Origin: a virus
IMG/VR virus record: IMGVR_UViG_3300033148_001652
Span: 1 to 41,349 of that record
Length of the DNA: 41,349 nt
Strand: one strand, 5' to 3'
The notes beneath the pieces were generated by a model. The model was not told the DNA's origin. It made no database searches and worked only from the letters and a program-made list of their open reading frames with translations. Shown here piece by piece: positions 1 through 41,349 of this stretch (positions are counted from its first letter, which is position 1; the number at the start of each line of letters is the position of its first letter). The position numbers were made by a program, and so were the translations under genes.

Positions 1-400
1 TATCAAATATACTAGTATATGTAGGTAAACTATCATTGTTATTGTAAGTTACATTTGTAACAGACGATTCATCAATATTTGTTTCTCCTTCATAAATAGT
101 AGCACTTCCTCCTTTATCTAAAATCTTTTTGTACTCTTTTACAAGCCCTTGTAATTCCATTAATAAAGAATCTTGTCCAACTTGTAATTGTAAAAAATCT
201 TTTACATTACTTGTTTGTATTATTTCTCTTTTAGCTACTTCTTGACCTAGTTTGTTTTCACTTACCTCTAGTTCTGATATAACGGCAGAGTATAAACTTG
301 CAATATCTCTAGCTTTATCTACATTACATTTATTCATAAACAATAGTAGAACTATTACGAGACTTAATAGTATCATTGGTATAAAATTTCTATTTTTCAT
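1..400 (-). CDS. Membrane-anchored coiled-coil protein, 3' end outside window
   Basis: Begins with ATG at 398-400 and reads leftward off the window edge (133 codons visible, no stop). Residues about 5-22 (FIPMILLSLVIVLLLFMN) form one membrane segment behind a short basic N-terminus. Residues 25-95 are charged and heptad-like (ELEVSENKLGQEVAKREI ... LLMELQGLVKEYKKIL), followed by a polar Thr/Asn-rich part. This architecture resembles an i-spanin/Rz-type lysis protein, but small anchored coiled coils of other functions look the same. It lies downstream of the DNA polymerase on the same strand, with 76 nt between. Family not recognised with certainty. Confidence 0.7.
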   Translation of the reverse strand, partial: MKNRNFIPMILLSLVIVLLLFMNKCNVDKARDIASLYSAVISELEVSENKLGQEVAKREIIQTSNVKDFLQLQVGQDSLLMELQGLVKEYKKILDKGGSATIYEGETNIDESSVTNVTYNNNDSLPTYTSIFD

Positions 401-476
401 ATTTGTATATTTATATATTTACAAGTCTGCAAAACTTTTTGTTCCCCTAGATTACCCTAGTTAATTGTTACTTTCT

Positions 477-2723
477 CTACTTTGTCCAAGTATATTTGAC
501 TTCATAATCAGCTCCCATTTTAACATTAACTAAATATCTATTTGACGCTTCACACATTTTATCCGCTACGAATTGTGGAAAGAAATCATATTCTTTAGTC
601 TCTGGAAACTTATATATTAATTCATCATGGACTTGTCCTAATAAAGTACAATCCCAATCATTTTTATCAATAGCTACTTGAATATCTACCATAGCTTCTT
701 TTAACATATCAGCTTGTGTACCACTCATAGGAATATTACGTGCTTGTCCATCAACTTTAACTCTATCCATAAAGTCAAGTTCATAGTTATGTTTCTTAGC
801 TTGTATTACAGTAGGAAACCAAATTCTAGAATTAGTTCTAGTATTCAATATTAAAAAACCATTATGCAAAGCAGTTCTAACATTATCTTCTACCATTCTA
901 AAGGTATCAGGTATTTCTTTTTTAATAGTATCTATATAAGTTTGTCCTTCTTCTTTTGAGATATTTAATGTTTTACCTGCTTTTTTAGAATGACAACCGT
1001 ATACTGTACCAAATGTTAAATTCTTACATGGTTTTCTATGTGATTTATTGTTTACTTTCTTAGATACTATAAAATTGTGTGCTTTATCCTTATAATCATC
1101 AATCATTTCTTGATGTTTAGCATTAGGAAGTTTATTTACAGATTTATATTTATTTTCTAATGATTTATATCTAAAATAAAATATATTTCTCCAACCTCTT
1201 TGTGCCATATGAGAATGTATATCATCACCTGTTAATTCAAGTAGTTTAAAGTCTTGTGCTTTACTAGCCATTACTGTTACTTCCGCTCCACTTAAATCAC
1301 ATGTTACAATCTTATATCCTTTATCAGTACCAAAGCATTCTCTGAACTTAGGTTTAGCAGGTACATTTTGAGAATTGAATTTATCTTTATCAAGTTTTCC
1401 ACCACCTGATTTAAGTCTACCATTCTCACTACCTGCTTGTCTAAATATAGTATGTATTTTCCCAGTAACTGGATTAATCTTTTCTATATAATTTTCTCCG
1501 AAGTTATTTATTTCAGTATTACAAGTTCTAAATTCAAGTAATGTAGAAATAAACTTAGCCATAGGTGTATCATGATTTGTAATAAGGAATGCTTCAAGCT
1601 CTGGTCTACCTGTTACGAATTTATCACCATTTCGTGACTTTTCTACTTTCCCGTTATTCTCGAACTGTGGTATAGCCTTCCCCAATAAAGTACATAATTC
1701 TTGTCCTAATCTACCAAATATAGTTCTAATTTGAGTAGTACTTCCGTAATTAGTATTACCAGTATGTATTTTAGGTTTAGTAGCTTTACCTGTTAAAGCT
1801 TTTAATGTTACAGCTTCTCCAAATAATCCTACATTGATTTGTTCAACATATCTATTTCTCTTTCTATCCCATTGACCACCAACAAGATATTGTCTCATTT
1901 CGGGTTTATCTTTAAGTAAATCATCACGTAAATCTCTAACTATTTGGTCTAATTCACATTCTAATCTATAGACTTCTTTCTTGTTATCTAAAATTATCTT
2001 TCTCCAACCATCTTTTTCACTTGTATTTAATACATAACCTTCAAGTTCACAAAGTCCTAGAATCCTAATTAATGGAAACTCTATACCTTTAAGTAAGAAT
2101 TCCATTTTATACTTAATTACTTTATCCCATTGTTCTCTAAATAAAGGAAACAATGGAGCAATATCTCCAGCAGCATATTCTATTTGGTCATTTGTAAACT
2201 TTATATATTTAGGATTTTTACCTACAAATTCAAGTCTTACTTCTTTATCCATAGCTTCAGGTACAGGAACAGAACTTCTTTGTAATGTAGGTAACAATCC
2301 TGCTTTAACTCCTCCGCCTTGCATAAGACGTTGTTCAGTTATCATTGTATCATACATTTCTAAAAATTCAATTTTAAGATTTGCTTTAGTAAATTTAAAA
2401 TCAAATTTGATGTTATGCCCAAGAATAATTATTTCATCTTTTAATGTATCATACATATTAACAAACCTACTTAAAGTTTCTTCACATGTTGCATCTAATA
2501 CAAATTGTTCTGTCTCTGTTCCAATGATTATCAATAATATATCATTTATGTAAGCATCTAGCCCATTAGTTTCTAAATCATAACCTATTACAGGTTTATC
2601 TAAACTCATTTCTATTTCATGGTTTAGTAATTCAAATAATTTACCAATACCACTTTCAGCATCTAGTAGATTTACTACTTCACTAAACTCTTCGTGTTTT
2701 TTATTACTTACAAAATATAACAT
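477..2723 (-). CDS. Family A DNA polymerase with 3'-5' exonuclease domain
   Basis: 748 aa replicative polymerase. An N-terminal DnaQ-like proofreading domain shows Exo I (IGYDLETNGLDAY, Asp49/Glu51), Exo II (GHNIKFDFKF, Asn104/Asp108) and Exo III (YAAGDIAPLF). The polymerase domain shows motif A (VTCDLSGAEVTVMA, near residue 470), motif B (KNLTFGTVYG) and motif C (GQVHDELIY, near residue 700), i.e. both catalytic aspartates. The middle lacks an obvious 5'-3' nuclease domain, as expected for phage PolA enzymes. It starts 1 nt after the stop of the 74-aa gene upstream, so the genes are co-transcribed. It ends with TAG. Copies the phage genome in the host cytoplasm. Confidence 0.96.
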   Translation of the reverse strand: MLYFVSNKKHEEFSEVVNLLDAESGIGKLFELLNHEIEMSLDKPVIGYDLETNGLDAYINDILLIIIGTETEQFVLDATCEETLSRFVNMYDTLKDEIIILGHNIKFDFKFTKANLKIEFLEMYDTMITEQRLMQGGGVKAGLLPTLQRSSVPVPEAMDKEVRLEFVGKNPKYIKFTNDQIEYAAGDIAPLFPLFREQWDKVIKYKMEFLLKGIEFPLIRILGLCELEGYVLNTSEKDGWRKIILDNKKEVYRLECELDQIVRDLRDDLLKDKPEMRQYLVGGQWDRKRNRYVEQINVGLFGEAVTLKALTGKATKPKIHTGNTNYGSTTQIRTIFGRLGQELCTLLGKAIPQFENNGKVEKSRNGDKFVTGRPELEAFLITNHDTPMAKFISTLLEFRTCNTEINNFGENYIEKINPVTGKIHTIFRQAGSENGRLKSGGGKLDKDKFNSQNVPAKPKFRECFGTDKGYKIVTCDLSGAEVTVMASKAQDFKLLELTGDDIHSHMAQRGWRNIFYFRYKSLENKYKSVNKLPNAKHQEMIDDYKDKAHNFIVSKKVNNKSHRKPCKNLTFGTVYGCHSKKAGKTLNISKEEGQTYIDTIKKEIPDTFRMVEDNVRTALHNGFLILNTRTNSRIWFPTVIQAKKHNYELDFMDRVKVDGQARNIPMSGTQADMLKEAMVDIQVAIDKNDWDCTLLGQVHDELIYKFPETKEYDFFPQFVADKMCEASNRYLVNVKMGADYEVKYTWTK

Positions 2724-2724
2724 A

Positions 2725-2949
2725 TTATTCTTCTTTTAAAAATCTATCGTAATCTTCTTTACTTAGTTCACAAATAGATAATATAATTATTTTATTAGCA
2801 TCAGGATAAACTTCTCTTACTTTATCTTCTAAATATTTCTTTGTAGGAAATTCTTTACCAAGAATACCAATTGAATTACTATCAAAATGTATATCTTTAC
2901 TAATTGTTCCCATTATGGTCATTGAACCATATATATAATATCTTTGCAT
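2725..2949 (-). CDS. Small hypothetical protein
   Basis: 74 aa, no recognised family. It starts with alternating hydrophobic residues (YYIYGSMTIMGTISKDIHF), then a charged helix (KKYLEDKVREVYPDANKIIILSICELSKEDYDRFLKEE). It looks like a compact soluble alpha/beta protein. The spacing is 1 nt to the polymerase and 2 nt from the Cys-rich gene upstream, so it belongs to the same operon and probably serves replication or early takeover. Confidence 0.75.
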   Translation of the reverse strand: MQRYYIYGSMTIMGTISKDIHFDSNSIGILGKEFPTKKYLEDKVREVYPDANKIIILSICELSKEDYDRFLKEE

Positions 2950-2951
2950 AA

Positions 2952-3296
2952 TTATTTCATTTTATTTATATGTACTTCTAAATCTAAATATTGATTTTTA
3001 GTTCTTAGAAACTCTGGTGTACCTTTTCTATCTATTAGTCTTTGAATATTTAAAGATTGAGCTATGATAATCTTTTCGTCACCTGTTTTAACTCTTTTTA
3101 ACATACGTAATTTAAAACCTTTATCTAGTAAATTTCCATCATTGATTGTCCTATCATAACATTTATTACTACAGATAGGCGGTTGTATAGGTCTACCTTG
3201 ACAACCACAATCAAAAGTATTGCAACAATATTCAGGTTTAGCTATTTCATTATTACATATAATATGTTCACAATAATATTTCTTTCCTTCTTCCAT
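2952..3296 (-). CDS. Cys-rich, probably zinc-binding small protein
   Basis: 114 aa. The first 50 residues carry eight or more cysteines in pairs (YYCEHIICNN, YCCNTFDCGCQG, ICSNKCYDR), typical of a zinc-ribbon or zinc-finger fold. The C-terminal half is basic and helical (FKLRMLKRVKTGDEKI, IQRLIDRKGTPEFLRTK). A nucleic-acid or protein-binding role in the replication operon is inference. It overlaps no neighbour (2 nt gaps both sides). The family is not recognised. Confidence 0.75.
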   Translation of the reverse strand: MEEGKKYYCEHIICNNEIAKPEYCCNTFDCGCQGRPIQPPICSNKCYDRTINDGNLLDKGFKLRMLKRVKTGDEKIIIAQSLNIQRLIDRKGTPEFLRTKNQYLDLEVHINKMK

Positions 3297-3298
3297 AA

Positions 3299-3583
3299 TT
3301 ATTCTTTTACTTCTCGTTCTAACTTATTTTTTTTAACAATTAATTCTTTTATTTCTTTGTTTATAAAAGTAATTTCTTTATCAATTAGATTAGTCATATT
3401 TTTATTATTATGAATCCAATGTTTAATCTCTTGTTGACCATGAAATAAAGTAATACACATAGCTTTATCATCATCTTCAGATTTCATTCTTAGTAATTCT
3501 AATAATTTAATATCTTCTGTATAATCTTGAATTTCTTCTAATACATCATCTACAGTTTCTTCGTATTTCATTTCTACTTTCAT
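3299..3583 (-). CDS. Small coiled-coil protein
   Basis: 94 aa, mostly charged helix: KYEETVDDVLEEIQDYTEDIKLLELLRMK, then a C-terminal heptad-rich stretch (NLIDKEITFINKEIKELIVKKNKLEREVKE). No membrane segment or catalytic motif is visible. It sits in the tight minus-strand operon, 2-3 nt from both neighbours. Function unknown. Confidence 0.75.
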   Translation of the reverse strand: MKVEMKYEETVDDVLEEIQDYTEDIKLLELLRMKSEDDDKAMCITLFHGQQEIKHWIHNNKNMTNLIDKEITFINKEIKELIVKKNKLEREVKE

Positions 3584-3586
3584 AAT

Positions 3587-3901
3587 TTATTGATTATATC
3601 CTACAATTTTATCTATTTTATCTGCTGTTTCTTGTCCAAAAAATTCTATTACTTTATCCCAATTCTCAGCCCATTCACTATGTATTTCATTTAATAATAT
3701 AAGTGCATGATTTAATTCTCTAGGTTTAGCTACACCTAATAAACTATTTTCAGGTACAGGTATAGCATCAATATGTTTTCTTCTATCTACTATAGTTCCA
3801 TTTCTGTCTACACCAGCATAACCACTTTGATTCAGTTCAATTAATTCAACTAAATCAGGTCTACCTGCAAGTATTAATTTCTTTTTATTTTCTTCTGTCA
3901 T
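3587..3901 (-). CDS. Hypothetical protein
   Basis: 104 aa soluble protein with no recognised domain. It contains a central segment (GYAGVDRNGTIVDRRKHIDAIPVPENSLLGVAKP) that looks like a short beta-rich domain, and a C-terminal helix (ELNHALILLNEIHSEWAENWDKVIEFFGQETADKI). The start codon overlaps the stop of the lysin-like gene upstream by 4 nt (ATGA), which implies coupled translation. Confidence 0.75.
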   Translation of the reverse strand: MTEENKKKLILAGRPDLVELIELNQSGYAGVDRNGTIVDRRKHIDAIPVPENSLLGVAKPRELNHALILLNEIHSEWAENWDKVIEFFGQETADKIDKIVGYNQ

Positions 3902-4284
3902 AATTTAATACTTTTTAGTTTATACGTATATAATGTATCAGTAGCAAAACCTCTATCTATTAAGAATTGATAATAATCATCTCCTTTATAATGACGGTCT
4001 TGCCATCTTACATAATAATCAATACTATCTTTCCAATTATCAAATTTAAGATATTTCTTTTTATAATACCAACCAAATAAGTTGTTCTTTTCTCTACTAC
4101 AATCAGTACATTCAAACCAACCTGTTTCTAATACAGCTTGTCTTAATACTATTTCTTTATGTTCTAAATCTGAATTATTAATATATACTTTAACACTATC
4201 ATAAGATTGTCCCCAAGTAGCACCTATACACATTAATATAAGTATTAATATAAATAGTAATCTAAGTTTATTCTTTTCATTCAT
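3898..4284 (-). CDS. Exported glucosaminidase-like peptidoglycan hydrolase
   Basis: 128 aa. Residues 8-25 form a signal peptide or signal-arrest helix (LLFILILILMCIGATWGQ). The mature part carries a compact glucosaminidase (FlgJ/Bax-type) pattern: RQAVLETGWF with the predicted catalytic Glu, then NNLFGWYYKKKYLKFDNWKDSIDYYVRWQDRHYKGDDYYQFL. It probably cuts glycan strands at lysis. It is short for the family, so it would be a minimal domain. A second lysin, an amidase, is encoded at 17391-18023. An intrinsic terminator lies directly upstream. Confidence 0.75.
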   Translation of the reverse strand: MNEKNKLRLLFILILILMCIGATWGQSYDSVKVYINNSDLEHKEIVLRQAVLETGWFECTDCSREKNNLFGWYYKKKYLKFDNWKDSIDYYVRWQDRHYKGDDYYQFLIDRGFATDTLYTYKLKSIKL

Positions 4285-4298
4285 AATATTAAATTTAA

Positions 4299-4323
4299 AA
4301 AGGTGTACACTAGGTACACCTTT
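4299..4323 (-). terminator. Intrinsic terminator, minus strand
   Basis: Perfect 10-bp stem (AAAGGTGTAC / GTACACCTTT) with a 5-nt loop. Read leftward it is followed by TTAAATTT. It lies just after the stop of the 86-aa gene (4327) and 15 nt before the lysin start at 4284, so it separates two leftward transcription units or trims read-through. Confidence 0.75.
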
Positions 4324-4326
4324 ATA

Positions 4327-4587
4327 TTAAATATGAAATGGCTTAATAGCACTATTCATACGTCCTCTATTATTTCTTCTAAATACTTTTTTACTGTGTG
4401 CTTTATATGCACTTTTAGTAGTATGTGTAAATGTTTTACCTTCTACACTATTTGCTACAAGTTCTTCAGCTTTAGATTTAGGAACTTTATGCATTGCAGT
4501 ATATCTTACTTTTTCGAGTCCGTTACCTCTATCTGTTTCAGTTACACCTTCTTCTTTAATACATACTAATTTTTCTTGTTCTTTCAT
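4327..4587 (-). CDS. Small basic hypothetical protein
   Basis: 86 aa, lysine/arginine-rich towards the C-terminus (SAYKAHSKKVFRRNNRGRMNSAIKP). The N-terminal half is mixed (CIKEEGVTETDRGNGLEKVRYTAMHKVPKSKAEELVANSVEG). The basic tail could bind nucleic acid, but no fold is recognised. It is followed by the terminator at 4299-4323. Confidence 0.7.
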   Translation of the reverse strand: MKEQEKLVCIKEEGVTETDRGNGLEKVRYTAMHKVPKSKAEELVANSVEGKTFTHTTKSAYKAHSKKVFRRNNRGRMNSAIKPFHI

Positions 4588-4596
4588 ATTCTATTT

Positions 4597-4842
4597 TTAA
4601 CTATTTATTATTCTTTGTTCTGCTTTAAATTCTGATTCAAGTTTATCATATAAAAGATTAGATGGTTTTATTTCTTTAATTCTTAGTAGTATGTAAAAGA
4701 AATAAAAATGTTTAAACCATTTAATTTTATATTCATTTTCATGTTTAGAATATATTGAACTTTCGATTTTAATTTCATGTCTTACATACTCATTATTTTT
4801 ATAATGTATATCATGTGTTGTTTCTCTTGTTTTTATTATCAT
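4597..4842 (-). CDS. Hypothetical protein
   Basis: 81 aa, rich in Lys, Glu, Tyr and Ile. It has an amphipathic aromatic segment (YKIKWFKHFYFFYILLRIKEI) that is too charged for a clear membrane span. The start overlaps the helicase stop by 4 nt, so translation is coupled. Not recognised. Confidence 0.65.
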   Translation of the reverse strand: MIIKTRETTHDIHYKNNEYVRHEIKIESSIYSKHENEYKIKWFKHFYFFYILLRIKEIKPSNLLYDKLESEFKAEQRIINS

Positions 4843-6260
4843 AATCTAATTATACATTTCTTACTTGCTCTACTTAATGCTACATACCACAACTTTTTCA
4901 ATTCTAATGGTTTAGGGTTTCTATTTAAATCTATACCATTAATTGCTATATTATCATATGTACTACCTTGAGTCTTATGTACTGTACATCCGTATCCATA
5001 ATCTAAATCCTTCTTTACAATAACTTTACCACTCTTATCTTTGAAAGTTTCTAATATTAAATGTTCAGATTTAAAATTATAATACTTTTGCCAATGATGT
5101 CTACGATAAGTTACAGCAGTTTCTAATAGATTATTATGTACTGTAATGAACTCTTTATATGATTCAGGTTTAACTATATTAACAACTCTCTTAGCTCCTC
5201 CATGTACTCCTACAATCATAGTCTTATAACAGTTAATAAATCTTCCTGATACAGCTTCAACAACTGATTCAACAATATATTCCTCACTATTAGTAATAAT
5301 ACTTTGTAAGTAAGTATCTGTAACAGTTTTATAAGCCATTAATAAATCCCCTTCTACAATTAAGTCTATAGGGTCATTATGTATTTGTTGTCTTATATAC
5401 TTATTCCATCCACTTATATTAGCATTAGTCCATGCACTATATTTAACATATTCTTTACTACCTCTAAATTCAGGAGATTTAAACTCGTCTATTAGATATT
5501 GTTTAAATGTTTCTTTCTCTCTTAGTATAACAAATCCTTCACCTCTAGTGTTTAATTTATTCTGACTGTTTTTAAGTACATGTTGAAAGTTATTAGAACC
5601 TCTACTTATGTCTCTTCTTAATACAGTTAGTAAATCTAACAATGGATTATCATCTGCTTGTCTAACTACTTGAGTTAGTTTAGCTACACTTTCCCCCTGT
5701 AGTTTGAATGTACTTGATAATATCTCTTTTACAGGGGGAAGTTGCATATGGTCGCCTATAAATAAGACTTTTACATTAAATTCACCTGCTTTATCTATTA
5801 AGTGTTTAAATAGATTATGATTTATCATAGAACATTCATCAACAATTACTAGTTCATATTTGTCAATCTTTTCTTGACTAAGTATATCAAATTGTGGATT
5901 GTTAATATCAAAGTTAACTAATTCAGTATTTGGTCTAAGACCTAATAAAGATTGTAATGTTTCTCCTTTTAATTCAGTACTTTGAGCTATTATCTTCTTA
6001 GCTTTATGAGTAGGTGCTGATACAGCTATCTTCCTACTTGGTATTCCACATCTATCAATAAATTCTTTAGTAATTGTTGTCTTACCTGTTCCTGCTGAAC
6101 CTGACAATGTGAATACTCTATCTTTAGTCTTTATCCAATCCAATAATCTAGTCAATGCGTCTTGTTGACTTTCAGTGAATATCATATCTGATTCTCTAAC
6201 TATTACTGCATCTTCTATATGACTATTCTTAGATTGGTTTAGTTTGTTTATTATCTTCAT
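4839..6260 (-). CDS. SF1 DNA helicase (Dda/RecD-like)
   Basis: 473 aa from the chosen start. All SF1B motifs are visible in order: Walker A (SGSAGTGKTTITKEF), Walker B (LVIVDECSMIN), motif III (FIGDHMQLPPV), motif IV region (LTQVVRQADDNP), motif V (GCTVHKTQGSTYDNIAI) and motif VI (WYVALSRASKKC). It unwinds DNA ahead of the family A polymerase. The reading frame stays open upstream to an ATG at 6309-6311, but that codon lies inside a sigma-A -7 box (6309-6316). The ATG at 6258-6260 (MKIINKLNQ) is therefore the likely start. Confidence 0.93.
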   Translation of the reverse strand: MKIINKLNQSKNSHIEDAVIVRESDMIFTESQQDALTRLLDWIKTKDRVFTLSGSAGTGKTTITKEFIDRCGIPSRKIAVSAPTHKAKKIIAQSTELKGETLQSLLGLRPNTELVNFDINNPQFDILSQEKIDKYELVIVDECSMINHNLFKHLIDKAGEFNVKVLFIGDHMQLPPVKEILSSTFKLQGESVAKLTQVVRQADDNPLLDLLTVLRRDISRGSNNFQHVLKNSQNKLNTRGEGFVILREKETFKQYLIDEFKSPEFRGSKEYVKYSAWTNANISGWNKYIRQQIHNDPIDLIVEGDLLMAYKTVTDTYLQSIITNSEEYIVESVVEAVSGRFINCYKTMIVGVHGGAKRVVNIVKPESYKEFITVHNNLLETAVTYRRHHWQKYYNFKSEHLILETFKDKSGKVIVKKDLDYGYGCTVHKTQGSTYDNIAINGIDLNRNPKPLELKKLWYVALSRASKKCIIRL

Positions 6261-6308
6261 AGTTCCTATTTTAGTGGCTTTACACGTACCGAAAACAGCA
6301 AAAGCGTA

Positions 6309-6340
6309 CAAATATAAGCTATTTGTAGCACTTTCACCAA
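6309..6340 (-). promoter_or_regulatory. Bacteroidota sigma-A promoter for the helicase
   Basis: Read leftward: TTG (6338-6340), a 21-nt spacer, then TATATTTG (6309-6316). This is an exact match to the -7 consensus TAnnTTTG. Transcription should begin near 6300, about 40 nt before the helicase ATG. The rest of 6261-6450 shows no gene. Its base composition is visibly richer in C and G than nearby gaps, with few leftward stops, so it may be a remnant or a regulatory leader. Confidence 0.75.
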
Positions 6341-6450
6341 TTCTCGACCTTTACAACTTCGTCAAAGCGTACAATTACCTACAACCGTTTCAAATACGCC
6401 ATTCTCAGGACGATATTTTTGGTCTAAAAGGTAATATTGTACGTAATACG

Positions 6451-6798
6451 TTATAATTGTCTGTACATTATAAGCCTATAGTTATAACCTTCAATATCTA
6501 AACTCTTTCTATAATAGAATTCAATATATTCAGTATTAACTACCATTTTAAATACTTTGTTATCTGTATAAGTTGTATCATTAACTTTGATACACTTTAG
6601 AACTGATTTAGATAAATCAAATTCACTCATCATTGTTAAAGTAGAATCTTTATATATTATAGAACCACCGTATTCATCAGTATTTATAATATAATAAGTA
6701 CTATCTGTTCTTTCTTCTTTAATAGCGTAATCATATTTGTATTCTTGACTATATGATACAATCGGTATCAAAAATAGTATTATTAGTAATTTTTTCAT
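6451..6798 (-). CDS. Exported small protein with flavobacterial signal peptide
   Basis: 115 aa. The start was set at ATG 6796-6798 because it follows the shared leader (TAAACTTTACAACTATG); the frame is open further upstream but that part is leader. The N-terminus MKKLLIILFLIPIVSYSQ is a textbook Bacteroidota signal peptide with cleavage after SYS or SQ. The mature part is beta-rich (DSTYYIINTDEYGGSIIYKDSTLTM, VLKCIKVNDTTYTDNKVFKMVVNTEYIEFYY). Probably periplasmic or surface-exposed. The function is unknown; superinfection exclusion is only a guess. Confidence 0.8.
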   Translation of the reverse strand: MKKLLIILFLIPIVSYSQEYKYDYAIKEERTDSTYYIINTDEYGGSIIYKDSTLTMMSEFDLSKSVLKCIKVNDTTYTDNKVFKMVVNTEYIEFYYRKSLDIEGYNYRLIMYRQL

Positions 6799-6820
6799 AG
6801 TTGTAAAGTTTAGTTTATTA

Positions 6821-7021
6821 TCATTTATATTTTTGCCAAAGGTCACATAACCAACTTTCTGTTAAAGTACCACATCTTTTATAACTTGGTAATTTATGCC
6901 ATACGGTACAGCTTCCTTCATATTGTTCAGTCTTTCCGTTACTATATATTAAAGTCATTATATTACGATTATAAGATACTTTAATTAATTTAGGAAATAA
7001 TATATTCCATAGCTTTTTCAT
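6821..7021 (-). CDS. Small conserved-looking phage protein
   Basis: 66 aa. The start was set at ATG 7019-7021, directly after the shared leader. After a short N-terminus (MKKLWNILFPKLIK) it reads NRNIMTLIYSNGKTEQYEGSCTVWHKLPSYKRCGTLTESWLCDLWQKYK. The TVWHKLP...RCGT...WL pattern resembles small proteins commonly seen in Flavobacteriia phages. No function is known to me. Confidence 0.75.
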   Translation of the reverse strand: MKKLWNILFPKLIKVSYNRNIMTLIYSNGKTEQYEGSCTVWHKLPSYKRCGTLTESWLCDLWQKYK

Positions 7022-7037
7022 AGTTGTAAAGTTTATA

Positions 7038-7100
7038 TAGATACTAGTTGTCATTTCAACAGTTTAGAGTAACAGGTATCACCAAGTTATCTAGTATCTA
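7038..7100 (-). ncRNA. Structured intercistronic RNA element 1
   Basis: A perfect 10-bp closing helix pairs 7038-7047 (TAGATACTAG) with 7091-7100. A second helix, GTTTATA (7031-7037) with TATAAAC (7109-7115), could extend it across an internal loop and would bury part of the leader of the gene starting at 7021. Inside are GTTG/CAAC and a hairpin with GGT/ACC in its upper part, giving a three-way junction. It has no T-loop or anticodon arm, so it is not a tRNA. Confidence 0.45.
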
Positions 7101-7105
7101 ATTAT

Positions 7106-7213
7106 TTATATAAACATAGTATGAGGAACATAATGTACCTTTCTATGATTTGTTTTCTTATTCTTATTGGTATTAAATTTTAATTTTGGTATAAGTTTTA
7201 ATAAGTATTTCAT
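7106..7213 (-). CDS. Possible 35-aa basic mini-protein
   Basis: ATG 7211-7213 to TAA 7106-7108: MKYLLKLIPKLKFNTNKNKK... The peptide is strongly basic with a hydrophobic start. It lies in the gap after the gene ending at 7224, in line with the other tiny genes here, and its stop lies inside the outer arm of structured element 1. Chance open frames of this size are common in A+T-rich DNA, so support is modest. Confidence 0.35.
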   Translation of the reverse strand: MKYLLKLIPKLKFNTNKNKKTNHRKVHYVPHTMFI

Positions 7214-7223
7214 TGGTATTAAG

Positions 7224-7538
7224 TTAATGAATACAAGTTGTTTCATCTATACTATTGACATTATCAATAATATATCTAGGTATTAATAAACCACCTCTAT
7301 AAGGAACTGTTTGTGTTTTGAAGTCTCTATGTATTTCATATGGTTTGTATTCTATTGCATGTTCAATCCATATATAGCACTCCTCGTTGTGTTTCTTTAT
7401 GTGTAGTTTATATTCATTTTCTATATATTCCAGCTTGTATTCTGTTTTTATTCTACGTAGTCTCTCTACGATTATGATTATAATACTAAAAATAAGTGTT
7501 GCAATAAGTACTATAATCATTCTATTTTCATCTGTCAT
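7224..7538 (-). CDS. Single-span membrane protein
   Basis: 104 aa. Residues 7-25 (MIIVLIATLIFSIIIIIVE) form a membrane helix, followed by RLRR and a cytoplasmic-looking charged region (TEYKLEYIENEYKLHIKKHNEECYIWIEHAIEYKPYEIH). The N-terminus is acidic and the stop-transfer arginines follow the helix, so N-out/C-in topology is expected. Family not recognised. Confidence 0.75.
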   Translation of the reverse strand: MTDENRMIIVLIATLIFSIIIIIVERLRRIKTEYKLEYIENEYKLHIKKHNEECYIWIEHAIEYKPYEIHRDFKTQTVPYRGGLLIPRYIIDNVNSIDETTCIH

Positions 7539-7543
7539 ATTAT

Positions 7544-7753
7544 TTAATTTAAATAAATAGGGTATGATGATATATGTAATAACGCATTAAAGTCACTATT
7601 TTCTCTTGTGTACTCTAATATATATTTTACGAATTCATCTAGGACACTACTTACAAAGTTTAAATCAACTCTATGTGTGTCCCCAAAGAACTCATAAAAT
7701 GCGTTAATAAATGATACCTTTTCTATTTTAGTTACTGTGTTAATTACTGCCAT
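7544..7753 (-). CDS. Small hypothetical protein
   Basis: 69 aa (MAVINTVTKIEKVSFINAFYEFFGDTHRVDLNFVSSVLDEFVKYILEYTRENSDFNALLH...), a helical soluble protein. ATG 7751-7753 is preceded by the shared leader variant (AAACTTTACAACATG), which fixes the start. Not recognised. Confidence 0.75.
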   Translation of the reverse strand: MAVINTVTKIEKVSFINAFYEFFGDTHRVDLNFVSSVLDEFVKYILEYTRENSDFNALLHISSYPIYLN

Positions 7754-7779
7754 GTTGTAAAGTTTAGTAAGTTAATAAG

Positions 7780-7944
7780 TTAAATTTGGTGTAAGTAATA
7801 GAATACGCCCCACAATAAACAAAATATTATAATTTCATATGCTCGTTTGTGTCTTCTATTAAGTACTGCTTCTGCTATATTAAGTATAATCACTATTGTC
7901 ATTAAAAGACTTAACATAAGTACTATTGTTCTAAGTATTTCCAT
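7780..7944 (-). CDS. 54-aa two-segment membrane mini-protein
   Basis: ATG 7942-7944, stop 7780-7782. The sequence starts MEILRTIVLMLSLLMTIVIILNIAE (first membrane span), has a basic turn NRRHKR, then AYEIIIFCLLWGVFYYLH (second span). The start codon is directly preceded by the full shared leader (TAAACTTTACAACTATG), strong evidence that it is a real gene despite its size. A hairpin membrane topology like this is typical of holins or small exclusion proteins. Function not established. Confidence 0.7.
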   Translation of the reverse strand: MEILRTIVLMLSLLMTIVIILNIAEAVLNRRHKRAYEIIIFCLLWGVFYYLHQI

Positions 7945-7965
7945 AGTTGTAAAGTTTAGTTAATA

Positions 7966-8325
7966 TTATATTTCTTTATTTTTTATTTCATTTATTTGTT
8001 TAAATGCTTCTGTTAATCCTTCATCGTAACTATCGTAATATTTAATTACTTTTCTTGTTGAATTTGGGACATCTTTTACTTCATTAATTAATATTTTACC
8101 ATTAAATTCTTTAACATACATTCTATAATGTGTAGTTGTTGGAAATATTACAATAGCAATATTAATACTTCTATAATACTCTAAAAATACTCCTTGTTGT
8201 AATGAAAAAGGATAGAATTTAAATCTACCAACACTTTCTATTATTGAAACTCCATTATATGGCTGTTTCTTAAAGTATTCTGGTAACCATTTTTTAAAAT
8301 TTTCTTTATTCTTTCCTGTAAACAT
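7966..8325 (-). CDS. Hypothetical protein
   Basis: 119 aa soluble protein with aromatic-rich beta segments (GRFKFYPFSLQQGVFLEYYRSINIAIVIFPTTTHYRMYVKEF) and a C-terminal helix (DSYDEGLTEAFKQINEIKNKEI). No catalytic motif was recognised. Start at ATG 8323-8325, behind an A+T-rich leader. Confidence 0.75.
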   Translation of the reverse strand: MFTGKNKENFKKWLPEYFKKQPYNGVSIIESVGRFKFYPFSLQQGVFLEYYRSINIAIVIFPTTTHYRMYVKEFNGKILINEVKDVPNSTRKVIKYYDSYDEGLTEAFKQINEIKNKEI

Positions 8326-8335
8326 ATTTTAAAAT

Positions 8336-8428
8336 TTATATTTTTATATTTGGTTCATTATCTCCTTTATGTAATACTATGTATCCTAAAAAGATAATTG
8401 TTCCTATTAATAGCCATAGTAAGTACAT
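8336..8428 (-). CDS. 30-aa membrane mini-protein
   Basis: ATG 8426-8428, TAA 8336-8338: MYLLWLLIGTIIFLGYIVLH then a polar tail KGDNEPNIKI. One clear membrane helix fills two thirds of the peptide. It sits 10 nt upstream of the next gene and 25 nt downstream of structured element 2, the same spacing seen for the larger genes. Probably real, but too short for firm support. Confidence 0.5.
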   Translation of the reverse strand: MYLLWLLIGTIIFLGYIVLHKGDNEPNIKI

Positions 8429-8453
8429 AATATTTAGTTTTAATTGTTAAACA

Positions 8454-8630
8454 AAATAAAGAGATAGATAAGCACTTATTCGCACATTTATGTGGTAAAT
8501 TAAATCCCTAGACTTCTAATTACTAGCATCACGTTATACACTCAATAGTAAGAGCCGTTGCCAATTTCATATATCATCTATTTGATAATCCCTCATCTGT
8601 AGAGGTTTAACCTATTCTATCTCTTTATTT
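8454..8630 (-). ncRNA. Structured intercistronic RNA element 2 (15-bp closing stem)
   Basis: A perfect 15-bp inverted repeat (8454-8468 with 8616-8630) encloses about 147 nt. Inner hairpins on the minus strand include CACA-TAAA-TGTG (near 8482-8494), CCTC-TACAGAT-GAGG (near 8591-8605) and ATTATC/GATGAT (near 8574-8590). The region is gene-free. Between 8631 and the stop at 8709 only a weak hairpin (TACATA/TATGTA) is visible. Confidence 0.5.
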
Positions 8631-8708
8631 CTATAAACATAAAAGGTAATTCTACTATACATAGCGTATGATATGTACCGAATCTACCCACAATCCGAAC
8701 CCTCTCAC

Positions 8709-8969
8709 CTAAGTGACCGTTATTTCTTTATGTTCATTATCTATTATTTCTGCTAATTGTTTTTCTTTTACTGAATATACTAAAACACTATTTAAAGCTT
8801 TGCCTTGTTTATCAGGGTGAACATCTATCCAATAGAAGTTTGTGCCATCAAAATGTACATCAGTTACTCTATCAACTACGTCATATACTTGACCGTCCAT
8901 TAAGCATTTGATATGTGTGGCTTTTCTAAAATGTCGTTTTAGTTCTTCTATTGACATATATTCTTCCAT
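8709..8969 (-). CDS. Hypothetical protein
   Basis: 86 aa. Begins with a helix (MEEYMSIEELKRHFRKATHIKCLMDG) and continues as a small beta-barrel-like region (QVYDVVDRVTDVHFDGTNFYWIDVHPDKQGKALNSVLVYSVKEKQLAEII). No recognised family. Its start lies 1 nt after the stop of a 35-aa gene upstream. Confidence 0.75.
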   Translation of the reverse strand: MEEYMSIEELKRHFRKATHIKCLMDGQVYDVVDRVTDVHFDGTNFYWIDVHPDKQGKALNSVLVYSVKEKQLAEIIDNEHKEITVT

Positions 8970-8970
8970 C

Positions 8971-9078
8971 TTACATATATTTAGTTATTTGTGTTTTATC
9001 CATTCCTAATTGAACAGTTAACATATTATTTACAAATAAGTATCTTGATTCTTTATTTGATTCAGTACGTCGTACCAT
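8971..9078 (-). CDS. 35-aa mini-protein in operon
   Basis: ATG 9076-9078, TAA 8971-8973: MVRRTESNKESRYLFVNN followed by MLTVQLGMDKTQITKYM. It fills the gap between the genes at 9084 and 8969 with 5 nt and 1 nt spacing, as tight as its neighbours, which is the main evidence that it is translated. Arg/Lys-rich start; function unknown. Confidence 0.5.
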   Translation of the reverse strand: MVRRTESNKESRYLFVNNMLTVQLGMDKTQITKYM

Positions 9079-9083
9079 GTTAA

Positions 9084-9305
9084 CTATGAAATGGAGTTTC
9101 CTTGTTGTCTTTCCTTTTCTTGCCATACTTTATTTAATATATCATTATCCATTTTAGTTGATTGTACTTGTTCTATTAGTCTTTCTCTAGGTAATATATA
9201 ATCAAATACATCATCACCTGTTATATCTACCACGTTTTTAACTTTATTTTTAGCTTTACGTGATTTAACTCTATGTGCTAGACCATTTTTAAGTATATTT
9301 GTCAT
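9084..9305 (-). CDS. Small basic hypothetical protein
   Basis: 73 aa. A basic N-terminal third (KNGLAHRVKSRKAKNKVKN) is followed by an acidic segment (VVDITGDDVFDYILPRERLIEQVQSTKMDNDILNKVWQEKERQQ). Possibly a nucleic-acid- or protein-binding adaptor. The start lies 24 nt downstream of structured element 3. Confidence 0.7.
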   Translation of the reverse strand: MTNILKNGLAHRVKSRKAKNKVKNVVDITGDDVFDYILPRERLIEQVQSTKMDNDILNKVWQEKERQQGNSIS

Positions 9306-9329
9306 AACTTTAGTATTTAATTATCATAC

Positions 9330-9384
9330 CTAGTATAGTTAGAACTGCTCTGGAATATATCCTACTGACTGTCTAATATACTAG
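9330..9384 (-). ncRNA. Structured intercistronic RNA element 3
   Basis: CTAGTATA (9330-9337) plus TTAGA (9339-9343) pair with TCTAA (9372-9376) plus TATACTAG (9377-9384). This gives 13 bp with a single bulged base. The 28-nt apical part includes GGA-ATATA-TCC. It lies 10 nt after the stop at 9395 and 24 nt before the start at 9305. No U-run follows on the minus strand, so a simple terminator is unlikely. Confidence 0.45.
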
Positions 9385-9394
9385 ATACAATGTA

Positions 9395-9511
9395 TTATGG
9401 TTTTATCTTTAGTTTCTTCAATATATAAAAATAATCTTTAATAACCAAATTTGGTGTATTAATAATTGCTTCCTTTACTGCATCATCTGATAACCCCTTA
9501 TACGGTTTCAT
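9395..9511 (-). CDS. 38-aa mini-protein
   Basis: ATG 9509-9511, TAA 9395-9397: MKPYKGLSDDAVKEAIINTPN then LVIKDYFYILKKLKIKP. Amphipathic helices with a basic C-terminus. It occupies the gap between the gene stopping at 9534 and structured element 3. Modest support: it is open, has a plausible composition, and its position fits the operon. Confidence 0.5.
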   Translation of the reverse strand: MKPYKGLSDDAVKEAIINTPNLVIKDYFYILKKLKIKP

Positions 9512-9533
9512 ATTAATCTTTAATTCTATCTCT

Positions 9534-9836
9534 TTATTCTTTTTTCTCATCTTTAAGATTAGTTATTTCAGCTTTTAAAGCACCAATATGTATTTTATTC
9601 TTTCTTAGTGTTTCATTTGTCTCTCTAATTATACCTTTATATTTCTTAATCTCTTTAGTTAGCATTGCTGTCTTAACTCCTTCAGCATATTGTATATTAG
9701 ATACGAAACCATATGGTGTTAAAGTCCATTTCTTATCTACAGGGTCAATGTAAGTATTATCTTTTATATGAGTCATTTTATGTACTTCGACTAATATTTC
9801 AAATATTGTCCCTTTTATTTTAATTATTTTTTCCAT
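9534..9836 (-). CDS. Hypothetical protein with C-terminal coiled coil
   Basis: 100 aa. The N-terminal half is beta-rich (KIIKIKGTIFEILVEVHKMTHIKDNTYIDPVDKKWTLTPYGFVSN). Residues 55-100 form a charged coiled coil (KEIKKYKGIIRETNETLRKNKIHIGALKAEITNLKDEKKE). No recognised family. Confidence 0.7.
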   Translation of the reverse strand: MEKIIKIKGTIFEILVEVHKMTHIKDNTYIDPVDKKWTLTPYGFVSNIQYAEGVKTAMLTKEIKKYKGIIRETNETLRKNKIHIGALKAEITNLKDEKKE

Positions 9837-9840
9837 ATTT

Positions 9841-10023
9841 TTAATTTTGATTTAATACTCTATATCCAAAAGGTTTTACTAATATTATTCTCTCTTCTTT
9901 TTCTAATTTAGAAATTAAATCTAATATAATATGAGTACTAAAATCATCTTTAAATTTGTCATATATGTCTACTAAAGAACAATCTCTGTTATTCTTTATA
10001 AATGTAAATACTTGTTCTTTCAT
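9841..10023 (-). CDS. Small winged-helix-like protein
   Basis: 60 aa from ATG 10021-10023. The sequence MKEQVFTFIKNNRDCSLVDIYDKFKDDFSTHIILDLISKLEKEERIILVKPFGYRVL has the helix-helix-recognition helix-wing pattern of a minimal winged-helix DNA-binding domain, so it may be a phage regulator. An ATG at 10063-10065 in the same frame would add 14 residues and overlap the upstream gene by 32 nt. The later ATG was preferred because its upstream sequence (TTAAACCTCAAGCTATG) resembles the shared leader. Confidence 0.65.
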   Translation of the reverse strand: MKEQVFTFIKNNRDCSLVDIYDKFKDDFSTHIILDLISKLEKEERIILVKPFGYRVLNQN

Positions 10024-10033
10024 AGCTTGAGGT

Positions 10034-10282
10034 TTAATAGAATGTAAATTTATAGTTATAATCAATTACTTTATCCTTAATTAAAACCTTTATAGTCTCT
10101 CTTAATTCATTAGTAGTAGGATTATAACTAAGTATATTCTTAATTGTTTGATTTAGTTCTGTTGTACCTAATATACCTGTTACAGGATATAATCTAGATA
10201 CATTCTTTCTTGTCGTTGGTTCAATAAATACTAGATTACCTTGTGAATCTATTATTAGAACTCTATTTCTTGGTCGTTGCAT
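10034..10282 (-). CDS. Hypothetical protein
   Basis: 82 aa (MQRPRNRVLIIDSQGNLVFIEPTTRKNVSRLYPVTGILGTTELNQTIKNILSYNPTTNELRETIKVLIKDKVIDYNYKFTFY). A short beta hairpin is followed by two helices. The ATG follows the shared leader (ATAACTTTACAACTATG). Its leader is nearly identical over about 30 nt to that of the KH-domain gene at 12679. Confidence 0.75.
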   Translation of the reverse strand: MQRPRNRVLIIDSQGNLVFIEPTTRKNVSRLYPVTGILGTTELNQTIKNILSYNPTTNELRETIKVLIKDKVIDYNYKFTFY

Positions 10283-10315
10283 AGTTGTAAAGTTATAAGG
10301 TTAATATTATTTAAA

Positions 10316-10404
10316 ATAAGATATACAGCTCAATTTCTTGCATATTGAACTAGGTAATTTCAATCAAAGCTTACGCTCATGTCTTCCTATACTGTATATC
10401 TTAT
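10316..10404 (-). ncRNA. Structured intercistronic RNA element 4
   Basis: Perfect 13-bp closing stem, 10316-10328 (ATAAGATATACAG) with 10392-10404. On the minus strand the interior has a GNRA-capped hairpin (GAGC-GTAA-GCTT, near 10368-10379) and a TTGAA/TTCAA hairpin, i.e. at least a three-way junction. The GNRA loop exists only on the minus strand, which supports a leftward transcript. Starts 5 nt after the stop at 10409 and ends 33 nt before the start at 10282. Confidence 0.5.
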
Positions 10405-10408
10405 ATTC

Positions 10409-11164
10409 TTATTTGTTTTCAATCCATTTATCAAAAGGAACTGCTCCTCTTGCTAATGCTTGTGCTTCATCTATTATATCATAACATGGGTAATTACCCT
10501 CCATATCTTCATATTCATCTACATGTTTATCTCTAAACATATCTCCAGCTTTAAAAGCTTCTCTCATATCTTCTAAAGTATATGTTTTAGCTTGATGTAT
10601 AATAATAGTATTATCATCTTTAAGTTTAGGATGCCAATGTTCATCGTGTTCTCCATTAGGGAATTGTTTAAAATCTTTATTACATCCTTTACAAGTATTA
10701 TATCCACTTTTATTAATATAATTTAAATGGTATTCTACTTGAATATTAGTTATATTACCATCAGAATCAGTATATGCTTGAATAAAACCAGCAGATAGAT
10801 TAGGAAACATTTTATAATGTATACTACCTTCAAATTCTTTTAATGGTAATTTCCTATCAGTTGTAGCTATTACTTTCTTTAATCCATCATTTAATACATG
10901 ACCTTCTTTAACTAAATATTGTTGAGGTTCATTACAAAATAGGTTACCATTCGAATCAAAGAATAGACACCAATCTTTGTCTTGTATTATATCATCTGTT
11001 ATAATATATAAATGATGTGATTCTTGACATATACTCTTTAAATATTGTTGTGTAAGTAGTGCTTTATGATAATATATTCCTTTCTTTACTGTGCCATTAT
11101 TAGTTATAATACAATTTTCTGCTCTTTGTGTTGGTAGCATAACCACTTTTCCTTGCTTTTTCAT
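10409..11164 (-). CDS. Phage protein with Cys/His insert
   Basis: 251 aa. The first half (KVVMLPTQRAENCIITNNGT ... HHLYIITDDIIQDKDWCLFFDSNGNLFC ... KKVIATTDRKLPLKEF) resembles a family often found in Bacteroidota phages and prophages, characterised by LYI(T/S)DDxIxxGDW and KKIIATTD motifs. Around residues 165-195 there is a possible zinc site (NTCKGCNKDF ... GEHDEHWHP). The C-terminus is acidic and helical. The biochemical role is unknown. It is the largest accessory protein between the helicase and the divergent region. Confidence 0.75.
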   Translation of the reverse strand: MKKQGKVVMLPTQRAENCIITNNGTVKKGIYYHKALLTQQYLKSICQESHHLYIITDDIIQDKDWCLFFDSNGNLFCNEPQQYLVKEGHVLNDGLKKVIATTDRKLPLKEFEGSIHYKMFPNLSAGFIQAYTDSDGNITNIQVEYHLNYINKSGYNTCKGCNKDFKQFPNGEHDEHWHPKLKDDNTIIIHQAKTYTLEDMREAFKAGDMFRDKHVDEYEDMEGNYPCYDIIDEAQALARGAVPFDKWIENK

Positions 11165-11196
11165 CTGTTCTTGTTTTAAGTTAATGATTTAATTAA

Positions 11197-11391
11197 TTAT
11201 ATGTTATCTACATATATGTATTCTTCTAAATGGTCTAATGGTATAGTATCATTGTTAATAATAATACCATGTAGTTCATCTAATTCTATAACATAGTCAT
11301 AGTTATTTGAATTAGATATTCCGAGTATATAAGCTAATATCATAAATACTCCATATATCGTAAGTATCTTTATCTTTGTTGTAAGTTTCAT
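11197..11391 (-). CDS. Single-span membrane protein
   Basis: 64 aa. Residues 7-25 (IKILTIYGVFMILAYILGI) form a membrane helix after a basic start (MKLTTK). The remainder is acidic and likely extracytoplasmic (YDYVIELDELHGIIINNDTIPLDHLEEYIYVDNI). The ATG is preceded by a shared-leader variant (TAAACTTACAATTATG). Confidence 0.75.
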   Translation of the reverse strand: MKLTTKIKILTIYGVFMILAYILGISNSNNYDYVIELDELHGIIINNDTIPLDHLEEYIYVDNI

Positions 11392-11401
11392 AATTGTAAG
11401 T

Positions 11402-11680
11402 TTAATTATTAGTTATTAAATGCTTATGTGCTTCTTTAGATATCATAAGTTCTATAATAGCATTTAATTTATCCGAACCAATAGTTAGTTCTTTATAATG
11501 TACATCTATAACTGCAACAACTGTATCTAATGTATCTTTCATATTACATTTGAGTTCATCTTTAATAACACTCATTGCTAATAATATTAAATTATCATTA
11601 ATACGATTTATTACTTTAGTTATTGTTTCTTTTGTTAATCGTTTACCATTATATTCGTATACTGTTAATTCTTTATTCAT
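11402..11680 (-). CDS. Hypothetical helical protein
   Basis: 92 aa (MNKELTVYEYNGKRLTKETITKVINRINDNLILLAMSVIKDELKCNMKDTLDTVVAVIDVHYKELTI...). Predominantly alpha-helical and soluble. The frame is open 19 codons further upstream, but ATG 11678-11680 directly follows the shared leader (TTAAACTTACAACTATG) and is taken as the start. Confidence 0.75.
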   Translation of the reverse strand: MNKELTVYEYNGKRLTKETITKVINRINDNLILLAMSVIKDELKCNMKDTLDTVVAVIDVHYKELTIGSDKLNAIIELMISKEAHKHLITNN

Positions 11681-11690
11681 AGTTGTAAGT

Positions 11691-11885
11691 TTAATATCTT
11701 CGTTTCTTTTTCTTATTACCATTGATAAACTTATCAAATGGATGTTTATCTACATCTATTTCGATATTATCAGTTGCTTTCATTTCTTCTGTTTTATCTT
11801 GCATGTCTAAAGATATTAATGTTTGTTCTATACTATTAACACCTATATTACGTCCTACTAATATTGCTTTACTTTTCTTTTTCAT
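11691..11885 (-). CDS. Small charged hypothetical protein
   Basis: 64 aa. Lysine-rich ends (MKKKSKAILVGRNIG ... FDKFINGNKKKKRRY) around an acidic middle (LDMQDKTEEMKATDNIEIDVDKHP). The C-terminal NKKKKRR could bind nucleic acid. Leader variant AAACTAACAGCTATG precedes the ATG. Confidence 0.7.
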   Translation of the reverse strand: MKKKSKAILVGRNIGVNSIEQTLISLDMQDKTEEMKATDNIEIDVDKHPFDKFINGNKKKKRRY

Positions 11886-11895
11886 AGCTGTTAGT

Positions 11896-12102
11896 TTAAA
11901 TGAATTTATAATTCTTTAGTTCTTCTTTTGTACGTATAAAACTATCATCATCTTTAAATATTCTAATATGTTCTATTATACCTCTAAGTTGCATTGTTAC
12001 ACCAATACCATGAATAGGTTGTACTACAGTAATATCACCAGACTCTCTTTCAAATACTGCTAAATCACCTGAGTAATCTATTATTATATCTCCTTCTTTC
12101 AT
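11896..12102 (-). CDS. Small beta-rich hypothetical protein
   Basis: 68 aa (MKEGDIIIDYSGDLAVFERESGDITVVQPIHGIGVTMQLRGIIEHIRIFKDDDSFIRTKEELKNYKFI). The alternating pattern suggests a small beta barrel. A leader variant (CATTTACAACTATG) precedes the start. The upstream 43 nt separate it from structured element 5. Confidence 0.75.
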   Translation of the reverse strand: MKEGDIIIDYSGDLAVFERESGDITVVQPIHGIGVTMQLRGIIEHIRIFKDDDSFIRTKEELKNYKFI

Positions 12103-12145
12103 AGTTGTAAATGTTAATTCTTCTTCAATATACAGGCAAATAAGA

Positions 12146-12214
12146 AAGAGAGTATTGTATATAATACTACCAGTCGATCTGTAGGTAATATTCCGGTATG
12201 TACAATACTCTCTT
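12146..12214 (-). ncRNA. Structured intercistronic RNA element 5 (14-bp closing stem)
   Basis: Perfect 14-bp inverted repeat: AAGAGAGTATTGTA (12146-12159) with TACAATACTCTCTT (12201-12214). The 41-nt interior contains a second stem-loop, on the minus strand CTA-CAG-ATCGA-CTG-G-TAG. It begins 9 nt after the KH-gene stop (12224) and ends 43 nt before the start at 12102. Too large a loop and too weak a U-run for an ordinary terminator. Confidence 0.5.
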
Positions 12215-12223
12215 AATATTTAT

Positions 12224-12679
12224 TTATCTACTATATAGTTTATGCCATAGTTTACATTCTTTTATTTTAAGTTGAATGTTAACTTTAAATTGTTTATTTA
12301 AATATTCAGTTAAATGATTTATATCTTTACCACCTTTACCAATTAATATACCTGGTCTATTTGTAGTTATAATAATTACCATTCCAGTTTTATTACTTTC
12401 TACTTCGACATCAGTTATACTATATTGTACATTATAACATTCATTTGTTATAAAATACATATTTAATTCTCTTCTAACTAATTTAGTATCTTCTCTTTCT
12501 ATATCTTTCTTATATTGTAGTCTACCAGCAAAATAACTTAATGACATACCTAATCCTACACCTAATCCTTTTATAAATGGTATATCAGAGAAGAATGCTA
12601 TTATTGTATTAGATATTAAAGCTCCTGTAAAGAGTAATAGTATAACTATCAGTCCTTTATGTTTATTTATAGTTTTCAT
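12224..12679 (-). CDS. Membrane-anchored KH-domain RNA-binding protein
   Basis: 151 aa. Residues 9-30 (GLIVILLLFTGALISNTIIAFF) and 34-51 (PFIKGLGVGLGMSLSYFAG) are two membrane segments, followed by a charged linker (KKDIEREDTKLVRREL). Residues 85-142 match a type II KH domain as in ribosomal protein S3 or Era: VEVESNKTGMVIIITTNRPGILIGKGGKDINHLTEYLNKQFKVNIQLKIKE. The GxxG loop is IGKGGKD (113-119). The domain should bind single-stranded RNA (or DNA) at the inner membrane surface. The gene lies between structured elements 5 and 6 and carries the full shared leader. Fusion of a KH domain to membrane helices in a phage is not something I know to be described. Confidence 0.8.
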   Translation of the reverse strand: MKTINKHKGLIVILLLFTGALISNTIIAFFSDIPFIKGLGVGLGMSLSYFAGRLQYKKDIEREDTKLVRRELNMYFITNECYNVQYSITDVEVESNKTGMVIIITTNRPGILIGKGGKDINHLTEYLNKQFKVNIQLKIKECKLWHKLYSR

Positions 12680-12713
12680 AGTTGTAAAGTTTAAAGGTTA
12701 ATATTATTTATTC

Positions 12714-12835
12714 TAGTATTACAATTACCTAACTAGTTAGGCATCATATATAACCGAAGCTATACCGTTTCTATTTATTATTCTTCCTATTGTAGAACTT
12801 TAATGTTAATCTTTAGGTTTGTAATTATAATACTA
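12714..12835 (-). ncRNA. Structured intercistronic RNA element 6
   Basis: Closing helix of 14 bp with one C-A mismatch: TAGTATTA-c-AATTAC (12714-12728) with GTAATT-a-TAATACTA (12821-12835). Its far arm includes the TAG stop (12833-12835) of the next gene. Inside are the perfect palindrome CCTAACTAGTTAGG (12728-12741) and a TTCTA/TAGAA hairpin (12769-12797). Ends 34 nt before the KH gene start. Confidence 0.45.
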
Positions 12836-13078
12836 TTTTCTTAGTTTATGTGTATGTGCCCAAGCTGTTACTTTAAAAGCTGTTCCAATTGGTTCATTCT
12901 TACTAGTATACCATTGACATTTATCTTTATCGTAATATCCAAACATATTTCTAACTTTAATATCAGCAATAGTCATAGCAGGAGATTGTAATATAATTAT
13001 TACTTCATCTTTAGTAGCTGGTAATACACTAGTTGGTGTATTTAATTTATTTATCTCTAATGTTATATCTACTCTCAT
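12833..13078 (-). CDS. Hypothetical protein
   Basis: 81 aa (MRVDITLEINKLNTPTSVLPATKDEVIIILQSPAMTIADIKVRNMFGYYDKDKCQWYTSKNEPIGTAFKVTAWAHTHKLRK). A small alpha/beta protein with a basic end; no family recognised. Its stop codon is part of the closing helix of element 6. It follows the 500-nt gene-free region. Confidence 0.75.
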   Translation of the reverse strand: MRVDITLEINKLNTPTSVLPATKDEVIIILQSPAMTIADIKVRNMFGYYDKDKCQWYTSKNEPIGTAFKVTAWAHTHKLRK

Positions 13079-13102
13079 ATCATTTAGTTTAGTTAATAAA
13101 AT

Positions 13103-13149
13103 GCAGGAGTCACATATATCCTGCTACCCATTTAAAGAACCTATAGCAG
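13103..13149 (-). ncRNA. Structured unit A: two mutually exclusive hairpins
   Basis: GCAGGA (13103-13108) pairs with TCCTGC (13119-13124). CTGCTA (13121-13126) pairs with TAGCAG (13144-13149). The two stems share CTGC, so only one can form, as in switches or attenuators. Lies 25 nt upstream of the start at 13078. Confidence 0.35.
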
Positions 13150-13185
13150 TTGCACGAAGGCTAACTACAGAGTATGGTATTGTTT

Positions 13186-13288
13186 ATAATATAGTAGTAT
13201 CTGAGCATAAAATAGATTGCATGGATACATTTTGTAATTTTTAACTTATCTATTTATAAGTACTACATTAGGTAGTTTACTATATTAT
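13186..13288 (-). ncRNA. Structured unit B: four-way cloverleaf
   Basis: P1 is 11 bp (13186-13196 with 13278-13288). Hairpins follow almost without gaps: GTATC/GATAC (13197-13228), ACTTAT/ATAAGT with a 6-nt loop (13244-13261) and ACTAC/GTAGT (13262-13276). A 15-nt single strand separates the first two. On the minus strand the order imitates a tRNA, but there is no TTCRA loop and no 7-nt anticodon loop with a 5-bp stem. Confidence 0.45.
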
Positions 13289-13290
13289 TA

Positions 13291-13379
13291 ATTCTATTTA
13301 ACATTATATCTTCAAATACTTGGACAACTACGTGTATATTATTGTCCTTATAACCGAGTATTTTGCAGTTAAATAGAAT
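13291..13379 (-). ncRNA. Structured unit C: nested long hairpin
   Basis: Perfect 12-bp outer stem ATTCTATTTAAC (13291-13302) with 13368-13379. Inner stem AAATACTTGG (13314-13323) with CCGAGTATTT (13354-13363, one G-U). A further stem GGACAA (13322-13327) with TTGTCC (13342-13347) shares two bases with it. Confidence 0.45.
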
Positions 13380-13505
13380 ATAAATATTATATATTGTATT
13401 ATTTGTTATACTTATTGTATGTATATTGTTATATTATGTACGTTATTGTACATATATTCTAAGGGTAAATACCCTAAATTTGTACAAAAGGTCTATATAT
13501 ATTGG

Positions 13506-13599
13506 TAATATTATATATTATGTAAGGGTTTTACGGTAGTAAAATATGTCCGTAGGACTAGGTACACCAAGTGATACCCAAGTCCTTAGACAATATTAT
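13506..13599 (-). ncRNA. Structured unit D: two hairpins inside an A+T stem
   Basis: TTTTAC-GGTA-GTAAAA (13529-13544) is a perfect 6-bp hairpin. AGGACT (13554-13559) pairs with AGTCCT (13581-13586), and GGT-A-CAC / GTG-AT-ACC continues inside it with a CAA loop. TGTC (13547-13550) and GACA (13589-13592) extend the base. Flanking TAATATT (13506-13512) and AATATTA (13593-13599) can close the unit. Confidence 0.4.
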
Positions 13600-13600
13600 A

Positions 13601-13765
13601 TTATATATAAGCAATTGTAACTTTAAAAGTTTGATTTAAAATGTATTTAATATTAATTATTAAATGTTGTTCACTTGTATATAAATCTTTATTTTTATTT
13701 ATCCATTCTTGAGCATCTTTCATACATTCTTCTATGGAATTATTATATATTATATGTTCTTTCAT
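13601..13765 (-). CDS. 54-aa mini-protein
   Basis: ATG 13763-13765, TAA 13601-13603. The peptide starts MKEHIIYNNSIEECMKDAQE and continues WINKNKDLYTSEQHLIINIK, YILNQTFKVTIAYI: soluble and helical. It begins 2 nt after the stop of the 82-aa gene, an operon-like spacing, and its stop touches the edge of structured unit D. Function unknown. Confidence 0.6.
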   Translation of the reverse strand: MKEHIIYNNSIEECMKDAQEWINKNKDLYTSEQHLIINIKYILNQTFKVTIAYI

Positions 13766-13767
13766 AC

Positions 13768-14016
13768 TTATACTTTCATTTTATTCTTTCCTATTCTATT
13801 TTTCTCATAATATGTAACAAAGAACGTTTCTATACCATATATAGTCTCAAAATGACCATATACTTTAGTATTTATAGGAACAATTGCTCCATCTCCATGT
13901 ATATTCACGTATCTATAAGTTAAATCACTATCTTTAAATCTAACTTTTTCTTGTGGTCTAATTCTTCCTTGAGTAGTTACTTGACCTAGCACTACTTGCG
14001 TATCTAATTGTATCAT
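13768..14016 (-). CDS. Small beta-rich hypothetical protein
   Basis: 82 aa (MIQLDTQVVLGQVTTQGRIRPQEKVRFKDSDLTYRYVNIHGDGAIVPINTKVYGHFETIYGIETFFVTYYEKNRIGKNKMKV). Alternating hydrophobic residues suggest a beta barrel. Leader variant TTTAAACCTTTACGACATG precedes the ATG. An intrinsic terminator lies just upstream. Confidence 0.75.
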   Translation of the reverse strand: MIQLDTQVVLGQVTTQGRIRPQEKVRFKDSDLTYRYVNIHGDGAIVPINTKVYGHFETIYGIETFFVTYYEKNRIGKNKMKV

Positions 14017-14029
14017 GTCGTAAAGGTTT

Positions 14030-14058
14030 AAAAAAGAGTATAACGTAATGTTATACCC
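14030..14058 (-). terminator. Intrinsic terminator, minus strand
   Basis: Read leftward: GGGTATAAC-ATTAC-GTTATACTC (9-bp stem with one G-U, 14036-14058) followed by TTTTTT (14030-14035). It follows the 38-aa membrane gene and precedes the gene starting at 14016 by about 14 nt. Confidence 0.8.
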
Positions 14059-14077
14059 TTCGTAAGTTAATAATTGG

Positions 14078-14194
14078 TTATCCTAGTTCAACAGCTAGTA
14101 TAATAGTACCAGCTACAAATAATGCAGAACCACCTAGTACAACTAAGCTATAATACATTATAGGATTCATAAAAGTTTTAATTGAAGTTTTCAT
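14078..14194 (-). CDS. 38-aa membrane mini-protein
   Basis: ATG 14192-14194. The peptide begins MKTSIKTFMNPIMYYSLV and continues VLGGSALFVAGTIILAVELG. Residues 11-35 form a long hydrophobic helix after a basic start. The frame is open 24 codons further up, but that segment overlaps the hairpin and the candidate promoter at 14221-14266. The shorter gene is therefore preferred, with leader ACTAAATATTAGACCAATG. It ends just before the terminator at 14058. Confidence 0.65.
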   Translation of the reverse strand: MKTSIKTFMNPIMYYSLVVLGGSALFVAGTIILAVELG

Positions 14195-14220
14195 TGGTCT
14201 AATATTTAGTTTACAATAGT

Positions 14221-14266
14221 CCTGTTTATATTCAAATCTAAGGAACAGGTTTCCCTTAAAACCCAA
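14221..14266 (-). promoter_or_regulatory. Candidate sigma-A promoter inside a hairpin
   Basis: Read leftward: TTG (14264-14266), 23-nt spacer, TAGATTTG (14233-14240, matching TAnnTTTG), about 40 nt before the ATG at 14194. The -7 box lies in the loop of a 6-bp inverted repeat CCTGTT (14221-14226) / AACAGG (14244-14249). The spacer is at the long end of the usual range, so confidence is moderate. Confidence 0.4.
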
Positions 14267-14309
14267 TACCTAATGTAGTCCCACCGTACTACATTGGATA
14301 TATTGGTTT
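14259..14309 (-). terminator. Large imperfect hairpin after the 146-aa gene
   Basis: AATGTAGT (14272-14279) pairs with ACTACATT (14288-14295) over an 8-nt loop. CC/GG, CCAATA/TATTGG (14263-14268 with 14301-14306) and AAA/TTT extend it through small bulges to about 19 bp. Read leftward it ends in GGGTTTTAA. It lies 12 nt after the stop at 14321, so a terminator or 3'-end stabiliser is the simplest reading. Confidence 0.55.
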
Positions 14310-14320
14310 ATATTGGTATA

Positions 14321-14761
14321 TTAGGCTTCAGGAGCATCATCAGCATCAACTTCAGCTTGAGGAGCTGGAGCAGATACAGGAGCTTGTGCAAAAGCACTTC
14401 CTAAAGCTACTTGAATAATCATTGCTTTACCAGCATGTGACAATTCAACAGATTCATTTCTAGTATTGATGAAGTCCTTACTATAAGTTCCTTCTTCACC
14501 AGTTCTATCATCTACATAAGAATCTCCTGCTTTACACTCTTCGGTGTCCATTGCAAGATAAGAACCACCAAGTGATGCCAAATGCTTTAAAGCAAATGCA
14601 TTACCAGTACCTGCACGATTTGCTAATCGGTCAAGTTGTCCTTTTGTTTGTTTAAATACTCCACTATCAGATGGATTATCCTTACTCTTCTCTGTTACAA
14701 TAACCCCTGCACCGTCTGCAAAGATTTGTATGTCTAGTATTGCTAATTTTACGTTTTTCAT
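14321..14761 (-). CDS. Leading accessory-arm protein, possibly ssDNA-binding
   Basis: 146 aa, first gene of the leftward arm. It has a regular alternating sequence (KNVKLAILDIQIFADGAGVIVTEKSKDNPSDSGVFKQTKGQLDRLANRAG) and an Ala/Pro-rich C-terminus ending in an acidic tip (AQAPVSAPAPQAEVDADDAPEA). An acidic tail on a small beta-rich protein is a hallmark of single-stranded DNA-binding proteins, and the position would suit one. No OB-fold signature is certain. The base composition is richer in G and C than its neighbours, which suggests high expression or different ancestry. Confidence 0.75.
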   Translation of the reverse strand: MKNVKLAILDIQIFADGAGVIVTEKSKDNPSDSGVFKQTKGQLDRLANRAGTGNAFALKHLASLGGSYLAMDTEECKAGDSYVDDRTGEEGTYSKDFINTRNESVELSHAGKAMIIQVALGSAFAQAPVSAPAPQAEVDADDAPEA

Positions 14762-14947
14762 AACTTTTAATTTTAAATTTAGATTTATATTGGATTAACA
14801 GAAGAACATACGGGGGATGTTCATCTTAAAATTTAGTAAGGGGGTCTGGTATAAGGTGGTCTACGACCATCTATATACAATCATAATTTTTTCTGCGCTG
14901 AAATTTTTTTTTGGTGTAATATTACAATATATGTAAAACCATATACG

Positions 14948-14985
14948 GTATATAATATAGACTTATGTATATAATATAGACTTAT
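14948..14985. repeat. Perfect tandem 19-bp repeat
   Basis: GTATATAATATAGACTTAT occurs twice head to tail (14948-14966 and 14967-14985) with no mismatch. Located in the divergent control region, it could be an operator, iteron or promoter duplication. Confidence 0.85.
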
Positions 14986-15021
14986 ATGTAAAATACGTAA
15001 AATTATAATTTATTATAACAC

Positions 15022-15054
15022 AAAAAACCCCATATATATTTCTATATATAGGGT
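15022..15054 (-). terminator. Leftward intrinsic terminator in the control region
   Basis: ACCC plus TATATAT (15027-15039) pair with ATATATA plus GGGT (15044-15054) over a 2-nt bulge and a 4-nt loop. Read leftward the stem is followed by six T (15022-15027). No leftward gene ends here, so it would stop a short leftward or antisense transcript made between 15054 and the late promoter. Confidence 0.6.
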
Positions 15055-15081
15055 CTAATGTTAAACCATATAAAACTTGTT

Positions 15082-15144
15082 ATGAAAAAACAATATGCAA
15101 TTTATATATTATGGTACATAAACTACTATCGCATTGCAATCTAA
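15082..15144 (+). CDS. Possible 20-aa leader peptide
   Basis: ATG 15082 to TAA 15142-15144: MKKQYAIYILWYINYYRIAI, rich in aromatic residues. It is followed at once by a weak 6-bp hairpin AGGATA/TATCCT (15144-15165) and a T-rich stretch, an attenuator-like order. No promoter was found in front of it, so translation is uncertain. Confidence 0.25.
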   Translation: MKKQYAIYILWYINYYRIAI

Positions 15145-15241
15145 GGATAATTTTTGATATATCCTAATTTTATTGTATATTTTTTAAACGGTGTTATTGT
15201 ATATAGTATATAAGGTATAGAATAAGAAAATCTGTATATAG

Positions 15242-15272
15242 TTTGGTATTGTCGAAAAAAGGTCTATATTTG
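15242..15272 (+). promoter_or_regulatory. Strong Bacteroidota sigma-A promoter of the late arm
   Basis: TTTG at 15242-15245, a 19-nt spacer and TATATTTG at 15265-15272 match the Bacteroidota -33/-7 consensus (TTTG, TAnnTTTG) exactly. Transcription should start near 15279, about 12 nt before the first rightward ATG (15291). It drives the packaging and structural genes with host RNA polymerase. Confidence 0.85.
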
Positions 15273-15290
15273 TGTATATAATAATAAAGT

Positions 15291-15527
15291 ATGCAGAATT
15301 TTGACAATGTATCTCATATAATAAGAGATATACAAAAGAAGATTAAAGCTAAACATGGAATAGATTTAAAACCAAGTGAAATAAAGCAAATCATAAACAG
15401 TCAATTCAAGAACTTTAAAAAGTATACAGAACAAGAAGAAGATATTAAAATCGACTATGTTGGTAAATTTAAGATAAAACCAATGAGGAGATTTTATTTA
15501 AATCAAAAGAAAGAAGATGCAAATTGA
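15291..15527 (+). CDS. Small IHF/HU-like DNA-binding protein (tentative)
   Basis: 78 aa. HIIRDIQKKIKAKHGIDLKPSEIKQIINSQFKNFKKYTEQEEDIKIDYVGKFKIKPMRRFYLNQ: two N-terminal helices followed by the IxxxxVGKFxIKP hairpin reminiscent of the HU/IHF arm region, but truncated relative to the roughly 95-aa family. Short IHF-like proteins are a known part of crAss-like structural modules. First gene after the late promoter; overlaps the next gene by 11 nt. Confidence 0.7.
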   Translation: MQNFDNVSHIIRDIQKKIKAKHGIDLKPSEIKQIINSQFKNFKKYTEQEEDIKIDYVGKFKIKPMRRFYLNQKKEDAN

Positions 15528-15717
15528 ACATATATACTTACTAGAGGAATATGAATACGTAATAGATGATGATACATTACTAGACTATAATAGTTTAATT
15601 AAACGTATTAAAGAGTTACGTAAATTAGATATTACAGATAAGGATATAATCAAGCGAATAAAGGTAAAACTAGGAGAAGTTTTTGAACCAATTACAAGAT
15701 TACACAATATATGTTAA
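15517..15717 (+). CDS. Small hypothetical protein
   Basis: 66 aa, acidic and helical (MQIEHIYLLEEYEYVIDDDTLLDYNSLIKRIKELRKLDITDKDIIKRIKVKLGEVFEPITRLHNIC). The start overlaps the previous gene by 11 nt and the end overlaps the next by 7 nt. Coupled translation in the packaging operon is likely. No family recognised. Confidence 0.75.
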   Translation: MQIEHIYLLEEYEYVIDDDTLLDYNSLIKRIKELRKLDITDKDIIKRIKVKLGEVFEPITRLHNIC

Positions 15718-16385
15718 AGTTATTCAAGATTGAAGGTGATATGCTAGTACTAGATAAGGATGAAATACGCCTTATAAGTGAATTTAGAACTATACTAGAA
15801 AGAGATAAGGGAAGTAAGGGAGATACACAAGGTAGAAAGAAATTCAGAGCCTTTAGTGAATTTGCATACATATATCATACAACAGATATTCTAAGTATTC
15901 CTAATAAAGAAGGATACAATAAAGATAAAACTCATACTTTCGCTATTAAAGAAAGTAGACTTCCTGAAGATTGGAAAATTGATAAGCAAATACAAGAAGC
16001 TATTGATAAGTACAAAGAGTTACAATTAGATATACCTAGTCTTAAAATATTGTCCTCATTAAAGAGAGGTTTAAGTACTTCTAGTGAAGTTGTAGATATT
16101 ATTGTAGATAAGATGCAAGATACAATTAAAACTCTCTTATCAGCCGATATTGATGGAGAAGATGATTGGATAACTAATGATGAAGGTCAAGCAGTACCAA
16201 ATCCTAATAGTACTGAGAGAAAGATTGAGAAACTGACTAAGCATTTGGATAGGATATTAGCTATCGCAGGTAAATTACCAAAGACTATTGATGAGATTGG
16301 AAAAGTAACTGAGAAAGTTAAACAAGAAATGGAAGATGGTAATGTTATTAGAGGTAATCGTCAATTAGGGAGTAGAGAAGCTTAA
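15711..16385 (+). CDS. Packaging-module protein, possible small terminase-like
   Basis: 224 aa, helical and charged. The N-terminal domain (LVLDKDEIRLISEFRTILERDKGSKGDTQGRKKFRAFSEFAYIYHTTDI) is followed by a central part (LKILSSLKRGLSTSSEVVDIIVDKMQDTIKTLL) and a C-terminal helix pair (ERKIEKLTKHLDRILAIAGKLPKTIDEIGKVTEKVKQEM). Its position three genes before TerL and its helical build would fit a small-terminase role, but no helix-turn-helix is clear. The resemblance to crAss-like structural-module proteins is by context only. Confidence 0.7.
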   Translation: MLKLFKIEGDMLVLDKDEIRLISEFRTILERDKGSKGDTQGRKKFRAFSEFAYIYHTTDILSIPNKEGYNKDKTHTFAIKESRLPEDWKIDKQIQEAIDKYKELQLDIPSLKILSSLKRGLSTSSEVVDIIVDKMQDTIKTLLSADIDGEDDWITNDEGQAVPNPNSTERKIEKLTKHLDRILAIAGKLPKTIDEIGKVTEKVKQEMEDGNVIRGNRQLGSREA

Positions 16386-16386
16386 T

Positions 16387-17388
16387 ATGAAAATGGAATT
16401 TGGCATAAGAGGTAAGAACAGTCCTAATCCTAGTGACCCCACTAAGGTTAATCATTTAGTACGTAGAAATATAGTATTTGATGAACCTACACATGCTTAT
16501 ACAGATGAAGACGGAAATCCTTATATATCTGCTACTACATTAATTGGTAAATACGAAACTCCATTTGATTCTGAATATTGGTTAATGTTTACTGCTATTA
16601 AACGTAATGGTTATAAACCTTATCCTATACTAGATAAGAGACAGATTAAGATAAAGGGTAAAACATATGCTCTACAACATCTATACGATAATGAAGATAG
16701 ATATTTAAGAATTAAGACTGATGCTATTCGTAAAGAATGGGATATAACTAATAAGAACGCTTGTGACAAAGGTAATCATCATCATAATCTAATTGAGGAT
16801 GAAATAAACAAGTTTAGTAATACCATGAATATCAGATTCGATGATATGGTACAAAAAGGTCTTACTAGTCCTAAAAAGATATTAAATAAAGAAGCACTAT
16901 ATAATAGTAAGATAAGAACACATTATCCTGCTATATATAAAAGATTAATTCAGTTATTAAAAGAAGGTTGGACTATACATGCAGAGAAACGTATATATAG
17001 TTACTTTTATAGAATAGCTGGTACAATAGATGTACTATGTACTAGAGGTAAAGAGGTTATCTTATTAGATTGGAAGACTAATAAAGATAGTATGAAGTTT
17101 ACTAGTGGTTATTATAAGAAAGTAAACGGTGTTAAAACTAATGAATGGATATCTAAGAATGATACACTTAAATACCCTTTAAATCATGTACCTGAATGTA
17201 AAGGTATGATATATACTATACAATTAAGCTTATATGCTTATATATGTGAGTTATGGGGGTATAAAGTAATTAAATTAGAACTATGTCATTTATTGGATAA
17301 CCAAGAGCCTACATTTTACGATATTGAATATAGAAAACAAGATGTACATAAAATGATATTACATTATACTAAAACAAAAAACAAATAG
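16387..17388 (+). CDS. PD-(D/E)XK nuclease
   Basis: 333 aa. The RecB/AddB-type nuclease core is visible in the second half: AEKRIYSYFYRIAGTIDVLCTRGKEVILLDWKTNK (GTIDVL with Asp, then LLDWKTNK with Asp and Lys) and the QLSLYAYICE helix (QxxxY). It also has an N-terminal cap (DEPTHAYTDEDGNPYISATTLIGKY) and an HHHN cluster (GNHHHNLIEDE). crAss-like phages commonly carry such a nuclease beside the terminase, where it may process DNA ends or recombination intermediates. Confidence 0.85.
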   Translation: MKMEFGIRGKNSPNPSDPTKVNHLVRRNIVFDEPTHAYTDEDGNPYISATTLIGKYETPFDSEYWLMFTAIKRNGYKPYPILDKRQIKIKGKTYALQHLYDNEDRYLRIKTDAIRKEWDITNKNACDKGNHHHNLIEDEINKFSNTMNIRFDDMVQKGLTSPKKILNKEALYNSKIRTHYPAIYKRLIQLLKEGWTIHAEKRIYSYFYRIAGTIDVLCTRGKEVILLDWKTNKDSMKFTSGYYKKVNGVKTNEWISKNDTLKYPLNHVPECKGMIYTIQLSLYAYICELWGYKVIKLELCHLLDNQEPTFYDIEYRKQDVHKMILHYTKTKNK

Positions 17389-17390
17389 AT

Positions 17391-18023
17391 ATGGAAAGTA
17401 AATTTATATACCTGTTATTAGCAGGTCATGGTGGTCTTATAAATGGTAAGTATGTAACACCTGGAAAACGTTCTCCTATATGGGAAGATGGAAGTGTTTA
17501 TTATGAAGGTGTAGGAAATAGAGATATAGTAGATAGAATAAGTAATAAACTAGATGTATGTGGTATACTTCATCATAAAATCACTACAGGGGGAGTTGAT
17601 ACTGGATTAAGTAGAAGAGCAGACGTAATTAATGCATACTGTGCAATGTATGGTACAGATAGATGTGTATTAATCGAAGTACATTCAAATGGATTTAGCG
17701 ACCCTGATGCAAAAGGTTGGGAAGTATATAGTACTAAAGGTTTAACAAAGAGTGACGCAGTTGCTACTATAATGTACGAAGAAGCACAAAAAGAATTCCC
17801 TACAGAAAGATTTAGAAAAGATACTAAAGATGGTGACCCTGATAAAGAAGCTAACTTTACTGTTATAGCTAAAAGTAAATGTAGAGCAGTACTTACTGAA
17901 AACTTCTTTCAAACAAATCCTCATGAATGTAAGGATATATTGATGAAAGAAGAAGGTAGAGAAAAAATAGCAGAATTACATTATAGAGCAATTGAAAGAA
18001 TAGAAAGAGAAATAGAATTATGA
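17391..18023 (+). CDS. N-acetylmuramoyl-L-alanine amidase (endolysin)
   Basis: 210 aa Amidase_3 domain. Zinc ligands and catalytic residue are in place: AGHGG (His13), Glu40 (YYEGVGNRD), VHSN (His98) and LTENFF (Glu170). It has no signal peptide, so export would need a holin; small membrane proteins at 34493-34840 and 7780-7944 are candidates. It cleaves the stem peptide from glycan strands. It overlaps the next gene by 4 nt. Confidence 0.93.
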   Translation: MESKFIYLLLAGHGGLINGKYVTPGKRSPIWEDGSVYYEGVGNRDIVDRISNKLDVCGILHHKITTGGVDTGLSRRADVINAYCAMYGTDRCVLIEVHSNGFSDPDAKGWEVYSTKGLTKSDAVATIMYEEAQKEFPTERFRKDTKDGDPDKEANFTVIAKSKCRAVLTENFFQTNPHECKDILMKEEGREKIAELHYRAIERIEREIEL

Positions 18024-18283
18024 AAGTAGATATAGTTATAATGGAAAATTATGAAGCGATAAGACAGAGAGAGCAAGACCCACAAATGGCTGAAGCTGCT
18101 CCTATAGAACCTGTTTATTATCATACTGAATATAATTTCCGAATTACACATTTAAATAATTACACACTTGATGGTAGAAATGACCCACCATTGATAGTAG
18201 CAAGTATTGGAAATGAGGTTAGAAATATTGTACATACTGCAAAAATACAAGAAGCGTTTGATTACGAACTAAATCATAGATAA
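18020..18283 (+). CDS. Small protein directly before TerL
   Basis: 87 aa (MKVDIVIMENYEAIRQREQDPQMAEAAPIEPVYYHTEYNFRITHLNNYTLDGRNDPPLIVASIGNEVRNIVHTAKIQEAFDYELNHR). No recognised family. Its TAA is followed immediately and in the same frame by the TTG start of terminase, so the two are separated by a single stop codon. It may be a packaging cofactor; alternatively MENYEAIRQ (8th codon) is the start. Confidence 0.7.
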   Translation: MKVDIVIMENYEAIRQREQDPQMAEAAPIEPVYYHTEYNFRITHLNNYTLDGRNDPPLIVASIGNEVRNIVHTAKIQEAFDYELNHR

Positions 18284-20323
18284 TTGCATAAATACGAAGA
18301 CATATCATTTGTTAATACAGAGTATTTTAGAGAAGCGGCTAAGTACTTTGATAAACATGGAGTATACACTCATGCACCTAAAGGTTCTAATGATTATATA
18401 GAATATTGGGATGAACAGGAAAGAAGGTGCAAAGAAGGTTATAAAGTAGGTGATATAACTATTACAGGAGAACATTATGGTTATCTTAACTTTGGTAGAA
18501 TCAGATTAATTAAGAATCCTACTAGATTAACTATTGAACAAGTTGCTAAAGGAGAGAAGATAGCAGATAAAAAAGTACCAGGTTTCCCAATGTTCTATGA
18601 TGGTGATTATCATTATTTTAAAGCTGTTGAGAAAGCTAGGAAACTAGGTAAACATATGTGTGTTGGAAAAGCTAGACGTAAAGGTTATAGTTTTAAGAAT
18701 GCATGGATTGCTGCTAATAGAGCTAATCTACATAGAGATACAACTACTGTATTAGGTGCTTTTGATAGTTCTTATTTATATCCTGGTCTAACAGGTACTA
18801 TGACTATGGTTAGAAGTAATCTAGATTTCATAAATAAACATACTGATTGGAATAAAGGTAGACTTAAAAATGGAAATGACCACATAAAGATAGGATATAA
18901 AGAAAATGGAGTTGATGCTGAATTCGGTTTTCTATCTGAAGTTATATGTGCTACATTTGGTTTAAATAATCCAGGTGCCGCAAGGGGTAAGGATGGTACT
19001 CTAATAATGTTAGAGGAAGCAGGTAAATTCCCTAATCTATTAGAGTCTTTAGCATCTACTAAACCAACTGTTGAAGATGGTGGTTTCGTAACAGGTCAAA
19101 TACTGATATTCGGAACAGGTGGGGGTGAAGATTCAAATTGGGACGGATTTGAAGAAATATTCTATAATCCTGACCTATACAATATGATGCCATTTGAGAA
19201 TGTTTGGGATGATGATTCATATGGTACTTCATGTGGTTTCTTTATACCTCAAGAATTATGTTTAACAGGTTTCGTAGATAAAGATGGTAATAGTCAAATT
19301 AAACCTGCTTTAGAATTTGAAAAACAAGTTAAGACACATATTAAAGAGAATGCTAAATCTGATAGTACTTTAGTAACATATATGATGGAGTATCCTTCAT
19401 GTCCTAAAGAAGCATTTAGTAGAACATCTAATAATATATTCCCTACATTACTTTTAGAAGCTCAATTAAAGAGAGTTCAAAATGACCCTAGTATAAAATA
19501 CTTAGGACGTAATGGAGTACTTATTCCAAAGGAAGGAGGACATAAACTTAAAATGACTAAGGGAAATAATGTAGATTATAAGCCTGTACTAAACTTCCCA
19601 ATAAAGAAAGGAGATAATGTAGAAGGTTGTTTTGTAGAATGGCAACCACCTTATCGTGATGGTAATGGTAACATACCTAAAGGATTGTATAGGATATGGA
19701 ATGACCCTTATGCACAAGATAAGAACAAAGACCAAATTACAGCATACGATTCATTAGGTTCTACATATGTATATGAAAGGACTAATACATTTACTCCAAG
19801 TAGAGGTGATATACTTGTTGGAGCATTTGTTGGTAGACCATCTACAATGGATGAATATAATGAACAATTACTCGCTATCACTAAATATTATAACGGGGAG
19901 TGTATGTTTGAGAATGATAGAGGGGATGTTAAAAATTATTTTAAAAAGAGACAAGAATATCATTTACTTGCTAATGAACCAGAGGTTACATGGAAGAAAG
20001 AATTGCAAACTAAAAGTACTGGAAGAAGTAAGGGTATAATGATGAATGATAAACGTAAAGGTACTGCCGCGATATATTTAAGAGATTGGCTAATATCTAA
20101 GCGCGGTGTAGACAAGGACGGTCACGACATTTTAAATTTACACTATATATATGATGAAGCTTTGCTAAAAGAGTTGCTTAAATGGAATAAAAAGGGTAAC
20201 TTTGACAGGGTGTCAAGTTTGCTTGTCGGTATGTTCGATTATAGAGAAGCTGAACACATTGAAATACAAGAAGCCATACAAGATAATACAGATAGTTTTT
20301 TTAATAGACAATTTTATACTTAA
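18284..20323 (+). CDS. terL: Terminase large subunit
   Basis: 679 aa packaging motor. ATPase: Walker A variant VGKARRKGYSFKNAW (residues 127-141, the crAss-type RRKGYS version) and Walker B LIMLEEAGK (240-248). RNase H-like nuclease: RIWNDPYAQDK (about 465), MFENDRGDVKNYF and VGMFDYRE near the C-terminus supply acidic metal ligands. The N-terminal ITGEHYGYLNFGRI is typical of crAss-like TerL. No ATG lies near the N-terminus; TTG at 18284, right behind an in-frame TAA, is the only reasonable start. Confidence 0.93.
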   Translation: MHKYEDISFVNTEYFREAAKYFDKHGVYTHAPKGSNDYIEYWDEQERRCKEGYKVGDITITGEHYGYLNFGRIRLIKNPTRLTIEQVAKGEKIADKKVPGFPMFYDGDYHYFKAVEKARKLGKHMCVGKARRKGYSFKNAWIAANRANLHRDTTTVLGAFDSSYLYPGLTGTMTMVRSNLDFINKHTDWNKGRLKNGNDHIKIGYKENGVDAEFGFLSEVICATFGLNNPGAARGKDGTLIMLEEAGKFPNLLESLASTKPTVEDGGFVTGQILIFGTGGGEDSNWDGFEEIFYNPDLYNMMPFENVWDDDSYGTSCGFFIPQELCLTGFVDKDGNSQIKPALEFEKQVKTHIKENAKSDSTLVTYMMEYPSCPKEAFSRTSNNIFPTLLLEAQLKRVQNDPSIKYLGRNGVLIPKEGGHKLKMTKGNNVDYKPVLNFPIKKGDNVEGCFVEWQPPYRDGNGNIPKGLYRIWNDPYAQDKNKDQITAYDSLGSTYVYERTNTFTPSRGDILVGAFVGRPSTMDEYNEQLLAITKYYNGECMFENDRGDVKNYFKKRQEYHLLANEPEVTWKKELQTKSTGRSKGIMMNDKRKGTAAIYLRDWLISKRGVDKDGHDILNLHYIYDEALLKELLKWNKKGNFDRVSSLLVGMFDYREAEHIEIQEAIQDNTDSFFNRQFYT

Positions 20324-20332
20324 CGATATAAT

Positions 20333-22675
20333 ATGAGTAGTTATCCAAGTCAGAAGAATACATATGCTGAAAAGGTACGTAAAGAAGAAGGTGCTAGATT
20401 CCCTCTATGGGGGCAACAGAGTATTGATTACTTTATAGACCAAACAAACTATGAAGATAGTGATAGAAACGAAATGGTTCTATTATATAGAGCAGCTGAA
20501 GGTCATCTTGATGAAGAACATTATAAATATGTTCTTAATCCATATAATACTCCAGAGAGTAGTTTAAAGAACTATCCAAGTAAGATGCGGAACTATGATA
20601 TAATTAGTCCTGTAATATATTCGTTCTTAGGTGAGAAAAGTGAATTACCACAAAACGACCAAGTTATCGCTTTAAATGCTGATGCAAAGAATAAGTTTAC
20701 TGAGAGTTTAAATGATGAAATGATTGGTCTTGCAAAACAAGAGTATATCAATGAATTAAATAATCTAGGAGTAGAGACAGGACAAGATAGTACTGAACCT
20801 ACTAACTTTAAACAAGCTACAAATAATCATAAGTCTAATTATACTGATGAAAGAGCTAGTAAAGGACAAGAAGCCTTAAACTACTTAAAGTATGATTTAG
20901 ATATGAAGGATAAAAACCAACAAGGATTTTATGATTGGTTGGTAACTGGTAGAGTACATACATATAAAGAGATATATAGAAACAATGTTAAGTATGAAAC
21001 AATATCTCCTTTAGAATTACATTTCTCGAAGAGTAGTCAATCTGATTTTATAGAAGATGGAAATTGGGCTGTTAGAGCTACTCGAATGAATATCAATGAT
21101 ATTGTTGATAGATTTAGAGACGAACTTAGTGATGAAGATATTACTTGGTTAGAAAGTAAAAGAGAAACTGTAAGTAATAATGCAAATAGTTACGTACATT
21201 ACAGACACGAAGAAGAACATAATTTTTCTGATAGTTTAGTTCCTGTTTATCATGTTGTTTGGAAAACATTTAGAAAAGTAGGTATATTAAAGTATGTTGA
21301 TGTTGTTGGTGTAGAAAGAGAAAGAGAAGTCGATGATACTTATGTATTAAATAAAGAAGCAGGTGATGTTTCAATTGAATGGGATTGGGTAGATGAAGTA
21401 TGGGAAGGTTGGAGAGTAGACGAAGAATTATATATAGGTGGAAGACCTTGTTTAGTACAACGTGGAGAGATTAATAATAGTTCTATTTGTAAACTACCTT
21501 ATAATGGTAGAATGTGGTTTAACAAAACTAAAGCAGTAAATAGTATTGTAAAACAAGGATTAGCGTATCAAGCTAAATATAATATATATCAGTATCGAGC
21601 AGAAATGACAATGGCTCGAAATAAAGATAAAATAATGATGATGCCATTAGGTGTTGTACCAAAACAATTTGGTAAAGATGCAATGGATAAGTTTATGTAT
21701 TACGCAGAAGCTACAGGTATTGGTTGGTATGATGAATCTGCACCAAATGCCGCAGCTGCTATGCAAGGTATGAAAGTAATGGATATGGGACTTGCTAAAT
21801 ACTTTGGTGAAATGGTACAAGCAATGGCTGCTATTAAACAAGAATGGTGGGAGCAAGTCGGAATGAATAGACAACGTTATGGAGATAGTAAAGCGAGTGA
21901 CGGAAAAGGAGCAACAGAACAAGCTATTTATAGAAGTGCAATTATAACTAAAGAGTTATTTAGAAGATACGAGAAATTTGAAGAGAAAGATTTAAATGGT
22001 CTATTAGATTATTCTAAAATGGCTTGGATTGACGGTAAGAAAGGAATGTATATAAATTCTGATGGTAGACGTGCATTATTAAATGTAAATGGTATTGACC
22101 ATATGGAAAGTGAGTATGCTGTATTTGTTAAAGATAATGGTAAAGAAAATGACAAATTAAATATGCTTAAACAATATGCACATTCATTTGCACAAAATGG
22201 TTCTAAACCAGGTGTGATAGCTGAACTATTAGATAGTAGCAATTATAGTCAAATAAAAGGACACTTAGCTGATATGGATGCTGTTCTTGAACAACAACAA
22301 CAAGCACAAGAAGAAGCTAATAGAGCATCTGCTGAGAAAATCAAACAGATGGAAGTTGAAGATAATAGAATCAATAGAGAAATGGATAAGTATAAAATTG
22401 ATACTGAATACAAGAAAGCTATTGACGTACAACGCATGAAAGGTAATGTTACATTAGAAAGTATATTAACTCAAAATGGATTAGAACCTAATGAAAGCGG
22501 AATGAATGATTTAAATGAATTCCAAGCACATGCAAAAGCTAGATTAGATAACGCGAGATTAGATTTCGATAGAGCTATGCACTCTGATAATATAGCTGTT
22601 AAAAGACAAGAAATTGAAAGTAAAGAAAGAATAGCTAAAGAGAATAAAAACCGTTTTGATGAAAAGTCAAAATAG
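20333..22675 (+). CDS. Portal protein
   Basis: 780 aa, the size and place of the crAss-like portal (directly after TerL). Helical, with the usual pattern: an N-terminal wing region, a Trp-rich segment (EWDWVDEVWEGWRVDEELYIGGR), the crown/stem region (WWEQVGMNRQRYGDSKASDGKGATEQAIYRS) and a C-terminal Gln/Glu-rich coiled coil (EQQQQAQEEANRASAEKIKQMEVEDNRINREMDKYK). It forms the dodecameric channel at the capsid vertex for DNA entry and exit. Confidence 0.9.
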   Translation: MSSYPSQKNTYAEKVRKEEGARFPLWGQQSIDYFIDQTNYEDSDRNEMVLLYRAAEGHLDEEHYKYVLNPYNTPESSLKNYPSKMRNYDIISPVIYSFLGEKSELPQNDQVIALNADAKNKFTESLNDEMIGLAKQEYINELNNLGVETGQDSTEPTNFKQATNNHKSNYTDERASKGQEALNYLKYDLDMKDKNQQGFYDWLVTGRVHTYKEIYRNNVKYETISPLELHFSKSSQSDFIEDGNWAVRATRMNINDIVDRFRDELSDEDITWLESKRETVSNNANSYVHYRHEEEHNFSDSLVPVYHVVWKTFRKVGILKYVDVVGVEREREVDDTYVLNKEAGDVSIEWDWVDEVWEGWRVDEELYIGGRPCLVQRGEINNSSICKLPYNGRMWFNKTKAVNSIVKQGLAYQAKYNIYQYRAEMTMARNKDKIMMMPLGVVPKQFGKDAMDKFMYYAEATGIGWYDESAPNAAAAMQGMKVMDMGLAKYFGEMVQAMAAIKQEWWEQVGMNRQRYGDSKASDGKGATEQAIYRSAIITKELFRRYEKFEEKDLNGLLDYSKMAWIDGKKGMYINSDGRRALLNVNGIDHMESEYAVFVKDNGKENDKLNMLKQYAHSFAQNGSKPGVIAELLDSSNYSQIKGHLADMDAVLEQQQQAQEEANRASAEKIKQMEVEDNRINREMDKYKIDTEYKKAIDVQRMKGNVTLESILTQNGLEPNESGMNDLNEFQAHAKARLDNARLDFDRAMHSDNIAVKRQEIESKERIAKENKNRFDEKSK

Positions 22676-22742
22676 TCTATATAAATGTTTGAAACAGTAA
22701 ATAAATTTGTATATATAAATAATAAAACATAAATTCGTAAGT

Positions 22743-24089
22743 ATGAAGATAAATGAAAACTCAATTAAGGCAATAACTAAGCCAATGAGCATGGTAACTG
22801 TAGGTACAGTTTTTAGAAACGACCCACTAGATAGTGTATTAAGTGGTACAGCATTAGGAGAAGATGTTATCCCCGAAGGTGGAACAGGAGGTGATGAACC
22901 GACTGGAACGCCAGAAGAGATAGCAGCTGCTAAAGCACAAGAAGCTACTAAAGTACAAGAAGCAGAAGCTAAAGCTAAACAAGATGCTATTGATGCTGAA
23001 AGATTCGCAGGTAAAACTGATGAGGAAATAACAGCAATGAAAGCTGAAGATGAAGCTAAAAGATTAGCAGAAGCAGAAGGTGGAAATGGTGATGATGAAT
23101 TCGCTGAAATTAAAACTACTTTATTAGAGAAGTACAAAGGTACGTCATATGATGGAGAAGGTAACATTTTAGATGCCGAAGGAAACATTATTAAAAAGTT
23201 TGAAGAATTTGAATCAGAGTTATCAAATGAAGTAGTTCCTGTTGTACAGGAATTAAGTACAATGTTAGGTTATGAGTTAAAAGACGAAAACGGTAAACCG
23301 AGAGAGTACGAGGATTCAACTAAAGGGTTGGGTCAGTATGTTAATGATGTTTCTAGTGTAATAGCTGAGAAACAAATTGATGAATTTTTAGATGCTTATT
23401 CTGATGTTAAAGATTTCTTTAATCATTTAGAGTTAGGTGGGACTAGAGAAGATTTCTTTAATAGTGCTACATCTTTTGAAGATGTTGAGATTAAAAAGGA
23501 TAATATTGCTCTACAGAAACAAGTTGTTAGTGAAGCTCTTAAAGCTAAAGGTTTTAGTGATGAGAAAGCTGCTGATTTTGTTACTATGTTAGAAACAGGA
23601 GGAAAGTTATTCGATGAGTCTATTACATCACAAAAAGAACTAAATGAAATAGGTAAAGCCGCAACAGCAGAAAGAAATAGGCAAATAGAACAAAAGAGAG
23701 TGACTGCTCAAGATAATGCAAAAAAACATTGGGACAATGTAAAATCCACTATTGACAATGGTACTTTAAAAGATATTAAAATACCACAAGCAGATGTACA
23801 AGATTTTTATAGTTATATCTCTTTAGATGTTGATGGTAAAGGTAATAGTAGAGATATGATTGATGCTTCTAAAGAAGATTTAGAAACTAGGTTAATGATG
23901 TCTTACTATAGGTACAAAGGTTATACACTTACAGATATGGTAAAAGCCATGTCAGGAGAACAAAGAGTTGCTTCTATTAGAGATAGATTTACTCAATCTC
24001 AAAAACAAGTAGGTGAACATAAAAAACCCGAAGCACCTTATGTTAATCCCAATGAAGTTGATATTAGTCTTGATAATATGTTACCGTAG
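22743..24089 (+). CDS. Probable scaffolding protein
   Basis: 448 aa, strongly acidic and Ala/Glu/Lys-rich. An early Gly/Pro/Glu linker (PEGGTGGDEPTGTPEEIAAAKAQEATKVQEAEAKAKQDA) is followed by long helices, and the C-terminus holds a basic patch (MSGEQRVASIRDRFTQSQKQVGEHKKPEAP). Directly before the major capsid gene, where tailed phages place the scaffold. No protease is visible nearby. The role is inferred from position and composition. Confidence 0.75.
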   Translation: MKINENSIKAITKPMSMVTVGTVFRNDPLDSVLSGTALGEDVIPEGGTGGDEPTGTPEEIAAAKAQEATKVQEAEAKAKQDAIDAERFAGKTDEEITAMKAEDEAKRLAEAEGGNGDDEFAEIKTTLLEKYKGTSYDGEGNILDAEGNIIKKFEEFESELSNEVVPVVQELSTMLGYELKDENGKPREYEDSTKGLGQYVNDVSSVIAEKQIDEFLDAYSDVKDFFNHLELGGTREDFFNSATSFEDVEIKKDNIALQKQVVSEALKAKGFSDEKAADFVTMLETGGKLFDESITSQKELNEIGKAATAERNRQIEQKRVTAQDNAKKHWDNVKSTIDNGTLKDIKIPQADVQDFYSYISLDVDGKGNSRDMIDASKEDLETRLMMSYYRYKGYTLTDMVKAMSGEQRVASIRDRFTQSQKQVGEHKKPEAPYVNPNEVDISLDNMLP

Positions 24090-24124
24090 AAAAAACTTAA
24101 TAATTTAACTTAAAAACAAAAAAA

Positions 24125-25597
24125 ATGTCAGCACAAAATCAAGCACAAGTTTTATATCACGATTCATTCGATGGTAAAGGCTTTACAAATGAGAATAGTT
24201 TATCTAATGCTTTATTGACAAAGCCAGATACTATTAATCCTGTTATCACGCATTTAGCGGGTAGAGAAGATAACCGTTTTCCTTTATCGTTTTTAACGGA
24301 AGGTCAAAAAGGTGGTTATAGAACAATTGAAATAAATGATATCCAATATGATTGGGATACATTTAGAAAACTTAAAAACACTGATGAAGTAATTTCTTCT
24401 GCATATAGTGGTGCAGATAAGCCTGGACTTAACAACAGTTATTTCCAAGTTACTTTTAAAACTAACTGGCTAAAGAATCAACATACTATTGAATCAGTTA
24501 ACGGAGTATCTGCTCGTGTACAAGGGAAACCAGTACAAGTAGGATTACACTACGTATATACTTTACAACTTACTACAGGAGATGCTACTGTATTCTGTCC
24601 TCCAACTGAACTGTTAGCAGGGATGAAATGGGTAATGATTGGTGGAGCATCTGTTTCTGAATCTATGTCTATGGGTAACGAAAGTAATGTTGTAATGCCT
24701 GGAAAAATGAAGAATCAAATTAGTATTCTTCGTAAGAGTTATCATATTGGAGGTAACCTTGCTAACAAGACTGTAGAAGTACAGTTTAATGTAGAAGGGA
24801 AAAAGACTTCATATTGGATTGACTTCGAGAGATGGCAACATATGTTAACTTACAAACAATCATGTGAAGAACACTACTGGTATTCTACTTATAATAGAAG
24901 AGCTGATGGTAGTATTCCATTGAAAGACCCTGATACCGGTTTACCAATTCCAATTGGAGCAGGTGTATTAGACCAAATACCAAATAAAGATACTTATTCT
25001 TTCCTTACTGCTAAAAAGATTAAGACAACTGTTGCAGATGTAATGTATGGTGCTACCGATACACAAACTATGCAAGTTACTCTTTATACAGGGGAAGGTG
25101 GTGCTGAAGAATTTGATAATGCAATGAAAGCCGAAGGTAGTGGTTTCTCTATGGTTGCAAATTCTAATGTAGGTGATAAATTTGTTGCTGGTAAAGGTAG
25201 AAACTTAGTATACGGTGGATACTTTACTACTTATGAGCACGTAGATGGTCATACAGTAACTGTTAAAAAGATTCCTTTATTTGACCAAGGAGCTAGAGCA
25301 GAAGTTGCTCCTAAGCATCCTGTAACAGGTAAATCTATGGAGTCTTATAGAATGGTATTCTTAGACCAATCTATGTATGACGGAGAAGCTAACGTACAAA
25401 TGGTTTCACAAAAAGGTAGAGCAATGGTAACAGGTGTACTTCAAGGTATGGCTAAAGCACCGATTGACTTTGCAGGTAACAACCAAAGAAACATAGCTAC
25501 TGAACAAGATAAGTCAAGTGTACACTTCTTATCTTCTAAAGGTATCTGTATTAGAAGAAATACACACTGTTTCGAGTTGAACTGTGACTTATCTTAA
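24125..25597 (+). CDS. Major capsid protein (crAss-type HK97 fold)
   Basis: 490 aa, the length and position of crAss-like MCPs. Recognisable stretches: NPVITHLAGREDNRFPLSFLTEGQ, GGYRTIEINDIQYDWDTFRKL and KTSYWIDFERWQHMLTYKQSCEEHYWYSTYNRRADG. The most G/C-rich codon use of the late arm fits high expression. A 5'-untranslated A-rich tract (AAAACAAAAAAAATG) precedes the start. A strong hairpin follows the stop (25631-25656). Confidence 0.93.
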   Translation: MSAQNQAQVLYHDSFDGKGFTNENSLSNALLTKPDTINPVITHLAGREDNRFPLSFLTEGQKGGYRTIEINDIQYDWDTFRKLKNTDEVISSAYSGADKPGLNNSYFQVTFKTNWLKNQHTIESVNGVSARVQGKPVQVGLHYVYTLQLTTGDATVFCPPTELLAGMKWVMIGGASVSESMSMGNESNVVMPGKMKNQISILRKSYHIGGNLANKTVEVQFNVEGKKTSYWIDFERWQHMLTYKQSCEEHYWYSTYNRRADGSIPLKDPDTGLPIPIGAGVLDQIPNKDTYSFLTAKKIKTTVADVMYGATDTQTMQVTLYTGEGGAEEFDNAMKAEGSGFSMVANSNVGDKFVAGKGRNLVYGGYFTTYEHVDGHTVTVKKIPLFDQGARAEVAPKHPVTGKSMESYRMVFLDQSMYDGEANVQMVSQKGRAMVTGVLQGMAKAPIDFAGNNQRNIATEQDKSSVHFLSSKGICIRRNTHCFELNCDLS

Positions 25598-25630
25598 ATA
25601 GAACATAACAACAACTGTAAATTATAATGT

Positions 25631-25656
25631 ATGGGGGAACAATTAAGTTCCTCCAT
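25631..25656 (+). terminator. Hairpin behind the major capsid gene
   Basis: 10-bp stem ATGGGGGAAC / GTTCCTCCAT with one G-U pair and a 6-nt AATTAA loop, 34 nt after the MCP stop. There is no U-run, so it is more likely a 3'-end stabiliser or partial terminator that raises MCP mRNA over downstream genes. Confidence 0.6.
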
Positions 25657-25679
25657 TAAACAATAAAATAAATACAATT

Positions 25680-26603
25680 ATGAGTAGTATAATAATATAC
25701 GTAAGAAGAAAGAAAAGAACTGATGAATTACCTGGTTCACAAGACCAAGATTCTGTTATGAAAATAGGTTCATCATTAAAAGGACAAGCACCTCTAAGTG
25801 GTCTTACTTTTGAAGAAGAGAAAAAACATTTACCAAATGTTTTAGGAATTGACCCACAAAATCAAGGCTGGAATAAAGCAGTAAGAGAGTATTGGGCTAA
25901 TATTTCAAAATCTGTACCAAATGACGAAGTTGGTCTTAAATTAGAAATTGGAATAGGTGAGAACAAATTACCTATTAATATCCATGATTGGATTATTTGG
26001 AAATACTGTTTAGTATATGGTAGAGTTGCTAATGATATTAGTACAGTTAACAATAGTCCAAAAATTAGATTTTATCTTTATAGTAAAGACGAAGAAGTTA
26101 ATACTAAACATCTAATGCTTAAAGTTAAGAAGAAAGCATTTAATGAAATGATAAAATTACTAGAGAACGAATCTAAAATAGATATGGTTCTTAGATTATT
26201 CGGTATTGATGCAGATAAATTAAGTTTAAAAGAAAAAGAACTTGCTATTGATACATACGCTACAGATGAACAATATGTTCATAAGTTCGTAGAAATTACT
26301 ACCGATAAATCATTAGAAATAAAAGGATTTATTGAAGATTGTATATTCAAGCAAAAACTTAAACGTATTCCTAATACACAAACTATTATGTATGAAGATA
26401 GCGTTGTAGGTAACACAATGGAAGAAGCAGTAGCTTATTTCAATAATCAGAAAAATACTGCTATTTATAATCAATTACGTGCTGGACTTGAACATATGTC
26501 TAACAAAGGTGTTGATAAAACTGTAGCTAGTAATGATAGTGAAACTGTTACTTCTGAAAATGCTGAAAATACAGAAAAGAAAGAAGAAGAAACAACCGCT
26601 TAA
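25680..26603 (+). CDS. Head-module structural protein
   Basis: 307 aa. After a short basic start (IIIYVRRKKRTDELPGSQ) comes a helical core (KHLPNVLGIDPQNQGWNKAVREYWANISKSVPNDEVGLKLEIGIG ... INIHDWIIWKYCLVYGRVAND) and a Glu/Thr-rich tail (SENAENTEKKEEETTA). The position after MCP matches conserved head-associated genes in crAss-like phages. Exact role not established. Confidence 0.75.
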   Translation: MSSIIIYVRRKKRTDELPGSQDQDSVMKIGSSLKGQAPLSGLTFEEEKKHLPNVLGIDPQNQGWNKAVREYWANISKSVPNDEVGLKLEIGIGENKLPINIHDWIIWKYCLVYGRVANDISTVNNSPKIRFYLYSKDEEVNTKHLMLKVKKKAFNEMIKLLENESKIDMVLRLFGIDADKLSLKEKELAIDTYATDEQYVHKFVEITTDKSLEIKGFIEDCIFKQKLKRIPNTQTIMYEDSVVGNTMEEAVAYFNNQKNTAIYNQLRAGLEHMSNKGVDKTVASNDSETVTSENAENTEKKEEETTA

Positions 26604-26612
26604 AACACTTAT

Positions 26613-27686
26613 ATGTTAGTAAGAGAAATGCATATTGGAATTGATATCGGACTACAAAAGATGAACTCCGAGAAACTAGAAGATTTTGGACCAGAAGAAA
26701 AAGATTGGGTTTTAAATGAAATTCAATTAAGACACATAAAAAATCGTTCTAGTAGAAAATCAAATCCAAAGAAAGATGGTTTACAAGATACTGTAAAAAG
26801 GTATGAAGATATTGAAGACCTAATTGAAACTGCATCTCTCCCTGTATATAAGAAGGATAGTGAGACAATGTTTGCATTATTACCACAAGACCATTTTATA
26901 TTACTAGATAACACTAGTGAAGTAATATATGATTGTAACGGTATAACAAAAACTGAAGGGACTACTACTAAGAAAATTAGTGTAGTCCCTTTTAAAGAAG
27001 ACCTTACAAAATTATATGAAGAATATAATTTAGCTTATGATGATGGTACAGGACTTGTTACAATATTCGATATGCAAGATTACGCATTTACTGAAAATGC
27101 AACAGTAGGTGGTGGATTAAAAGATAACGAAGAAAGGTTTTATATTGTAGCACATGTTAAAGAAATTGTAAATAGAATAGATGGATTAGAAGTTAGATGG
27201 GAAAACTATAATGGTAAATACTATCCTAATTCATTTATATTTGTAACTGATACACAAGGTGCTTTAAATATAACCGCTACTTTACAAGTAGGAAATGTTG
27301 AAGTATATAATTTTAGTGATTTAACTTTCACTACTTATTCAACTAATACGCCAGTATTAAAGAAATATCCTCATAGACTTGTTAAAACAGATGATTTAAG
27401 ACATTTAATGAATCATTCTTTTGGAACTACTAAATATAGTTCTCCTTTAACTACTAGGTCAAAGAAGATTTTGAACCTCTTCCACAACGAAAGGTTTATA
27501 TTTAATAGGCTACATGTTGAATATATTAGGAAACCTCGACTTATTTCGCTATCTTTAAATCAAAGTTGTAGTTTAAATGAAGCCTTACATGAGGAAATTG
27601 TAGACGAAGCAGTTCAACTGATAAAAGCTAGAATAAATGATGTAGGGTATCGTAATATAATAAATGAAAACTTGATTAAGGAATAA
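26613..27686 (+). CDS. Head-neck (ring-type) structural protein
   Basis: 357 aa. The start (MLVREMHIGIDIGLQKMNSEKLEDFGPEEKDWVLNEIQLRHIKNRSSRK) resembles a conserved crAss-like structural protein with an HIxIDxxLQKxxS...PEExDWxLNxxQ pattern. Middle part beta-rich (YYPNSFIFVTDTQGALNITATLQVG), C-terminus helical (HEEIVDEAVQLIKARINDVGYRNIINENLIKE). Likely one of the rings between portal and tail; the exact counterpart is uncertain. Confidence 0.75.
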   Translation: MLVREMHIGIDIGLQKMNSEKLEDFGPEEKDWVLNEIQLRHIKNRSSRKSNPKKDGLQDTVKRYEDIEDLIETASLPVYKKDSETMFALLPQDHFILLDNTSEVIYDCNGITKTEGTTTKKISVVPFKEDLTKLYEEYNLAYDDGTGLVTIFDMQDYAFTENATVGGGLKDNEERFYIVAHVKEIVNRIDGLEVRWENYNGKYYPNSFIFVTDTQGALNITATLQVGNVEVYNFSDLTFTTYSTNTPVLKKYPHRLVKTDDLRHLMNHSFGTTKYSSPLTTRSKKILNLFHNERFIFNRLHVEYIRKPRLISLSLNQSCSLNEALHEEIVDEAVQLIKARINDVGYRNIINENLIKE

Positions 27687-27718
27687 TTAAACAATCTAAT
27701 AATTAAAAACAATTTGAA

Positions 27719-28696
27719 ATGAGACAAATATTAATTGGAAAAGATATTGCATATGCTGCCAAAGTAGGTGGTGGTGTAATTGCAGATTTAAATGAAATCG
27801 ACCAACTTGATGATGGTGCTTTGGCAGTATTCACTGAAGATGGTACATTACTAATTGGACTAGCTGCTGCGGTAGATGCTCTTTTAGTTGATGTTAAAAA
27901 AGTATATTATGTACTTGGTGGTAAAGATACTACAGAAGGTGCTATAATTTCACAAATGATTCCTAGAGCAAGTGCTAGATTGGATGCGGCTGCATACTTA
28001 GCACCTGTTAAAGAAGTTGTTACTGTTGGTAATGATTTATCTACTGGAGCATTAAACTTTCCAGGTACTCTAATAGCAGGTACAATTGCTAGTATGAGAA
28101 TTATTGAAAAAGACCCAACAATTGAGTTAGGACTTGAGAAGTTTAGATATGAGCATTATGTTACAGCAGGTGATACTAATCAAACTATTATTGATGGTTT
28201 AGTTGCTAAAATTAATGGTAATTCTAAATCACCAATGATTGCTGCTAAAGTAGGTGCTGGTGTAGGTATTACATTAACTGCTAAAGAATTCGGTAAGACT
28301 TTTGAAGTAACTACTGATGATATTATGATTGATGCTACTAAACAATATAATGGTACAGGTAACTCTGTTGCTATTGAGTTTGGAAGTGGAACTGCTGACC
28401 AAGTAGCTGCTATTGAAGAAGAGTTTAGTGCAGGAGAAGGTAATACTTCTAAATTATACTTGGCAGGTAAGTACTTCAGTAAAGCACCTAAGACTGCTTC
28501 TGGTGGAACATATGATTTATGGAATATGGCTTGGACTAATGTTAAAGGTGATCCAATCGTAGATAAAGCATCTGTTAATAAAACACTTGTTATAGCTTCT
28601 CCTGATGGAACTGCTGGACAAGCTGCTTTAATCGTTGTTCAAACAAGTGTGTTCGGAACTGCTGGAGGTAGTGAAGAATCTGGTGCTGATGCATAA
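27719..28696 (+). CDS. Virion structural protein, Ala/Gly-rich
   Basis: 325 aa with low charge and many Ala, Gly, Thr and Val (MRQILIGKDIAYAAKVGGGVIADLNEIDQLDDGALAVFTEDGTLLIG ... GAGVGITLTAKEFGKTFEVTTDD ... SEESGADA). This composition is typical of capsid decoration, head-fibre or tail-sheath-like proteins. G/C-richer codons than neighbours suggest high expression. Auxiliary capsid protein is the best guess. Confidence 0.7.
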   Translation: MRQILIGKDIAYAAKVGGGVIADLNEIDQLDDGALAVFTEDGTLLIGLAAAVDALLVDVKKVYYVLGGKDTTEGAIISQMIPRASARLDAAAYLAPVKEVVTVGNDLSTGALNFPGTLIAGTIASMRIIEKDPTIELGLEKFRYEHYVTAGDTNQTIIDGLVAKINGNSKSPMIAAKVGAGVGITLTAKEFGKTFEVTTDDIMIDATKQYNGTGNSVAIEFGSGTADQVAAIEEEFSAGEGNTSKLYLAGKYFSKAPKTASGGTYDLWNMAWTNVKGDPIVDKASVNKTLVIASPDGTAGQAALIVVQTSVFGTAGGSEESGADA

Positions 28697-28725
28697 GCAT
28701 AATATTACAAACTAAACAATAAAAC

Positions 28726-30336
28726 ATGAGATTAAGATTTCAAATACTTAGTCCAAATAACACTGGTGCGCCTGACTACATTATATGTGGTCAGGCTTCT
28801 AGTAACGTTACAGTAAGTAATACTGCTTTAAAAGTTGTTGTTGATGGTGAAGATATAATTGATGTAGTAGATTTGTCTACATTTAATACATTACCTAATA
28901 CAGTAACAACAAATAATGGTATTGCTATTGAAAATATCGAAAGAGTAAATACGTATTTTATTCAAATGGATATTAAACTAGATGACGTTCATGATTCTAC
29001 TTCTGTAGGAATTATTGCTAGTAAAGCAGGTTACTTGACTTATAATAACTCATATGAAGTATATGGTTATGATTTAGGAAATAATCCTAATGAGACAAAT
29101 GGGAATAGTGACCCTGTAGATTATAATCCTTCAATGGATATTTTCCTTATTAACGAAACTGATAACTTAGTTAATGGGAAACAACAAAAAGCATTTAGTG
29201 CTTTAACAGCATTTAGAAAGCCTTTTACTGATAGAGTTTATATGTATAATATGTGTAGTTCTCAAGGGACTATAGAATATAGTGCAATAGACCCATTACC
29301 TGTTAGTGGGAATGGTTATATTTGTGAAGACGATACAATTAGTATACGACAAACAAATGTAGTAAGAGATTACGTTGATAATGTATTAACTGTAATAGAT
29401 ACTTGTATATCGGCTTTCATAGAAGTTTCTTCAAGACAATGGATACCAACATTTAATGTTAGTGTATCATGTAATACAAATTGTCCTACAGATTGTGACT
29501 CAACTATTGAATCACAAAATACAGCTTCTACATTTATAGATTATACAGATATTACTACAGTATTTGTAGATGATATCGAAGTTCATCCTTTTAATGAACA
29601 AACGTTAGAATATAAATTAATTGATTTTACAGGTACAGAGATTAGTCAACAAAGCTATAGCTTTAATATTAATCCTTTACCTTATACATATGATTTCTTA
29701 CTATATGAGTTTACTGATTTCGTAATTCCTGATGTAGGAGATTTCGTATTAAAAGTTATAGTAGGGGCAACTGATATCTATGAGTGTTTTAAGAATACTC
29801 AAATAAAAAATTGTCATTGGTATGAAGTACAAAAAACAGATTGTAGTTCTTACACTGTTGTAAATAGAGCATTTGAAGATATTACATTAGAAGTTTCAAA
29901 GTTAGATGAAAATAAAGTATTTGTATTAGAGAGTACTTATGTAATACCAACGCTAAGTACACAAGATATAGTTCATACAACAGATGGAGTATATGAATAC
30001 AAAGTAATTAGAGGTGGAGAAACTTTTATATACTTAGTATTTAACTATTGTGCAATGCAAACTTGTATATTAAGTAAAATTAGTAATATAATATGCGATT
30101 GTAATACAGATGAGACTTGTGATAAATTTAAATTACAAGCTATATATTATGATTTCAACGCTGCTATAGTTACTGCTATAACATACTTCAATATGTTAAA
30201 TGCAGAATATAACTTTAATTACATGTATGATAGTATTTCACCTAATAAGTTAGATGAACTATACAATCATAAATTATTGTTAGATAGATTTGAAGAATAT
30301 TGTGTAACTTGTGATACTGACTGCGGATGTTTATAA
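28726..30336 (+). CDS. Large virion protein, Cys-containing
   Basis: 536 aa with beta-rich repeats of Ig-like length (VTVSNTALKVVVDGEDIIDVVDLSTFN; IDYTDITTVFVDDIEVHPFNEQTLEYKLIDFTG) and cysteine pairs (SCNTNCPTDCDS; NCHWYEVQKTDCSS; CDCNTDETCDKF; CVTCDTDCGCL). The regular paired cysteines suggest disulfides or metal sites on an exposed virion protein. It overlaps the next gene by 10 nt. Family not recognised. Confidence 0.75.
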   Translation: MRLRFQILSPNNTGAPDYIICGQASSNVTVSNTALKVVVDGEDIIDVVDLSTFNTLPNTVTTNNGIAIENIERVNTYFIQMDIKLDDVHDSTSVGIIASKAGYLTYNNSYEVYGYDLGNNPNETNGNSDPVDYNPSMDIFLINETDNLVNGKQQKAFSALTAFRKPFTDRVYMYNMCSSQGTIEYSAIDPLPVSGNGYICEDDTISIRQTNVVRDYVDNVLTVIDTCISAFIEVSSRQWIPTFNVSVSCNTNCPTDCDSTIESQNTASTFIDYTDITTVFVDDIEVHPFNEQTLEYKLIDFTGTEISQQSYSFNINPLPYTYDFLLYEFTDFVIPDVGDFVLKVIVGATDIYECFKNTQIKNCHWYEVQKTDCSSYTVVNRAFEDITLEVSKLDENKVFVLESTYVIPTLSTQDIVHTTDGVYEYKVIRGGETFIYLVFNYCAMQTCILSKISNIICDCNTDETCDKFKLQAIYYDFNAAIVTAITYFNMLNAEYNFNYMYDSISPNKLDELYNHKLLLDRFEEYCVTCDTDCGCL

Positions 30337-30869
30337 GATTAAATCAAAATACTGTACTAGAGTCCTATATATCTCAATCATATAAATTATATGAAGATGA
30401 TATAATGACTCTACATATAGAACAATTTAATCAAGAAGATATTTGTGGAGAAAGTAAAAAACAATTTAAAGTATTAAATTATCATATTGCTACTTTATAT
30501 GTAGTTTTCATTTATAATGATATTGTTAGTAGAACTAATAATTTATTAGAATGGAGTTACTTTGAAGAAAAGTATTGCGTAGATAAATATAGAGATGCTT
30601 TTGCATGTAAAGGAATAGATTTAGATAAGATACTAAATATATTCGGTTTACCTTACGTTTCTTCTAATGGTATAGGGGGAATGCAAATAGAAACTAATTT
30701 TGTTATCGAACCATTAGGTACTACACCACCCGATAACACAACTTTTGATATGACTACACTACTTGCTGAAACAAGTGGTTGTGAAAACTATATAGAAGAT
30801 GGTGCTTCATTAGGTATACATTTATTAATAGAAGTTATTGATGGAGTTGAAATTCATTTAAGTATATAA
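30327..30869 (+). CDS. Hypothetical structural-module protein
   Basis: 180 aa mixed alpha/beta protein (SYKLYEDDIMTLHIEQFNQEDICGESKKQFKVLNYHIATLYVVFIYNDI ... GASLGIHLLIEVIDGVEIHLSI). No motif recognised. It is translationally linked to the Cys-rich gene (10-nt overlap) and to the fibre gene (2-nt gap), so it may be a connector or chaperone for the fibre. Confidence 0.7.
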   Translation: MFIRLNQNTVLESYISQSYKLYEDDIMTLHIEQFNQEDICGESKKQFKVLNYHIATLYVVFIYNDIVSRTNNLLEWSYFEEKYCVDKYRDAFACKGIDLDKILNIFGLPYVSSNGIGGMQIETNFVIEPLGTTPPDNTTFDMTTLLAETSGCENYIEDGASLGIHLLIEVIDGVEIHLSI

Positions 30870-30871
30870 GA

Positions 30872-32620
30872 ATGGAAGTAGAAGGAACACACGTAACATC
30901 ATTACCTACATTAATTAGTCCACAATCGACTGATTTAATGTATATATACGATAACACTTTAGGTAAAAGTAAAAAAGTTACACTTGATACTTTAAGAAAT
31001 TTACTTGCTCATAATCCTCCAGTACCTCCACCAGTTATCCCACCAGCTCAAGATTTACAATCTGTAATGGATGAAGGGGGTATTGCTACAGTAAGTACAA
31101 GTGAAGTAACAATAGAAGTTGAAAATGATATTGCAGTATACGCATCAAATGATGGTGCTGGAACTGAATCTGTTCTTTATCTAGAAACAGGTAGTGAAGC
31201 TTCTCTTACATATATTGAATCTGGTAGTGGAAGTGTAGGTTTGACAATGGATTTTAATGGAGGTACATTAACAGATAGTTTATCAGAATTCGGATTTAAG
31301 TACGCACTTGACTATTCTTTACTTGGTACAGCTGACCCTAGATGGATTCCTGATTATGGTACTGTAACAGCTTTACCAATTAGTACATTTACTAATGATA
31401 CAGGATACATAACATCATACACTGAAACAGACCCTATATTTCTTGCTCATGCTGCTTCTAATGTTATTGATTCAGGTGGAGGTACATTATTTTTATCTGA
31501 TGCTGGAACATATGTTGCGGCAGGTGCTGATGGTAATGGTATATTTACTGGTTCAGATACAGTACCTACAAGTGTTGTTGCTACTATAACAGATACATTA
31601 ACTTTTACAGGTGGTGATTTAAAACTTCAAGGATTAACAAATTCTACATTATTTGTAACTGACCATAGTGCTGATAGAGTTTTTGTAGGAGCTTTAGTAG
31701 GTACTGCAGTATTTAATGTTGATAATGGAACAGGTACAGGATTCACTACTAGTATTAGTAGAAACTTTGATGCTGGTGTTGGACAAAATGGACATTTATT
31801 TACTGTTAATCCGAGAGGTTCAGAAGTAAGGAGAGTAAGAACAAACGGAACCGCCTTTTCAATATGGAATGAATGGACTATTGGAGACAATAGAAAGTCA
31901 TTTGATTTTATTGCAAGTGTGAATAATAACTACTTTAGTATTTTTGATAGTGGTACAGGATTAGTTGAGAAAGTAAGAATTGGAGATGAGATTTCGTGGT
32001 GGAATGGTAACGGCTCTACATCTTATGGGTTTGGTTTTGGACATAGTTCGCCTTTAGGTGGAACAGTACATTCTAAATCAATGGATTGGAAAGTAGAAAG
32101 TGTCGCGGATGTTAATTTAATTAACTTAGATTATAGTACTAACCTTATTGCATTTGGTAGTGCTACATACGCTAATACAAAATTTTCTGTAACTAATTCT
32201 ACTACTGAAACTACAATAGCTACATTTTTAAATGCAGCGACAAATATTGAATTTACAATTAAAGAAGATGGAACTACTTATTATAGTGGTAGAATGACAA
32301 TAAGTGGGACATTATTAGCTGGAGATAAATTTAGAGTTGCAGGTGGTGATTCTATATTTGAAGATTCAAGTGGTACAGGATTAGTAAGTGTAATGTATGA
32401 TGAAAGACGTGTAGGTATTAATACATCAAGTCCTAATGCAAGTGCAATATTAGATATAGTATCAACTGATAAAGGTGTACTACTTCCTAGAATGACCCAT
32501 ACACAAGCAGGAACAATAACAGGTGTTAATGGTCTTGTAATATACGTAACTAGTACTGATGCAACATTTACTGCCGTAGGTTTTTGGGGTTATGAAGGTG
32601 GGGCATGGACTAAATTATAA
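30872..32620 (+). CDS. Fibre protein
   Basis: 582 aa. N-terminal attachment region (TSLPTLISPQSTDLMYIYDNTLGKSKKVTLDTLRNLL), proline-rich hinge (HNPPVPPPVIPPAQ), then a long Gly/Thr/Ser beta-rich shaft. The C-terminal motif (ASAILDIVSTDKGVLLPRMTHTQAGTITGVNGLVIYVTSTDATFTAVGFWGYEGGAWTKL) is common at the tips of fibres from Bacteroidota phages. Probably a trimeric host-recognition fibre on the tail or head. Confidence 0.85.
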   Translation: MEVEGTHVTSLPTLISPQSTDLMYIYDNTLGKSKKVTLDTLRNLLAHNPPVPPPVIPPAQDLQSVMDEGGIATVSTSEVTIEVENDIAVYASNDGAGTESVLYLETGSEASLTYIESGSGSVGLTMDFNGGTLTDSLSEFGFKYALDYSLLGTADPRWIPDYGTVTALPISTFTNDTGYITSYTETDPIFLAHAASNVIDSGGGTLFLSDAGTYVAAGADGNGIFTGSDTVPTSVVATITDTLTFTGGDLKLQGLTNSTLFVTDHSADRVFVGALVGTAVFNVDNGTGTGFTTSISRNFDAGVGQNGHLFTVNPRGSEVRRVRTNGTAFSIWNEWTIGDNRKSFDFIASVNNNYFSIFDSGTGLVEKVRIGDEISWWNGNGSTSYGFGFGHSSPLGGTVHSKSMDWKVESVADVNLINLDYSTNLIAFGSATYANTKFSVTNSTTETTIATFLNAATNIEFTIKEDGTTYYSGRMTISGTLLAGDKFRVAGGDSIFEDSSGTGLVSVMYDERRVGINTSSPNASAILDIVSTDKGVLLPRMTHTQAGTITGVNGLVIYVTSTDATFTAVGFWGYEGGAWTKL

Positions 32621-32647
32621 TAAATAAATAAATTTAAAAATAGAAAA

Positions 32648-33079
32648 ATGAAACAGATAAGAACAACAAAAGCAGTAATGACCGATGCTAGTAGACCAAC
32701 TGAAACGTCATTAATTTTATTCCATAATTTTAATTCTCATATGAGAACTGATAGACAAGACCATGTAATAAAATTTAGAAGTTCTAAAATTATAGCTGGT
32801 ACTGATGCTATTATTGGAGAAGGTACTGCTGAGAATCCTGATACACCTGCTGTACCAGAAACTTATGAATATTTAGCTGACCATATGAAAATAGTTGGTG
32901 ATGCTGGAGTTAAAAATCCTATTACAATTGAAGAATTAAGTGCAATTGTAGATAGTTTAACATTAACTGAAACAATTTATACATTACAACAAATTGAAAT
33001 CTTATTAGAATCAGCTAAGATAGTTATAGGAAATGAACAATATTATGGTTTAGTTTCTACTGATTTAGAAATAGAATAA
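32648..33079 (+). CDS. Fibre-associated hypothetical protein
   Basis: 143 aa (MKQIRTTKAVMTDASRPTETSLILFHNFNSHMRTDRQDHVIKFRSSKIIAG ... NPITIEELSAIVDSLTLTETIYTLQQIEILLESAKIVIGNEQYYGLVSTDLEIE). Placed between the fibre and the collar-domain fibre, so probably a tail accessory or assembly factor. No family recognised. Confidence 0.7.
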   Translation: MKQIRTTKAVMTDASRPTETSLILFHNFNSHMRTDRQDHVIKFRSSKIIAGTDAIIGEGTAENPDTPAVPETYEYLADHMKIVGDAGVKNPITIEELSAIVDSLTLTETIYTLQQIEILLESAKIVIGNEQYYGLVSTDLEIE

Positions 33080-33094
33080 TAAATATTATAAGAC

Positions 33095-33961
33095 ATGGCA
33101 GAAATAAAAGAGTTTAGAGAGTTTTTTCTTAGAAGTACTGCTGTTAATACAGGTGCTAAGAAAGACCAAGAATTAGGTTTTCCTACAGACTATATTGTAA
33201 ATGGAGCATCTGTAAAAAATAGATTCCTTATAAATCATTTCCCAAATGAAGCGGTAATGAAGAAGTTTCTAGAATCATTAACATTTAAATTAAATGTTGA
33301 AGATACTGCTACTGAAACTCAACAAGGACTAAGTAAACAAGCTACACAAGCTCAATTTGATGCTGGTACAAATAATGATGCAACAGATAATTTTGCATTA
33401 CATGCTAAACCTTCTCATATTAAAGATAAGTTTACTTTAGAAGTAGGAGATAGACAGTATACAGAAGAGAACTATGTTACCAATGACGAAGCATTAACTC
33501 TATCAGTTGATAAACTTGACCAACAAGTAGACGACAATGAAACTAATATAGCTAATAATGCAGCGTTTTTGGTACCTACTGGTGGTATTATTATGTGGAG
33601 TGGTACTATAGGTGCTATACCAGCAGGTTGGTTATTATGTGATGGTTCATTGGGTACACCTAACTTAGCAGCTAAATTTGTAGTTGGTTATGATGCTACT
33701 CCTGGAGATTATAATACAATAGGTAATACAGGTGGGGAAGAAGAACACGCTTTAACTGTTTTTGAAAATGCTCAACACTCACATAGAGTATTTGAAAGTA
33801 CAGCAGGTGGAGGTGCTAATCAAGCATTGAGTGGTGGAAATATTGTTGCTAATTCTTCTGCAACAGCTGGATTAGATTTTGTTACAGAAGAATCTGGAGC
33901 AGGTAATCCTCACGAGAATAGACCACCATATTTTGTAATAGCTTACATAATGAAATCATAA
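33095..33961 (+). CDS. Tail fibre with phage tail-collar domain
   Basis: 288 aa. N-terminal part helical (FREFFLRSTAVNTGAKKDQELGF); the coiled-coil KLDQQVDDNETNIANNAA then leads into a classical tail-collar (microcystin-dependent-protein-like) domain: GGIIMWSGTIGAIPAGWLLCDGSLGTPNLAAKFVVGYD, GNTGGEEEHALTVFENAQHSH, ENRPPYFVIAYIMK. The ETQQGLSKQATQAQFDAGTNNDATDNFALHAKP repeat is typical of short tail fibres. Confidence 0.9.
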   Translation: MAEIKEFREFFLRSTAVNTGAKKDQELGFPTDYIVNGASVKNRFLINHFPNEAVMKKFLESLTFKLNVEDTATETQQGLSKQATQAQFDAGTNNDATDNFALHAKPSHIKDKFTLEVGDRQYTEENYVTNDEALTLSVDKLDQQVDDNETNIANNAAFLVPTGGIIMWSGTIGAIPAGWLLCDGSLGTPNLAAKFVVGYDATPGDYNTIGNTGGEEEHALTVFENAQHSHRVFESTAGGGANQALSGGNIVANSSATAGLDFVTEESGAGNPHENRPPYFVIAYIMKS

Positions 33962-33962
33962 T

Positions 33963-34472
33963 ATGACAAAAGACCTAAAAGATAAAGACTATAATAAAGA
34001 AGAATCAAAAACTAAAAAGTTTCTTGATGCTAAAGGTTGGGCGGTATTAGGTCTTTTAGTTATGCAAGTTGGTAGTTGGGCAGTTAACGCTTTTACTGAT
34101 ACTGTAGCTGTTGGAGCAGAAACTAAAATGAATAATGCGATTGATAGTAGAATAGAAACTGCTATGAATGACGCAAATATGTTAAGTAAAGCTTTTAGTA
34201 GTGATAAACTACTTTATGAAATAAATAAACAAGTTAAAATAGCGAAACAAGAAGTAAAAAATGAAGTTTATGCTGCTGATAGCAGTAAAATAGATTTTAT
34301 TGGAGCATTAGGTGTAGGAGCTACTTTAAGAGATGAAGAAATAATGCCAATGTTTGTACAACTTCTCATATCTATTGATAACGGGGAGTTATTATTTAAA
34401 AAAGATATAGAAGATTTAATTGAAAAAGAAGTTGAAAAGAGAATTTCAAGAACCGTAAGAGCTAGTTTTTAA
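33963..34472 (+). CDS. Membrane-associated protein
   Basis: 169 aa. One hydrophobic segment at about 26-44 (WAVLGLLVMQVGSWAVNAF) follows a highly charged start. The rest is helical and charged (AETKMNNAIDSRIETAMNDAN ... KKDIEDLIEKEVEKRISRTVRASF). Starts 1 nt after the collar-fibre stop. May be a spanin-like or injected protein; not recognised. Confidence 0.7.
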   Translation: MTKDLKDKDYNKEESKTKKFLDAKGWAVLGLLVMQVGSWAVNAFTDTVAVGAETKMNNAIDSRIETAMNDANMLSKAFSSDKLLYEINKQVKIAKQEVKNEVYAADSSKIDFIGALGVGATLRDEEIMPMFVQLLISIDNGELLFKKDIEDLIEKEVEKRISRTVRASF

Positions 34473-34492
34473 TAACCAATTAATAATAAGAT

Positions 34493-34840
34493 ATGAATGA
34501 TACAATAATTAATTTTTCAGAAACTGTATTTGGTACTCATGTACCATTTAAATTATTTGCAATATATTTACTTTTTGCGTTTACTGGTTTACTATTTAGT
34601 TTAGTACTTGAACTATATAAGAGTGATGTTAAGTCTAAAGAGTTTAAATTTAAATATTGGTGGAGTCATAATAAATTTAGAGTGATACTAAATATTATAG
34701 CTATGACATTAGGTATACTTTTTACAGAAGATTTATTAGGAATTAAACTAAGTGTTTATAATTCCTTTTTAGCAGGTTTTACATCTGATAAAATAATAGA
34801 GACATTAAAAAGAAAACTTAAAAGAACTGAAGATGCTTAA
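34493..34840 (+). CDS. Holin-like membrane protein
   Basis: 115 aa with two or three membrane segments: FKLFAIYLLFAFTGLLFSLVLEL (about 19-41), FRVILNIIAMTLGILFTEDLLGI (about 62-84) and a weaker third, then a basic tail (KIIETLKRKLKRTEDA). Size and topology fit a class I/II holin, which the signal-less amidase would need. Overlaps the following short frame by 8 nt. Confidence 0.7.
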   Translation: MNDTIINFSETVFGTHVPFKLFAIYLLFAFTGLLFSLVLELYKSDVKSKEFKFKYWWSHNKFRVILNIIAMTLGILFTEDLLGIKLSVYNSFLAGFTSDKIIETLKRKLKRTEDA

Positions 34841-35089
34841 AACTGTTATTAATTATATTGATACACATGCTCCTGAAAGTATTGGTGTTAGTCTTGCTTC
34901 ATTTGGTATTAGTTACTTAGATGTTGAAGTAAAAGAAGTATATGAAATATTTATTGAAATATTAAGAACTATAATTTTATATTATTTGGTGCTTTAACTG
35001 CTGTACTAACATTTTATGCTAAGTTTATTAAAAAGAAGAAAAATGGCAAAGAAAAGGATAGTAACTCAAATAATAAAGCAAGTAGATAA
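34833..35089 (+). pseudogene. Small membrane gene, apparently frameshifted
   Basis: ATG 34833 opens a 54-codon frame (MLKTVINYIDTHAPESIGV ... EIFIEILRTIILYYLVL, stop 34995-34997). In the -1 frame the sequence continues sensibly as INFILFGALTAVLTFYAKFIKKKKNGKEKDSNSNNKASR to a stop at 35087-35089. Joined near 34970 they would give one protein of about 85 aa with a membrane helix and KKKK stop-transfer. No standard slippery heptamer is visible, so a 1-nt indel (real or sequencing) is as likely as programmed frameshifting. Confidence 0.55.
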
Positions 35090-35177
35090 ATTAATTGATA
35101 TTAAAGTACAATACCCAATAGAGAATAAAATTGAACTTATTGAAATTAAAAAATTATTTATAAAGTATAATAAATGA
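35043..35177 (+). CDS. 44-aa basic mini-protein
   Basis: ATG 35043, TGA 35175-35177. It starts MAKKRIVTQIIKQVDKLIDI and continues KVQYPIENKIELIEIKKLFI. An amphipathic basic protein. The stop overlaps the ATG of the next fibre gene (ATGA), which supports translation; the start overlaps the end of the frameshifted gene. Confidence 0.55.
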   Translation: MAKKRIVTQIIKQVDKLIDIKVQYPIENKIELIEIKKLFIKYNK

Positions 35178-36358
35178 GAGGTGAAGAAGTAGTATTAGAA
35201 GAAATTGCTAAAAGATTAGATAAGCTAATTTCAGTTTCTGGTATATCATTTACTGATGTAGTTGATAATAGGAATCTTTTACCTACTACACTTGGTGACC
35301 CTGTAATTGGTTCATTATATCTTGTACAATCCCCCGTTAAAATACTATTAGGAACGGTAACACAATATCCTGCTGGTATATATACTAAAATGACTGATAC
35401 AGGTAGTCTTAGTGATTGGGTAGTAGTTCCTGTACAATTTGATTTTAGTGATAATAACTTCTTATTATACGATGATGGTAATGGAGCTAAACAAGCAAAG
35501 TTTGAATTATCTAATTTAACTCAATTACGTATATTAACTCTTCAAGATAAGGATGGTACTATAACATTACATGGGGATAATATATCTTTATTTACTAATG
35601 ATGCAGGATATCAAGCAAATGTCCAAAGTGATTGGAATCAAACTAGTACAGGAGCAGACGATTATATTAAAAATAAACCTACTGATATAACAGATTTATC
35701 AAGTCACTCTGTAACAGAATTGAATGATGTTACAGATGCTGGAAGTGGTGAAATTATAACAGGAACAGAAAGGACTAAATTAAGTGGAATTGAAGCAGGT
35801 GCACAAGTTAATCAAACTGATGCAGAAATAAAAACTCAATATGAAAATAATGCAGATACAAATGCTTTTACAGATGCAGAAAAAACAAAGCTCGGAAATG
35901 TAAATGTAAATGCAGAAGAAAATGTTCAATCCGATTGGAGTCAAACTGATACGGGTGCTGACGATTATATAAAAAATAAACCTACAATAAGCGGAGGAAC
36001 AGTATCACAATCTTATGCCTTTACTAGAAATAATAGTGAATTTGTACAAGAAGGAGGTACGGATGTTGTTGCAAAAATCACATATGCAGGGAGTACTACA
36101 TTAGGTATTCCAACCAATATAATAGCAAACGTTTGGAATGACGGTGGAACAAGCGTTGATATAACTATAACAGATGAAACAAATTCAAATCAGATAGCGC
36201 AATTACTTGGTATAACGTCTAGTTCAGAAGAAAATATTGCAGATTTAGGTACACTAAGTAATATACCTTTGGCAAATGCAGTTATTTCAATAACTTTAAC
36301 TTTAAATGGTGGAGGTATGGGAGATGATGCCCGAATTAGTTCATTAACAATTTATTAA
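35174..36358 (+). CDS. Repeat-bearing tail fibre protein
   Basis: 394 aa. Two copies of a fibre repeat, NVQSDWNQTSTGADDYIKNKPT and NVQSDWSQTDTGADDYIKNKPT, are separated by a KLSGIEAGAQVNQTDAEIKTQYENNADTNAFTDAEKTKLGNV segment, a pattern common in phage tail fibres. The C-terminal domain is beta-rich (SQSYAFTRNNSEFVQEGGTDVVAKITYAG ... DDARISSLTIY). Probably trimeric and engaged in receptor contact. Confidence 0.85.
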   Translation: MRGEEVVLEEIAKRLDKLISVSGISFTDVVDNRNLLPTTLGDPVIGSLYLVQSPVKILLGTVTQYPAGIYTKMTDTGSLSDWVVVPVQFDFSDNNFLLYDDGNGAKQAKFELSNLTQLRILTLQDKDGTITLHGDNISLFTNDAGYQANVQSDWNQTSTGADDYIKNKPTDITDLSSHSVTELNDVTDAGSGEIITGTERTKLSGIEAGAQVNQTDAEIKTQYENNADTNAFTDAEKTKLGNVNVNAEENVQSDWSQTDTGADDYIKNKPTISGGTVSQSYAFTRNNSEFVQEGGTDVVAKITYAGSTTLGIPTNIIANVWNDGGTSVDITITDETNSNQIAQLLGITSSSEENIADLGTLSNIPLANAVISITLTLNGGGMGDDARISSLTIY

Positions 36359-36365
36359 GAAAATT

Positions 36366-37628
36366 ATGACTTTCCCGAATTTAGCAAATATAATTTCAGA
36401 AGAAGCACAAGGAGATTATTCATTTGAACATATTGATAAAGATGGATATAATACACTTTATTTTACAAAATTAAATAAAGTGATTATGTATGATATGGTT
36501 AATAGACCAATAAAAAATATATTTGAACAACACATGAATAATCTTACAGGTGATGTATTGATATGTGGTTTAGGTTGCGGGTTTTCTATTTTTCCAATTA
36601 AAGATTTACCTACTGTTAAAAGTATAACAGTAATTGAAAATGATGCTACTATTATTGCTATGATGCAACCATATTTAGAAGGAGTAACAATAATCGAAGC
36701 AGATGCCACAATGTATAAACCTTTACAAACATACGATTCTATTTTACTAGACATATGGGAACATGAAAATAATGATATTAAATATAATGAAACTATTAGG
36801 TATTATAAATATTTAAATACTGGAGGATATTTAAATTATGTTGATTTCAGATGTTATTGTGTAATTAAATTACCTTATAATGATAATGTAATTTATAGAA
36901 TTGAAGAAGATGTAAATAATGCAGTTCTATTAAAAGGAGTAACAAATATAAATTATATAACAGAATTAAATACACTTGTATCATATACTCCTGAGTATAT
37001 AATACACGATACTGGAGTAAAATCTGGATTATTAGATAAAACAAATTATTATAGAGGGTATATAGATTTAGAGAACAAAGGGGAATTAATATTAGTTGTA
37101 GAAGAAGTCTATAATATGGATACTTCAGATAATACATTAAATAATAGTGGAAATCCTCCTATAAATAGAACTAAAACACGAAAATACGTAAAAAAAGATG
37201 GAACTTTAGATGAAGTAAATACTAAAATTAAATCTAAAAAATATAATACTCGTAGAAAAAGACACAAAGAAGGAATAAAAAGGAGAGAAAATATAAAAGA
37301 ACAATTAATTGACAATGTTGGTTTAGCTAGTATATTATCAGGTATATTTATTAGTGAATCAGATGTTCACGAGAAATTAACTTTATTATTGGAAAAACAT
37401 TCTTCTGCATTTGATGCGTGGCAACAATCGTCAAGAGGAACTTTATATAATGATTTACTAAACGACTTTGATACAACTTGGTTAAGTAATATAATATCTA
37501 ATGAAACTAATCAACCCGAACCACAAAGAACTGTAATTGCTCCAATAGAATTTACTTCTGTTGCACATATGATGGATATAAGTTTAAGAACTTATATTAT
37601 AAGTAAATTAAAAGGAGACATTAAATAA
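36366..37628 (+). CDS. SAM-methyltransferase-like protein with basic C-terminal half
   Basis: 420 aa. Residues 61-135 carry a Rossmann methyltransferase pattern like spermidine synthases: DVLICGLGCGFSIFP (motif I, 63-77), ITVIENDATII (acidic end of beta-2, 87-97), EADATMY and SILLDIWEHENND (motif IV region, 125-138). The second half is unlike a methyltransferase: a basic stretch (KTRKYVKKDGTLDEVNTKIKSKKYNTRRKRHKEGIKRRENIKEQ) then a helical C-terminus. Such an enzyme in the tail module is unexpected; the substrate is unknown, and the fold may serve structurally. Confidence 0.7.
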   Translation: MTFPNLANIISEEAQGDYSFEHIDKDGYNTLYFTKLNKVIMYDMVNRPIKNIFEQHMNNLTGDVLICGLGCGFSIFPIKDLPTVKSITVIENDATIIAMMQPYLEGVTIIEADATMYKPLQTYDSILLDIWEHENNDIKYNETIRYYKYLNTGGYLNYVDFRCYCVIKLPYNDNVIYRIEEDVNNAVLLKGVTNINYITELNTLVSYTPEYIIHDTGVKSGLLDKTNYYRGYIDLENKGELILVVEEVYNMDTSDNTLNNSGNPPINRTKTRKYVKKDGTLDEVNTKIKSKKYNTRRKRHKEGIKRRENIKEQLIDNVGLASILSGIFISESDVHEKLTLLLEKHSSAFDAWQQSSRGTLYNDLLNDFDTTWLSNIISNETNQPEPQRTVIAPIEFTSVAHMMDISLRTYIISKLKGDIK

Positions 37629-37642
37629 TAAAATATATAAAT

Positions 37643-38233
37643 ATGACTGCAATAGAAATAAAATACGAACTATATAGAAATACTGCTAGAAATGGTGATA
37701 TTATATTATGGAAATCTAATAGTTTAGCATCTGATTTAATTAGATACTTTGATAATTTCTATATTAATGCAGATGATGAAAAAATAAAGAGTCCTTCATA
37801 TTATACACATATATCTTATGTACATTGGCATAGAAATAGATTAGAGAATTGTGATGCTTGGTATGAAGGTATTACTAATGTTCCTATGAGTCATAGAATA
37901 AAACATTATGTAGACTTTTGTGTTATACGTCCAACAAAAATAAACCTTGTTGAACATGGTATAAATGAAGGATTAAATGAGTGGGAAGCTCAAGTTAAAT
38001 ATGATTACTTTAGACTTTTAAGAATTGCTATTGTAAAGAAAACAGGTATAGATATTACAGGTCTTTCTAATAGTAAGAAGTATATTTGTTCATTATTTAT
38101 TCAAAAATATTGTGAAAATATAGGGCTAAAGTCATATGAATTTTGTAAATTAATGACACCGCAAGACTTTATACGTTTTGCAAATAGAAGTATATATAAA
38201 GAAGAAGTAGAAATATTATTAAATGATAACTAA
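37643..38233 (+). CDS. Permuted papain-fold (NlpC/P60, YiiX-like) hydrolase
   Basis: 196 aa. The circularly permuted order is visible: GDIILWKSNSLASDLIRYF (18-36), YTHISYVHW with His56, DAWYEG with Glu75, DFCVIRPTKI, and C-terminal KKYICSLFIQKYC with the candidate nucleophile Cys149. Enzymes of this type cut peptide or amide bonds in cell-wall stem peptides or act on lipid-linked substrates. Beside the tail genes it is probably a virion-associated wall hydrolase for DNA entry. Confidence 0.75.
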   Translation: MTAIEIKYELYRNTARNGDIILWKSNSLASDLIRYFDNFYINADDEKIKSPSYYTHISYVHWHRNRLENCDAWYEGITNVPMSHRIKHYVDFCVIRPTKINLVEHGINEGLNEWEAQVKYDYFRLLRIAIVKKTGIDITGLSNSKKYICSLFIQKYCENIGLKSYEFCKLMTPQDFIRFANRSIYKEEVEILLNDN

Positions 38234-38249
38234 CATATAATATATAAAA

Positions 38250-38747
38250 ATGAAAAATACAGAATTAGTAAATTTATACCAAGGTTTAAATAGTGTAGGA
38301 AACTTAACAGGAACAAAATTTTGTTATGCTGTTTCTAAAAACATTGAAATAATTAAAGGAGAACTAAAACACATAAATAGTACATTAGAGCATTCAGACG
38401 AAGAGAAGAAATATGAAGATGCAAGAATTGCTTTATGTAAGAAGTTATGTAAATTAGATGAAAAGGATAAACCTATGGTTGTAGATAATCCTGATGGTAG
38501 TTCAAAATATGTATTTGAAGACCAAGAAGGATTTGATAAAGAACTTAAAAAATTACAAAAGAAACATGAAAAATCCGTTGAATCTATTAAAAAGAAGAAA
38601 GAAGGATATAACAAGTTTCTAAAAGAAGAAGTTTCTAAAGATGTAAAATTACATAAAATAAAACTAAGTGACGTTCCTGAAGAGATAACTGCTCAACAAA
38701 TGAACTCACTATTTATTATAATAGTAGACGATGCAGACACTGAATAA
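38250..38747 (+). CDS. DUF1617-like helical protein
   Basis: 165 aa. ELVNLYQGLNSVGNLTGTKFCYAVSKNIEIIKGELKHINSTLEHSDEEKKYEDARIALCKKL resembles phage DUF1617 proteins (helical, with the KFxYAVxKN motif), followed by a Lys-rich coiled coil (EGFDKELKKLQKKHEKSVESIKKKKEGYNKFLKEE). Probably an assembly or tail-neck accessory protein. It overlaps the next gene by 17 nt. Confidence 0.7.
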   Translation: MKNTELVNLYQGLNSVGNLTGTKFCYAVSKNIEIIKGELKHINSTLEHSDEEKKYEDARIALCKKLCKLDEKDKPMVVDNPDGSSKYVFEDQEGFDKELKKLQKKHEKSVESIKKKKEGYNKFLKEEVSKDVKLHKIKLSDVPEEITAQQMNSLFIIIVDDADTE

Positions 38748-39372
38748 AATATCTCAAAATATAGTTGACGCTTTAGGTAAACCTTATGACGTATTATTAC
38801 GTGAAAGAGTTAAATATAGTGTTAAGTATTATAGAGCCGAGTTTATAAGACAAGATGTTGAAAGAAATGGAATGAGTTCTCATTTCTTACAAACCTTTAC
38901 AGCTAAATTAGTAAAGGTAGATAAAGCAGATACTTGTGTTATATCTGTAGGATGTACAGTATTAAAAACAGAAAAGCCTATTCCTTCTCCTGTAAGAGTG
39001 AAAGGAGAAGTATTTAAATATGTAGGTGGTGCTGGATTTGGTAAAGCATATTCATACAGACAAATTGAAGAACTAACTTATTCTGAACATAATAAGTATA
39101 CTGGTAATTCAATATCTTATGATTATAAGAATAATCATATTTATGTATTTAATACAACAAAGGTTAAATATGTAACTATTCAAGCTCCTTTTGAATTTCC
39201 TGAAGATGTTAATAGTGCTTGTAGTGGTGCACCTTGTTATACAGATGATAGTGCTTTTCCAATAAGTGCTGATATGTTAAGAGGTATTACTGTAGGTTTA
39301 TTAGGAGGAGAATTAAAAATGTTGAATATTTCAGATGAAGAAGTAAACATAGAAAACGATGGTAAACAGTAA
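38731..39372 (+). CDS. Conserved crAss-like neck protein
   Basis: 213 aa. The start (KISQNIVDALGKPYDVLLRERVKYSVKYYRAEFIRQDVERNG) matches the pattern of a conserved crAss-like structural protein located two genes before the tail-tubular protein. The rest is beta-rich (ISVGCTVLKTEKPIPSPVRVKGEVFKYVGGAGFGKAYSYRQIEELTYSEHN). Probably one of the ring proteins of the tail barrel. Overlaps the next gene by 14 nt. Confidence 0.75.
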   Translation: MQTLNKISQNIVDALGKPYDVLLRERVKYSVKYYRAEFIRQDVERNGMSSHFLQTFTAKLVKVDKADTCVISVGCTVLKTEKPIPSPVRVKGEVFKYVGGAGFGKAYSYRQIEELTYSEHNKYTGNSISYDYKNNHIYVFNTTKVKYVTIQAPFEFPEDVNSACSGAPCYTDDSAFPISADMLRGITVGLLGGELKMLNISDEEVNIENDGKQ

Positions 39373-40153
39373 AGTTTTCTATAAGGAATATATAAGTGGA
39401 TTAAAAAGAGAGATATCTGTTATTAAAACAGGTATCTCTTCTTTAAATAAAGTTAAAAAGATAATAGTAAATAAACTAACTCCAAATGAAGATAACGTAT
39501 TACTAATAACAAAACGTAGTTTAGATAGTATAAAAAATGATACTGAACTAAATTTATCGTCCTTAGAATCGAACACACAGTTTTTTGTCGTACCATTGGG
39601 CGGTTTAACAAAATCTAAGCTACTTCGCGAGTTAGAAAAAGTCGTCGGATTGAATGTAATATTAGATAAGAGATATAAGAAGTTAGATAAACTAAAAAAA
39701 GAAATATTAAGTTATACTATATATAAAGATGTTATAAGTATATTTAATAAGTCAATGGTTGATGAGATACTTAAAGGAGAAAGTTTTAATTTAGGGTTTG
39801 GAATTGGTATAATAAAAATAAGAAAGAAGAAAAGAAATTTATTAAAACCTGTAATAGATTGGAATGAATCTAAGAAACTTAAACAACAAATTATTAATGA
39901 AGGTGGTACACCTTATGAAGTCACTAAACGTGATGTAGAAGGTAAACCATTAGAGAATAATGGTGGTGAAAAATACTTTGTTTATAGAACAGATGAATAT
40001 AGTTGTTGGTGGTATTGGTATAAATCACATTCAACATTAGCTAACTTAGAGTTATATTCTTTTAGTCCTACTACAGGAGAAAATGGTAATGTAAAGAAGT
40101 TGTCAAGATATAGAAATGATAACGAATACGCGGATTTAAATTATACAATGTAA
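39359..40153 (+). CDS. Conserved crAss-like neck/tail barrel protein
   Basis: 264 aa. An N-terminal helical, Lys-rich half is followed by FNLGFGIGIIKIRKKKRNLLKPVIDWNESKKLKQQIINEGGTPYEVTKRDVEG, a pattern (GxGxIxIRxKK...PxIDWxxSxxLK) recurring in crAss-like structural proteins, and ends in an aromatic-rich segment (EYSCWWYWYKSHS). Likely a ring or barrel component. Its stop overlaps the next start by 1 nt. Confidence 0.75.
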   Translation: MVNSKVFYKEYISGLKREISVIKTGISSLNKVKKIIVNKLTPNEDNVLLITKRSLDSIKNDTELNLSSLESNTQFFVVPLGGLTKSKLLRELEKVVGLNVILDKRYKKLDKLKKEILSYTIYKDVISIFNKSMVDEILKGESFNLGFGIGIIKIRKKKRNLLKPVIDWNESKKLKQQIINEGGTPYEVTKRDVEGKPLENNGGEKYFVYRTDEYSCWWYWYKSHSTLANLELYSFSPTTGENGNVKKLSRYRNDNEYADLNYTM

Positions 40154-40881
40154 TGGCAATATATAAGAATGTTTCATCTAAGCAAGTAATAGCTAAAATA
40201 TATAGAGATTTTAGACCTTCTGATAGTAACTGGGTAAATGATGCAGTTGAATGGATGGGAGAAGCTATTGAATATATTGGTGCTTATACTGAATATGTTT
40301 TACAACCTTTTCCTGTAACAGTGAAAGAATTTAAAGCTAAACTACCTTGTTCATTAGAATTCATAGAAGGTATTGAATATGAAGGTGCTTACTTACAACC
40401 TAGTGGTTCATCTAATACTATACAGGGGAATGGAATTGATTTACCTCTACATACTAATGAGAGTTATAAAATTAATCCTAATTATATTCATACAACATTT
40501 GAAGAAGGTGATATAATAATACATGGTTTAAGTGTACCTGTAGATTGTGATGGGTTTCCTTTAGTTCCAGATTCAATGGAATTTAAACAAGCTTTAGCAT
40601 GGTATATAATGTTTAGATTAGTAGCTAGAGGTTCAAAACATCAAGTATATAAAGACCCTATGTTCATGGAAGCTACTTGGGAAAAGTGGGCAGTACGTGC
40701 TAGAAATAGAGCTTATGCACCTGATATAGATGGTTACGAGAAATTTAAAAATAGTTGGAATAATATTATTATAGATGTTGATAAAGCTAAAAAACTATTT
40801 AATACTGATTTAGAAGTACTTAGTCAAGCAGATGACCCTAATACTAAATTTATAAGTAATTTTACAATAGTTAGAGAATGA
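40153..40881 (+). CDS. Tail tubular / ring protein (crAss-like, P22 gp4-type role)
   Basis: 242 aa. MAIYKNVSSKQVIAKIYRDFRPSDSNWVNDAVEWMGEAIEYIGAYTEYVLQPFPVTVKEFKAKLPCSLEFIEGIEYEG is the recognisable start of the crAss-like tail tubular (ring 1) protein. Further on, EFKQALAWYIMFRLVARGSKHQVYKDPMFMEATWEKWAVRARNRAYAPD. It forms the adaptor directly below the portal. Overlaps the muzzle gene by 4 nt (ATGA). Confidence 0.85.
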   Translation: MAIYKNVSSKQVIAKIYRDFRPSDSNWVNDAVEWMGEAIEYIGAYTEYVLQPFPVTVKEFKAKLPCSLEFIEGIEYEGAYLQPSGSSNTIQGNGIDLPLHTNESYKINPNYIHTTFEEGDIIIHGLSVPVDCDGFPLVPDSMEFKQALAWYIMFRLVARGSKHQVYKDPMFMEATWEKWAVRARNRAYAPDIDGYEKFKNSWNNIIIDVDKAKKLFNTDLEVLSQADDPNTKFISNFTIVRE

Positions 40882-41349
40882 GTTTAAACGGAGGATTAAA
40901 TACAGATATACAACCTTATCATCAACCTAAGAATAGTTGGAGACATGCTAAGAACATTCTAATTAGTAAAGGATTTAATTCTATTACTAATGAAGAAGGC
41001 TTTAATCTACATCATACAGTTACAGATAAAACTATTATTGGTATTGTTAAAACTACTAATGATTTAATTATATTTTCTACTGATGATACAACTAGTGAAA
41101 TAGGTATTATAGAAGACAATGGAAATTATGTTAAAGTAATTGAAAGTATTCATTTAGGGTTTTTAAAAGAGAATCCAATAGAAGGTGTTGCAAAAAGAAA
41201 TTTTAGAGAAGAGTTAATTGTTGCTTGGTGTGATGGTTTAAATGATTCTGCAACTCCACCTAGATTATTAAATTTAACTAATTTACCATTTGTATTAGAT
41301 GGTAATTTAGAATTTGTAACAAGTGCTAATGCTAGATTAACTTATTTAA
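40878..41349 (+). CDS. Tail stabilisation/muzzle protein, 3' end outside window
   Basis: 157 codons visible, open to the right edge. MSLNGGLNTDIQPYHQPKNSWRHAKNILISKGFNSITNEEGF is the typical opening of the crAss-like stabilisation protein (muzzle, P22 gp10-like): NGGLNTD, then QPKNxxRxAxN. A beta-propeller-like series follows (IIGIVKTTNDLIIFSTDD...; RNFREELIVAWCDGLND). It forms the tip of the tail barrel. Confidence 0.85.
   Translation, partial: MSLNGGLNTDIQPYHQPKNSWRHAKNILISKGFNSITNEEGFNLHHTVTDKTIIGIVKTTNDLIIFSTDDTTSEIGIIEDNGNYVKVIESIHLGFLKENPIEGVAKRNFREELIVAWCDGLNDSATPPRLLNLTNLPFVLDGNLEFVTSANARLTYL

Follow-up and report, generated by a model that had tools for sequence, protein, structure and literature searches.

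A predicted membrane-anchored S3-type KH protein in a crAss-like phage and its stand-alone relatives in other phages

Introduction

What would a phage do with an RNA-binding domain that appears to be joined to a membrane helix? The question is raised by a small gene in a crAss-like phage genome, for which an earlier note had proposed two membrane helices, a C-terminal KH domain, and structured RNA partners on either side. We analyzed the 41-kb (41,349-nt) IMG/VR virus record that carries this gene, referred to here as the window.

Results

The KH gene and its genomic setting

Positions 12224 to 12679 (minus strand) hold an intact open reading frame (ORF) of 151 amino acids, which is a real gene encoding the putative membrane-anchored S3-type KH protein. 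The window also encodes DNA polymerase A, an IHF/HU-type gene, an amidase, and a crAss-like terminase that matches 157 annotated phage records, many of them from crAss-like gut phages or phages of Flavobacterium and Cellulophaga. Based on these terminase relatives and on signal peptides of the type ...SYSQE, the host likely belongs to the Bacteroidota. No ribosomal genes were seen among the ORFs flanking the KH gene. Two contigs (L002 and L003) share 99.8% identity with the window and stop at its positions 13430 and 14228, close to a stretch (13250 to 13600) that is AT-rich and holds few ORFs. Thus, the left arm of the window is observed in one copy only.

The KH gene begins exactly at the motif AAACTTTACAACTATG, which is found before several other minus-strand genes of the arm. 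The start-site motif ACTTTACAACTATG (12677 to 12690, minus strand, at the KH gene) has eight matches in the window with up to two mismatches, versus 1.2 expected, and none of 100 shuffles reached eight. Seven of these sit right at the start codons of left-arm genes on the minus strand, namely, the exact copies at 6796, 7019, 7942, 10280, and 12677 and the copies with two mismatches at 11678 and 12100; the eighth, at 27279, is inexact and does not coincide with any listed start. ACTTTACAACTATG, which contains the -35-like hexamer TTTACA, is the true repeat of the left arm; it may act as a promoter or as an initiation signal for this set of genes. Because the motif sits at the upstream ATG, the hydrophobic N terminus would be translated and is very probably part of the product.

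The C-terminal domain is a predicted S3-type KH domain

Residues 75 to 142 match Pfam KH_2 (PF07650) with an E value of 6.1e-14 and a score of 52 bits, where the cut-off is 22. Together with a leading helix, the predicted type II (S3-type) KH domain spans residues 61 to 143 (12251 to 12499, minus strand), and AlphaFold2, with 21 sequences, modeled residues 61 to 140 at a pLDDT of 93 to 98. The order of elements in this confidently predicted fold, alpha-beta-beta-alpha-alpha-beta, is that of type II, with the GxxG loop between the two central helices; the loop reads GKGG (residues 114 to 117; 12329 to 12340, minus strand). A C-terminal type II KH domain with an intact GxxG loop, as first proposed from the sequence, is thereby borne out, and the fold check by structure prediction came out in its favor as well: among the Foldseek matches listed against the PDB, 50 of 50 were S3/uS3 chains.

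The domain had been described as S3/Era-type, and it is the S3 half of that label that stands, based on sequence, profile, and predicted fold. Sequence matches of the protein in the PDB are overwhelmingly S3, and its best NCBIfam matches are S3 models (4e-11, well under the models' own cut-offs), with no Era model among the NCBIfam matches. The full RpsC model scored 43 bits versus a curated cut-off of 114.5, and the KH_KhpA-B profile (KhpA/KhpB, Jag) scored 14.4 bits versus 32.1. Identity between the window KH domain and S3 is only about 30 to 35%, and the domain retains both the S3-specific RPG-(x2)-IGK signature and the Glu that follows the last strand. This Glu (E141) and W145 form a C-terminal E-x-x-x-W motif (12245 to 12259, minus strand). 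The protein stops 8 residues past the KH domain, and the S3 C-terminal domain is absent. It is basic (pI 9.6 for the whole protein and 9.2 for the KH part), and its KH domain would be expected to bind single-stranded nucleic acid.

Stand-alone S3-type KH proteins form a phage family

Searched directly, the window protein had no relative in IMG/VR or in 84,980 genomes, and in annotated phages it matched only S3 genes that belong to bacterial contigs. The neighboring DNA polymerase, used as bait in IMG/VR, gave no relatives either; KH_2 was absent from 15 + 44 records of terminase relatives, and PHROGs held no match to the window protein. S3 KH domains used as seeds yielded five phage proteins, and the family was widened by a degenerate RPGxxIGKGG pattern, a family profile, and then a subgroup profile to roughly 30 different proteins carried by about 35 contigs. 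Seven candidates (L124, L125, L131, L134, L142, L146, and L150) were chance matches to the pattern, L133 was a fragment of cellular S3, and a weak annotated-phage match (H105, MT835564.1) was a full-length S3. A closely related motif gave 96 stretches in cellular genomes, and all 80 of those examined were full-length S3 or chance.

Relatives with a clear start are 79 to 185 residues long (a few start codons are uncertain). Their KH domain lies at or near the C-terminal end, with no S3 C-terminal domain and no ribosomal neighbors, and no consistent conserved neighbor of the KH gene was found across them. KH_2 matched 20 of the 21 members tested, and a 21-member profile best matched S3, with chain 7jil, S3 of Flavobacterium johnsoniae, at the top (E = 1.4e-14). 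In PHROGs, one member (L122) had a single weak match outside the KH domain. Some members are acidic (L122, pI 4.8).

A T4-type capsid gene occurs in 10 of 21 records, several of which are 200 to 410 kb long. The earlier note suggested looking for relatives in other crAss-like phages, and one was found, on a 94-kb record (that of L130) with a crAss-type terminase; the family profile matched nothing in the rest of the 37 terminase-relative records searched. The family spans unrelated large phages, T4-type jumbo and crAss-like. By eye, in the region 5501 to 6887 of L120, the KH gene runs across the 3' end of one ORF, which is P-loop (polynucleotide-kinase-like), and into the beginning of another, which is HAD-like. 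Also by eye, the crAss-type terminase at 12 to 2996 of L033 contains an insertion that keeps the frame and looks like an intein or a homing endonuclease.

In a tree with S3 domains, the window protein falls on a long branch in a phage-only clade of 25 (support 100/99), on an alignment of few columns (85). Four members (L122, L123, L143, and L144) lie outside this clade. Regarding an origin of the clade inside S3, holding all S3 rows together gave an AU p value of 0.355 on the same 85 columns. Because RPG and IGK were part of most search patterns, their invariance proves little. Outside the RPG..IGK patterns, E141 is invariant in the family alignments and W145 is invariant in the window's subgroup. 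L276, which was found via a C-terminal pattern that did not include GxxG, has RPE in place of RPG and keeps the loop as GMRG, so the loop persists in this relative. With its single C-terminal S3-type KH domain, its lack of the S3 C-terminal half, and its place in the phage-only clade, the window protein is, as judged from sequence, a member of this family.

The best viral fold matches (Foldseek, BFVD) were A0A8S5RY19 (Myoviridae sp. ctNQV2, 134 residues, E = 5e-6) and A0A8S5M7P8 (Siphoviridae sp. ctrgt10, 174 residues, E = 8e-5). Both are named 30S/40S ribosomal protein S3, and both probably belong to the stand-alone family, based on their models. Further small phage proteins in BFVD (G3MAM3, which is Bacillus phage G gp482, A0A516M068, and A0A127AWK0) gave weak KH-like fold matches (E = 0.003 to 0.05). 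Phage annotation may underestimate how common KH-like folds are. We found no description of phage S3-type KH proteins in the open-access literature, and the family is apparently undescribed.

The N terminus is predicted to be anchored in the membrane

Of the two N-terminal membrane helices first claimed, the first is well supported. Helix 1 (residues 9 to 30; 12590 to 12655, minus strand) is clearly membrane-like in its predicted hydropathy, with a Kyte-Doolittle mean of up to 2.42 over 19 residues; in this region, AlphaFold drew helices at residues 8 to 17 and 24 to 30 with modest pLDDT. Helix 2 (residues 33 to 52; 12524 to 12583, minus strand) is a probable transmembrane helix that runs on into a cytosolic helix. 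It is weaker, contains one Lys, and reaches at most 1.26 (residues 33 to 51), below the usual Kyte-Doolittle threshold of 1.6 for a membrane helix. AlphaFold drew a helix from residue 34 to 78, with an N-terminal pLDDT of about 60 to 66. The helix pair is flanked by K2/K6/K8 and R53/K57/K58, and these charges on either side, by the positive-inside rule, would put each end on the cytosolic side. A membrane-linked KH protein in a crAss-like phage, the central notion of the earlier note, is supported by the sequence through predicted helix 1.

Classical transmembrane helices were found in none of the relatives, where the highest hydropathy among profile-found members (1.37) lies inside the KH domain. 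Since the hairpin is unique to the window copy, the membrane-anchored architecture rests on one contig, and tethering is no demonstrated property of the family. A short N-terminal helix that is basic and amphipathic is present in several relatives; their N-terminal amphipathicity is above that of shuffles at a combined z of 3.6, a value that ignores kinship among partly related sequences. In L250, this segment is modeled as a separate helix (residues 2 to 13). Such N termini could associate with membranes or contact RNA. Basic extensions of phage S21 have been proposed to serve RNA binding (PMC7162821), and by analogy the amphipathic helices may do so rather than bind membranes.

Discussion

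The preferred reading and its rivals

We tentatively favor, at a little short of even likelihood, a membrane-anchored, cytosol-facing S3-type KH protein that binds RNA as an accessory takeover or post-transcriptional factor. An N-terminal helical hairpin would lie in the inner membrane and present the single KH domain to the host cytosol. The N-terminal half of ribosomal protein S3 would be the ancient source of the family, and short single-stranded RNA would most likely be bound via the canonical GxxG cleft. The protein would keep RNA of the phage or the host at the membrane, whether free or bound to ribosomes. The gene, its predicted fold, the family, and one strong sequence-predicted membrane helix are the observations from which we infer topology, RNA binding, timing, and target of the window protein. 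Points in favor are the KH_2 match, the S3-like model, the GxxG loop, the basic pI, the start motif, the clade, and the amphipathic helices of relatives; the hairpin seen on one contig, the weak second helix, the lack of a conserved neighbor, the acidic members, and the possibility that the amphipathic helices contact RNA instead of membranes count against it. A wider version seems doubtful to us: that a captured S3 KH domain acts in unrelated large phages as a membrane-associated RNA tether, by an amphipathic helix in many and a transmembrane hairpin here, and during takeover localizes phage mRNA or host ribosomes to the inner membrane.

A rather unlikely alternative is that the protein mimics S3, its KH domain replacing host S3 on 16S rRNA or the 30S head, or competing with it there, to tune translation or assembly, while the anchor brings ribosomes to the membrane. 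Its best matches are all S3 rather than other KH_2 families, it keeps the RPG-(x2)-IGK signature and the Glu following the last strand, and phage-encoded ribosomal proteins offer a precedent, including a bL9 that consists only of the N-terminal RNA-binding domain (PMC6375957). However, the protein lacks the first residues of S3 as well as its C-terminal domain, the identity to S3 is low and the phage clade sits on a long branch, and RPG was itself included in the search patterns and reads RPE in L276.

We consider it improbable that the protein serves superinfection exclusion or anti-defense at the membrane, with the KH domain as a sensor or protein-binding module rather than an RNA effector. 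Such a role would suit a small accessory membrane gene that is a singleton, lies in a variable arm, and is missing from nearly all of the other crAss-like records searched, but the GxxG loop is kept, the window has no PADLOC match, and no neighbor supports it.

It is very improbable that the protein partners structured intercistronic RNAs on either side of its gene and carries them to the membrane. The gene had been said to lie between two such elements, and one of them is real: an intercistronic hairpin with 18-nt arms just downstream of the KH stop codon (12146 to 12214, minus strand) is a strong outlier (z of about -6, 0 of 200 shuffles), and it did not score as an intrinsic terminator. The second, at 12714 to 12835, is not convincing as a structured RNA (z of -1.3 to -2.3, and about -0.7 in a sliding scan). 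Nor is the arm full of similar elements, as had been proposed: windows with z below -3 make up 4.6% of the left arm versus 4.2% of the right, and Rfam gave no match. Stretches at window positions 7621 to 7710 and 26941 to 27030 are strongly structured (z of -6.6 and -7.2), comparable to the hairpin next to the KH gene. Hairpins near the relatives' KH genes are inconsistent in place and strength, and the relatives' neighborhoods are unrelated; moreover, KH domains bind single strands, not long stems. With the second element failing and the arm not enriched, we dropped the pairing of the KH protein with flanking RNAs.

A chance ORF, a contaminating host S3 fragment, or an assembly chimera is hardly credible, for although the architecture is a singleton and the near-identical contigs L002 and L003 end 0.75 to 1.5 kb before the gene, the domain scores highly, the start motif is common to neighboring phage genes, E141/W145 are common to other phages, and the protein falls in the phage-only clade.

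The preferred reading, a membrane-anchored S3-type KH protein, points to a testable phage family of predicted RNA-binding proteins that consist of one half of a ribosomal protein found universally. It also raises the question of whether RNA or ribosomes are brought to the host membrane by phages, to which we found no published answer for crAss-like phages in the open-access literature.

Comparison with known systems

The closest known counterpart is the N-terminal KH domain of uS3 (RpsC), which gives the best sequence and structure matches and shares the fold, the RPG-x-x-IGK-x-G signature, and the conserved Glu. The window protein differs from uS3 in having a predicted membrane anchor, in lacking the first S3 residues and the C-terminal domain, and in lying outside a ribosomal operon. 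It is unlike the Era GTPase, as only membrane helices precede its KH domain and there is no GTPase or Era match.

Phages are known to encode translation components. Phage ribosomal proteins include bL9, which keeps the N-terminal RNA-binding domain only (PMC6375957), and huge phages carry S1, S4, S21, and L7/L12 (PMC7162821); the terms uS3 and KH domain are absent from the main texts of both papers. The window protein resembles this group (bS21, bL12, bL9, S1, S4, and others) as a phage-borne copy of a translation part; some members of the group are likewise reduced to an RNA-binding domain.

Membrane-tethered KH proteins are known in bacteria from RNase Y (PMC5289998). RNase Y has a type I KH domain, a coiled coil, and a catalytic HD domain, whereas the window protein has a predicted type II KH domain and no HD domain. 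What the two would share is the arrangement of an N-terminal membrane anchor, predicted here for helix 1, followed by a cytosolic KH domain.
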